A stretch of DNA of 64,000 nt from NCBI GenBank assembly GCA_964023275.1, contig OZ029916.1:44492080-44556079 (forward strand), read 5' to 3'. A program made the translations under genes and the position numbers. Below are positions 1-64,000 of this stretch, one piece after another (within the stretch, counting starts at the first letter, position 1; every line of letters begins with the position of its first letter). The notes beneath the pieces were generated by a model. It was given only the letters and a program-made list of their open reading frames with translations, was not told the DNA's origin and ran no database searches. The DNA comes from Norana najaformis (taxonomy: Eukaryota; Annelida; Clitellata; Crassiclitellata; Hormogastridae).

Positions 1-1540
1 ATTAAACTATTTTTGGTGACGACAGGGTGTTTGACTTGGTATCCTGTGCTGTAATGATAATTATTCGAAGACTTCTGAAGTGCCACTGTAATGATTCTCG
101 ATACATCATTCCATGGTTGCTGCAAAGCAAAATCGATATGCATGCCAAAATTCAGGGTAAGTCCGGTCTAAAATCAAGAGGGATCCGAGGAAACACAGAG
201 CCTACAGAGGAAACCAGATGCGGTAAACATCATCCAGTGCTCTGAGCACCGGTTCATACAGTTTCTGTAGGACAGTCTTGATGCAATTAAAAAATTACAC
301 ACAATCGAAATTATTAGGGCTTTGATGGCGTTGGTATTCAAAAATGTTGTTATTTGTGACGACAGGATGCTTGGCTTGGCTTGCCCTCATGTGCTGTGAT
401 GATAATAAATCGAGAACTTCTATAGCGCCACTATAATAAAGCTCATATCATCAGTCGATGGTCGTTGCTAAGTAAACTCGGCGTAAATGCTAAAATTCAG
501 TGTCAGTCCGGTCGGAAGTCAAGAGGGAAATGCGTGAAGACACAGAAACAACCTACATACGAAGTATGTCCAGAAAGAGCTGGTTTTCAGTTGATATCTA
601 AAAGCCAACACAGACCTTGCAGAGCTAACATTTTCCAAAAGAGAGTTCCAGAATCTGGGCCCAACAACGGAAAAGAATACCCACCATGAGCTGTCCTTGT
701 TCTCCGTAGGTTCAGAGTGAGACGGCAAAGAAGAGATGGTGTTGTTGGATGAAATGTAGACTCATATAGGCAATTGGCTCGGTTTTGAAAATTGTTCTCT
801 TTTCTATGGGTAGCCATTGCAACGATTTTAAGACCCAAATATGGCATACATGTCAAAACGTTTGCACTTTTGTACTTTGGTGAAGGTTGTTTTGACTCTT
901 CGAAGATTCATAAAGTTAGCTTTTAAAATGACAATAATTAGCCAGTAACAATAGTCATGACGGCAAGAGACCAGGACATTTGCCAGAAAAACCAATGCGA
1001 AAAAGTCCCCGATCTTTCAGATGTCAAGAAAATGCTATTGGTTAACATACACACAGAATTAACATACTAACACTGAAGGTTAGGAAACATTTGTTAGAAT
1101 ACCATATTACGTGCCAAATAACTTTCACTTATGACATTTCCTTCGGTGGTCAGAGTTCAATGAGTTAAATTTGCAAAGTAGCTGTAGAATAACAAATATC
1201 TTGGATATTTTGGCGCAAAAGGACCACACATTGTTGTTGTTTCCGGAAGCAACTTTTAATCAAACATATTCCATCTAAACATCATCCAGCACCCACATAA
1301 ATCAACTCGTAACAATTTATGTGTAACGAGTAACCAATCGTATATATCTGCTGAAGAATTTCATTTTGTTCAGCTCCTGTATATTTTCATTCTGAAGTAC
1401 CTTATTCTCACATGTCAAGTCTCAAGTACTAGTAGAAGTGCGAATACTTTAAAACCGTACTCTAGTTATACTCATGTCATATAGAAGTGCAAGCAACAAG
1501 TACGACTTCTCGGGATAACGGCCTGATAAAGAGTATCGCT
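1..1540 (-). repeat. Old LINE 3' fragment, partly duplicated, in intron 3 of trypsin copy A
   Basis: No host exon is visible here. The minus strand around 600-690 reads like the C-terminal end of a CR1/L2-type reverse transcriptase (WNSLLENV followed by a short FR..LKT stretch), and the sequence ending in a 'GGCGCTATAGAAGTTCTCG'-like tail matches the same position in copies B (about 11,000-11,420) and C (about 27,970-28,450). The first ~240 bases repeat again from about 352, an offset of about 338 bases, so copy A has a local tandem duplication that B and C lack. An AAGTAC-rich stretch lies near 1,410-1,505. All of this should be intron 3 of copy A, whose Ser exon would lie left of the window. 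Confidence 0.6.
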
Positions 1541-1805
1541 ACTGCGTTCGTCGGCTCAGGGTGATCTCGCCGTCCCTCTAGCTCGAACTGCCACCGCTCA
1601 GCGCCGCAGCTTTGCTATTGCTGGCCCTAGCTCTTGGAATGACTTACCTGCTGACCTTCGAAGGGAGCTTCTCTCCCTCTCCCCCACCCTCTTCCGTAAG
1701 CGCTTGAAGACCGTATTATTCCCCAGTTCTGGGATGATGGGCCGGGAGCGCCACTGATGAGGCTACCCTGAAGCGTCGCTTTACAAATTTACGATGACGA
1801 TTACG
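1541..1805 (+). mobile_element. 5'-truncated CR1/L2-like LINE 3' end inserted in copy A
   Basis: Read on the plus strand this gives the C-terminal end of a CR1/L2-type reverse transcriptase (AGPSSWNDLPADLRRELL, then a KRLKT motif). It is followed by the family's 3' tail, a GAGCGCCACTGATGAG stem and a CGTCGCTTTACAAAT end. Copies B (about 12,220) and C (about 29,190) run straight through this point, which fixes it as an insertion private to copy A. It is only the last ~265 bases of the element, as expected for incomplete target-primed reverse transcription. I do not see a clear target-site duplication. Confidence 0.65.
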
Positions 1806-2024
1806 AAGCTTGAAATACGTTTATATTAACAATGGTTCCACCACAAGAAATATTTGAGGACACTGACCGAAGATTCGAACAGACTTCTTAGACTTGGTGC
1901 AGACTTCTTCAATCGTGTTCAAACCTTGTGCCGATTAGATACTTGGAGATTGACTTGGTTCTTAAATTCATTCCATAGCTTATTTAGCTTAAAGAGTATA
2001 CTGTGTAGGCTGCATTCTACTTAC

Positions 2025-2320
2025 TTCGATCATAGAGTCCCCATCCTGTTGCATAACAAAAGGAAGTGTTCTGGAGTTCCGGTTGACCAAACGGAAGACA
2101 AATTGGTTTGATGTTGTTGTTAAATTGTACACTCTTGTCCAATTTCAGAAGAGCGATGTCGTAGCCAATGAACGTATTCAAACGGTCATATTGTTCATGG
2201 ATAAAATAGCTCTCTAACAGGCTTAGTACTACTGCTGAGTCGTTTTCAGTGTCACCGGAGTAATGCTTGCCAAGGAAAACCTTGCAATCACTTGTGTTGA
2301 ACTTGTAATCGTCTAAAAAC
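2025..2320 (-). pseudogene. Trypsin-like protease copy A, Asp-exon only (5' exons deleted)
   Basis: This is the catalytic-Asp exon of a chymotrypsin-fold (S1) protease. It has a TTTCACAG acceptor, an open frame of 296 nt (phase 2 in, phase 1 out, as in copies B and C), the catalytic Asp in GYDIALLKL, the Cys of PICLP, the GWG motif, and a GTAAGT donor. The exon itself is undamaged. Upstream, homology to the other units continues through intron 2 to about 4,050 and then stops 10-20 nt short of where the His exon should begin. The sequence jumps directly into the SINE that in other units lies beyond exon 1. The signal-peptide and His exons are therefore gone, and no secreted or catalytic product is possible from this unit alone. 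Its Ser exon would lie outside the window to the left. Confidence 0.85.
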
Positions 2321-4060
2321 CTGTGAAAGTTTAAATGGCCCATATTAGTAGAAATCAATTTTGAAAATTAGTTGGCTTTTTCAGCAATCATTGGTAAATA
2401 TAAATCATTAGATTTGCGTCGATGTCGTTTTAAGATTAGGATCAAGAAATTTTGCCAACTTTTGTAGTTGTCGAGACTTAGCCGACCGTTTGCATGTCAC
2501 CAAATTTCTGATGACCATTTTGCTCGCAGAAATTTTCATGATTTATCGAGTCATCGTTATAATACCCTACTACCTTTTATTTATTATCCCTTCGGCCCTT
2601 TACTTATTAGTCCTTTGACCCTTTACTTATTAGCTGATCCAAGGTTCAGACTTTTAGCCTATCGAAAAATATTGGCTGCAAAAGACATAAACAATATCTT
2701 CTCAGTCAGAAGTTGGGCTGATACCCTTGAAGAAGTGGTTTAAAAGTGTCATCAACAAATTTCAAGTAGTACCTAAAATTATTAAAAAAACACTTCAGAA
2801 GGTAAGCTGAAATGCAAATTTCCAAGTATTCGTGAAATGCGCCAAATACTAGAAAAGTAAAGAAATCAGAAAAAGTATGGATGTAAAGAAATTTGAAGAA
2901 ATGTATAATTATAACACATGTATAGAGCATTTACAAAAGATCAAGTAAAACTAATCAAAAATTATGAAATACACATCGTCACTTAGGCTCAAAATAAAAT
3001 AAAATAATTCAAAGAAAGTATTCAATATTTTAAGGCATAAGTTACTCTTTCTTCCAGTTTATGTTTCCTATATAGGGGTAATATGTGAGGCCATTAAGGC
3101 AATAAGGCCATTGCGATTCAGTAAAGAGCGCGTGTGTCAAGGATATATCGGGGATGGGTACAAAAAAGGACTTCAGCTAACAAATCAAGGACATGGCTGA
3201 ATTAAATAACTCAGTCTAAAGCGAACAACAGACACGCTAGTGCAAATCAATTTCAAACCAAATCATAATTTCTATTGCACCGTCTAAATTACAAGGCATG
3301 GATCGATTGTATACAAATACTTGTCTGCAAATCCGGTCCATACTATAAGGTCATTCCGGTACTTCACAAAGTGTGTCAACATTAATTTGATAGGTTATAG
3401 GTTGAAAGCTGAGATTTGTAATATTAGAGCCTAGAGCAAGGCAAGTTTGATAACTTCTTATCGTTGTATTCCATGAACCAATTCCACAATCAGAAACATA
3501 TAGTACAAATTCAACCCTGCATGAACCATTTAAACAAGAACAGGGGCTTGATACTCCACACCGACGTCTTTAGCTGCTGGTATATATAATTATTTCTACT
3601 TGTAATTGCTTTCATAAAGCATTGCATTTTACTGCATGTATAGAGTGCATCTGCTGTGACTCAATGTTCGACAAAACCACTGGCCACGCTAGATTCTGCT
3701 GTCACCATAAATGACTTTGGGGTGAATCTGCAGATCGCAATAATCTACCAAAAATATAATGTGTAATTTTGGCTTAGGGCTCTTAGAGACTGGAATGTAA
3801 GCCTTTCTTTACTCTGCGTAGAATTAGTTAAAACAACTCTGGCTATGCTGAATGAACGCATGTAAAGCAGCAAAGTAAAAGAAGTGCATTTCAAATTTGA
3901 ATGTTAGGACATATAACAGCATAAGCTCATACAGTATTGGCGCTTAAGTTTGATTACAAATGTCGTTTCAACAAATCCCTGAGCAGTTATTCTTAAAATG
4001 TTAAGTTTTTTTAAAATACAGACTTGTCTTGATTATATCGGTTCATTTGTAATGAGGAAG
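2321..4060 (-). other. Intron 2 remnant of copy A
   Basis: No coding exon is visible. The stretch matches intron 2 of copies B (12,741-13,975), C and D in patches, and ends in the shared 'TTAAAATACAGACTTG' motif that lies just downstream of the His-exon donor in the intact copies. No independent gene signal was found on either strand. Confidence 0.6.
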
Positions 4061-4069
4061 ACACTAAAC

Positions 4070-4250
4070 AGTTGATAGAGTTCTCGGCTTGTTAAGCGTA
4101 GGCTACGTTTCGAGTCTCCTCTGAGACGTTACTGTGCATGGATCTTGAGAAAGTCCGTCACTCCAATTGCCCAGCGTCATCGATTGAAGCCTTGTCATCA
4201 GAGAGCAGTACTTAACAAAAGCAGAAATAGTAATAAAAATAATCTATGAA
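4070..4250 (+). mobile_element. tRNA-derived SINE (copy 1, head clipped)
   Basis: The core resembles a tRNA gene: an A-box-like part (TTGATAGAG...CTCGGCTTG), a B-box-like GTTTCGAGTCTCC, then a non-tRNA body with TGGATCTTGAG and a tail of CAGAAATAGTAATA repeats. Six more copies occur in the window. The first bases of the tRNA head are missing compared with copies at 15,727 and 32,957, because the deletion that removed exons 1-2 of protease copy A ends here. Confidence 0.7.
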
Positions 4251-4299
4251 TCTGTTCAAACCGCCAAGGTAGATAGGATATAGGTTGCTCGACGGTGAA

Positions 4300-4660
4300 G
4301 TGTACTCATTGCGGGTCTCCGAGAAATGTACATTTCTTTGCCACCTCACATCGGCCTTCGCTCATTGCTTCCTTTTGCTCTTCTGCGGCCTACATGGTGC
4401 CCTGGTTGCTCTGACTGGCTAGGACGGAGGGTAAAAGCATTCAGTCCATGGATGTTCGAACCTCTCCTGAAGAAGACTAAGACCTGGTGAATCGTTTTTT
4501 CTTGGAAGAGTAGAGATGATTTTGCTTATTGTTTTGTCTAAAATGTAGTTGTAATTTAATTTGAAGAAACATTGCGTAGCTAGTAGCCTCAGACAAACCA
4601 TGCATCCGGAAGCAGCAGTAACTTCGGTAGCGAACACGTGACCGCGATCAAGTCCTTCAG
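4300..4660. repeat. Unit-flank repeat shared by three trypsin units
   Basis: The same ~250-350 bp sequence occurs here, at about 16,230-16,520 and at about 33,280-33,520, each time just beyond the SINE that lies upstream of protease exon 1. Recognisable pieces are 'CTTTTGCTCTTCTGCGGCC' and 'TTGAAGAAACATTG'. Open frames are short and not conserved among copies, so I treat it as non-coding unit flank. Confidence 0.55.
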
Positions 4661-4844
4661 GCATGTGTCGCTTGCCGCTGGGCTGTGTAATCGTAACTGT
4701 AATGTCAAGAAAAAACAGGAACAGTTCATTAGTAGATCTAGCTAATGCTTTGCTGACTCACCACGACTTCTACATGCGGGGCTGGTCCACTGTTAGACTG
4801 TCCGTTCACTGGTGTTTTTCTCTGCTAGTCGCCGTACATTTGTG

Positions 4845-5290
4845 TGTGTGTATATATATAAATATAAATATATACATATATATATATCCTTTACACCAAA
4901 CTTTTTTCTCCTCTTATGTCAAACCCTGTTACTTCCAACTCACCTACGAAGGCTGTCATCTGTTTTTCTACACAACTATAGTTCACTTTAGTGGAGTCAG
5001 AAAGGTATGTTTACTGGTGACCGTTTACATTGAGCATTAGGTTTGTTATACGGGGAGTGTAAGTTGTGGTTTGGAGCAGCAGGCGATGGACATTTAGAGA
5101 GGAGTGAAATGTGTATGTGGTTAATGCATGTCTGTATGTACAGTTATGCTTGTATACATGTGTCGGTATGTATCTATGTACAGATATGTATGTATGTAGA
5201 TATGTTTCGGTATGTATGAACATATGTATGTACGCATATAGGTATGTATGTGTGCTCATATGTTTGTATGTATGAACACCTGTGTGCATA
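4845..5290. repeat. AT-rich and (ATGT)n microsatellites
   Basis: A short (TA)n-like run at about 4,850-4,888 is followed at about 5,120-5,290 by imperfect GTAT/ATGT tetranucleotide repeats. The intervening bases match the unit flank at 16,600-16,790. Confidence 0.8.
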
Positions 5291-5595
5291 TTTGTACTTA
5301 AGTATCTTTAACATTTATGTAGAACCCTTTATGTAGTGAACCCTCAAAACTTCATATCTAAGTGCAGACAAAACCTAGCAATAATCGTGTACGTTAATTC
5401 TTCATATGCTGTTTATTCACACATGGTCAGTGAAAGACAATAATCAGTTCAAACTCCCTGAAAATTTAAGATTTGCTCAGGCTTGACATAAATTATATTA
5501 CAGTATCTAGAAATTGCTTGTTATCTACTTCACAAGGAACACTTAATTTCTGCACATCACATGAAAATTTGAATCGCCAATGCTTGAAAACATCC

Positions 5596-5717
5596 CAGCT
5601 GGTGCGATGATGATGATGATGAGTTTTCTGCCCTAAGGCAAGTCCATTGGCTTTATGCCACCTGGGGATGAGATGAGTGAGGTGGTTTCCCGTCGCCTTC
5701 CTCGCAGCTGGTGCGAT
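5596..5717 (-). mobile_element. 96-bp retroposed insertion with a 13-bp target-site duplication
   Basis: The 13-mer CAGCTGGTGCGAT occurs at 5,596-5,608 and again at 5,705-5,717 and brackets a 96-bp insert. Read on the minus strand the insert begins with GAGGAAGGCGACGGGAAACC, also found with small changes at about 17,105 in the 5' part of the LINE, and it ends in (ATC)n. A target duplication plus a simple-repeat tail marks retroposition of a very short non-autonomous element, perhaps mobilised by that LINE. Confidence 0.75.
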
Positions 5718-6079
5718 AGAAATGGCCATGTTGTCATATTACATAGATAAGCTTTTAATAATGGAGACGATGCAAGTTCCGCAGCTCTCACAGTAGTTTT
5801 ACAGCGAATTACATTGAATAAATATGCGTGGAAGTGGCCGAAAAGAAGGGTAGACCAGATAAATTCGCCGCTGTACACTACAAAGTAGTTTTTTAGATAA
5901 ACTATGTTGGCTTAGAAATTAGTGAGATAATTTGCATCCAGTTAAAGGGTTGCTCCACAACTAGAGCTTATAGACTGACCGATTAGGCCAATTTCACCAC
6001 ATATATGACTGCAAATAAACCTATACCCGATATTAACAGCCAAACAGTTTCATCGTCCTGACTTTCCATATTATTGATT

Positions 6080-6890
6080 AGATCTTGCTTTTGCTAGATC
6101 CAGCATTTGCTTACAGTTGTAGTAGTATCCAGATTTTGGCGACATCCTGCGGCTGCCAGGATCATTGACGTTAACCCTAACTTACCTTAAAACAGTTAGT
6201 ATACCAAAAGAATGTTCAGAAACAATGAACTCTCTTTGATATAAAGCATTGGTTTCTGATTAAAGTAGCTGTGTAATAAGGAAGATAAGTAGGGTCGGCC
6301 TCCTTTATCCAGGCTTCGGATTGGCACCAATTCAGTAAAGTTAGCTGCGGAGTTAAATTCTTCTAAGACACGTTGTGGATAAATTCAAGGCCTTGGTTGA
6401 ACACGTTTTAAAGCTATCTAAAAAGTATAATTCAGTGTTTAACGACATCTTGTGGTTGGCAAGGCCGTCGACGTTGACCTCAACACACCTTTATTGTAGG
6501 CGCTGGTAATTCTGAACTCTACTTCAAAATGTTGAGAGACATACATGCTAACGCTTGACCACTACTGCAGCCATTTGACGATTAACGAGGCCCAGCTTCA
6601 ACTGCTACAAGCACTTTTTCCAATGCTCTTCAAGCTGCACAAAGGCTATTTGACCCCAAGTCGAACCCGGTAACAAATTCTAAATTCTGGACTCTGAACA
6701 CGGTATCAACTATCAACTCTGGAAGGGAATCTCTTTGTTGCGTTCTACATGTGTGCGAGAGTCCGTCTGTGGTGACTTTCCCGGTGATTTCAGCGTCGTT
6801 TGCTTACAGGTGAACTTGTTAGAATAATGAAATCTAACACCGCTTAAGCATTTTTGAGATGTACTTAAAAGGTATATTAACAGTCTATAT
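6080..6890. repeat. Degenerate unit-flank repeat with LINE-like 3' tail
   Basis: This matches about 22,970-24,260 and about 34,380-34,790. Recurring pieces are 'CGACATCTTGTGGTTGGC', 'GTGACTTTCCCGGTGATTTC' and, at the right end, 'TTTTGAGATGTACTTAAAAGG'. The last resembles the 3' stem-loop tail of the CR1/L2 elements elsewhere in the window. No intact frame is present, so it is probably an old retroelement copied along with the trypsin units. Confidence 0.5.
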
Positions 6891-7199
6891 TAAGAGTCTA
6901 GAAATAAATTACTTGTTGGCAGCAGAGGAAAATGTGCGCGAACAAGTTGTCTAAGGTCGTTATACAGTCCGCTCGAAGTCGTGGTGAACGCTTTAATGTT
7001 TGGAATAAGGGAAGATATTTTGTGCATTATTATAGGAGGGACATAATTCTATTGTCTTAAAATTAGATTATGTGATCAGATTAGGTTTTAACTAACCTCT
7101 ATTCAACAAAGACATTTAGAAGCAGCAGCTGAACCAGCAGCAGTATTAGTAGTACAGATAAATTGTCGTTTTATTCAATTATGAATTTTTGATCATATT

Positions 7200-7330
7200 A
7201 TGATTCAGAGGGGCGAGACAGCTTATCCAGGATCGTTATGCGGGGTCTGCTCAGCAGACTCGAACCGGCAACCATTGAATATAAAAACTCGGCTTCCAAT
7301 CTCTTGAGGATTAAAGAAATGTCCGTAGAC
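7200..7330 (-). repeat. tRNA-like repeat of the unit flank
   Basis: The sequence 'CTGCTCAGCAGACTCGAACC' with flanking bases occurs here, at about 20,155-20,260 and at about 35,080-35,170. On the minus strand it contains a B-box-like GGTTCGAGTCTGC, so it looks tRNA-derived. It cannot be folded as an intact tRNA by eye. Confidence 0.45.
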
Positions 7331-7789
7331 ATTTTTGAGATATCATACCGGAACAAAAGTAGCATTCCTCAGCAACCATTGATATGAAACAGAAAAATAG
7401 TAACAATCTTCCCTCTTTTCAACTTCTTGATGCACCAATCTGCATATTTTTGTAGATATGTAGGTACGAATGTACGAATGTATGCAGGGCCTTCAGAGAT
7501 TCAGAGGGGCCCGGGCCACTGCGAATACGAGGCCCCAATCTCGAAGCATTCACATCATAAGCCTTCTAAACCGCAGTTGTTATTACAAAAAAGAAATAAA
7601 TATTTATAATTGTTAATAAAATAAATTAAAAGAATTCGAAATATTTGTTACTAGTTACCGAATAACAAATAGAAAATCTTCGGATCGATTAAGAATATTT
7701 CTTTCTTATTTTAAAGTAGACGGAAAAATGTATGTAAAAATGATGTCCCTTGTGGACCAAATGACCCTGCTGGCCCCCCTCTGATAGGG

Positions 7790-8510
7790 CCTATTTGTAT
7801 GTATGAATGAATGTATGCGTGTATGTTTATATATATCTATGTGTGTATATATTGTGTATGAATGCAAGAATGTATTTATGTATGTATGAATGCAAGCAAG
7901 CATGCATGTATGTGTATGTATGTATATATGTATGAATATGCATATTATATGCATTTGTGTGTATATATTTATATGAATAAATGAATGTATGCATGCATGC
8001 ATGTATTTGTGCATGTATTCATTAATATATATTTATACAGTATACGCATGTACGTATGTATCTATGTATGCATGCATGTATGTGAGTGCATGTAAGTATG
8101 TATTTATATGCATGAAGGAGGAGGAGGCTGAACAAAGGAGGAATGGCGGAACTGGAGGTTCGAACCTGCCCGAAGGTATAACTTTTCAAGAAGAATATTT
8201 ATCTATGCACGCATGCATTGATGTTTCTTTGTATGTGTTCGTAAATGTATGTATGTATGTATTCATGCATGTATGTTGTGTGTATTATGTATGTATGCAG
8301 TTTATAATTTTAGATTAGAACAATGTTAGATTCTTTGATCATCTAAGAAAATCTCAGTATGTGTGTATTATTATGTATGTATGTATGTATAGGGCCTTCA
8401 TGTGTATGTATGTTTGTATGTATATGTATTCATGTACATGTGTATGAGTATATATGTATGTACGTATGTACATGTATATATGCATGTATGCATATTTGTA
8501 ACCAATAACA
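7790..8510. repeat. Long (ATGT)n microsatellite interrupted by a LINE 3' scrap
   Basis: Imperfect TATG/ATGT repeats cover 7,795-8,110 and 8,225-8,490. Between them, about 8,118-8,190, lies 'GGTTCGAACCTGCCCGAAGG', which matches the 3' end of the LINE at 20,085-20,110 (TTCGAACCTGCCCAGGGG). A LINE end therefore sits inside the simple repeat. Confidence 0.7.
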
Positions 8511-8534
8511 GACTGATTTACAATGTGCAGAAGT

Positions 8535-8540
8535 TTTATT
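8535..8540 (-). promoter_or_regulatory. Polyadenylation signal of copy B
   Basis: AATAAA on the minus strand lies 106 nt beyond the stop codon of copy B. The same hexamer is at the homologous place in copy C (24,766-24,771) and fragment E (21,123-21,128). In copy D it reads AATTAA. Confidence 0.75.
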
Positions 8541-8645
8541 GCATCAACAAAAATATTTTAACATGGCAACAACGAATTGTTTATAATTTTAGATAAGAAT
8601 AATGTTGGATTTCGTTATGATGTAGGAAGATCTCAGTCATCGCTT

Positions 8646-8653
8646 CTAGTTAC
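8646..8653 (-). CDS. Copy B exon 5: terminal Ser-Asn-stop
   Basis: A CTTTTTCAG acceptor precedes eight coding bases that complete a split Ser codon, add Asn, and stop with TAG. The C-terminus becomes ...TIASN, as expected for trypsin-like enzymes. Homologous acceptors with the same eight-base arrangement occur in C, D and E, which is the main support. Without this splice the frame would run through the exon-4 donor to end in SKCT. Confidence 0.75.
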
Positions 8654-11600
8654 CTGAAAAAGAAAACATTGTTTCTTAAAATCTAATGCCAGCTAATTAG
8701 CAACTGCCGGTTCTATAGGCCTATAGCTCAAAAGCAACAAAATTCATTTCTTTAGCGTATAAGCGTTCCTAACGGCAAGGTTGATTTTCAAATTACTTAG
8801 ACTTATTTTGGAAAACTTTGACTGTTTGGTTAATCAGCTGAGCATACCAGATCAAGTAGTAAGCCTTGATGTCAAGCAGAGTGTCAAAGGTAATGGCTCG
8901 GGAACCAGAAGAACTTTTAGAGGCTTCTCCTCCTTTTGTGGTAGCAAATGACCTTTAACTCATGGCTGAAAGTGAAAATCTGGCCTTAGCCGCATGTGTC
9001 TGTCCAGAGAAGGTTTAGAGAAATGACATGGAAAGTTGGAGATAGCGATGGAGACAGAAAATTCTCCTTTATATTTAGAACATATAAAAGTTGACATTAG
9101 GCCTACATTTGAAAATATTGCTAGTTCACTTGAGTCTTTCGTGGTATTGCAACCAGTATTAATGGCCACATCTTGATTGTAGAATACAATATATTTCGAC
9201 CTCTTTGTAAATATAAATTTACCGAAACCATAGATTTCAAACAAGGTAGGGATGAACTCGTTGAGGTTTCCATCTAGAAAAAATTAGGCTCACCAAGAGA
9301 CATCCAACACGTGTGCGTTTTGTGTTTTTAAGTTTAATTGCTCAGAAATTAGGTATTTCATTTTTAAACTTAATCTTGAGGAATAGTTTGGAATTTAGGT
9401 AATAACAATCATTATTATTTGGCGAACTGTTTACTGTCTCCATGGACTTTGAAACAATGCAGACTTTAGTCACCAAGAGCACTTTGGCAAATGTCTTTAT
9501 ATGTATGCATAAACCTATATGATAAACCCTAAGTGCACTTACTTGCAATTGTTTTAGTAATCCAATTCTGAAAACCAGTTACTTTAGTGAACACCCCCGA
9601 TGAGGTACAATTTCCAATCTCCATCGACGTCACGCCGCGTAGGTACCATTTTCCGTTTGCTTCTCTGCAGGCAAGTGGACCTCCAGAGTCACCGTGACAG
9701 ATATCATCCCGATTGGTGGAGCCAGCACAAATTCGTGGATCATTTGCATTTCCATGGAACCCGCATTTGCCGTAAGCGTCTAGAATTTGCATCCGCAGCT
9801 GTTTTAAGGCCTTAGCTAATTCTTTTTTACCTGTTGCAATAAACCACACTTACAGATGCAGTTGACTAATTTATACTGTTCATGCAAAATACTTCAGAGT
9901 TAATAGTGCAATTTGTCAAGAACAACGAGAAACACCAATATATAACAATATATATATATATATTTAGTGATAACACATTGCAGCTAAACTTGAACGTTTA
10001 GGCTCACATTTCAATCTTTTACAGCTAACTTTTTTAGCTGCTCATAAATCACAGTTCAGAATATGCCACACACTTTTAAAGTATTGCACTTAACTTTATC
10101 ACATTGAAAAGAAATATGTTTAATTCGATCATCAGGCACTGGCTCTTTCTATACCTGAATTATTCGACTTTGTACTCAAATTTTGGACTGCTAACGCTTA
10201 ATTTATAACGGGCGCTAATTAAATTTTCTGTACACAAATTTGCATTAAAATTTTGGGATCTAATTCATGATCTTATTCTTCAGTTGGAAAGTTTCAATCG
10301 GGCTACCGGGTGAATTTCTATGATCTTAAGCATTTAACATAAGAACAGCTGGTACAGTCGAGGCAATATAAGTGTACGAACGGTCGATGATAGCCAAATT
10401 AGACAGGCCGATAACAGCAGAATTGTCATTAGCAAATGAGGTTCAAGTACATAAATAAATACAAGTACATTTGTGTCAAGTATAAGTACCAGTACAAGTA
10501 CTTGTGTTATAGTAAAAGTGCACTCAACTTTAGTGTCAATTAAGATCAGGTGTGAGTACAAGTACATTGGTGTCAAGAAAAAGTACGAGTACAACTCTTT
10601 TGTTATATATACAAGTACAAATGCAAGTACATATACAAGTACTAGTACTTCGGTCATAATACATTCACACATAGTTACCGCGAATACATGAAGATATCTG
10701 TTGAACAACTAAGATTAAATGAAACGTGTATCTCCAGAAATTACACATGCATTAATTTAGATTTCCTCTCAACAAATACTAGAGGTGCGAGCATCATGTC
10801 ACCCATGTTCTATCAATGCGGCTTAATATCACACCGCTTTAACTAAACATGCTTTTGACCGGTTCGCCAGATGCATGTAGACTACATCCAATGCTCTAAG
10901 CCCTGGTTCATACAATTTGTATAGGAGAGTTTTGATGCAATTCCAAAAGACCGAGCTGTCGCCGCCATCAAAGTCATGATGACTTTGATATTAAAATATG
11001 CTGTTATTTGTGACGAGAGGGTATTTCGCTTGCCTCCTGTGCTCTAATGATAATAATTCGAGAATTTCTATAGCGCCACTGTAATAATGCTCAATGCATC
11101 CATCGATGGTTGCTGCTAGGTAAACTCTGCATAATTGCCAAAATTCAGTGTAAGTCCGGTCGAAAGTCAAGAGGGAAATCCGAGAAGACACAGAAACAGC
11201 CTAGAGAGAAAATTAGTCCAGGAAGAGCTGGTTTTTTAGTTGAGGTCTAAAAGCCAACACAGACTTTGCACAACGGATGTTTCTGGAAGAGAGTTCCCGA
11301 GTCTGGGGCCAACAACGGAAAAGAACGCCCCTCAAGAGCTGCTCTTGTTCTGGGTATGGTCAGAGCGAGAGAGAATAGGAGAGAAATAGTGAGGTTGCCT
11401 GAAATGTGGAATCTTATAGTCAATTGGCCCGGTTTTTAATTTTAGACTCTCTTCTGTGGGTAGCCTAATCCAACGATTTTAAGACCGGAGATAGGGCTTA
11501 CATGTTGAGACTTTCGCACTTTAGTGCTTCTGTCAGTGTGCTTTAGATCCCTTGAATTTCATCATGTTAGCATATCGAATGCCAATAAGCAGCAAGACGA

Positions 11601-14600
11601 CAACACCCAGGGCATTTGCCAAACAAACCGAGGCGGAAAAGGGAATATGGCGCCTGATCCTTCAAATGTCATGAGTACAGTATAGAGCTGACCTGTATTT
11701 GAGTTAAAGTGTCCATTGAATGATGGGTTAGAAATATATGCAACACCAAAATTATCTGCCGAATAACTTTGCTGTACGACAGAATTTCTTGGGCACTCAG
11801 AATTTACTAAGTTAAATTTGTTCAGTTGCTGCGTAGCACCAAACACTGTAATTTAGACATTTCGGCGCAAAGGTGTCATAAATTGTTGCTATCTCGGAAA
11901 GCAAATTTTAATTAAAACAAGGTCCATCTAAACTCCATCCGGCAACCACAAAAAACATCAGTATCCTTAGAGTAAATGAGTAACTAGTTACCAATCAGAA
12001 TATCTGTTGAAGCCTCTCAGTTTCTTCAACTGCTGTATGTTTCAATTCGGAAGAATGTTATTATCACATGTCAAGTCTCAAGTACAAATACAAGTACGAG
12101 TAGTTGGTTTTCAAATATAGGAACAAGTACTTAAAACTGAACTGGAATTGTACTCGTATACAAATACAAGCACCAAGTACACAAGTACATCTCTGGATAG
12201 CAGCCTAATAAAGCGTATCACTTGAATTATATTTTGCGGTATAATGACAATGGTCCATCACAAGAAATATTGGAAGACACGACCTGAGATTTCGAGCAGA
12301 CTTCTTAAATATGCGGCAGACTTTCTCAGACTTTTGCAATTCTTGGACTGATTAGAAACTTGGATATTTGCTTGGTTCTTAAATTCATCGTCTAGCTTAC
12401 TTAGCGTAAAGACTATACCGTGTAGGCTGCATGTTACTTACTTCGATCATAGCGTCCCCATCCTGTTGCATAACAAAAGGAAGTCTTCTGGAGTTCCGGT
12501 AGACCACGCGGAAGACAAATTGGTTTGATATTGTTGTTAAATTGTACACTCTTGTCCAATTTCAGAAGAGCGATGTCATAGCCAGCAAACGGATTCAAGT
12601 CGTTGTATCGTTCATGGATAAAATAGCTCTCTAAGAGGAAACGTACTTCTCCGGGTTCGGGTTCATTGGAACCTTTATTATGATGCTTGCCAAGGAACAC
12701 AATGAATTTCTTTGCGTTGACCTTGGAATGGTTTAGAAATCTGTAAAAGTTTGAATAGTCTATATTGGTAGGATTATTTGAAAATTAGTTCGTTTTTGTA
12801 TTAAGTGGTCAAAATAAATGATTAAACGCAAATGCCTCGACATGGTTTTAAGAGTAGAATTGAGGACATTATTCAGTAAGGAAGATTGTGCTTCAAGTCC
12901 CCAGACCTTCGTCAACTTTTTGGTAGTTGCCGAGGCTTAACCACCCGTTTGGAAGTCACCTAATTTTCGACGAACATTTTGCTCCTCGAAATTTTCGAGC
13001 TTTATCCAGTCATCCGTGTCATACCCATCGGCACTTTAATTCTTAGCTACCCTCAGGATTTTCAGACATTTATCCCATTGAAAAAAATGTTACATAAAGC
13101 AAAATATATCTTTTTGGTCCAAATTTGGCCCCGACGCCCTCGAAGAGATTGTTTCAAAGTGTCATCAACAAATTTCAATTAGTAGCAGAAAATTTGGAAG
13201 ATAACTCTAGAAGATAAGCTGAAATGCAAATTTTAAAGTAAAAATGAAATACGACAAATATTAGAATTACAATGGAAGGTAAATTTGAAGAAATAGAAAA
13301 AAGCACAAGTATCGTATACAGCATATAAGGTATGACCTTGTAAAACTAATAAAAAATTATAAATAACACATCTTTACCTAGTCTCAAACAAAAATAGAAT
13401 TACTTCACACATTTAAGACAGAAAATGCTTTTTCCTGCAGTGCGTGACCCAACCGTTCGAGTTGTCTCTCTGTCTGACTTTTGGATCTTGAACTGGACCC
13501 GAACCATTTTTGCCTATCAATTTTGTTTTGACTGGGCGCCTGTATGTAAGCTGGCCCTGTGACGTGGCTTTCGATGGGCGTTGTAGAAATCTCGGGGTTA
13601 TGATTACGATTATGAAATGTATCGTAGTGGGGAAATACGTAAGGCCAATGAGGCATTAGGGCCACTGTGATTTAGTAAAGGCCAGGCTTCAACGATATAT
13701 CGGCTTGCGTACAAAAAGACATTAGTTTAACAAATGTTGTCATTTTGCTGAGTTAAATAAAAACACTCTTAAGCGATCCGCGGACAATTTTGGAGCAACT
13801 CAATGTCGGGCTAATCAAAGCAATCATAATGTCCATTGCATCTTCATAAATACAAGGCTTGAGGCGATAGCACACTTAAACATGTCCGGAAATCCGTTAA
13901 ATAACCAAGTTTTAAAACACAGACTTGTTTTTATTAGTAAAGTTGATTCGTAACGGGTGAATTGTTTGCACTCACAGGCAATGCGCGGCAGTCACAACCC
14001 ATTTATCTGAGACAAGACTACCGCCGCAGGTATACATGCAGTCTCCGTTTCCTGTGTAGAAGCGAACCAGGGCTTGCCATGGCCATGCATGCGGTTCAGC
14101 TTCCTTGCCTCCGACGATACGACCATTTACAATAGCATTGGATTTGCCACAAGTTCCTTCTGCAACAACAAACAGCACTTCACCTCGGCTCTGATTCTTA
14201 ATTAGCTTTTCTTAACAAAGGCATGCTAAATGATTGGTTAAGGTCCAAGTTAGGCGCATGCACACTGCGAGGGCCACAAGGGAAGAGAAAAGACTGCGGA
14301 TACTAAACACACAAAGACAGTCCCTGCTTTGATGGAAAGCAAGATGGGAAGAGAATCAGTCAGCGGACAGCAAGAGCAAGAGATCGCCTGGATGAGTGAC
14401 AGTTGCCACTAGCATGTAAGAAATCAACATACCTATGCAGCGAACTTAGGAATTCTCATGAGGTCGCTACCCAATCACTCATCTTCCATGACAGCAATAG
14501 CTGACAACTGTTGTGTTTGAAGCAGAGCAGAGGGACATTGGAATTTTAAAAGGGTCGGGCTATTAGAAAGATCGCATATGGTGTCTTCAGATGTTTGCTT

Positions 14601-14875
14601 TTAAATGAGGTACATGGATAGCAGGTTGTTTTTCCATTCTCGATAATGATGATGATAATGATGACAACGATCATTTTATGACGACGATAACGAACCAGTT
14701 ATTTTTTAGTCATGATTACTGTCCTACCGCCACTTTGAAAAACTGGCATGTCGGATCCAGTAGCTGCGTCCATTTCCAGGTCTCTGGCTATAGCAGCTGC
14801 TGCTGCACTTGATCTGGCATGAATGCCGTTCAACCGACAAACTGCGACGAAGAGGAGGACGAATGTGAAACGCAT
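8646..14875 (-). CDS. Trypsin-like secreted serine protease, copy B (five exons, 308 aa)
   Basis: The coding exons are 14,875-14,728, 14,159-13,976, 12,740-12,442, 9,830-9,543 and 8,653-8,646. Their lengths sum to 927 nt with matching phases (1, 2, 1, 1). The product is an S1-family zymogen that hydrolyses peptide bonds outside the cell: signal peptide residues 1-20, Ala-rich propeptide to Arg63, activation site R63/IVGG, and catalytic triad His109, Asp166, Ser259. Asp253 sits at the trypsin specificity position (chymotrypsin 189), which predicts Lys/Arg preference. However, residues 280-281 are Met-Glu where trypsin has Trp215-Gly216, so the pocket entrance is unusual. Cys53 of the propeptide can pair with Cys186, as in chymotrypsinogen, so the propeptide may stay attached after cleavage. 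The start at 14,875 is chosen because MRF is conserved in copies B, C and D; an in-frame ATG three codons upstream (14,884) is the alternative. All splice sites are GT-AG. Confidence 0.9.
9543..9830 (-). CDS. Copy B exon 4: catalytic Ser
   Basis: 288 nt from a TTGCAACAG acceptor to a GCAA/GTAAGT donor. It encodes residues 211-306, with Cys233-Cys245, the specificity Asp253, GDSGGP with Ser259, Cys265, Cys285 and the C-terminal helix ending in W300. The 220-loop is two residues shorter than in bovine trypsin. Confidence 0.92.
9831..12441 (-). repeat. Intron 3 of copy B: AAGTAC arrays around a LINE fragment
   Basis: A short (TA)n run lies at about 9,945-9,962. Two tracts of imperfect AAGTAC hexamers lie at about 10,440-10,645 and about 12,075-12,195. 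Between them is an old LINE 3' fragment on the minus strand (about 11,000-11,420), the same one seen in copies A and C. No further exon is evident. Confidence 0.6.
12442..12740 (-). CDS. Copy B exon 3: catalytic Asp
   Basis: 299 nt from an ACTTTTACAG acceptor to a CGAA/GTAAGT donor, phase 2 in and phase 1 out. It carries Asp166 in YDIALLKL, Cys186 (partner of the propeptide Cys) and the GWG turn. Copies A, C and D have a Cys in the loop before FLGK; copy B has none there. Confidence 0.92.
13480..13620 (+). repeat. SINE-like repeat, family 2
   Basis: About 130 bp starting GGATCTTGAACTGGACCCGA and ending GAAATCTCGGGGTTATGATT. Sister copies lie at 30,418-30,550 and 47,672-47,795 (plus), and at 46,985-47,120 and 51,073-51,200 (minus). 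The GTAGAAATCTCG...ATTACGATTACG end resembles the 3' tail of the window's CR1/L2 elements, so a LINE-tailed SINE is likely. Confidence 0.6.
13976..14159 (-). CDS. Copy B exon 2: zymogen cleavage site and catalytic His
   Basis: 184 nt from a TTGTTGCAG acceptor to a CCT/GTGAGT donor. It encodes the propeptide Cys53, VNGR/IVGG at residues 60-67, CGGSLVSD, and TAAHC with His109. Cys94-Cys110 form the usual 42-58 bridge. An additional Cys90 has no obvious partner in this copy. Confidence 0.93.
14728..14875 (-). CDS. Copy B exon 1: signal peptide and Ala-rich propeptide
   Basis: The frame opens with MRF and a hydrophobic core [10 protein letters not shown], has a likely signal cleavage after IHA (residue 20), then a short poly-Ala stretch. 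The donor GCG/GTAGGA aligns with GACG/GTAGGA in copy C and GACT/GTATGA in copy D. Phase 1 joins it to exon 2. Confidence 0.85.
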
Positions 14876-15726
14876 CCTCCACATATGTTTAAAGATGCTC
14901 CTAAAACATGTAATCTTTCAGCGCAGACCAATACTGTTTAGGCACCATCTCGCATTAAGTAAGCAAGTAAGTAATAAATGTGTTAACACGCCATATGTTC
15001 ATTATGTGAGCGAGGAGTCACAGTTTGTTGTTTGTTTCCACTTTCCCAGTGACAACAAAAGCAAGACGGTACAAATAGATCTTAAGCCGCATTGCCAGAA
15101 TCTCTAGTGAGCAAGTAATGAAAACATAAAAACTATTATATTAGGTTTTAGTGGCGATATATTGTACTGTGAGACACTGCAGGAGTAAGAAATGCGCAAT
15201 TGACTCTATTAAACCGTATTTACTGTAAAACACGCAAAGTAACGATACCTTTGAGAAGTTCTGAGAAAGTACAAAATCGAGAAACATCCTGTGGACATTT
15301 ATAGGCTATGCAATAGGCCACTTTTTTGTTGCTCAGAGAGAATAAAGACGTTAACAAATGAAATTTTTGAGGCAACAGGTGCTTAAAAAATATTTCAAGT
15401 GAACTAAAAAGCTACCATCGCACGGGTAAGAAAACATGATTCATTATCGTTTTTTTCTGATGGAACGAATGTTGATTTTTAAAACATCAGCATTTGTCAA
15501 GATTTTTGCACACCGCCAGAAGTCCTTTGTGACAGTAGAGTTACGATTCTGTAAGCGCATTATTTTTGAGTTCAAAGCAGCAATCTAGATTTAGCGAACG
15601 CCATTCCTCATAGACTTTTTATACGTATCAGATTCTGAAGAGGACTATGACACAACGCACAGTCATCCAGACAGAGAGACAGCAAGGCAGTTAATCAGAC
15701 TTACTGCTTGACCGAATGAAAAATAG
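14876..15726. other. 5' flank of copy B
   Basis: No exon was found. The stretch matches the flank of copy C (32,002-32,955) except that about 30 bp containing copy C's TATA-like box is missing next to the ATTGGTCTGCG element (minus strand). The promoter of B may therefore differ. Confidence 0.5.
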
Positions 15727-15920
15727 TGTGGCACGGCAACCGACTGAGTAGAGCGTTAAGCTTGTAACTCGTACATTATGGGTCTAGCCCTCTTTGAGGC
15801 GGCTGCTCTGCGTGGATCTTGAGCAAGTCTTTCACTAACAGTTGCTCAGCGCCATCGATTAGTGCTTTGCCATTATATAGCAGCAGTTAATAAACGCAGA
15901 AATAGTAATACAAATAAGCA
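15727..15920 (+). mobile_element. tRNA-derived SINE (copy 2)
   Basis: The head GTGTGGCACGGCAACCGACT and a B-box-like GGGTCTAGCCCTC are followed by a body with TGGATCTTGAGCAAGTC and TTGCTCAGCGCCATCGATT, then an AGAAATAGTAATACAAATAA tail. It has the same position relative to protease exon 1 as copies 1, 3 and 4, so it was inserted before the gene duplications. Confidence 0.75.
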
Positions 15921-16229
15921 ATAAACCGATTTAAACCGGCATGGTAGATAGTAGGATCATGCAATCAAGCTGTAATGTATGCATGTTTCGGGTTATTTAT
16001 GTAGAACCTTTTGAGGAGCAGACAAAGGCGCCATAAAACCTAGTAGAAATAAGCTGTATACATGTCCAAAGAACTCTAACAGCTGTGGATTTCGCGCACT
16101 GACTCAATCTATGAGAAACTTGAGAATTGCGGGAGAAAATTTGCAACTGTGGGAGAGTGGAAAATTGTCAGAATATGGGACTCGACGGTGTGGTGTTCGC
16201 ACTCATTGTCGCCGAAAATTTTGTGTCCA

Positions 16230-16890
16230 TTTATTTCACTCTTGACATCGGCCTTCGTGCATTGCTTTCTTTTGCTCTTCTGCGGCCTACGTGGTGCCCT
16301 GATTGTTCTGACTGGTTTAGACGGACTGTAAAAGCATTCATTCCATGGTTGACTGAATCTCTCCTAAAGAATAATAAGGCCTGGTGAATCGTTTTCTCTT
16401 GGAAGAGTAGAGGTGATTTTTTACTGTTTTGTCTAAAATGTAATTTTAATTTAATTTGAAGAAACATTGTGTAACTAATAGCCTCAGACAAACCATACAT
16501 TCGGAAGCAGTAGTAACTTCGGCAATGTGACAGCGATTACGTCCTTCAGCCGTGTGTCGCTTGCCGCTGGGCTGGATGTAATCGTAATTGTAATAGCAAG
16601 GCTGTCATCTGATTTTCTACACAGCTGTAGTCCAATAGTTCACTTTAGTTGTGTCAGAAAGGTATGTTTTCTGGTGACGGTTTACATGGAGCATTAGGTT
16701 TGTTATAGGATGAGTGTAAGTTGTGGTTTGGAGCAGCAGGCGATTGACATTTAGAGTGGAGTGAAATGGGTCTGTGGTTAATGTATGTCTGTATGTACAG
16801 TTATGCTTGTATACATGTGTCGGTATGTATCTATGTACAGATATGTGCGTATGTATGTAGAAATATATGGGTATGTATGAACATAACATA
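16230..16890. repeat. Unit-flank repeat, second copy, ending in ATGT repeats
   Basis: Matches 4,300-5,230 segment by segment, including the closing GTATGTATG tract. Homology stops at about 16,885, where the LINE begins. Confidence 0.6.
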
Positions 16891-16999
16891 CATGCGCTGA
16901 GGCTTTCTGAGACGCTTGTTGTCCCCATTTCCACCCCTCAAATCCTACCCACCACGCCACCTTCACGAGGCCCCTGTTAGAAACAGAATGCTTGGTGGA

Positions 17000-19900
17000 G
17001 GACCGAGTACTCACCAGTATAAGCGAGCTCCCAGAGACAAAGAGTCTGAAGGACATATAATGGAAGACATCGACGCAGGAAATGGTGTCTCAATAAAAAC
17101 ACCGGGAGGAAGGCAACGGGAAACCACATCTCTAAAACTTCCCGAGTACACGGACAGTGGCAAAACAAACGATGCAAGACAATAACGTGAACGATTCGAT
17201 CCAGCCATTTACGGAGAGAGTCGCTTTCGGCATGAGAGGAAACAGGGCCTCTTTGGCCGTCATCCAACGAAATCCTTGAAAAAAAAGCAATGCTCAGAAT
17301 AGGGACGTGGAATGTGAGAACAATGCTGAGACCGGGAAAGTTAGACACTTTCATCAGATAGATTAAAAGAGCAGGTTTGGATATACTGGGACTGCCGGAG
17401 GTTAGATATAAGGATGGCCATAAGTTAATGAGTGAGGGAACTAGAGTGTTATACACCGAGGGCCATGCAGGTCAAAATGGAGTGGCCATCCTACTAGAGG
17501 AAGGGGTTGCCCAGTGTGTCATCAGATTAGAAAACTTTAAAGAGACTGTTGATGGTGGTAAGAAAAGCCTACCCAGTTGAATTGTGGTGACAAGGGAATA
17601 TGCCCACCACGGCCCATAAAGAGGAAGAAGTACATAATATACATATTTGAGGTGAAAGAAGAAAAATTAGAGAACATCAAAGGAAGAGAATATACAGTGA
17701 CTATGGGAGACTGGAAGGCTTCAGTTGGAGAAGCGGCTGAAGGAAGCTATATCGGAAAGTATGGACTGGGAAAAATAAATGACAGAGGACAAAAACTCGT
17801 GGATTTTTGTAGGCGAAAAAAGTTAATTTTAACAAATACCCGGTTCCAACAAGAAAAAATACAAAGGTATACTTAGAAGGCCCTGGGGATGCTACCCGAT
17901 ATCAACTGGACTACATCAAGGTTAAACAAAGATATAGAAACAACGTAAAGAAATCCAGACCTGTACCAGGGGGGGGGCAGATACGGATCACAACTTGGTA
18001 GCCATGACGGTCCATCTACGATTAAAATTCATCAAGAAGAAGAGGAAACAAGTAAAAATATTGGATCAGGAAAAATTAATGCCTAGGAGTGAAGAAATAT
18101 TGCAAAAGATCGAGGAACACATAGTAGAAAGAAGTCTAGCCACGACAGAAGAATGATGGTGAGGGCTGAAGGATGTTATTACTAAGGAAACATTAGAAAC
18201 GGTGGGATATCTAAAGGGCCAATCTCCTCGAAAGCCATGGATTACGATGGAAATGCTTCAGGATATGGAAGAGAGACGAAAATGGAAAGGTCAGAGTACG
18301 GAGAATGCTAAAAGGAATATAGGAGACTAAATAGCAAACTATGAAGAACAACAGAGAAGGCCAGAGAGAAATGGTGGGAAGAACAACGTAGAGATTTGGA
18401 AGAATTACAAGAAAAGGAAGATAAGATCAAGCTTACAGAAAAGTTAAGAAGATGACAAAAGTGTCGACCAGAGGAAGTGGAATAGCGGTAGAAGACAAGA
18501 ATTCTATGATCCTACAAGACCCCAATGAGTCAGAAGACGGTTGAAGGAATACATAGAGGACTTCTACCAGAGCAAGAATAGACCTGCACATATTAATCAG
18601 CACTCACCCCCGGAGAAGGGGGAGAAGTAGGACCAGATGTGCTGAAAGCTTAGGTACTGGCAGCCATCAGCGAAATGGAAAAAAACAAGGCGGGTGAAAT
18701 TGACAACAGTCTGGCAGAGATAGTACTACTCAAAAATCTGGGAGAAAAAGCATTGGCTGAACTGGTAAGGCTGTTCCAGGTCATATACAATAATGGAGTA
18801 TGGTCGGAGGACTTTTTACAGTCCATCATCATCCCCATGAAAGAAAAGAATAATGCAACGGCTAGTTAGGATCATCGAACAATTAGCCTACTAGCATATG
18901 CCACCTAAATTATACTAAAGATCATCACAAAAAAGTAATAGCCAAGACAGAAGGAACAGAGAATTTGGGAGAAGATCAGTTCGGATTCAAGAATGGTAGA
19001 GGTGCTAGAGATGCCACTGGAGCACTAAATGTGTTGACAGATAGAAGCCTTGAGCACGATCAAGACGTTTATGTATGTTTTGTGGACTACGAGAAGGCAT
19101 TTGACAGAGTAGATTGGAGAAAAACTGATGCGTGCACTCAGGAAATTTGGAATTGACTGGAAAGATAGAATACTCATTGAAGATCTGTATATAGGCCAGA
19201 AGGTTAGAATAAGAATAAAAGGCTAAGAGTCAGAAACGGGAATTTTTGGATGGAGTAAGACAAGGCTGCCCGCTATCACCACTGCCATTTAACATATATC
19301 TTGAAGAACTTGTACGAGAGGCGCTATAAAATAGATGGACGAGGGAGTAAAAGTAGGAGGGGAAGACTGGTGAAGGCGCTGAGATTTGCAGACGACCAGG
19401 CAATGCTGGCAAATAGATAAGAAGGTCTACAAAAGATGATGGATCGCCTGAACCTAATTTTGACAGAATAAGATATGAAAATATGTATTAAAAAGACAAA
19501 TGTTATGAAGATAAGCAGAAAAGAAGAAACAACAGTAAGAGTAATAGTAAATGATAAAGGGTTCGAATTGATCAGGCAGTTCTGCTACTTAGGAAGTAGG
19601 CTATTATTACAACATATGCAAAATGTCACAATAAAATAAAAAAGGATAGCAATGGGAAAAGGCGCTTTTATGAAGAATTAATGAGAGAAGAACTGAACAG
19701 GAACCTAAAGAAGAGAATGGTCAAAACATTGATATGGGGCGTGGTCTTGTATGAATCGGAAACACGGACCATCGGAAAGAAGAACTCAGAAGACTGGAGG
19801 CTTTTGAGTTATGGGTATGGCGCAGGATGGAGAAGGTTAGCTGGACAGAACACAAAACATACGAAGAGGTGTTTCAACAGGTGGAAGAGAAAAGATCTCT

Positions 19901-20140
19901 TATGGCTACAGTAAGTATGAGACAGAGGAAATGGATTGGGCACATACTAAGAGGTGATTCTCTTCTGATAAATATCATAGAGGGAAGAGTGGAAAGAAAG
20001 AAAAGAAAAGGAAGACCTAGACAAATGGTACTAGACTGGATGATGGAGGACGGATACGGTAAACTGAAGGAGGTGGCCCAAAGACGTTCGAACCTGCCCA
20101 GGGGCAGAGAACTTGAAGAAGACTCTTGAGCAAATAATTA
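17000..20140 (+). mobile_element. Decayed APE-type non-LTR retrotransposon (LINE), near full length
   Basis: The parts appear in order on the plus strand. At 17,291-17,540 is the start of an apurinic-type endonuclease (GTWNVRTM, then LDILGLPEVR). At 18,965-19,156 is reverse transcriptase motif A (FVDYEKAFDRVDW). Motif B (RQGCPLSP) follows at about 19,262 and motif C (RFADDQAM, both catalytic Asp kept) at about 19,380. The C-terminal part at 19,827-20,129 has WIGHILRG and GRPRQMVLDW. Stops and frameshifts interrupt all domains, so it cannot encode an active protein. The motif set fits the group often annotated as 'craniofacial development protein 2-like' endonuclease/reverse transcriptase elements; clade assignment (RTE/BovB-like or a neighbour) is a guess. 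It lies between protease copies B and C next to fragment E. Confidence 0.88.
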
Positions 20141-20154
20141 TGAATCTGAGGCGT

Positions 20155-20260
20155 GCGACAGCTTATCCAGGGTCGTTATACGGAGTCCGTTCAGCAGACT
20201 CGAACCCGCAACCATAGAATAAAAACCCGGCTCCAAATATCTTGATGAATAAAGAAATAC
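20155..20260 (-). repeat. tRNA-like unit-flank repeat, second copy
   Basis: Matches 7,216-7,310 and 35,083-35,170, with CGTTCAGCAGACTCGAACCC. It marks the return to trypsin-unit flank after the LINE. Most of the flank expected between 16,890 and this point is missing. Confidence 0.5.
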
Positions 20261-20734
20261 CTGTAGACATTTTTGGGACATGATACTTGGACAACAGTAA
20301 CATTCTTCAATCTTCTCAGCTTCTTCATATGTCAGTGCATAAATGTATGGCAGATATGCGTGAATGTTTGCATGGACTGGATGTGTAGTGTCGTAGAGTT
20401 ACAAGGTCGGTTGTATAGTCGGGGTTGTTTGGCCAACATGTCGTCTGCGTCAACCAGCCTGGTCGACAGGCCGGCCCCCCGTAGAACGAACACCCAGTCA
20501 TAGACGTTCAGTTGAAGTCGTTTATTAGAACACAAACCAATGTGCAGGCAGACACGATTCCTCTATCGATTTTATATTCATCCGCTCAACGCTTATATAG
20601 AGTTTCCTTAAAGGGTTTCTCGCCCTGGCTGGCGCAAGACATGACCATTTTTGGTGTGGCTCCTATGGGCCTAGCCTTCACGAATGCCGCTTTACCATTT
20701 TTCATGAAATGTAGTTTTTGGCGGTAGATTAGTC

Positions 20735-21085
20735 ACCACCCCGAGGGCTGCCCGTGGGTCAACTCTCTCTCCCGCTCTCTCTCCTTCTTTCTATCTTTCT
20801 CTCTCTGTCTCTCTCTTTCTCTTTTTCTCTCTCTCTTTCTCTCTTTCGCTCTTTCTCTCTTTCTCTCTGTCTCACTCTCTGTCTCGCTCTTTCTCTCTTT
20901 CTCTCACAGACTTATTCTGTTAAAATACCAGCTAAAGTACTAAGCCATGTAGCCTTTCCTCCCTACATATGTATGTATGTATGTATGTATATATGAATGT
21001 ATGTATGAATGAATGTATGTATGTATGCATATACAATTATACATGCATGCGTGCATATAGGTATGTATGTATGCGTATTCATGTA
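20735..21085. repeat. (CT)n-rich tract and (ATGT)n microsatellite
   Basis: CTCT/CTTT-rich sequence at 20,763-20,905, then ATGT repeats at about 20,968-21,075. No gene is visible from 20,260 to 21,110. Confidence 0.8.
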
Positions 21086-21119
21086 TAAAGATTTATAGAC
21101 TGAATTTTGAGCAAGCAGA

Positions 21120-22015
21120 AGTTTTATTACATCAACAAAATATTTTAACGCGGCCACATGGAATTCAGTTTTTAAATTCAGATTAGTAGAATGTTGGATT
21201 CCTTTATCATCGAAGAAAATCTCGGTCGTCGCTTTTAGTTACCTAAAAAAAGAAAAACATTGTATCTTAAAATCCCATGTCAGCTAATTGTCAACTGCCA
21301 GATGTAAATAGCGCAAAAGCATCGGCTTCAAAAATACATTTTCAATGAGAGTATACGGGTTTCTTACACCCAGAAAGTAGATTTTCAAACTATTTGAATA
21401 ACTTTAGACAACTTTGACTGTTTGGTTAAACAGCTGAAATACCAGATTAAACAGAGCACCCTGGGTGTCAAGTAGAGTTCCGAAGGGAATGGCCAAGGAA
21501 TTGAGAACTTTCCGAGGCAGCTCTTCCCTTTACGGTGGCAAATGCACTTTAACCCAAGACTCCAAGGGCAAATCTGCCACTGGCCGCATCTGTCTTTACA
21601 AAAAGGACTTAAGGAAAGGACATCGATGTGGAGGAGATAGTGAGGAAGAAAGAAAATGTCTCCTTTTTATTTGGAACAAATAACAATTGTCATTAGGCCT
21701 ATATTTGAAAACATTGCAAGGTCATATTGGACTGTCACGGTATTGCAGCGTGTATTATTGGACATTTCTTGAGTATAGAAAACGATGTATTTCGACTTCC
21801 TTGTAAATCTAAAATCACATAAATTAACTTCAAACTGGGCAGGGAAGAACTTTTTTAGAGTTCTTCATCTAGAAATATATTTGGAGAGATAGGACTACCA
21901 GTGACGCCGTTTTCATCCATCACGTGTGCGTTTTTTTTGCTTTACAGGTTTATTGCTCAGAATTAGATATTTCATTTTTAAACTTAATTTTGACGAAAAT
22001 AATTTTGATTTTAGG
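21120..22015 (-). pseudogene. Trypsin fragment E: terminal exon and part of intron 4 only
   Basis: The polyadenylation signal (21,123-21,128), the Ser-Asn-stop exon (21,235-21,242, acceptor TTTTTTTAG) and some 770 bp of intron 4 match copies B and C. Homology ends near 22,015, about where the Ser exon should approach, and LINE reverse-transcriptase sequence takes over. No Ser, Asp or His exon follows, so this is the stub of a fifth unit. Confidence 0.75.
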
Positions 22016-22019
22016 TATT

Positions 22020-22450
22020 GATATTCGTCACTGTCTTCACAGTTTGTTCTGCTCTAATGACCTTGCAATTAACCCAGATAAGTCAGAAGCAATTCTTTTT
22101 ACAACTCATCAGCGTATGTAGTCTTTCTCTTCTCATTCATTTATTGACTTTACAGGAACCAAAATCCCATTATCTGGCAAAATTAAAACTCTTGATGTCA
22201 CCATTGACAACTCGCTTACCGTGACCTTACACGTGTCTTCTATATGCAGGTCTTATTTCTACCAAACTTTCTACCATTTCGTCACATCAGACATGCTCTG
22301 ACTAATTACATGGCTAAAGAATGGTTTGTGCACTTGTTGGTCCTTGTTGGACCTTCATCAGACTATGCAAACGCCGAATTATATGCTGCTGCTTGTTTTC
22401 CTCATTCTGGGGATTGGCTAACTCCCCTTAAATTGTCATGTTGAAGAGTC
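22020..22450 (+). mobile_element. CR1/L2-like LINE remnant
   Basis: The plus-strand frames read INPDKSEAILF, then IKTLDVTIDNSLT and RHALTNYMAK in shifted frames, which are reverse transcriptase palm/thumb and C-terminal motifs of CR1/L2-type elements. The remnant at 45,684 is closely related ([10 protein letters not shown]). Frameshifts and stops make it dead. It abuts trypsin fragment E. Confidence 0.7.
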
Positions 22451-24590
22451 TGGTCAGATAATGTGGCAGTAAGGGTGGCAGCTGATCTTTGTTTAAGCCA
22501 TTGCCTTTGCTGCCCACACTCATATCGATGTGGAGTGCTTTTGGTTCAAATTGTCACCATGGTCTATTTTTAAAATTATCTAAGGGACACTATAAATGCC
22601 GAGGACGCAGAATTTGTTTCAGAGTTGGGGTGTCGCATTTCAGCAGTGTTCCGAGATGGCTGTGAGACCCGCTTTCTTTCCCAACGCCTCTCTATCTCTA
22701 CTCAGTGCCATAATGCCAATGTATTCAGAGGCAAATTTTCAGAACGCTGCGAAAATTGCTGGGATGAGGCCTGATTCTTCAGAGATAAATCATTTTATAA
22801 TCCTAACAAATTTTTTAGTTCCGGAGGGATCATTTCAACAATTTTGGGTAAAAATAATAATAATTATAATAAGCCCTAATTGGCAACGAAGCAGCCTGAG
22901 GATCTAATCTAATCTAATGGTAATCCCGATTTTCTATAGTATTGCTAATATCTTGGAACGACTGTTACGTTATTAGTAGTTTCGAGCGTCTAACGACATC
23001 TTGTGGCTACCATGGCTGTCAGCATAGACCTTTACACTACCAACAGAATGTTCGGATGCAGTGAACTCTCTGCGATTACTTGCTCTAGTTTTGTTTAACA
23101 ACGTGTCATGACGAAGATGATCAACGTCGTCGTTCTGATTTATCCAGGTTTCGGTCTGGCACCACCCAAGAACAGCAGTCGAAGAGTTAAATTTTTCGAA
23201 GTAGTTCCCATTGTTTTAGGACATATTATGGGAGCCAGGCTGCCGACGTAGACCTTTTCCTATGCTATGTTATAGCATCACTATTGATTAAGCGCAGTTG
23301 ACGAATATATATCGGCGTTCCAATAGTGTTTAAAGTTAATGACAGAACTGCATATTCCGGTTTCTCGTGGCATCTTACGCTGCCATAGCCAACTACGTAC
23401 ATCGACCTTAGCTTAATTAACAGGGTTTTAAAAACTGCAATCAAACGCTACTGATAAACATTTTGTGTTGTTTCAAAATGTTTGAAGAGGGCATTATCCA
23501 CTATTTGGCGACTTCTCTTGGCTCCAGGGCCGTCGACGTCGCACTTAATGTACCTTACAGCATTGCAAACTGCAATTTATGTACCATATACTGATTAATT
23601 ATCATTAAAGTATTATTATTAATTATTTTAAGTTTAATTATTTTAAGCGGTATTTCTACTTAACGACATTCTGTCATAACAAAGATCATTTGCGTCGCCC
23701 TTCTCCTTTATCCTGGCTTAAGTTCGGTAGCACATGACTGAAGTCAGCGGCGGGAGAGAGACCAACTAATTTTCATCTAGTGTTTTAACGATATATTGCG
23801 GCTGCAAAAGCCTTTGACGTCGACCTTACCTTACCTTTATTATAGGCTCTGATAATTCTGAACTCTGTGTTACAATGTTGGCAGACACACATATTAACGC
23901 TTAACAAGAGCGCTACTGCTACTGCCATCTGACGATTAACGAGGCCAAACATGAGCTGATACAAAACATTTTTCCAATGCTCTTGAGCCGCACAAAGGTC
24001 AGTTGATCCCAAGCCAAAGCTGACACAAATTCTACAGTCTGGACCCAGAACACAGTGTTAACTTTCAACCCTAGAAGGGAAACTGACAGTTTTGTTTTAC
24101 GTGTGTGCGACAATCCGTCTGCGGTGACTTTCCCGGTTATCTTAGCGTTGTCTGCTTACAGCTGAACTTGATGACCGTATAACGAACTTTATCATCGCAC
24201 AGGTTATCGAGCACAGCGCTTTTAAGATGTACTCAAAAGGCGCTTTATCACTTTACGTCTAGAAAGAGTTTTAATAATCTATAAACTGATTGATTGGCAG
24301 CAGAGGAAATCGTGCGTGAGCATTTTGTCCAAGGTCGTTAAACAGAGTCCGATTGAAGTCGAGGTGAGCGCTTTACTGAATTGAATATGGCAAGACACAA
24401 CGTGCATTATGGAACAACAATAAGTCTTCAAATTTAATACGATTATTAGATTGGGTCTTTAACTTTCTTTAACTTTTTAAAAATTTCTTTAACTTACCTC
24501 TTCCAACAAGGCAGTAGTATTAGTAGGAGTAGCAGAAGCTATCAGTTTATAATTTCAGATAAGAACATTGTTCGTTTCTTTTATCATCTA
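22450..24590. repeat. Degenerate repeats of the unit flank; no gene
   Basis: From about 22,980 to 23,850 a loose module recurs about five times at intervals of 140-280 bp. Its core is CGACATCTTGTGGCT followed about 20 bp later by GACGT.GACCTT. The right part (23,800-24,260) matches 6,450-6,880 and 34,400-34,790 and ends in a LINE-like tail. Confidence 0.5.
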
Positions 24591-24599
24591 AGAAAATCT

Positions 24600-24735
24600 C
24601 TGTATGTATGTATGTATGCATGTATGTGTTTATGTATATGTGCATGTATATATGCATGTGCGTATGTATATATATGCATACTTGTGTATGTAGGTATGTA
24701 TATATATATGTATGTAAATATTCATGTATGACCAA
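24600..24735. repeat. (ATGT)n microsatellite
   Basis: Imperfect ATGT/ATAT repeats just beyond the polyadenylation site of copy C, in the same place as the arrays next to copies B, D and E. Confidence 0.85.
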
Positions 24736-24765
24736 TTACAGACTGAATTTTGAGGAGGAAGAAGT

Positions 24766-24771
24766 TTTATT
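24766..24771 (-). promoter_or_regulatory. Polyadenylation signal of copy C
   Basis: AATAAA on the minus strand, 109 nt after the TAA stop, at the position conserved in copy B. Confidence 0.75.
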
Positions 24772-24879
24772 TCATCAACAAAATATTTTAACGTGGCCAC
24801 AACGAATTGTCAGTTTATAATTCCAGATTAGAACAATGTTAGATTCCTTTGTCATCGAAGAAAATCTCGGTCATCACTT

Positions 24880-24887
24880 TTAGTTAC
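24880..24887 (-). CDS. Copy C exon 5: terminal Ser-Asn-stop
   Basis: The TTTTTTTTAG acceptor is followed by eight coding bases completing Ser312 and adding Asn313 and TAA. The arrangement is the same as in copy B. Confidence 0.75.
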
Positions 24888-27800
24888 CTAAAAAAAAGAA
24901 AAACATTGTATATTAAACCCCATGTCCTCTAAGTAGCAAGTGCAAGTTGTATATTTGCGTAAAAGCATCTGATTCAAAAAACACATTTCTTTAGCGTACA
25001 CATTTCTAACTAGAAGTAGATTTTGAAAATATTTTGACTTATTTTGGGAAGGTTTGTTTGGTTAAACAGCTGAGCATACCATATTAAGCAGTAAGCCTTG
25101 ATGTCAAGCAAAGTGCCGAAGGGAATGGCTGGGGAACCAGAAGAACTTTCTGAGGCCACGCCTTCCTTTGTTGGTGCAAATGACCTTTATCCCAAGGCTG
25201 CAAGAAGAAAACTGCCCCTGGACGAAAATGTCCTTACAAGCAAGGTTTAGAGAAAGGACATGAAAAGGCGGAGATAGCGAGGGAGAAAGAAGATGTCTCC
25301 TTTATATTTAGAACATATAAAACGTGACATTAGGCCAATATTCGAAAATATTGCTAATTCGCTTTAGACTTCTCACGATATTGCAGCCAGTATTAACGGA
25401 CATTTCTTGATTATCGAATACGATATATTTCGACCTCTTTGTAAATATAATCTACAGAACCGAGAGATTTCAATCTGCGCAGCGATGAACTCATGTGGAG
25501 GTTTTCAACTAGAAAAACTTAGGCGTTCCAGAAGACATCTAACACGTGTTGTTTTGAGCTTTTCAGATTTATTGCTCGGAAATTAGGTATTTCATTTTTA
25601 AACTTAATCTTGGAGAATATTTTGGAATTTGGGTAATAACAATCATTATTTGGCGAATTGTTTACTGTCTGCATCGGCTTTAAAACAATGCAGATTTTAT
25701 TTACCAACACCACTTTAGTGAATGTCTTTAAATGAATGCGAAAGCCTGTACGATAGACCCTACGTATACTAACTTGCCATTTTTTCATTAATCCAATCCT
25801 GAAAACCAGTTACTTTAGTAAAAATCCCCTCTGAGTAACATGTTTCAGTACTCATCGACGCCACACCGCGTAGGTACCATTTTCCGTCTGATTCTCTGCA
25901 GGACAGCGGACCTCCAGAGTCTCCTTGACAGATATCATCATCACGATTCGCGGAGCCAGCACAAATTTTTAAACCATTTTCAATTCCATGATCCACGCAT
26001 AAATCGTAATCGTCTCGAATTGACATCTGTAGCTGTCTTAAAGCCTTAGCAGTTTCGTTTTTACCTGTTGCAAAAAATTACACTTACAGATGCAGTAGAC
26101 TAATTTATACTGTTCATGCAAAACATTTCACAGTTAATAGCAGCACTCTGTCAAGAACAAACAAACACACACATATATAATATATAAAATATAGTCTGTT
26201 ATATAAAATATATAATATATATAGATAATAGATTATATATATATTTAATGATAACATTTCAGCTAAACTTGAAGGTTTAGGTCTACATTTTCAATCTTTT
26301 ACTGATGACTTGTTTTGAGCTGCTCATGAATCACAGTGTGCCACACACTTTTAAAGTATTGCACTTAACTTTATCATATTGAAAAGAAATATATTTTATT
26401 CGTTCATCGGGCACTGGTTCTCGCTACACCTGAATTATTCGACTATGTACTCACATTTCGGACTATTAATGCTTAATTTATAACGGGTGTAATTAAATTT
26501 TCTATATACAAATTTGCAATAAAATTTTGGGATCAAATTCGAGATCTTATTCTTCAGTTTGAAAGTTTCAATCGGGCTATCGAGTGTGTTTCTATGATCT
26601 TGTGCATTTAACATAGGAACAGTTGCTACAATCGAGGCAATTAAAGTGTACTATCGATCGACGATAGCCAAATAATCAGACCAGAATCGTCACTAGCAAA
26701 TGAGGTTCAGGAAAAACATATGACAACAGTACTTTTTTGTCAAGTACAAATACCAGTGCAAGTACTTGGGTTAGAGTAAAAGTGCACATAACTTTGGTGT
26801 CAAAAACAGGTATGAGTACAAGTACCTTGGTGTCAAGAACAAGTACGAGTTCAAGTCCCTTGGTAAACATACAAGTACTAGTACTTAAGTAATAATACAT
26901 TCATACGTAGTTACCGCGAATACATGAAGATATCTGTTGAACAATTAAGACTAAATCAAACGTGTATTTCCATAAATTACGTCAAAGACACATGCATTCA
27001 TTTAGGATTTCTCACGAGAAATACTAAAGATGTGAGCATCTTGTCACCCATGTTCTATCGATGCGGTTAATTCACCGATTTAACTAAGCATGCTTTTGAC
27101 AGGTTCGCCAGATGCAGGTAGACTACATTCTTTGGTGCGCATGACCGGCGGCCATGATGTCGCTGGTTTTTCGCCGCTCGTCATTTCGTCATAAAGTTTG
27201 TCTTAAAGCGGAGTTTATCGATTGTCCTTTCGCGTTCGGACTGTAACTGTGATCAAGTCGGCGTACTGGATATTTTTGCACGAGTTTGACATGAATTTCG
27301 ACCTTGTGGACGTTTCTATTTTACACGTGTTTAACGCCCCTACGACCTTGGAAGAGTCCATCTCTAGTCAAGGAGATGTCAGGTCCAGTGTCGAGATGGA
27401 CGGTTGCGGCAAACGAGGTATGGCATCGGTTCTGCTTCAACCGTTTAACAGAAGGGGCATATATCATCAATCGCAGTGCTGTCTGCTAAGGATCAGTCTG
27501 CCTGCTCGTGCAAACGTCCTGACGCCGCGTCTTCTGCCACCTACGCGGGACGCAGTGGACGATAGTGCTTTCGTGTGTGCGACGCTCTCGTTCGACTTCG
27601 TCCTACGTCTTCGACGCTGCTTGGTCCGGTGACATTCTGAACGTCGTGTCATCCGTCTACTCTGGGTGGGAATCCGTTGGCAGGCCTCTGCGTGTGTGCG
27701 GGGACTTGTCACCGGTGACTTTTCTAGTTCTTCTAACAATTGACTGCTAAATGATGAACTTTATGATCTTATGACATCTCTAACATCATTGCGGTTTGTG

Positions 27801-30800
27801 CAGAGAGCGCCACTGATGAGTTTATCTTGAAGTGGCGCTATACAAATTTTAAATTACAATTACAATTACAATTTGCTCTAAGCCCTGGTTCATAAAATTT
27901 GTAAAGGAGAGTTTTGATGCAACTCCAAAAAGTCCAAACTATCGTCCGCCATCAAAGTCATGATGGCTTTGATATTAAAATATGTTATTTGTGACGACAG
28001 GGTGTTTGTCTATCATCCTGTGCTGTAATGATTATAACTCGAGAACTTCTATAGCGCCACTGTAATAATGCTCACTGCATCAATCGATGGTTGTTGCTAG
28101 GAAAACTCGGTGTAAATGCCAAAATTCAGTGTAAGCCCGGTGGAAAGTCAAGAGGGAAATCCGAGAAGACACGGAAACAGCCTAAAGAGAAAATTAGTCC
28201 TGGAAGAGCTGGTTTTTAGTTGAGGTCTAAAAGCCAACACAGACTCTGCACAGCGAATGTTTCTGGAAGTGAGTTCCCGAGTCTGGGACCAGCAACGGAA
28301 AAGAACGCCCCTCAAGAGCTGCTCTTGTTCTCAGTATGGTCAGAGCGAGAGAGAATAGGAGAGAAATAGTGAGGTTGGTTGCAATGTGGAATCTTATAAT
28401 CAATTGGCCCGGTTTTTAATATTAGTCTCCCTTCTATGGGTAGCCTAATCCAGGCATTTTAAGACCGGAGATAGGGCTTACATGCTCAGACTTTTGCACT
28501 TTGGTGCTTCGGTCAATGTGCGTTAGACCCTTTTCATTTCTAAAGGTTAGCTTTTCAAATGCCAATAAGCAGCAAGTTGCAGTAGTCAAGACGACAAGAG
28601 ACCAGGACATTTGCCAAACAAACCAAGGGGAAAAGGGAATATGTCATGAGTATATTATAGACCTGACCCGTATATTGAGTTAAAGTGTCCACTGAATGAT
28701 GGGTTATAATCAAATACAACACCAAAATAACCTGCCGAACAACTTTGCTGTACTACAGAATTTCTTGTGCACTCAGAATTTACTGATTTAAATTTGTTCA
28801 GTTGCTGCGTAGCATCAAAGAAATTAGACAATTTGGCGCAAAAGTGTCATGAATTGTTGTTGTCTCCGAAAACAAATTTTAAGCAAACCAAGGTCCATCT
28901 AAACTCCATCCAGCAACCACAACATCAGTATCCTTAGAGTAAATGAGTAACGAGTAACCAATCAGAATATCTGTTGAAGCCTCTCAGTTTCTTCAACTGC
29001 TGTATGTTTCAATTCGGAAAAATGTTATTATCACATGTCAAGTCTCAAGTACAAATACAAGTACGAGTAGTTGGTTTTCAAATATAGGAACAAGTACTTA
29101 AAATGAACTCGAATTGTACTCGTATACAAATACAAGCACCAAGTACACAAGCACATCTCTGGATAGCAGCCTAATAAAGCGTATCACTTGAATTATATTT
29201 TGCGGTATAATGACAATGGTCCATCACAAGAAATATTGGAAAACACGACCTGAGATTTCGAGCAGACTTCTTAAATATGCGGCAGACTTTCTCAGACTTT
29301 TTCAATTCTTGGACTGATTAGAAACTTGGATATTTGCTTGGTTCTTAAATTCATCGTCTAGCTTACTTAGCGTTAAGACTATACTGTGCATACTGTTACT
29401 TACTTCGATCATCGCGTCCCCATCCTGTTGCATAACAATTGGAAGTCTTCTGGAGTTCCGGTAGACCAACGGGAAGACAAATTGGTTTGATGTTCTTGTT
29501 AAATTGTACAGTCTTGTCCAATTTCAGAAGAGCGATGTCATAGTCAGCGTTCGGGTTCATATCGTCGTATTGTTCATGGATGAAATAGCTCTCTGAGAGG
29601 AGACCTACTTCTCCGGGTTCGTCTTCCGTTATTTCATAATGCTTGCCAAGGAACACCCCGCATCCATCTGCTTTGACCGTGGAATGGTTTACAAATCTGA
29701 AAACGTTTGAACAGTCTATATTATTAGGAACATATAAAAATTATTTCGTTTTTTTTGTAATAAGTTGTAAAAATAATTTATTAAACGCAAGGGCGTCGAC
29801 ATAGTTTTAAGAGTAGAATCGAGGACAATTAAGTAAGGAAGATTCTGCTTCAAGTCGTCAAAACTTCGACAAGATTTTGGTAGTCTTCCGTTTGGATATC
29901 ACTTAATTTTCGACGAACATTTTCTCCTCGAAATTTTTGAGATTTATTCACTCATCCGTATCATACCCTTCGGCCCTTTACTTCTTAGCTACCCTCAGGC
30001 TTTTCTGTCATTTATCCCATCGAAAAAAAATTGCTACATAAAGCAAAATATATCTTTTTGGTCCAAATTTGAAGAGTGCTTCAAAGTGTCATCAACAAAT
30101 TTCAATTAGAGGCTGAAAATTTGGAAGATAACTCGAGAAAATAAGCTGAAATGCAAATTTTAAAGAAAAGTGAAATACTACAACTATTAGAATTATATTG
30201 GAAGGTAAATTTGAAGAAATAGAAAAAATACATAAGTATCGTGTAGACCATTTACGTACGACCAAGTAAAGCTAATCAAAAATTATAAATTACACATCTT
30301 CACCTAGTCTCAAACGAAAACAGAATTACTTCATACTTTTAAGACATGAGATGCTTTTTCCTGTAGTGTGTGACCTAACCGCTCAAGTTGTCTCTCTGTC
30401 TCTTTTCCCTCACTTTTGGATCTTGAACTGGACCCGAACCATTTTTGCCTATCAATTTTGTTTTGACTGGACGCCTGTATATAAGCTGGCCCTGTGACGT
30501 GGCTTTCGATGGGCTTTGCAGAAATCTCGGGATTATGATTACGATTTTGAAATATATCTTATAGAGGTAATACATAAGGCCAATGAGGGATTGTGATGAG
30601 GGCCACTGTGATTTAATAAAGGCTAGGCTTCAACGATATATCGGCTTGCGTACAAGAGGACATGAGTTTAACAAACCTAAAACATTGGCTAATTAAATAA
30701 ATCGCTCTTAAGCGATCCGTGGACAATATTGGAGAAATCTAAAGTCGGGCTTATCAAACCAATCGTAATTTCTAGCGCATCTTTATAATTACAATGCACG

Positions 30801-31893
30801 AGGCGATGGCACACTAATACATGATCACAAATCCGTTCAATTCCCGAATGAAATTCCGGCACTTCACAGACTGTGTCTAAATTCATTTGATAATTTATAG
30901 GTTGGCGCTTAATTTTGGCCACAGTATACAAATGTCATTTCAACACATCAATGAACAGTCGTTCTTAAAACGTCAAGTTTTTAAAATACAGACTTTTTTA
31001 TTAGTAAATTTGTTTACACTCACAGGCAATGCGCAGCAGTTATAACCCATTTATCTGAGACAAGACTTCCGCCGCACAAATTTCCTATTTCTCCAATGTA
31101 ACAGTGAACCAGGGCTTGCCATGGCCACGCATGCGGTTGAGCCTCCTCGCCTCCGACGATGCGGCCATTTACCTTAGCACTGGATATACCACAACTTCCT
31201 TCTGCAACAACAGACAGCACTTCACCTCGACTCTGATTCTTAATTAGCCTTTCTTGACAAAAACATAAAACATTCTGATTGATTGGTTAAGGTCCAAATT
31301 AGGCGCATGTACACTGCAAAGGTGACAAGGGAAGAGTAAGGACTGAGGAGACTAAACACACGAAGACAGTCTCTATTCTGATAGAAAGCAAGATGGGGAC
31401 AGAATCATTCAACAGACAGCAAGAGCAAGAGATGGCTTGGATGAGTGGTAGTTGCCACTAGCATGTAGGGAATCAGGATACCTATGCCGCAAACTTAGCA
31501 CTTCTCATGAGGTCGCTACCCAATCACTGATGGGCCAAGACAGCATTAATTGAGAATTGTTGTGTGTTAAACAGAGCAGCTGGACCTTGGAATTTGAAAA
31601 GGGTCGGGCTATTAGAAAGATCGCATATGGTGTCTTCAGATGTTTGCTTTAAAATGACGGTGCAGGAATGACAGATTGATGACGATGATGATGATGAAGA
31701 AGATGAAGATGAAAATGACGATGAAGATAAAGAAGAAGAAGAAGAAGAAGATGATGATGATGATGACAAAGATGATATGACGTCTATGATAATGGACAAC
31801 TGGTATGTTGATCATGATTAGTTTCCTACCGTCATTTTCAAAAACTGGATCGTCGGGTGCCATACCTGAGTCCGAGTTAAAGTCTTTGGCTGT

Positions 31894-31927
<34 letters not shown>

Positions 31928-32001
31928 GATACACTTGACCTGGCATGCATGCCGTTCAACCGAGACACGGCGACGAAGAGGAAGACGACTGAGAAGCGCA
32001 T
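24880..32001 (-). CDS. Trypsin-like secreted serine protease, copy C (five exons, 313 aa)
   Basis: The coding exons are 32,001-31,830, 31,201-31,024, 29,696-29,404, 26,064-25,774 and 24,887-24,880, totalling 942 nt in phase. The enzyme is an S1-family secreted zymogen: signal peptide 1-20, ten consecutive Ala at 26-35, activation site R71/IVGG, triad His115, Asp170, Ser264, and specificity Asp258 (position 189), which predicts cleavage after Lys/Arg. Trp215-Gly216 of trypsin are replaced by Met285-Ser286. Cys61 can tether the propeptide through Cys190. Cys91 and Cys129 lie in neighbouring surface loops and could form a bridge that trypsin lacks. A TATA-like box and AATAAA are both in place, so this is the best candidate for an expressed copy. 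Intron 3 is 3.3 kb because of a private insertion at 27,129-27,873. Confidence 0.9.
25774..26064 (-). CDS. Copy C exon 4: catalytic Ser
   Basis: 291 nt from a GCAACAG acceptor to a GCAA/GTTAGT donor. It encodes residues 215-311, including Cys237-Cys249, Asp258, GDSGGP with Ser264, Cys270 and Cys290. Reading through the donor would give a stop directly after Ser, so even an unspliced transcript would lose only the last Asn. Confidence 0.92.
26065..29403 (-). repeat. Intron 3 of copy C: TA and AAGTAC arrays, LINE fragment
   Basis: TA-rich sequence lies at 26,175-26,250, and AAGTAC-rich tracts at about 26,735-26,885 and 29,040-29,155. The shared LINE 3' fragment (minus) lies at about 27,970-28,450. 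The private insertion at 27,129-27,873 is listed separately. No exon is evident. Confidence 0.6.
27129..27873 (+). mobile_element. ~745-bp retroelement insertion private to copy C
   Basis: Copy B reads GTAGACTACATCCAATGCTC without interruption at about 10,878. In copy C the same flanks are split by ~745 bp. The insert ends with GAGAGCGCCACTGATGAG, AGTGGCGCTATACAAAT and then (ATTACA)n, the 3' end of the CR1/L2-like family also seen at 1,740-1,790 and 43,530-43,590. The 5' part is GC-richer than its surroundings and contains a 136-codon open frame at 27,222-27,632 without a recognisable domain. It may be an unrecognised internal LINE part or a SINE using the LINE tail. Confidence 0.7.
29404..29696 (-). 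CDS. Copy C exon 3: catalytic Asp
   Basis: 293 nt from a GTTTTCAG acceptor to a CGAA/GTAAGT donor. It contains Cys129, Asp170 in YDIALLKL, Cys190 in PICLP, Cys204 and the GWG turn. Confidence 0.92.
29697..31023 (-). repeat. Intron 2 of copy C with SINE-like family 2 repeat
   Basis: The family-2 repeat lies at 30,418-30,550 in plus orientation, at the same position as in copy B. The rest is ordinary AT-rich intron sequence alignable with copies A, B and D. Confidence 0.55.
31024..31201 (-). CDS. Copy C exon 2: activation site and catalytic His
   Basis: 178 nt from a GTTGTTGCAG acceptor to a CCT/GTGAGT donor. It encodes Cys61, VNGR/IVGG (Arg71/Ile72), [15 protein letters not shown] and TAAHC with His115. 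Confidence 0.93.
31830..32001 (-). CDS. Copy C exon 1: signal peptide and poly-Ala propeptide
   Basis: It starts with MRF and a hydrophobic core to residue 13. The likely signal cleavage is after residue 20 (MHA). Ten Ala codons, all GCA, occupy 31,897-31,926. The donor is GACG/GTAGGA. A GAT/GAA-rich microsatellite (31,676-31,790) begins about 40 nt inside intron 1. Confidence 0.86.
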
Positions 32002-32080
32002 CCTTCACAAGTGCTTAAGATGCTTCTAAAATAAATGTTATCTTTCAAAGCTTTGGAACGCAGACCAATACTTTCCAGGT

Positions 32081-32093
32081 CTTAAAATATATA
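32081..32093 (-). promoter_or_regulatory. TATA-like box of copy C
   Basis: TATATATTTTAAG on the minus strand lies about 80 nt upstream of the start codon, with the conserved ATTGGTCTGCG about 20-25 nt further on, near the expected transcription start. Copy D has a weaker match (ACATATTTAGG); copy B lacks this segment. Confidence 0.45.
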
Positions 32094-32956
32094 CCTGTCA
32101 ATCGATGCGCTGCTTTAGGAAGCAAGTGACAATGGTATGTATGTAAAGAGTCGGCTATAAGAAGCACTATTTCTCAGTAAGTAAGCAAGGGATTAATCAA
32201 CTTGCCACATATCTCGCAGCTGAGCGAGGAATGGTAGGCGTGCGTGGATCACAGTTTGTATTTTGTCGTCACTGTTTGCAGTGACAACAAAACCAAGACG
32301 GTATACGTTGGTCTTAAGTCGCTTTACAAATATTTCTAGCGAGACATTGACGCCAGTAATGTAAACATAAAGATTAATAGAAAAGATTCTGCTATATTAT
32401 ATTTTTCCCAATGGGGCGATATTGTACTGTGAGACAATGAAGTTGTAAGAAATGCGGTGTTTTATCTATCTATATACAAAAAACACGCAAAGTAACCATA
32501 CCTTTGAGAAGTTCTGAGAAAGTACAAAATCGAGAAAAAACCCGAGGATATTTATAGGCTATTCAATAGGCCATTTTTATTGCTCAAGTTGCAGACAGAC
32601 GTTAACAAATGACATTTTTGAGGCAACAGATGGCTAAGAAACATTTCCATTGAACTATAAATCGCACCAGTATACAACATTATTGATCATGCGTTTTAAA
32701 AAATATTCTGATCAAGCGAATGCTCGTTTTCATGATCTCGCCATTTGTCAAGATTTTTGCTCACTGACAGAAATACAATGTAATAGAGCCTTTGCTATCC
32801 TGAAAGCGCATTAATCATGTTTTTCAAAGCGGCAATCTGGATCTAGCGAACGCCAATCCTCACATGTTTTTGTAAATGAAAAATTATCTGATCTTTAAAC
32901 AGAACTCTGACATAATACACCGTCAGCCTGAAAGAGGGAGAGGAAGACGTCAAATA

Positions 32957-33150
32957 GTGTGGTATCGTAACCGATTGAACAGAGCTCTCGGCTTGTAAAG
33001 CTTATACTACGTAATCGAGTCTCCTCTGAGGTGGTTACTGTACATGGATCTCGAGAAATTCCGTCACTCACAATTGTTCAGCGCCATCGAATCAAGCCTT
33101 GTCATTAGGTAACAGCACTTAATAAACGCAGAAATAGTAATACAAATAAG
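32957..33150 (+). mobile_element. tRNA-derived SINE (copy 3)
   Basis: It has the head GTGTGGTATCGTAACCGATT, a B-box-like AATCGAGTCTCCTC, the TGGATCTCGAG body and an AATAGTAATACAAATAAG tail. It lies upstream of copy C exon 1, as in the other units. Confidence 0.75.
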
Positions 33151-33179
33151 CTAAGAATCTGTTTAAATCGCCAAGGTAG

Positions 33180-34215
33180 ATAGTAGGATCAAGAACGCAA
33201 ACTGTAATTTCAGCTAGGATATAGGTTGCTGGACGGTGAAATTTACTCATTCCGGGCCTCCGAGAAATGTCCATTTCTTTGCCATCTCACATCGGCCTTC
33301 GTCCGTTGCTTCCTTTTGCTCTTCTGCGGCCTACGTGTTGCCCTGATTGCTTTGATTGGTGTAGACGGATTGTAAAGGCATTGTTGTCCGAACTTCTCCT
33401 AAAGAAGAGTAAGGCCTTGGATTTTTGCTTACTGTTTTGTCTAAAATGTAGTCTTAATTTAATTTGAAGAAACATTGTGTAGCTACAGTATAGTGCTAGT
33501 AGGCTCAGACAAATCAAACATTCGGAAAAAGAAATATAAGGTCTAACGTTAGTATTAACACATGATTTCCCTGTAATGCTTTTTCTAAAACGTGTCTTCA
33601 ATTCAAATTGGAGAAACACTGAGTTGCTAGGCTACCTCTTTCAACCGTCTGTCGCTGGGCTATGGCTAACCGATTGAATGCATCATTCTAATACATAGCT
33701 AAACAACATACATGTTAGTACGTTAGTGTAGTTCTCTACTGTTTCGTCAACACGTCACCGTTACTTCAAACGGGTTGGTCTGCTGTTAGACAGTCCGCTG
33801 ACATCAGTGTTTTTTCTCTCTCTCGCTCTCTTTCACTTTTCTATCTATCCATCTTTCTAACTATCTCTATCTCTTGCTCCCTCTTTCTCTCTATCTCACT
33901 CATTCACTCACTCACACAGCAACTCACTCACTCACTCCACTCACTCACTCACCCACTCACCCGCACATTCACTCATTCACTCAGTTTATCACTCATTCAT
34001 TATTCTTTACCAAACTATTTTTCCTCTCTTAAGTCAACCGTTCGTGCTTTAACTCACCTACGAGGGTTATCATCTTCTATACATAACTAATGTAACTTCA
34101 GTGGAGTCAAAAAAGTATGTTTTTCGTTAGTGTATAGGCACAGCATTAGGCTTATTATAGAATGAGTGCAAATTGAGGTTTGGTAGCAGTAGGTGATGGA
34201 TCTTTGTCTGTGATT
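33180..34215. repeat. Unit-flank repeat, third copy, with CT/CACT tracts
   Basis: 33,280-33,520 matches 4,320-4,600 and 16,250-16,500. Pyrimidine-rich TCTC/CTAT repeats lie at 33,810-33,895 and CACT repeats at 33,896-33,990. No gene is visible. Confidence 0.6.
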
Positions 34216-35650
34216 AACATATGTATGAATGTATGTATGTATGCATGCATGCATGTATGTATGCACGTTTTTGGTTTGTTTTTTGCTCTTCAACCTCCAT
34301 CCTGACTTGAGCTTGGCACCAACCTACAGTATTAAAGGCAGTGGAGGTGTGCAGACCACCTAATTGTCATCCAGTGTTTCACGACATGTTGTTTCCTAGT
34401 GGCGCTGATGTAGACCTTTCCCTAAAGGTACCTTACATTACAGGTTCTAATATTTCTGTACTCTGCAATACTATGCTGGCCGACATAGATGATAACGATT
34501 GAACAAGAGCGCTACTGAAGCCATCTGGCGATTAACGAAGCTCAATATCTTCTGCTACAAACGCTTTGTTCCTATGCAGTTGGTACAAATTCTAAAGTCT
34601 GGTTTCAGAATACGGTGTCAACTCTCAACTCTGGAAGGGAATCTGACGATTCGGTTCTATGTGTTTGCGAAAGTCTTTGCTGATCGGTGATCTCACTGCC
34701 GTTATATAAGAACTTTTGTTCGCATAATGAATTTTAATACCGAGCACAACGCTTTTGAGATGTACTCAAAAGGCGCTTTATTAAGTGTAAAGAAACTACC
34801 TACTGCTTGGCAACAGAGGAAATCCTGCGTGAACTTTATGTTCTAGGTCGTTACACAGAGTTCATTCGAAGTCTAGGTGAGCTCTACAGTGACTGGGTTA
34901 CGGGAAGACATCTTATGGATTATAAGAACAACGTATTAAGATCCAAAATTATATTCGTTCTTTAACTTACCTCTAGTGAACAAGGACATTTAGCAGCAGC
35001 AACAGCAGGATAGAGAAACATTTTCGTTTATTTAATTATGAATTTATTGCTCCTGTACTAATAATTATGAATCCGAGACGAGGTCGTTATGCCGAGTCCG
35101 TTCAGCAGACTCGAACTCACCATCATTGGAGAAACAAACCCAGCTCCAAATCTCTTCAGGATTAAAAGTAGTCTCCGTAAAAATGTTTAGGACATGATAG
35201 TCGGCCCTCAAAAGCCCTTCAAACATGCAATGCACGGAGAACTAGTGTCTTATCCTTATACGTTGGCATTCTCATTTTCCTCAAATTCTTAATACGCCAG
35301 TGCATATAGTTATGCAGATATGCATGCATGCTTGTGAGTATGTGTGAATGTATGCATGTATGTATGTATTTATGTATGTATGTATGTATGTATGTATTTA
35401 TGTATGTATGTATGTATTTATGTATGTATAAAAATTAGAAACTTCAAATACACCCGTGTCTATGTACAAGGCATCAACCGATGGCGCAATGTATGTGTGT
35501 ATGTTGTTAGCACATAACAATGTGTGTATATATTTGTGTGAGGATGAATGTATGCATGTATAAACATATATGAATATAGGTGTATAGATGCCTATGCATG
35601 TAGGATTTGTAGGTTTGCACGTTTGTATGTATATATGTATGTACGTATTC
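34216..35650. repeat. Unit flank with ATGT microsatellites and tRNA-like repeat
   Basis: ATGT repeats lie at 34,222-34,266, 35,338-35,430 and, broken, to 35,645. The degenerate unit-flank repeat is at 34,380-34,790 and the tRNA-like repeat at 35,083-35,170. No exon is visible. Confidence 0.6.
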
Positions 35651-36632
35651 ATGTATAACCAATTACAGACTGAATTTTGAGGAAGAAGTTTAATTTCATG
35701 AACAAATTATTTTATCTCGGTCACGACGAATTGTCAGTTTGTATTTTCAGATAAGAACAACGTTAGATCCATTTACAATCTAAGAAAATCTCGGTCATCT
35801 CGTTTAGTTATCTGAAAAAGAAAAACTTTCTCTATTAAAATATCGCAAAGCATCTGCTTCAAAAAGTACACTTTTTATAAGCGTAAGCACGTTTCTACAT
35901 GTAGCTGATTGAATAGTAACATACAGCTGAACATACCAGATCAAGAAGTGTTAGGCAGAGGGCCGGCGAGAGTGGATGGGGAAACATGACAACTTTCAGA
36001 GCCCCCTCTTCCCTTTGCGTTGGCAAATGCAATTTAACCTAAGGCTTTAAGCGTAAATCTGCCACTAGCAGCATCTGGTTTTAAATTAAGGCTTAGAGAA
36101 AGGACATGGAAAGGCGGAGATAATGACGAAGAAAGAAATGTTTCCTTTATATTTGAAGCATGTAATAATTGTCATTAGGCCTATATTGCTAGATCACATT
36201 AGACTGTTACGGAATTGCAGCCAGTATTATTGGCCATATGTTTAATTATAGAACACGGTGTATTTAGATTTCTGGTAAATCTAAAATCACCCAGCCGATA
36301 GACCTGAAACTGCTCAGAGATGAACTCGTTTTAGAGGACGTCAACTAGAAAATATTAGAAGAAATTGGGTTACCGGTGGCGACCCAGAGACTTCCAACAC
36401 GTGTGGGAGTTTTGTTTGTCAACTTTACAGCTCAGAATTTGGGTATTCATTTTAAGCTTTATCTCGAAGAATATTTTGGATTTGTGATTATAATGGCCAT
36501 CATTTAGCGAACTGTTTAATTGTCTCGATTTGCTTTAAAACTATGCAGGTTTTGTTTACCACATTCACTTAGTGAATGTCTTTATATGAATGTCTAAGCC
36601 TCTATGATAGAACCTACAGTAAGTGCACTTAC

Positions 36633-36899
36633 TTGCAATTTTTTCATTAATCCAACCCTGAAAACCAGTTACTTTAGTGAACACCGCCATTGAGTAACAG
36701 TTTCCAGAAACAAACGACGCCACACCGCGTAGGTACCATTTTCCGTCTGCTTCTCGGCAGGACAGCGGACCTCCTGAGTCTCCATGACAGATATCGTCAT
36801 CCCGATCAGTGAATCCAGCACAAATTAGATATTCATAATACTGGCAATTTTGAATTGGCATCTGTAGCTGTTTTAAAGCTGTGGCATATTCATCATTGC
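36633..36899 (-). pseudogene. Copy D exon 4: catalytic Ser, open frame
   Basis: 267 nt with the usual phases. Specificity Asp189 and GDSGGP are retained; positions 215-216 are Phe-Val. It is shorter than exon 4 of B and C in the 170-loop. It is kept separate because the exon itself is intact. Confidence 0.8.
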
Positions 36900-38709
36900 C
36901 TGTTGCCATAAATCACACATTAAACCGCAGCTGACTTATTTAGTCTACTCGTGTGAAACACATCACAGTCATTGGCTGCGCAATGTTAAGAACAACGTTA
37001 AACACCTAAACATGAACGCAGTCTTTCACTGTTGGCTTGTCTTGAATTGTTCATAAATCGCTGTTCAACGTATGTCACAATTTTTCAAAATGCTCCACTT
37101 TCTTAGTATATCATATTGAAAATTAAAATATTTGATTCAATCGTGGGATACATTGGCTCTTGCTACACCTGAACTCTTCGGCTTCATATTAACATTTTGA
37201 TTTAATTCATCGATTGTCGAATTTGGTGGACAACTATTGCTGAATTTATAACGGACGATATTTAAATTTTCTATAATTTTACGAGCGTGTATTAAATTTA
37301 GACCTACTTTATTCTCCAGTTCGAAAGTGCAGTGGGGCTCTCCAGTGTTTTTCTATGTACTTATGCATTGTAATTACGGATAGTTGCTGCAGTAGAGGAA
37401 TTTTCCAAACCACAACTACACTAGCCCCATAATAAAAAGACAGCTGCAGAGATGTCACAAGCACGTGGGATTCAAAAACAAGTATGAATACAAGTACTTT
37501 GGTGGCAAATACATATAAAAGCAATAGTACTTGGGTCATAAAACAAGTATTTAGCACACGTAATTACCGCGAATACATGACGATAAGTGTTGAACAATTA
37601 CAGCTAAATCACACGTGTATTTGCTCAGATTATGCCATGAAACACATGCATTCATTCAGAATAGCTCTTGAGAAATTCTAGAGATGTAAGCATCTTGTCA
37701 CCGGTGTTCGATTGATAAGGTTTAATATTACACCGCAGTAACTAAACATGCGTTTGACTGATTCGCCAGATGCAGGTAGACTTCACTCAGCGCTCTTCAG
37801 TTTGTCTAGAATAGTTTTGATGCTTTTCAATGACCCAAACAATCGTCGGTATCAAAAGAATGATGCCTTTGGCATTTAAATCAGTTGCTAATTTCAAAAG
37901 AGCGATGTCATAGCCAATGAACGGGTCCCAGTTGTTGTATTCTTCGTGGATAAAATAGTTCTCCACAAGGACGGTTACCTTTTCGGGTTCCATAACAAGG
38001 ATATTTGAATAATAATGCTTGCCAAGGAAAACCTTGCATTCAATCCTGTTGTCAAGAGACCTGTGAAAGTTTAAAAGGCCTATATCAATAGAAGTGATCT
38101 TTCAAAATCAGTCTTCCTTTTCCGTGATAAGTGGTAAAAATACTAAATTATGAGATACAAAAGCGTCGACACGGTTAAGAGTGTGATCCAGATGGGCAAT
38201 TTAGTAAAGAATATCGTGCTTCAACACGACAAATATTTTGACGACATTTTGTGGTTGTTGAGACTTAGCCGACCGTTTGCAAGTCACAGAATTTCTTTCC
38301 GCTCGTCAAAATTTGTGTGATTTATCAAGTCTTCCGTGTCATACCATTTGGCCCTTTACTTCCTAACTTCCCCCAGGCTATTCAGACGTTTAACCCAACG
38401 GAAAAAATGGGCTGCAGAAGCCAAAAAATATCATTTCGGTCATATATAGGTGCATTTAAGAGATGGTTTTAAAGTGTTATTACAAATTTCAATTTGTGCA
38501 TTTAGGAAATTTTGGAAATTAAATCTAGAAGTGTTAGGGCGAATGACCAGCATAAGTTTTTACAGTTTTAGAACTTGATTTTGGTTACTTCAAATAAATG
38601 TCATTTCAGCACTTCCATGAACACCGATTTTAAAAGGCAAATTCTTGATGATACAGACTTGTTTTCAATAGATCAGTTGTTTCGTAACAGTTGAGTTGTT
38701 TTCACTCAC

Positions 38710-38887
38710 AAGCAATGGGCGGCAGTTACAACCCATTTATCTGAGACAAGACTTCCGCCGCAGGTTAAGAAGTGTGTTCCATTGAAACAGCGAACCAGGG
38801 CTTGCCAGGGCCACGCATGCGGTTGAGCCTCCTCGCCCCCGATGATACGGCCATTTACATTAACACTGGATATACCACAGTCCACAT
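38710..38887 (-). pseudogene. Copy D exon 2: activation site and catalytic His, open frame
   Basis: 178 nt, with [16 protein letters not shown] and TAAHC intact and a CTT/GTGAGT donor. The acceptor ends in GGAG where B and C have GCAG, which should weaken splicing. Confidence 0.8.
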
Positions 38888-39282
38888 CTCCAACAACAAA
38901 CAACACCATCTCGGCTTTGATTCCTACCTAGACCTTTTAAATAAAGCAAGTTAATTGACTGGTTAAAGTTAGGCATTTATTCTGCGATGGTGACAATGGA
39001 ATAGAAAGGACTGAGGAGACTAAATACACGAAGAGACTCTCTGTTCTGATTGAAAACAAAACGTGAACAGGAACACTCAACAGACAGAAAAATGTGGTCT
39101 TGGTGAAATGGTAAAAATGGTAATTGACTGGTTATAGTCCAATTTGGACGCATGTATACAGCGACGGTGCCAAAGGAAGAGAAAGTACCGATGAGACTAA
39201 ATACACGAAGAGACTTATAATAGAAAGTGAGATGTGAACGCGAAAAGTCAACAGACAGCAAGATGTGGTCTTGGTGAATCAT

Positions 39283-39480
39283 CATCATCATCATCATGAA
39301 CCGTGGGCTCAGCGCCCGTAGGTGTCCGATGCCATTTTACTTGGCATCAGATTTCAATCGTCTTTGTTTTTTACTGTCAGCGCATCGACACTCATCTGAC
39401 AAACCCTCCTCCTTTATCCGGGCTTGGGACCGGCACGAAGAGTTGCTGGTTTGCAACCCCCGTTGAATGGTGGCGCCATT
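39283..39480. repeat. Insertion in intron 1 of copy D
   Basis: Compared with copy C (around 31,480) about 200 extra bases are present. They include CTCCTTTATCCGGGCTTGGG, a motif also found near 6,300, 23,135, 23,700 and, reversed, 50,045, so this is one copy of another dispersed repeat. A (GATGAT)n tract follows at 39,700-39,760, next to the exon-1 donor. Confidence 0.5.
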
Positions 39481-39699
39481 TTCGTGTAGGCAACCAAAAT
39501 GGCTATGCAGTAAACTTCGAACTTCCCATGAGGTTGTTACCCAATGATTTGTCGGCCAAGTCGGCATTAGAATGAGAACTGTTGTGCGTTAAACAGAGCA
39601 GCTGGAGCTTAGAAGTCGGACGGGATCAGGCTTTTAGAAATATTGTGGATAGTGCATTTAGAAATCTGCTTAAATATGACTGTGCAGGAATGACAGCTT

Positions 39700-39758
<59 letters not shown>

Positions 39759-40645
39759 ATAATGATGACAAAGATGATGTTATGACGACGATGATAATGG
39801 ACCATTGCTATCCTGATCATGATTACTTTCATACAGTCACGTTGAAAAACTGGGATGTCGGGTGCCGCAGCTGCGTCCAGTTGAATGACGGGTGCTGATG
39901 CTGATACACTTGACCTGGCATGCATGCCATTCAGCCGAGAAACTGCGACGAAGAGGAAGACGAATGAGAATCGCATTCTCCACAAGTGCTCAAAGATGCT
40001 TCTAAAACAATATGTACGCTGGTCCAATCTTTCTAAAACACTGGAACGCAGACCAATTCTTATTAGGCTGTTAAATTCACTAAACCCTAAATATGTCAAC
40101 CGATGAACTGTTATAGGAGGCGAGCGGCAGTGGAATGTAAGTGAAGCTTAGGAATCACTTTTCGATCTAGATTTTGCAGAATGACGACGTATTGTAATAT
40201 GATACACTACATGTACTTGTGTAAGAAATGCGATATTTTATCTATCTATCTATCTCTATTAAAATACGCAAAGCAACGGTACCTTTGACAATTTCTGAGA
40301 AAGTACAAAATGGAGACACATCCTGTGGACATTTATAGACTGCGCAATAGGCAATTTTTTTGCTCAGGGCGCATACAGACGTTAACAAATGAAGTTTTGA
40401 GGCATCAGATGCTTAAGAAACTTTTCCAGTGAATTAAAAACGCTACCATCGCCCGAGTATAAAAACATGATTGATCATGCGTTTCTCAAATACTCTGATC
40501 GGACGAATGTTCTTTTTTAAAAACTCAGCATTTGTCAAGATTTTTGCACGCCGCCGGATAAACTGTGTAATAGAATCTTTACTATCGTGAAATCACATTA
40601 CTTATGTAGTTTATTCAGCCATTCTGCTTGACTGAATCATCAGTA

Positions 40646-40850
40646 GTGTGACAGGCAGCCGATTGACTAGAGCGGTCGGCTTGTAAAGCGTGCAGTACCG
40701 GTTCGATTCTCCTCTGAGGCGGGTAATGTTTACGGATCTTGAGTAAGTCCTCCATTCAAATTGCTCACTCACAGTTGCTAACGTCACCGATTGATTCTTA
40801 GTCATTAGACAGCGGCGTTTATTAATTACAGAAATAATAACATATACAAT
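40646..40850 (+). mobile_element. tRNA-derived SINE (copy 4)
   Basis: GTGTGACAGGCAGCCGATTG head, GGTTCGATTCTCCTC B-box, GGATCTTGAG body and an AATAATAACATATACAATAA-like tail. It lies upstream of copy D exon 1. Confidence 0.72.
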
Positions 40851-41199
40851 AATTAATAAATCGATTTAAACAACAAAGATAGGCAGATCGAATCATGCAC
40901 TCTCAAAATGCAATGCGTGCACGCTTATGGTTATGTTTATATAGCCTTTTGAAACAGCACTATTTTCCTCTCATGTCAACCGTTCGTGCTTTCAACTTAC
41001 CTACGAGAGTTACAATCTGCTTCTCTACATTGCTATGGTACACTTCAGTGGAGTCAAAAGGTATGTTTTCATCTATATCGTATGGTTTTTTGGGTTTTTA
41101 GACTGAGTGTGAATTGGGATTTGAAGCAGTAGGCGATGAACCTTTGGACAGGAATGAAATGACTGTGGATATTGTATTTTTGTATGTATGTACAAGCTT

Positions 41200-41480
41200 T
41201 TGGCAGACGTGTCTTTTCTGTCGCTGGCCCTAGACACTGGAACTCTCTTCCGGCAAATGTTCGCTCGGCAAAGCCTGTTTCGGCCTTCCGATCTGACTAA
41301 AAACTCAAATCTTCCCAACTCATTTCCTCCGTAGGCTTTCTCTGTCTTCTGGAATCCTCTTAGGATTTCGACGCGGACTCACCATGGAATTTGGTTTGGA
41401 CAACGATTTTGTTTAGCAGCGACCATCGACTGATGCCTTGAGCATTATTTCAGTGGCGCTATAGAAGTTCTTAGATTAGG
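41200..41480 (+). mobile_element. CR1/L2-like LINE 3' end
   Basis: The plus strand reads VAGPRHWNSLPANVRS and then the untranslated tail with TTCAGTGGCGCTATAGAAG and TTAGATTAGGTTAGATTAG. It is a close relative of the minus-strand fragment found in intron 3 of each trypsin copy. An ATGT microsatellite starts directly after its tail. Confidence 0.65.
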
Positions 41481-41487
41481 TTAGATT

Positions 41488-41775
41488 AGTATGTATGTAC
41501 ATGCATATTTGCATGTATGTACAGGCATGTATGTATGCATGTATGTAGGTATATATGTATTTATGTATGTATGCATAGGCATGTACAGGAATTCTTATAT
41601 GTATGTATGTCTATGAGTGCATGAATATAATGATGTATGTACGTATGTATGCACAGGTATGGCTGTATAAATGTATGCATGAAAGTATATAATTATGTAA
41701 AAGTATGTACGTATGTGTCTATGTACAGGTTTGTACGCTTGTTGTATGTATGCATGCATGTAGGCATGCATGAAT
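41488..41775. repeat. (ATGT)n microsatellite
   Basis: Imperfect TATG/TGCA repeats directly following a LINE tail. From 41,780 to 42,400 no gene or repeat was recognised. Confidence 0.8.
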
Positions 41776-42404
41776 AGGAAGCAACACATGGCTCGTCACA
41801 TTTCAAATTTACAAGAATGTTATGTTTCCCGTAGAAATTCTTATAATAAATTTATTATCAGCAAAATATGAAAGCCAGTCTAAATGAATTATCTTTAAAT
41901 TGGCAACTTGCATTATTCTTACACTATATGAGATCAAATCCGCCAGAGCCACATTGTCGGCTTAGTTTCGGTGCCAGGTCAGAATCAGCTGGTCAGGCCG
42001 GAGGAGATAGGGTGTTGATTAAGTTGGAAAGCAATTATGATGACAACGGTGGTCATAGGATGGTCCAGGATCGGGTGCAGGGCAGGACAGTTTGAAATGT
42101 TTAGAGTTAGGGCCTGTGGAGAAGAGCTCAGATTTGCATGTTAAAATAGAGGATTTGCGATCAGACGGAGGTTTTTGGGACGTCGTTCCAAAGATTTGCG
42201 CATCACTTTTCGACAATAAGAGCCCGGAGCCAAGATAAAGGTATGAGGAAAAGCGATCTGAGCGGTTGCTTAGTGAGTAGCTTAAAATGTAAAAAGGTTG
42301 AAAAAGGTTAAAAAAATATGAGGTTGAAGGGCGTTTTCGAGATGTTAACTGCCTGTTGGAAATGCTCAATATATCATTCGGCTGCTTCACTGATGGTATG
42401 TATG

Positions 42405-43590
42405 TATGTATCACTCCATCCTATTGGAGTGTTTGGAAATTTCCTTTGGCATCATTGGTTCTGCCCTCACCTGGTTTCAGTCATTCCTGTCAGACCGCCT
42501 TCAGTCTGTTGTTTTTGGGCCCTCACGGCCCCTCTGGTTCCCCGTCTCCTTTGGTCTCCCCAGGGTTCCGTCCTAGCTCCTCTCCTCTATATTTTATATA
42601 CCTCTGATCTAGCTCGGTCCCTCCCACTGAGTCTTGCCGTCCTTCAGGATGCAGAGGACACACAGGCTTATGCCCATGGTCCGGCGGAGGCGGCCCCTGC
42701 CCTTGTCCAGAGAATTCTCGATGCCACCTCTGTCCTTGACCTATGGATGTCCTCCAATCGCCTCCGTTTGAACTGTAATAAGACCCAGTTCATCTGGCTT
42801 GGTGGCTGCTTGCAGCTCGCCAAGATTGGTCTCTCCTCCTTACGCCAGAGATTTCCGGATATCTACTTCTCTACTACGGTCCGGGATCTCGGGGTTGTGT
42901 TGGATCAGGAGCTTACCCTGTCTGCTCATGTTAACAGCGTCTCTCGCTCTTGTTTTTACCATCTTCGTCAGCTCCACACCATTCGCCGTACTCTTTCCTT
43001 CCACGCTATCGCCACTCTCGTCCCTACCCTCATTTGCACCAGGGTTGACTTTGGTAACGCGATCTTTACCGGTCTATCGCTAGCCAACACTGCAAAGCTG
43101 CAATCTGTGCCTAACTCTGCTGCTCGTCTCATTGGGGGCATTCCAAAATATGGCCACACGTCGTCTTATATTCGTGACATTCTTCACTGGCTCCCCGTCC
43201 AGCAGCGTGTCCACTTTAAGATCCTCTCCCTCATGCGCAATTGTGTTCTTGTCTCTGCTCCCCTCTACCTCACTGACTTCTGCACTTTGGTCTCCTCGTT
43301 GCCGGGCCGTAGCACCCTTCGCTCGGCCACTCAGGATCTCCTGTTTGTCCCTCGAATGCGCACCGCTACAGCCCAGTCCAGAAGCTTCACCTACGTTGGT
43401 TCCACTTGCTGGAATCGTCTCCCTCAAGAATTGCGACTTGAGCTCCTTTCTCTCCCCTCTCAGTGTTCCGCAGGCGCCTGAAGACTGTACTGTTCAACAG
43501 TGATTATACTTTTTCGTGTCGGAAGCACCTCTCTTGAGTTTATCCTCTAAGAGACGCTTTATAAATCTCAAATTACAATTACAATTTGAA
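42405..43590 (+). mobile_element. CR1/L2-like LINE, 5'-truncated, with open RT frame but damaged catalytic site
   Basis: An open frame ending at 43,481 encodes the second half of a reverse transcriptase: PQGSVLAPLLYILYTSDL (motif B), motif C at about 42,650, the thumb region (RLNCNKTQFIWLG), and the conserved C-terminus (WLPVQQRVHFKIL, then WNRLPQELR). Motif C reads DAEDTQ where active elements have FADDTQ, so the first catalytic Asp is Glu and the preceding aromatic residue is Asp. The 3' tail follows: CTCTTGAGTTTATCCTC, an AGACGCTTTATAAAT end and (ATTACA)n. Sequence upstream of about 42,560 is in a shifted frame. A young but dead copy is likely. Confidence 0.88.
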
Positions 43591-43803
43591 ATGGTGTTAA
43601 CTAAATAGCATATTCAGAGGAGCCCGACTGTGGCCGAGCAGAGCAACTGAAATATTTGGAGGTTCAGCCTGGCTACCATGAAGATATTTGTGCCTATCCT
43701 TAACTGAACTCAATTGTTTCATAACTGCAGACGATCAAATGTGTTTGAAAACAAAGTCTAGGCCTAAATGTGTTCACAAAACGTCACGTTTCAGGCGAGT
43801 TCT

Positions 43804-44419
43804 TTAGGAATCTGGAATGCAAATCAAGGTCTCCTGTGCCGCAGGAATAGTGACGTTATCACAGTCCGTGACAAATGTTACAGAGGTCGTGACCCGGCCT
43901 TCTTTCGTCGCTTCCGACAGTCGCATATCCGCCAAAAATATGTTCGAATCGCGGATCAGGTCAACGCCTGACCCGACTACCGGAACCACTTCCGGTTTGC
44001 CGATGCTTCTGTGCAGGATTCTGTTTCCTGTCAGAGTCATTTCTCGGCCACCTGGTGACAAAAACGTCCGAGAGTGATGTGATTGTTCCGCACTTCCGGC
44101 ATCCACCGGAAGTAGATTTCCGCTTCCGACCGGAAGCATCTCTACCCGCTGACCGGACACTGGATGAGTATTCCTACTGCCACCTCCAGTACGGGAGTGG
44201 CACGTCTCGGCGGCAAACAGAGGCTCGTCTTCTAGGTTGAATTCGATGAGCTGGTGATATGGACAGAGTAAAGAGTTCGTTGATGGTGGGGCCACTGATG
44301 AGGTCTCCTGAGGACCTACGTCCTTGAAGTCGAGGAGATATGTGCCTGGCAGGTCATCTACATCCATCCGGTGATCCATCGCTCGGTCTTTAGCACGGCG
44401 CTTCAGTCTTCGTCCGTAT
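43804..44419 (-). CDS. Receptor exon 6: cytoplasmic tail
   Basis: 616 nt after a GTCGTTGTAG acceptor, ending in TAA. The tail starts with a strongly basic juxtamembrane segment ([12 protein letters not shown]), followed by acidic [13 protein letters not shown] and [15 protein letters not shown], and then Ser/Thr/Gly-rich sequence. YHQL fits the YxxL/Yxx-hydrophobic motif used for endocytosis or SH2 docking. No enzyme domain is visible. Confidence 0.75.
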
Positions 44420-44706
44420 CTACAACGACAATCAGTGATTACGACAACTACTACACTTATTCTGGTTATCTACACTCAGATTATCATCATCGTTATGACA
44501 ACAAATCCGCTCATTTTGATTATAAATACTCAGACTATTGTGATTACAACAACAACCAAATCCATTATGATTGTATAATTATGTCAACGACTCTGTCTTT
44601 ATGATTACGACCTCTGAGAATAATTAGTTACAACAATCAGACCTATTTTAAAATAAAACGAAACCCATTTTGATTGCATCTATTATTATTATTGTTGTTG
44701 TTGTTG

Positions 44707-44763
<57 letters not shown>

Positions 44764-47700
44764 GATGGGCATTTTTATCTTCACGCCCTTACCGCCTAGG
44801 CTGTCACGGGCTCGTTCAACACGCCAATACGAAAGAACATCGGTGGCGCAGAGTTAGTGAAAGGCTTACTCAAGTTCCTGTACAATAACCGTCTCAGGAG
44901 AGACTCGAAACCGTACTCCGAACATAACAAGGGGAGAACTCTAACAAATCGGTTACCGTGCCCCACACAATCTATAAATGGATTATTATTATAATTAGGA
45001 CAACGACTATGCCCGATTTGAATATACAACTACAACAACTTCCTTAGCTGAAGGCATCCACATGCCTCACTATATCTCTATATCTCATGAAGTCATCAAG
45101 ATATACCCAGGTAAATGATCCGCGGTGGTTGTGCCAGTAAGAACTGTTATCGATAAATAAGCTATTACCGTCCTTTGCTTTACCTTACATTACTTCTGTT
45201 AATAAAACAGACAGACCTTCGAGCCCACAGCAGCAGACCGAAGAGGATGACGACACCGAAGGCGACTCCAGATGCCACTCCCAGACCGATCGTGAGCAGA
45301 ATTCCTAGAGGAAAGAAAACAATGTTACCTCGGCATTGGAGGTTCAAATCCCGGTCTTGTATTCTATGCTGCCAAATGAATAGTCTGCCTCACCCTGCTT
45401 TGTTTCATAGGTTATGGGTAAAGGAAAACAACTGTGATTGCGAGTCTTTCCATATTTAACTAATTAAAGGAATTTTGCTCATTTTTAGCAGTCAGTGCCG
45501 AATCTTAGCAAAGCCTTAGTGTTGCCGGGGTATGGATCGGTATTCAAAGTGCAGAGGACAGATAAATCAAAGTCTTTCCTTTTGCGAACGATACGATCGG
45601 TGTACATCCAACCTCGGTGGCCGATGGAGTGTTATTGAGAGGCGAATGTCTTTCAATTTGCATAATTAAGTTTACATGTATCTTTGATTTGTAGGTCTTG
45701 TTTCTACCACATTAAGGCATTTCGTCACGTCAGACATTCTCTGACTAATGACATGGCTAAAACAGTGGCATGTGCACTCGTTGGTTCTCGATTAGACGAT
45801 GCAAATGCAGTGTTATACGGTTTATCCTCTTTTAATGTAAAAAGCTCCAGAGGGTTCAAAACTCTCTTTCTAGGGTTGTTACATGTTCTTCTTTATCAAA
45901 TGCATTAGACCGCCTTCGTGAACTATACTGGCTTCCTGTCGAGTGGCGTATTAAAGTTTAGAATTGCATGCTTGACTTTTAAGGCTCAGAACACTGGCCT
46001 TCCTTCATATCTTATTACATTGCTGACTACATATCGCCCTCCCAGATTCTTGCGTTCTTCTGATACTGGTTTGTTGCAAGGACCTAGGTTCAGGACAATT
46101 GTAGGATCACGTGCCTTTACCTGCTGTGCTCCTCGCATTTGGAATCGTCTACCGCAATAGGCCCGACTTGCAAACTCGCTATCATCCTTTAAATCACTTC
46201 TTAAGACTGACTACTTCACTCTGGCTTTTGCATGATTCCATCTTGGCTCCTAGCGACCATACATCCGCGCCTCAGATTCAGATTTACTGACATTGCGCGC
46301 GTTGCATTTATTAAGCGCCACTATCTAGAAACTAAACATCAATCTCTGGCGCTGAGCAATTTTGATTGTAGGACTTGCTCAAGGTTCCTATGCAGTAACC
46401 GTCGGAAGGGAGTATCGAACCCGTACTCTCCGCATTACAAGCCGAACCCTTTAACCAATCGGCTACTGTTCCCCATATCTTATTATGAGGGACCTCCGTC
46501 CTATCTGTATTTTACCTCTTTTCCCCAAAGCTTTGTATTCTGTGTCTTATGGATAAATATGTACATACTTTGTTTGTCTACTTTATAACAATAGTCTTAT
46601 TTTGGATAGGTCTTGTGGTCTGTGACAGCCTTATGAGACTTACCATAGGGAACAATGAGACCACTGCGATCGTATGATCTTTTTCCTGGAGAAAAGAAAA
46701 GATAACGCATGATTCTACAGATGCTGCTGCTGCTGATGATGATAACGACTTTGGTGATAACGACGACTGTGGCGACGACATTAATGATGAAAAGTGAAGG
46801 TACTATATCATCATCTGACATCGCCTAGACTTGGGCGCCGTTTCCGAGAGATTATAAGAAGGTGTCATACAAGTATTAAGCTACATACATTCATACATTC
46901 ATAAATACATACATACATACATATATACATATATATACATACATACAAACATACATACGTACATACAAACGCACGTACATATATCGTATTCGTAATTGTA
47001 ATCCCAAGATTTCTACAGCGCCCAACGAAAGCCAAGTCACGAGAACCAACCTATTCACAGGCGCTCAGTCAAAACAAAATCGCTAGGCAAAAAGGTTTGG
47101 TTCCAGATCAAGATCCAAAAGTCAGGCAGAGAGACAGCGTGGCAGCTACGGTGGGTGATGTTAGGAATTGGAGCGGAAAGGGAGACAAGAGGAAGAAGAA
47201 GACAAACCCCTCGTGCAGTTGTTGAGTTCTCCTTTCCATCGAGAGTCGACGCAGATGAGGAAGAAAGTCTCTCCCGTTGAATTGCATCGAACGCTCATCG
47301 ACTCCCTCTGGCGAGTGATCTGAGCATTAGCGATATGTGCAATGTCCGCACATCCGAACACTTACAAACAGACAAATCATATACATACCATACATAGTCT
47401 ATGAAGTCTATATATCTATAACTGATCGTCTAAACTTATGCATATATATATGTATATGTGTAAACAGAAAGCGCTTTTATTGTAAAATATACATTATGCA
47501 CACATGGAGGCCAATATCTGTATTTAATAGCTTACATATGTTCATATATCATACAAATACATGCATGTGTGTATGTATGTGTGTAAGATGTATGCATGTA
47601 TGTATGCACACCATACATATGTGTATGATATATGTATGTATAGATGCATGTAAGTGTGTATGATGTATATCTTGGATCTTGACCTGGAACCGAACACTTT

Positions 47701-48675
47701 TGTCTATCGATTTTGTTTTGACTGAGCGCCTGCGAATAAGCAGGTCCCCGTGACGTGGCTTTCTTTGTGCGCTGCAGAAATCTCGGGATTACGATATCTC
47801 TAGGCCCAGCGCTCTATCCATCCGGTTACCGTTCCAACCAATTACGTAAGGCATCAAGGTGCAGGGGCTTGTTGACGATAACAGTGTAAATTTAATGAGC
47901 AGCAAACAAAAGCTAAGTAAAGGTAGATCAGCTTATTCACAGTTGTAATACAAAATCAAGTCCGCAAGACAAGTTTGCTGGGTCAGCTTCAGTGCTAGAT
48001 CAAAATCCTTCCGTGGGAGAAGCCATTGTGCTTATATTCATGACACGGCGCTATTTTTAATTATAACAATTGATATTACTAGTATGGCCTGAATTCGTTT
48101 GCTTTTGGTTTCCATAGTAACGTGTCGTTTAGAAGCAATGCCCTCTAGAGGCAGAGACTCTATTATGGAGGAATGTTGAATAAGTTATTAATTAGCGCAA
48201 CGAAATAATTAGAGATGGTGAGGATAAAGGAAGTGAACTTCCTTCTTGTAGGCGTCTATAGTAAGTTTCAACATTCTCTTAATGTCTGTAGGCAAATTTA
48301 TTTTAGTCCCTTAGACAGCTACGCGCTCACATCACGTTTGAGAGGTCCTTGAAACGGGCGCTATACAAATGCTTGGAAAATAATAATTTAATAATAATTT
48401 AATAGTAATTTTTTTATTTATTGTACTTTATACGCAAGTAGATCTGAATCCGAGGCGCGGGTGGAGTGTATGCAAACTTGTCCAAAGTAGGACGTTCGCT
48501 CAGTAGGCATCGAACACATAATCGTTGGATTACAGACACGGCGTGCTACCGAATGGAGACCATCATGCCGCAAATGAAAAGGGGAATGCGTTTCCCCAGT
48601 TATTACTCTGTCTGTCCACAGGTCTTTCACTCAGTGCTTCCCAACAGGGTGTGATCTGTAATTATTATTATTAAC

Positions 48676-48710
<35 letters not shown>

Positions 48711-48730
48711 TGTTATTATTATTATTATTA

Positions 48731-48761
<31 letters not shown>

Positions 48762-49646
48762 ATTAAATGTAAAATATTTAAAGAAATTTATACTTTTTAA
48801 ATATTTTTTATGAAAACATGCGGCGTTCATCAAATTATTTTAGCACTTCTATCCCAATCCAATTAAATATTAAACCGCTGTATGATAGTTTTCGACTTAG
48901 GAAGAGTTTCCTCATACACGCTCACAACTAATTAAAGTGAAATTTATGACTGCTAATTTACGGGTAATTAGTGTACTATTCGGGGCAGACTGAATATGCT
49001 TTAACACTAGACACTTAATGTCTTCGAGCGTCCAAGCTACGCTAGTGTCTGCACTGAGCAGACATTGCCTTTTGGTGTACGGTGAAGAACAGTGATGTGG
49101 TACCTTGGTAACGGATGATGAATCCTCCCATGGCCATGTGGTCTTTGAAGGACCGGCCGTTAACCGGCTGGACGAACAGCTGAAGGGAGTGGCCACCGGA
49201 AGTGTAGACTCTTCGCTCACGGTACCCGTTCGCACATACCGGAAGCACGGTCGACTGGTTCCGGTCAAGGACGACGATCCCCCAGCCGCACGCTGCGCCG
49301 TCCTGACCCCCGGAGAAGCTGTACAGCGTGAGGTTTATGCGACGCCCTGGGTGGCCCTGGACCACCCACGGGCAGGACATAGTGCCGACCACCGACTCCT
49401 CTGACGTCAGGCTGGCCAGGAAGCCGGACTCGCTGTAGACCGAGTGACCACCGCCGCCGCAACTGACCAGTCCATTGGCCGCTGGACTGTGCACTGACCA
49501 CAAGCACGGTATCGTATTCATCAACAGTGTCATCGTCGTCGTCATCATTATCATCACTGTTGTTGTCGTCTTCGCAATCATTATCCTCTTTATTAATCAT
49601 AGTGATTGTCAAAGTTGTTTCCGTCATCTGTAGTATCTACGTCGTT

Positions 49647-49698
<52 letters not shown>

Positions 49699-52161
49699 CC
49701 ACCATCACCATCAACACCATCATCAACAATAAGAAGAAGAAGAACAACAATTGTAATCGTAAACTCGAAACTGCTAAAGCGCTACTCAAAAGCTAAGCGC
49801 AGGGCACCATCTTATTTACGAGCGCTGCTGCGTCAAGTCAGAGGGGTGGCATGAAGACCAAAAATCCTGTTGCCAGGAGACCAGAGACGGAAGAAAACAG
49901 AGGAGCTGTTGCGGCTGGTTGTGTTTAGGTTTACAGATATAGGAAAGAGGCCGATTGAATGCATCAGGGTAACAACAACAAAGACAAGGCCGAGAAAGAT
50001 AAGGCGTTAAACTTCGCCACTGCCACACACGGGCGGTGCCAGTCCGAAGCCTGGATAAAGGAGGAGAGCGACGGCAAGCATCTCCGTTATTACCCATCGT
50101 CGTTGAACAGCAACTACACACATTAAGGCGTAACAGACAGAAAACCACACAGTATCAAACGAAGACACCCCGAACGCATGTCAGGGCGTACCCTTAATGC
50201 AGAAGAAGCTGGCCTCTAGGTAGGGCATGAGCTCCTTCGGACACGGATGGATGTTGTGGAGCGCAGCGTCCGGGATCATCAGGTGGCAGAGCCTCCTGCC
50301 GGAGCACTTGCGGTCCAGGTGAGGGAGGACATCGGCCGAACAGCCGACGTTGCCGTGGTCCTCCTGCATGCACCGTCCGAAGCGGATTCGACCATAGCGA
50401 GCGGACTGCATCAGGATGACTTCGTCTGCCGCACAGCTGGCGTTGAAGTTCTCCCACTGACAGTACTCTCGCAGCTCACCTGGATGTAATGCAATCGTAA
50501 TCGTAAACTCGAAATTCTAAAGCGCTACTTAAAAGCTAGGCGCAGGGCACTGGCTTATTTACGAGCATTGCGTCAAGTCCGTGGGGTTGTCCAAAGATGC
50601 CCTGTCAAGAACCAAGTCCGGTTGTCAGGAGACCAGAGAGAGGAGGGAGGGGAGGCTTGGGTGGTTGTGTTTAGTAAAGTAAAGAATCCCATATCCCACA
50701 AGTGAGACGTAGGGGAGGCGCTCATTTCCTTGTCTTTAAGCTTTTGAGCCGGCAATGGACGAATCCCAAGGTCCTAGATATGGGGCCAGTGCGTCGCAGA
50801 ACTTGACGTTTACTTCCCAGCTTACACCGGCACCAAAGTACACTGCTTGGTGACAGAGGCACGGTGTGCACAAACAACTTGCCCAGGGTCGTTGCACGAA
50901 GTCGAACCCGCAACTGAATGACCATTGACCAAACGCGTTACCGAATGATTAAAGTGCTGCACACTTGGAGTTCTCCCACTGACGGTACTTACGCCGCTCA
51001 CCTGGACGTAATGTAATGTAATACAATCGGGTATTTATTCGATGCTGAATTTTCTTTTGTATTAAATTGCTTATATCGTAATTGTAAACTCGATATTTCT
51101 ACAGCGCCCAGCTAGAACCAGCTTGTCCACAGATGCTCAGTCAAAACAAATTCGATATGCAGAAAGGGTTAAAATTCTGTTCCTGGTTAAAATCCAAGTA
51201 TCAGGCTGCGATGGTGTGTGGTATTTGGAATTGGTGTGGTAAGATAGATGAAGGGAAGAGCAGGAATCGGAATCGGATTTGTAGAAGAGGAGTGTTTCAG
51301 ATGGGTTAGCTACATCGATTGATCCTTTGCATCCGATACTGGCATTGAACAAATATATTTATACATGAGGAGATGAGTAGAGAAGTAGATAAATATCTAT
51401 GTCGGAAATATCAATACCGAAGTCAATGTTCATCCAATACTTCAATCACACGCAGTCTCTGCATGGCTCAGCGCATATCTGCCAATTGCACCGGTCGGTG
51501 TTAACGGCCGGTGTTAACGGCCGGTGTTAACGGTCGGTGTTAACGGTCGGTGTTAACGGTCGGTGTTAACGGTCGGTGTTAACGGTCAGTGTTACCGGCC
51601 GAGGTTGTTGTGTGCATGGGGCGACTGATGTTTGGAGACACAATGAAGCTCCGATGAATTCGGTTTGACTTGAAGAAAGGCAGGACAGACGAAGCAGAAG
51701 AGAGTCAATACGACGACAGCGGACGACAGAAAAACCGAATGATCTCAGTAGATGATGAAGATTGTCAAGTTATTCGTACATACATATATACATACATATA
51801 TACATACATACATACATTATATACATACATACGTGCAAACATACATACATAAATTCAAACACACATACACATGCATACATACATTATATACATACATACA
51901 TACAAACATACATACATAAATTCAAACACACACATACATACATACATGCATACATACATACATACATACAAACACATTCATTCATACATACATACATACA
52001 TACATACGTACATACTAACATACATTCATTCATTCATACATACATACATACATACATTCATATACACATACAAGCATGTATAGCACAGTTGCAGTGTATT
52101 TTCTTTTATTAGCTTGCACTTTATAAATCTTCTCATGATATTTATACAAACATATAAGTGC

Positions 52162-52227
<66 letters not shown>

Positions 52228-55200
52228 CTGCCCTTGTCTTCGGTACAGCTGCACCGAGCACGAAGCCATGAATGTATATATATATATATATATAATATAT
52301 ATATAATATATATATATATACATTCATGGCTTCGTGCTCGGTGCAGCTGTACCGAAGACAAGGGCAGTACTGACAGTACCAAAGACGAGGATAATACACA
52401 CCGTACCAGACATGAAGACGGTACTGAACGTACCAGAGACGAGGACAGTACGGACACTACCACGAACTGTACCGGATCCTGGGATGGAAGAGTCAAGGGT
52501 TTCATTGTCTTGAAACCAACACCTAATTGGTTCTAGTAGCAATGACGAGAAGCATCTCGGAAGAATACTCTCGGTTGGTGGTGCTGCGGCTGCTGAGGCA
52601 GGCTAGAGAACACGCTCACATCACGCGATCAAAGACTGAAGTGCATGAATAAGTAATGGATTTACTTACTTATTTTTCTCGTACGATGTCATTAGACGGG
52701 TGCCAGAAATTTGGATTATATTCGTCTGGTAAGATGAAAAGGAAGCTGAAGGACGTACGGACGGACGGACGGACGGACGGACGGACGGACGGACGGACGG
52801 ACGGACGGACGGACGGACGGACGGACGGACGGACGGACGGACGGACGGACGGACGGACGGACGGACGGACGGACGGACGGACGGACGGACGGACGGACGG
52901 ACGGACGGACGGACGGACGGACGGACGGACGGACGGACGGACGGACGGACGGACGGACGGACGGACGGACGGACGGACGGACGGACGGACGGACGGACGG
53001 ACGGACGGACAGGAAGAATGAAAGACTTAGACGGAGAAAGATTAGGATGAGCATGGATTTTGTTGGTGGATGTGTCGATGGATAGATGAGTAGGTGGAGG
53101 GGTGGGTGGTTAGATGGATGGATTGATGGATGGAAGGATGGATGGAGAGATGGAAGAACGGACGGATGGATGCATGAGTGAACGAAGGAAGGATGGACGT
53201 ATGGATGGAGGGATGGACGGAAGGGCAGATTGACGTCTATGTTTCTCTCTATGTTTCTCCTAGCGTCTGTCTGTACCTGTCTGTCTGTGTCTGTGGATGC
53301 TCCTTGCTGTTTAGCGGGGCATTCATAAATTAGCGCGATATAAGTATCTGATTAATCAAAATTATAATAATGGATGGGTTGTTCATTGAATGGATGGATG
53401 GATTGGTGAATGGATGAAGGATGGACGGATGGATGGACGCAAAACTGGGATCATCAGGGATTATTGTGAGCAAATACAACATGAAGAACAACATGTTTTT
53501 GCAAAGGTTGCATCTCGCCCTTGGGGCTCTCTAACTGTTGTGACAAACAAACTTATATCACCAAAGCATATGCACATGAAAACAGCAATTACCCTCATCT
53601 GTATGATCTAACCGCTGTTTTACCGATATTCGTCCTTCTCTCTGTGTTTCTCCTTGTGTCTGTCTGTATCTGTCTGTCTGTGTCTCTTTGTGTATGTCTG
53701 TGTCTCGTTGTGTACGTCTGTGCCTCTTTGTATCTGTCTGTTTCGGTGTATGTCTGTGTCTATGTCTGTCTGTGTCTATGTCTATGTCTGTCTGTGTCTA
53801 TGTCTGTCTTTGTCTATGTCTGTCTATCTCTGTCTGTAACATGCATGCAGACAGCAACAGACAAATAGGCAAACAGACAAACATAGACGAACAGACACAT
53901 AGTAACAGAGACACAGACACAGCAGAACACAGACAAACATCTCAGTAAAACACAAACACACACACAATAATACGAAAACAGACACAGCCAGATAGACATA
54001 CACACAGAAACGCAGACAGAGAGACGCAAAGAGAGTCACTCATGCCTTCAAAGCCCACAAAATTGCACTTGATTCCGACGCCGATTCAATCAGACCTTCC
54101 CTCCAACTCTTCCAAGTCCTCCTCGCTCTATACTCCCCTCCTCCTACTCTTCCTATTCCTTCTCTTCCTTCTCCTTCTCTTCCTTCTCCTTCTCTTCCTC
54201 TTCCTCCTCCTCCTCCTCTTCCTCCTTCTACTCTTCCTTCTTCTCTTCGTCCTCCTGCTCTTCCTCCTTCTACTCTTGCTCCTACTCTTGCTCCTACTCT
54301 TGCTCCTACTCTTGCTCCTACTCTTGCTCCTACTCTTGCTCCTCCTCTTGCTCCGCCTCTTCTTCCTCCCCTCCTCCTCCTCTTCCACCTGCTTCTCCTC
54401 TTTCTTCTGCTCTTCTTCTTCCTCCTTCTCTTCTTCCTACTCCTACTTTTCTTACTCCTACTCTTCCTCCTCTTCCTCCTCCTCCTCCTACTCTTCTTCC
54501 AACTCCTCTTCCTCCTCTTCTCCCTCCTCTTCCTCGTACTCCTCTTTTTCCTCCTCTTCCTCCTCCTCTTCCTCCTACTCCTCTTATTTGTCCTCTTCTT
54601 CCTCCTCCTCTTCCTCCTCCTCCTGTTCCTCCTCCTTTTCCTCCTCCTTTTCCTCCTCCTCTCCCTCCTCTTCTTCCTCCTACTCCTCTTCCTCCTACTC
54701 CTCTTCTCCTTCAGGCCAACTTCAAGTCATCTATGCCAACCAGACGTCAAAATATGCGTCCACAAGCAGTTATTGAGTTAGTGAAAGAAGGGAGGAAGAC
54801 CGGTGGATGATTTGTCGCGATATGGAAAGAGGAGTTAAAGTGGTTTGATCGGTTCAAGAGGGGATGGTCGGATCAGGATGGGTTGGTCGGATCAGGATGG
54901 ATTGGTGGGATCAGGATGGATTGGTCGGGTCAGGATGGGTTGGTGGGATCAGGATGGACTGGTCGAATCAGGATGGGTTGTTCGTATCAGAATGGGTTGG
55001 TTGGATCAGGATGGGTTGGTCGGAGCAGGATGGATTGGTCGGATCAGGATGGATTTGTCGTATTAGGATGGGTTGGTGGGATCAGGATGGGTTGGTGGGA
55101 TCAGGATGGATTGCTCGGATCAAGAAGGGTTGGTGGGATCAGGTAATATGAAGATGGATTGTTTAAATCAAGAGGGATTGGTGACGTAAAAATGAGACTG

Positions 55201-57699
55201 TCAGTTCGGTTGCGTGGTCGCGCTAAATTACAAGTTAATGTTGCATAGGGAAAGGTAGTATTACCAATCTGCAGTGGACAAGGAAAAGCTTTTCTTTCAA
55301 CAACGATCGGTTTTAGCTGAAGCGGAAGCAGAGGGGATTCAGGGATGGTTCACTGCGTCCCACAAACGAAAATCGATCTCGATTTTCAGGGCTAGGCTTA
55401 GCTCGCTCTCTAAGTCGTCGATTTAAGAGGCCCCAGCCTCAGTGTCGATTACCCCGATAGAGGCGGAACTCATCCAGGATCACGTGCCCCTTCCATTCGA
55501 CCGGAAACTGATAGGGCTTCGGAAAGGGTCCTTGTCCATTCGTAGGGCATTGAGAAATGACACTGCACTCGTGGGGTCACACTCTTAAAAGCAATGTCTG
55601 GTGGAAGGATGGGTAGGGCGATCAGAGATATAAATTGTCTGATATATGACCCATACTGGACAGGTTGTGTGGCCACAGAGTCTGGCCCGTAAATTTGTAT
55701 TTATATGCTTTTGAGCTACTTCAAAGATTATTGTGTCGATACATACTGTACATACATATATACATACATACATACATGCACACATATATACATACACATA
55801 CATACATACATACATGCATACATATATACAACATACATGCATACATGCATACATACATACACACATACATACATACGTACGTACGTACATACATACATAC
55901 ATATATTGATGCATGCATATGTATATACAGACAGACAGGCAGACAGACATACATACATATATACATACATACATATACATGCATAGATACATACACACAT
56001 ACATACATACATACATTGATGCATACATACGTATATACAGACAGACAGGCAGACAGACATACATACATACATACGTATGCATGGATGCATCGATAAATAA
56101 ACATGAATCGAAGGTGAATGAAGAACTTGCTCAACGTTCCAACACAGTAACCGCCTCAAGGGAGGCTCGAACCCCTACTCTTTTCGTTACAAGCCCAGCC
56201 CTCTAACCAGTCGGCTACCGTGCCTCAGTGACAGAGAATGTCTTTGCCTTTGAGCTTTGAGTCAGGGTTTCGAAGCCCAAAATGCGTCATGTGTGACTGA
56301 CATTTCGTTGTTAGCAAGTTTATTAGTTAGTTACCTGACATTTGATATAGCGCCTTTTCAGTACCTCACAAAAGCGCTGATTAAGACTAGAAGTTTGTCA
56401 ACAAGGCACGGATAACTGTAAGTCACAACTGGCGGGCCCACACACACACACACGTAGAACCCAGCCAACGCATTAATATCCAGAGTTGACAGATGAACGA
56501 TGTTCAGAGTTCCTAGAACAAGTCGCGTCGATGGTGTAGAGCGACGACAGGCGATAGGGTCCACAGTACACCACCAATAACACCAATAACACCAATAACA
56601 CCAATAACACCAATAACACCACCGCCCAGCAGTCCCTCATTAGCGGTAGAAGTCGAAGCATCCGGATATCCCTCGAACCGCCGTCTGTCAGTCGGTAGGT
56701 CGAAGGCCCCCCCGATGATTGTCGGTCTAGGGTCCTCCAAAGACCCTCGTCGGTCCTCCTCCGCCGAGTCCATTACCCACCGGATGAAGACGGCGTAGAT
56801 TTAAGGCTCGACGGAACACCAGGGAGGCTATCCCTCCATATGCAGTCATGCGTAGAAATTACCGTCCAAAATGTTCGAAATCTCTGGCGGAAACCTTACC
56901 TATATACTTATGTATGTTTGTATGTATGTATTTATGGCTGCATACATGTATGTTGTTAATTATATACAGTGCTTTTTCCGATGGAACGCTTTTTTTTCGG
57001 CTAATAAAAATAATCAGGTTTTTAATAAAAGAATTGTGTTACTAAGTTATTTTAATTATGTAATATATTGCAACTTATTTTAATTCAATTTCAGTGTTCA
57101 CAACTTTACACTGTTTTCAGTGTTTATTGATTGATAAAATAATGAAATTTTAGCAAAAAATTCCATAATTGCTCAGTTCGGAATCTTTTTTCTAGAGAAA
57201 AAAGCACTGATTATAAAGCGCCTTTTTAGAACTCCACTAAGGCACTAAATACATACTGTATATACATACAAGCGTACAAATATACGTGCATACATGTATA
57301 TAATACATACATACATAATAGATAATACATACATACATACGTACAAACATACATACATACATACATACATACATACACAAATACATACATAAATACATAT
57401 ACATTTACATACATGCATACATACACAAATACATACATACATACATCAATACACACAAACATACATACATACATACATACATACAACATCCGAGTATAGT
57501 AAAATCAAACGGCTAAGCCTATATTCTGCATACATGCAAAATAATATAAATCCGCCTTACCTGCGCACAGTAATACAAACTCTACCAGGAACATAAGCAG
57601 AGTCAAAGCTGTCGACATTTTCAGCAGGCCCAGCCTCCTGCTTCTGCCCCTCTCCATCGCTGCCAATTCGTTCCTACTCCTCCTCCTCTTCGTCGTCAT
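43804..57699 (-). CDS. SUEL-CUB-sushi type I transmembrane receptor (six exons, 568 aa)
   Basis: The exons are 57,699-57,561, 50,479-50,192, 49,493-49,104, 47,360-47,208, 45,304-45,184 and 44,419-43,804. They total 1,707 nt and all junction phases agree (1,1,1,1,2). The domain order is signal peptide to residue 46, SUEL galactose-binding lectin 53-140, CUB 154-272, sushi/CCP 276-322, transmembrane 325-350, basic stop-transfer, and a cytoplasmic tail to 568. SUEL domains bind galactose- or rhamnose-type sugars; CUB and sushi domains bind proteins, often at cell surfaces. The four extracellular exons are symmetrical or compatible at phase 1, the usual layout of exon-shuffled domains. N-glycosylation motifs (NAS, NLT, NQS, NST, NCT) are spread over the ectodomain. 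A cell-surface recognition or adhesion role is inferred from architecture only. Start-site choice among three in-frame Met in exon 1 is uncertain. No polyadenylation signal was identified. Confidence 0.85.
44680..44763. repeat. (ATT)n microsatellite in receptor intron 5
   Basis: A nearly perfect ATT array with a short GTT part at its left, about 84 bp. Confidence 0.9.
44862..44971 (-). mobile_element. tRNA-derived SINE (copy 5)
   Basis: On the minus strand: GTGGGGCACGGTAACCGATT, GGTTTCGAGTCTCTCCTGAG and the start of the GGAACTTGAG body. It lies in intron 5 of the receptor gene. Confidence 0.65.
45184..45304 (-). CDS. Receptor exon 5: transmembrane helix
   Basis: 121 nt between TTTCTTTCCTCTAG and a TAAG/GTAAAG donor. 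It encodes [18 protein letters not shown] and a second hydrophobic part up to LLLW, then ARR as stop-transfer signal. Phase 1 in and phase 2 out fit the neighbouring exons exactly; an earlier GTAAGG would break the frame. Confidence 0.82.
45684..46235 (+). mobile_element. CR1/L2-like LINE remnant in receptor intron 4
   Basis: Plus-strand frames read [14 protein letters not shown], then [17 protein letters not shown] and [10 protein letters not shown], the C-terminal third of a CR1/L2 reverse transcriptase, with stops and frameshifts. It is opposite in orientation to the receptor gene. Confidence 0.72.
46313..46475 (-). mobile_element. tRNA-derived SINE (copy 6)
   Basis: On the minus strand: ATGGGGAACAGTAGCCGATT, GGGTTCGATACTCCC, then AACCTTGAGCAAGTCC and TTGCTCAGCGCCAGAGATT. 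It retains more of the body than copies 5 and 7. Confidence 0.72.
46880..47120. repeat. (ACAT)n microsatellite and SINE-like family 2 (minus)
   Basis: ACAT repeats lie at 46,885-46,980. The family-2 repeat follows on the minus strand at 46,985-47,120 (GTAATCCCAAGATTTCTACA to CTCAGTCAAAACAAAATCG on the plus strand). Confidence 0.65.
47208..47360 (-). CDS. Receptor exon 4: sushi/CCP domain
   Basis: 153 nt, phase 1 in and out. The peptide has four Cys spaced as in a short CCP module: [29 protein letters not shown]. The Trp lies between Cys3 and Cys4, as in the family. The acceptor (TTTGTAAG) and donor (GTTTGT) are weaker than the others. The assignment rests on phase fit and the Cys/Trp pattern. 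Confidence 0.7.
47540..47850. repeat. ATGT repeats, SINE-like family 2 (plus) and tRNA-like scrap
   Basis: ATGT/GTGT repeats lie at 47,560-47,668 and the family-2 repeat at 47,672-47,795 (GGATCTTGACCTGGAACCGA to GAAATCTCGGGATTACGA). A tRNA-like piece with GCGCTCTATCCATCCGGTTA follows to about 47,850. All are in receptor intron 3. Confidence 0.55.
47851..48765. repeat. Receptor intron 3: LINE tail and (ATT)n array
   Basis: A LINE-type tail (GAGAGGTCCTTGAAACGGGC, then GCTATACAAATGC) lies at 48,338-48,375. A degenerate tRNA-like stretch is at about 48,480-48,550, and an ATT/ATA array at 48,661-48,763. No exon is evident. Confidence 0.55.
49104..49493 (-). CDS. Receptor exon 3: CUB domain
   Basis: 390 nt from a GTGGTCAG acceptor to a CAAG/GTACCA donor, phase 1 in and out. 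It encodes the CUB fold: [44 protein letters not shown] and GGFIIRYQ. The four Cys give the usual two bridges. The calcium-site Asp pattern cannot be confirmed by eye. Confidence 0.85.
49639..49960. repeat. (ATC)n array and SINE-like family 3 (minus)
   Basis: ATC repeats lie at 49,642-49,725. At 49,750-49,910 is a repeat with AATCGTAAACTCGAAA and AGCGCAGGGCACCATCTTA. Its sister copy lies at 50,503-50,650, on the other side of the SUEL exon. The TAATCGTAA start on this strand is the reversed LINE-style tail. Confidence 0.6.
50192..50479 (-). CDS. Receptor exon 2: SUEL galactose-binding lectin domain
   Basis: 288 nt from an ACATCCAG acceptor to an AAGG/GTACGC donor, phase 1 in and out. It encodes a complete SUEL (Gal_Lectin) domain: [37 protein letters not shown] and [17 protein letters not shown]. 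The family motifs usually written (A)NYGR and DPC...KYL appear as ARYGR and HPC...PYL. Eight Cys are present. Replacement of Asn by Arg in the YGR motif and Asp by His in DPC could alter sugar binding. Confidence 0.9.
50500..51210. repeat. Receptor intron 1, right end: SINE-like families 2 and 3
   Basis: Family 3 on the minus strand lies at 50,503-50,650. A tRNA-like stretch (GTCGTTGCACGAAGTCGAAC) lies at about 50,880-50,950. Family 2 on the minus strand lies at 51,073-51,200. No exon is evident. Confidence 0.55.
51491..51602. repeat. 13-bp minisatellite containing GTTAAC
   Basis: About eight copies of GGTGTTAACGGTC, alternating with GGTGTTAACGGCC at the left end. Every unit contains the palindrome GTTAAC. 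Confidence 0.9.
51775..52080. repeat. (ACAT)n microsatellite
   Basis: About 300 bp of imperfect ACAT/ATAC repeats with a few CATTCATTC and AAATTCAAACAC interruptions, themselves repeated. Confidence 0.9.
52167..52224. repeat. (TA)n array
   Basis: Uninterrupted TA dinucleotides, about 58 bp, ending just before the palindrome. Confidence 0.9.
52226..52369. repeat. Palindrome with perfect 49-bp arms
   Basis: The left arm 52,226-52,274 (TACTGCCCTTG...CATGAATG) is the exact reverse complement of the right arm 52,321-52,369. The 46-bp centre is nearly self-complementary TA repeat. The right arm continues into a decayed repeat with GACGAGGACAGTAC-like units (to about 52,480), which suggests the left arm is an inverted copy of its first unit. 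Confidence 0.95.
52757..53010. repeat. Perfect (ACGG)n microsatellite, about 63 copies
   Basis: 254 bp of uninterrupted ACGG with no mismatch seen. Both strands are open in this tract (Thr-Asp-Gly-Arg repeats; Ser-Val-Arg-Pro repeats), which is a consequence of the repeat rather than evidence for a gene. Confidence 0.97.
53085..54040. repeat. GGAT, TCTG and CAGA simple-repeat blocks
   Basis: Imperfect GGAT repeats lie at 53,095-53,225 and 53,370-53,445. TCTG/TGTC repeats at 53,640-53,840 turn into their complement CAGA/ACAG at 53,845-54,030, forming a loose inverted arrangement. No exon is visible. Confidence 0.8.
54112..54715. repeat. Polypyrimidine CTC/CTT tract of about 600 bp
   Basis: Almost pure C/T on the plus strand, with a sub-repeat of about 16-18 bp (TACTCTTGCTCC) at 54,270-54,345. 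The long Leu/Ser-rich open frame over it is a composition artefact. Confidence 0.93.
54846..55145. repeat. 19-bp minisatellite
   Basis: About 15 copies of GGTTGGTCGGATCAGGATG with substitutions. Because 19 is not a multiple of three, all three plus frames read the same peptide pattern (WVGRIRM-like), shifted. Confidence 0.92.
55146..55738. other. Unassigned part of receptor intron 1
   Basis: No repeat family, exon or RNA gene was recognised in this stretch. Confidence 0.4.
55739..56095. repeat. (ACAT)n microsatellite with internal duplication
   Basis: Imperfect ACAT repeats. The interruption GTATATACAGACAGACAGGC occurs twice (about 55,920 and 56,032), so a block of about 112 bp is duplicated in tandem. 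Confidence 0.88.
56128..56227 (-). mobile_element. tRNA-derived SINE (copy 7), best-preserved tRNA head
   Basis: On the minus strand: GAGGCACGGTAGCCGACTGG, then TTAGAGGGCTGGGCTTGTAA, and GGGGTTCGAGCCTCC as B-box. The body ends shortly after ACGTTGAGCAAG. Confidence 0.75.
56513..56773 (-). other. 86-codon open frame over a 9-bp minisatellite
   Basis: The frame starts [10 protein letters not shown] and contains five Val-Ile-Gly units encoded by the (ACCAATAAC)n array at 56,571-56,622. It lies on the receptor strand in intron 1. No domain, splice-site or homology support; it is listed because the non-repeat part is GC-richer than its surroundings. Confidence 0.2.
57190..57490. repeat. LINE-like tail (minus) adjoining an (ACAT)n array
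   Basis: AAGCGCCTTTTTAGAACTCC at 57,216-57,235 resembles the reversed LINE 3' stem, and ACAT repeats begin directly after it (57,249-57,485). Confidence 0.65.
57561..57699 (-). CDS. Receptor exon 1: signal peptide
   Basis: The open frame [10 protein letters not shown]... ends in a hydrophobic core [18 protein letters not shown] at a GCAG/GTAAGG donor, phase 1. Initiation at Met28 would give a classical short signal peptide; the upstream Met codons would add a basic N-terminal extension. It is joined to the SUEL exon across a 7.1-kb intron. Confidence 0.7.
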
Positions 57700-59110
57700 C
57701 CTCCACGGGACCGTTAACCTATACGTCTTTCACGACGAGGGCGTACCCCTCCGAATTAAGATCGACCGTTCTGTCTCCATCCGCTACGAAATATAGGTCG
57801 CCTGCGTACGTGACGAAACTTCCGACTGGCGCCTCTGGTGGCGAGACCGGGCGAACGTCGTTTCGATCTTGTGCGTCAGTTACTGACGGTTCGATGAAGA
57901 TAGGCCTCGGATCAAAGCTGTACGTTGAAAAGCAGAAACGGCGCGTGCGTAATGACCTACATTACAACCAATAAGAAGTAATTAGGTCGCGTACCACTAT
58001 TTTGAATTTAAGTAAAGTAGTAATTCTGCTTTATTTGCACGGTAATCCGACTATCTAATATGACGTAACCAAAACAAGTGTAATTACTTCTATAGCGCCG
58101 TTATGATAATGTAAAATACGTTAATCGATACTCGCTTCAAGTTAAAATTCTTAATCCGCTGGAGAAATTCGTTCGAAATTCGATTTGTACACAGGAACAA
58201 AATGTAGAATAGCTCTTTCGTAAAATATCTGATTTCCTGACCAGGTTTTCGAATATTTTATACATCTGAGCTACTGCAGGTAATTCTCTCTCCCACGAAG
58301 AAAATCTGGGAGAAAGGCAGAGAAGTAAGTAGGCTACATAACAAATTAATCGTAAAAATGACGGATTACAGATGTAATTCAGTCCCTCATCACTTAAAAA
58401 ATAGCTGTACTAAAGTTTTTATTGGGACGTGCAGCCGAAGTTAACAGTGACGCCAGTGACGTAAAATTTGCGTCATCAGGACGTCATCGTGGGACGCTTA
58501 TGACACAGAAAAGATGCCGAGCACAATGATGACGTAAGACAGACGTAAATCTCTAACCGCGATCTCCATTCATCAGTAATCCGATGTGACACGAAGAACT
58601 AAGAGAGTCTTGCAGGCAGGAAGTGAGCCTGAACCCAGCGCTGACGCCTAGCGTCAAATTTTGTGCACACAAGCGAATAAGACACAGCAATTGTCTCCAA
58701 CAGTCCGTCTTTCTCTCTATTTATCTTCTATCCCTCCCGCGAATTGCTCTACTGTCCAGCTCTCTCCGTTTACATAAATAGCCCTGCGCCCCTCCTAGTC
58801 CACTTCCTCTCTTGCGAGTCCGCCCACCAGCCGTCTGGGAGTCCTCAGGGAGTACACCCCAGGACTCTGACAGTACCCTTCCCCGTTCTCGGTCGACAAA
58901 CGAGCTACTGACGGTTATAGACTGGGAGGTTTGGCCGCCAGCGTAAGTAAGCTCAAGCCGGTAAATAATAAATTCTGTCGACATATCCAATAGGCCTAAT
59001 TACCGTCGAGAGGAGGAACAGAAACGGAGAAGCGCTGGATAATAGAGATCTCCCCGGCTTATGTCGTAAGCCCTCGGCATAAATCATATCCCTGGCCGAC
59101 GATTCTAAAT
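57700..59110. other. 5' flank of the receptor gene
   Basis: A moderately GC-rich stretch with CpGs just upstream of exon 1, a plausible promoter area. No TATA box stands out. An 89-codon minus-strand frame at 58,721-58,990 has no recognisable domain. Confidence 0.35.
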
Positions 59111-59149
59111 GAATTATAGTCATTTGCTGAGTTATTTATCGACTAAGGG

Positions 59150-59402
59150 AGGAAGGAATGAAGGAAGGAAGGAAAGAAGGAAGGAAGGAAGGAAGGAAGG
59201 CAGGAAAGAAGGAAGGAAGGAAGGAAGAAAGAAAGGAAGGAAGGAAGGAAGGAAGGAAATAAGGAAGGAAATAAGGAAGGAAGGAAGGAAGGAAGGCAGA
59301 AAGGAAGGAAGAAAGGAAGGTAAGAAAGAAGGAAGAAAGGAAAAAAGAAAGGAAGGAAGGAAAGAAGGAAGGAATAAACGAAGGAAGGAATGAATGAATG
59401 AA
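59150..59402. repeat. (AAGG)n microsatellite
   Basis: Imperfect GGAA/GAAA repeats, about 250 bp, ending in AATG repeats. Confidence 0.95.
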
Positions 59403-59544
59403 TGACAGATAGACTTAAAGATTAGGGAACGACTTCGAAGAAGATGAAACATACAGACACGTGATTCAGCTCAACATACACTCTGTGTTTACATTAAGTT
59501 GCAGTAGTCCATATACATGTAAGTCAGTTAGATAACCGTGCAAG

Positions 59545-59585
59545 CAGCGATTTTGTAAGGTTCTCAAAAGACGTTATATAAATGC

Positions 59586-59616
<31 letters not shown>

Positions 59617-59865
59617 CATACATACATACATTTACCGCACATATACACATACATATATACTTACACATACATAGATACATACATATATATATACATACAT
59701 TTACCGCACATATACACATACATATATACTTACACATACATAGATACATACATATATATATACATACATTTACCGCACATATACACATGCATATATACTT
59801 ACAAATACATAGATACATACATGCACAGATACATACATACATACATGCATACATACACATATACA
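59545..59865. repeat. LINE-like tail followed by (ACAT)n and a 62-bp tandem repeat
   Basis: GGTTCTCAAAAGACGTTATA and TAAATGC (LINE-style 3' end) run straight into ACAT repeats. Within them a block of about 62 bp containing ATTTACCGCACATATACAC is repeated three times (about 59,628, 59,698 and 59,766). Confidence 0.8.
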
Positions 59866-60430
59866 TACTACCAAGGTTTCAATTTACACTACTACCATTA
59901 GTACTCTCACCACTACTACTCCAACTACTGCTACCACCACCAGCATTGTCACCATCATCACCACAACCGCCACTACCATCACCGTCACCCCATCAGTTCA
60001 ATCAGCCTCATCAACTTCGCCGGCGACAGTTGTTTCCATACCTGACATAGCACAGAAATTTATTTGGACTTATTTCCGCTCCTGAGTCCGACTGTACGAG
60101 AAAAGATTCACAAAAGCCATGTTTTTCTTGGCCTCGGGCGTCTTCCGCCGTTCGCAGTCGACCAGAATCCGCTCCAGCGACGCGGAAACAGAAGGGAATC
60201 AAGTTCAAACATCATCAGCGACTTCGTCCTCCGCAGTCTTTCGCTGTCAAATGTTCAACGGTGCGACATCTTTCGACACAACTACACACACATCGAAACC
60301 TCTTCTTCTTCTTCAGCCGCAGCGAAGCGATCGTCTCCCCACGAAGTCAGACACGACGTGACCGATCGATGAACTGTACGAGCGTCGATTAAGCTGGCGA
60401 AAATCAGCGCCGAAAAATTCGAGCAAAGTC
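59866..60430. other. Unassigned sequence; no gene recognised
   Basis: ACC/ACT-rich sequence at 59,885-60,000, then GC-richer DNA with open frames up to 102 codons on the plus strand (60,064-60,372). None has a recognisable domain or codon pattern. Confidence 0.35.
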
Positions 60431-60618
60431 ATAGCATCGTCATCGTATCGTCATCACAGCGTCATCGCAGCGTCATCGCATCGTCATCACATCGTCATCG
60501 CGTCGTCATCGTATCGTCATCGCATCGTCATCACATCGTCATCGCATCGTCATCACATCGTCATCGCATCGTCATCACATCGTCATCGCATCGTCATAGC
60601 ATCGTCATCACATCGTCA
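60430..60618. repeat. 12-bp minisatellite CATCGTCATCGC/CATCGTCATCAC
   Basis: About 15 units of ATCGTCATCRCR, alternating G and A variants so that a 24-bp higher-order unit appears in the right half. Confidence 0.92.
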
Positions 60619-61727
60619 CTGCCGATAATCAGACGACTGCTGTTATTGCCTTCTCCCCGTATTCCATCGACCGAGAGACCGACCGACCGAGAGACGGTCG
60701 ATAAGACCCCTCTTGCCACGGCGAGCGACTGCCTGGTTCTCCACCAAGTGAAACGACTCGCTCTCCACGGACGAACGAACGGACGGGCGATAACTAGGCA
60801 TAAATATTGACTGGAAATCGTTGGCCGCTGACTGACTGACTGACTGACTGACAGCCTGCTAGCCGTCGCCCAACGCTGAATGGGATTTGTATCAGAAGAT
60901 CTTCAAAGGACACGAGAAATATGGACGGTTCGACAGATGAATATAGATGCGACTGCAGGGCTCGTTGGAAACAATTATTCAACGGGAAAAACGCCCGAAG
61001 TTTAACGCAACCAGGGTTTTTGCGCGCGGAGGGATACAACCGGATGTTCTGTCGCCTTGCCGGCAAATGATACGCACACGTGTGCATGCTTTGCTTGTCG
61101 CTGTGATATTTTTGTTTGGCGCTATATCAGTAAGAACCTGCTTTTAGCCGAAAGAAAGGTTTTGATGACTAGTTAGGCACAGAACCGGTTGCTTCCCAGT
61201 TCCATTCTCCTCGCTTATTTAATCTTGGCGACAAGAAAGGATGCAAACAAATCCTACACATTAACAGTCGCTTTGTGAGGCCGTAAAGGCCCTGTTACAT
61301 GCTCACGTTCATACGATTCATACGATGCCTTATTAGACTAAAGCGTGCAGGCTGAGAACTGTGTATATTCGGTAATTGGAGAAATGGAGTCTGAGAAATT
61401 GCTTGCATACACGTACAGGCACACAGTAGAACAGTCTGACTGACTGACTGACTGATTGACTGACTGACTGACACTGACTGACTGAATGACTGACTCACTG
61501 TAATTGTAATTGTAATGACGACAATTTATATAGAATAGTAAGTAGCAGGCTACTTCTAGGGTGCTGTACAAAGTCAACTGACTGACTGACTGACCGACTG
61601 ACTGACTGATTGACTGACTGACTGACTGACTGACTAACTGACTGACTGGCTGGCTGGCTGGCTGGCTGGTATTCTGGGGTATAGCGAGTACTAGAAAGTT
61701 AAACAGGCAGGCAAAGCACAAAAAAAC
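60619..61727. repeat. (CTGA)n arrays in otherwise unassigned DNA
   Basis: CTGA repeats lie at 60,829-60,852, 61,436-61,498 and 61,577-61,645, followed by GGCT repeats to 61,668. Between the last two arrays a minus-strand LINE/SINE tail (TAATTGTAATTGTAATGACG) lies at 61,501-61,575. No gene was recognised. Confidence 0.75.
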
Positions 61728-62003
61728 AAAACGACAGGCAGACATATAGAAAGACATATAGACAGGCACACAGACAGACAGACACAGACAGACACAGACA
61801 GACACAGACAGACACAGACAGACAGACACACAGACACACAGATACATACACAGAGGCGCAGACATACATACATAGATGCACAGACACAGACACACAGACA
61901 CAGACACACAGACAGACACACAGACAGACACACAGACAGACACACAGACAGACACACAGACAGACACACAGACAGACACACAGACAGACAAAGACAGACA
62001 GAG
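61728..62003. repeat. (ACAG)n microsatellite
   Basis: Imperfect ACAG/ACAC repeats, with a regular CAGACAGACACA 12-mer in the right half. Confidence 0.95.
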
Positions 62004-62688
62004 AGTGTGGTGCATCGCCGTTGCCTATCGATGCCCAGACACCGCAATCGACATCTTGTCTCTCTTCTCTATCTCTGCATCAAAATCCTTCTAGCATCAT
62101 GCACGATCATTCGTCACCCGAGTTGCTATCGATCTGGGCGTCTGGCCGGTCAATGAAGGCCCCTCCTACGAACCCCGGTAGGGAGCGGGGTGCCGAAACG
62201 AGAGCCACGCCCTGTAATTGCTCCATAGCTCAGAAGATACGACAATTCGACGGCCATTTCGGCTGATAAGCCGTGGATTCGCATTTTCGATCAAACAAGG
62301 CGCGTCCACGCAGTGACGATCGCGAGACTCGGCCCTCGAAGAACCGATTATGTAGCGCCCGATTTTATTACGTCCTCGCCAGGACGCAAGCGAGGGGACA
62401 GTATATATGACGACACGATGACGTTGTGACCTGTTCTTGGGACCCACCGCTTGGGGCGCCACCGACATGGACTGTGGATTATGGGGATTTGGCTGACGAA
62501 ACAGTGACGAGAAGACAGCGGCGAAATTGCAAAAATTGATGACTGTGTCAGTGTTGATTTCTATTGATCACTGTATGCTTTATTGTCCCTCGTGGTCGAT
62601 GCGTTTGTCCGTCTCTTTGTCCATGTGCGTCTTGCTGCGGTCTCCGAGAAGTCAATAAGGCGTGTAATATTGACTAATACAGGTCTAC
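62004..62688. other. Unassigned GC-richer stretch
   Basis: No exon, repeat or RNA gene was recognised. A 100-codon minus-strand frame at 62,166-62,468 has no recognisable domain. Confidence 0.35.
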
Positions 62689-63430
<742 letters not shown>

Positions 63431-63815
63431 GAAAAGAATATAAGCTGAAGACTCAATCAGAAGAAAAGATAAGGAAGATTAAAGCAAGTAACAAACGACT
63501 GGCAGAAACAAATAAATATCCGACCGACTTTCTCTTCCAAGAAGCAAATAACCATGCATGAGAATATTCAGTGGTTCTGAGATGTCAGTAATAACAAAAT
63601 CGATATCAATCAGTCCTTATTGATAATCGATATCTGAGAAGATTGACGTCGATTGGAAGATAATGTTTGAAGTTGGCGACTTCAGAAGCTGATGCTATCA
63701 TCGGAAATTGAGGACACGAGATGAAGAAACTACACTTAACGACTGTTTTATTACAACCAGACTATTTGTGCTTATGAGAATTCTGATTACACTGCACTCT
63801 AACGTAATATGATCG
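63431..63815. other. Unassigned AT-rich sequence
   Basis: Nothing recognisable on either strand. Confidence 0.35.
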
Positions 63816-64000
63816 CATCTGAACTTATTTGTTCTAATCTATTTTGATCAGTTCCGATCTGTTCTGATTTATTCTGATCTGTTCTGGTCTTATCTGATCT
63901 GTTCTGATTTGTTCTGTTCTGTTCTGATCTGTTCTGATTTATTCTGATATGTTCTGGTCTTTTTTTGATCTCTTCTGATTTGTTCTGATCTGTTCTGATC
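63816..64000. repeat. TCTGAT minisatellite running off the window
   Basis: Variants of GATCTGTTCTGATTTATTCT repeat to the end of the window with a basic period of about 10-11 bp. Confidence 0.85.

Follow-up and report, generated by a model that had tools for sequence, protein, structure and literature searches.

Exon organization of the predicted gene

The stretch of DNA analysed here, called the window, comprises 64,000 nt of the Norana najaformis genome (GCA_964023275.1, OZ029916.1, 44,492,080-44,556,079, forward strand), and all positions are numbered within it. On the minus strand, from 57699 to 43804, seven exons join in frame to encode 571 amino acids (572 codons including the stop codon), and the joined frame has no premature stop codon (Table 1). 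The exons are open and carry AG and GT at their intron-facing borders, and those for the signal peptide, the SUEL domain, the CUB-like domain, a four-cysteine (4-Cys) module, the transmembrane (TM) helix and the tail are all found. As a predicted model, it is convincing and looks like a usual animal gene, encoding a cell-surface protein that crosses the membrane once. A preliminary description of this locus had counted six exons and exactly 569 codons, missing a 42-nt exon that encodes a juxtamembrane linker. Without the linker exon the joins give 558 codons including the stop codon, and the figure of 569 therefore rests on other exon boundaries.

Table 1. Exons of the predicted gene, in the order of translation
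Feature	Position	Strand	Phase and support
Exon 1: start codon and signal peptide	57561..57699	-	phase 0 in, 1 out; donor rank 1/1029; hydrophobic residues ~23-50
Exon 2: SUEL domain, 8 Cys	50192..50479	-	phase 1/1; PF02140, PDB 8suf_E, latrophilin alignment
Exon 3: CUB-like domain, 4 Cys	49104..49493	-	phase 1/1; sub-threshold PF00431, Cys/aromatic pattern
Exon 4: 4-Cys module, possibly sushi/CCP	47208..47360	-	phase 1/1; codon usage
Exon 5: 14-residue juxtamembrane linker	46644..46685	-	phase 1/1; splice-site scores
Exon 6: TM helix with GxxxGxxxG	45217..45304	-	phase 1 in, 2 out; hydropathy, splice sites
Exon 7: basic stop-transfer, 205-aa cytoplasmic tail and stop codon	43804..44419	-	in-frame model; topology

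Splice sites were scored with generic tables over the region 43500-58000, which contains 883 AGs and 1029 GTs. The linker exon has the highest-ranking acceptor and the fourth-ranking donor of the region, and by the score of its splice-site pair it comes first among 1208 open candidates of 30-450 nt in phase 1 at both ends. Its score was reached in none of 60 Markov resamples of the whole region and in none of 300 resamples of the stretch that separates the 4-Cys exon from the TM exon. The acceptor of the TM exon ranks 2. The TM donor (rank 46), the tail acceptor (rank 56) and the sites of the SUEL exon (acceptor 45, donor 47; rank 20 among the 1208 candidates) are mediocre, and those of the CUB-like exon (118 and 175; rank 69) and of the 4-Cys exon (136 and 291; rank 110) are weak. 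Introns 1-5 are in phase 1; the earlier statement that the gene is assembled from phase-1 exons holds for these five, whereas intron 6, between the TM and tail exons, is in phase 2 when the TM donor with the higher score is used. An alternative TM donor at 45194, which gives phase 1 and a longer TM exon, has a lower donor score and requires a different tail acceptor, and 45217 was kept.

The GC content of the exons is 0.43-0.63 as compared with 0.42 in the introns, and the model as a whole has a third-position GC of 0.65. Codon usage was scored after training on 896 codons, taken from ten pieces of trypsin-like exons in the window and from the SUEL and CUB-like exons. That the 4-Cys exon is coding is supported by its codon score, which is higher than those of all 548 rival open candidates of 120-450 nt in phase 1 at both ends, a set that leaves out candidates overlapping any of exons 2-4. 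The TM (0.44), tail (0.11) and linker (0.11) exons have positive scores, in each case the highest of the three frames. On the other hand, the score of the signal-peptide exon is -0.33, the lowest of the three frames being its own, which counts against this exon. Intron 1, which is 7.1 kb long and rich in repeats, counts against the model, as does the single AATAAA/ATTAAA within 2.3 kb past the stop codon, found at 41856, about 1.9 kb off.

Some minor sequence elements were noticed around these exons. Copies of a short repeated element lie beside the SUEL and CUB-like exons (49750-49828, 50494-50571 and 51075-51107). The SUEL exon's beginning and acceptor region recur as a truncated copy outside the model, on the minus strand at 50965..51017; the copy is 87% identical to 50443-50495 over 53 nt and lies 522 bp from where the real exon begins. 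Intron 1 includes a perfect 64-nt inverted repeat (52226-52289 and 52306-52369) with a 16-nt spacer, which is either a foldback element or an artefact of the assembly, and a long (GGAC)n run (about 52757-53011) that was seen by eye among many simple repeats.

Whether the exons belong to one gene has to be considered, since phase agreement is weak evidence for it: the ectodomain junctions are all in phase 1, a common phase. Exons 1-2 could encode a SUEL protein and exons 3-7 a CUB-like/TM protein, two transcripts joined in the model because phase 1 is common, and the mediocre splice sites of exons 2-4 would agree with this. However, the SUEL and CUB-like exons are on the same strand with just 698 bp between them, and no Pfam domain but SUEL was found in the intronic ORF pieces, which makes the division into two transcripts quite unlikely. 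These pieces are the 54 minus-strand ORFs of at least 38 aa between 44420 and 57560, entropy-filtered and searched against Pfam at E≤1, and they contained a single SUEL and no other family. The possibility, raised in the preliminary description, that further domains are spliced in thus gained nothing from this search, although the CUB-like exon is itself among the 54 pieces yet was unreported there, so that other weak modules or exons of fewer than 38 aa could escape.

Modules of the ectodomain

After the signal peptide, the ectodomain contains 16 cysteines, distributed over the three modules as 8+4+4, with none in the linker. The first module can be assigned to SUEL on solid grounds of homology. 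The full protein matches PF02140 with 29.5 bits (E 9.7e-7) over positions 2-80 of the 80-position profile, which is 1.9 bits below the curated cut-off of 31.4, and the score in the joined ORF pieces is 25.6 bits. The closest solved chain in a PDB search is C. elegans latrophilin-like protein 1 (LAT-1; 8suf_E, E 1e-6). All eight cysteines and the YGR motif align with three latrophilin segments at 26-29% identity. The SUEL module had already been named in the preliminary description, and both searches put it above chance. Latrophilins account for nine of the ten PDB matches to the ectodomain at E≤1, all of them across the SUEL part. This predominance and the truncated duplicate of the SUEL exon 522 bp away might be taken as signs that the exons are part of a larger gene of the latrophilin or EVA-1 kind, or that they form a decaying copy. 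Such an origin is very improbable in view of the presence of only one SUEL, the lack of any other family (E≤1) in the 54 intron ORF pieces, the occurrence of only two hydrophobic segments and the freedom of the frame from premature stops.

In mouse Lat-1, binding of rhamnose and galactose requires Glu42, right after the first cysteine, and Lys120 in loop 2; the E42Q replacement shifts the Kd for rhamnose from 1.78 to 141 mM, and binding of the K120A variant was not detected (PMC2430599). Latrophilins 2 and 3 carry Glu and Lys at these key positions, whereas the present SUEL has Gln and Pro, the position equivalent to Lys120 being less certain on account of a one-residue insertion in loop 2. 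Mouse Lat-1 was absent from the alignment, and its numbering was transferred via the G-T-Y-K of LPHN2/3. Similar residue losses are seen in EVA-1 and PKD1-like 2, for which the authors favour non-carbohydrate ligands (PMC2430599). The reading of this ectodomain as a lectin is weakened because both key residues (the Glu42 and Lys120 equivalents) are replaced, and binding of rhamnose or galactose by this SUEL appears unlikely. Protein binding by such domains has a precedent in the LPHN3 SUEL domain, which docks onto teneurin-2, but a teneurin glycan sits in its pocket, so that receptor SUEL domains may also contact a glycan (PMC7195488).

A sugar-binding receptor for pattern recognition or gametes, in which the SUEL would bind glycans rich in rhamnose or galactose, with signalling through the tail, is consistent with membership of the SUEL family, with the retained YGR motif including its sugar-contacting Tyr and with the glycan touched by a receptor SUEL in the teneurin complex (PMC7195488). 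We consider it unlikely, since mouse Lat-1 lost all or almost all binding when either of the two residues changed here was replaced (PMC2430599), and since the tail contains neither an ITAM/ITIM pattern nor a kinase family. The preliminary description had proposed a recognition receptor with a lectin ectodomain; a type I receptor-like protein is retained from this proposal, while its sugar-binding part is disfavoured by the Gln and Pro at the key positions.

The second module is quite probably a CUB domain, to judge from the features of its exon. When this exon is searched alone, PF00431 is the top family with 14.3-14.4 bits (E 0.048) against a curated cut-off of 21.4, and two unrelated families score close to it (E 0.049 and 0.08). 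PF00431 is listed neither for the full-length protein (Pfam, E≤10) nor in the joined ORF pieces (E≤1). The E-value spans 24,736 families, and by arithmetic the chance for a single family named beforehand, here CUB, is about 2e-6; none of seven shuffles of the exon yielded any Pfam family. Cysteine spacings of 28, 27 and 17, a C-x-W and a GGF..Y end fit CUB. The corresponding cysteine/aromatic pattern has a single occurrence in the window; it arose in 2 of 300 local window shuffles and in none of 20000 residue shuffles, but carries little weight because it was written post hoc. In the PDB sequence search the exon gave three weak matches to SCAP and nothing else. A single-sequence AlphaFold model consists mostly of strands, with a mean pLDDT of 42.6 that is too poor for a fold test; with this poor model, Foldseek returned no match at E≤0.001, and CUB was named in none of the 50 rows listed. 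The CUB domain claimed before is favoured by the first place of PF00431 for the exon alone and fits by cysteine spacing, and it is weakened by the score below the cut-off and by the absence from the full-protein scan.

For the third module, which had been described as sushi, the chances that it is a sushi/CCP domain may be put at about even. Its exon has four cysteines spaced by 21, 10 and 11 residues, with a Trp between the third and fourth, which corresponds to a short sushi order; the cysteine/Trp pattern, also set up post hoc and of equally little weight, is fitted by 18 of 20000 residue shuffles and by 29 of 300 local window shuffles. No Pfam family, PF00084 included, matches the module at E≤10. 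Complement factor H accounts for the only two PDB matches at E≤10, with E-values of 1.7 and 4.1. A CCP profile of our own, built from 21 sushi segments of complement proteins, gives the exon 4.2 bits; scores at least as high came from 45 of 2000 free shuffles and from 173 of 2000 shuffles with Cys and Trp fixed. Without the matched factor H segment, the profile gives 4.3 bits (39 of 2000 and 141 of 2000, respectively). Other ORFs of the window outscore the 4-Cys exon, which is outside the best eight ORFs shown. The profile score was dropped as a proof of sushi, since some shuffles do as well and other ORFs do better. The sushi assignment is accordingly not established, the fitting cysteine/Trp order standing beside a profile score that is not significant.

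Membrane segment, tail and proposed role

Only two hydrophobic segments are present, at residues ~23-50 (signal peptide) and ~331-366, and hydropathy reaches 2.48 in the TM segment. This segment contains GxxxGxxxG (residues 346, 350 and 354) and is followed by a basic stretch. Five N-X-S/T sequons are in the ectodomain and one in the tail. The compact membrane receptor of the preliminary description, in which SUEL and two further modules precede a TM segment and a tail, agrees with the type I topology of the model, and its order of a TM exon followed by a single tail exon of about 200 aa is reproduced, with 205 aa in the tail.

The tail has four cysteines and a single YxxPhi motif (YHQL, residue 421), which is short and could be due to chance. 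NPxY, ITIM, ITAM, PxxP, acidic di-leucine and C-terminal PDZ motifs were not found in it by simple patterns. Pfam gave no kinase or other family for the tail at E≤10, only a chance-level match (E 3.3) across the TM/juxtamembrane stretch. Glycine-zipper motifs of the GxxxG type are associated with helix pairing, and YxxPhi motifs with coupling to adaptors and endocytosis.

On balance it is reasonably likely, the gene model included, that the seven exons encode a type I cell-surface protein acting as a protein-binding adhesion molecule or co-receptor. The predicted protein would be composed of a signal peptide, SUEL, a CUB-like module, a 4-Cys module that is possibly CCP, the 14-residue linker, the TM helix and the 205-aa tail. 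Its SUEL and CUB-like modules would bind protein ligands, either extracellular or on an adjacent cell, instead of free rhamnose or galactose. Pairing of helices would be favoured by the glycine zipper in the TM segment, and the tail, having YHQL and no kinase, ITIM or ITAM, might couple the protein to adaptors or endocytosis. Overall, it would be a co-receptor that mediates adhesion or captures ligands, much as EVA-1 or the ectodomain of latrophilin does. A more far-reaching view, which is doubtful, is that it represents a lineage-specific receptor in which a SUEL that has lost sugar binding is combined with CUB and a CCP-like module, a single-pass anchor and a novel tail into an undescribed architecture for protein recognition or adhesion.

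Related receptors and neighbouring genes

SEZ6/CSMD/NETO-type proteins are single-pass CUB receptors, with sushi modules in SEZ6 and CSMD; unlike the present protein, these families are not known to contain SUEL, and EVA-1 is not known to contain CUB or CCP. PKD1-like 2 is a large multi-TM polycystin, in contrast to the one TM helix found here. Latrophilins (ADGRL; C. elegans LAT-1) are like this protein in their N-terminal SUEL with eight cysteines (26-29% identity to three segments), but they are seven-TM adhesion GPCRs, whereas this protein has one TM helix and a signal peptide. SUEL-bearing single-pass receptors are already known, as exemplified by EVA-1 (PMC2430599). EVA-1/EVA1C, a Slit co-receptor, resembles the present protein in being single-pass with a SUEL ectodomain in which the sugar residues are replaced, although EVA-1 has two SUEL domains (PMC2430599) and this gene has one SUEL with other modules and a tail without a Pfam family. 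PKD1-like 2 is similar in that a SUEL lacking the Lys of loop 2 is placed in the ectodomain of a membrane protein (PMC2430599). In bdelloid rotifers, SUEL is reported in large multidomain membrane-associated proteins (PMC8878817), and the present protein is likewise multidomain.

The combination of SUEL, CUB and CCP may be unusual. A SUEL-CUB-sushi-TM protein was not recognised among the literature matches listed, which were open-licence articles represented mostly by titles and the starts of abstracts, and such silence is weak evidence of absence. If the model is true, a compact domain combination is added to the receptor-attached SUEL proteins. The addition would be modest because shuffling of phase-1 module exons is a common route by which animal receptors originate. 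It would also provide a further SUEL without the sugar-binding residues, in support of the idea that recognition of proteins is the main task of SUEL domains in receptors. Scanning of viral contigs with the SUEL domain confirmed no relative, and Rfam gave no match in the window at gathering thresholds.

Elsewhere in the window, tandem genes for trypsin-like serine proteases extend over 2020-40147 on the minus strand, with three IVGG-type, four middle and three GDSGGP exons by motif; Pfam Trypsin was matched by both of the fragments searched. Near 14702, 31639 and 39701 this array has signal-peptide-like exons that resemble one another by eye. Fragments resembling the reverse transcriptase of non-LTR retrotransposons, also recognised by eye, are located on the plus strand at about 17362-20126 and 43000-43534.
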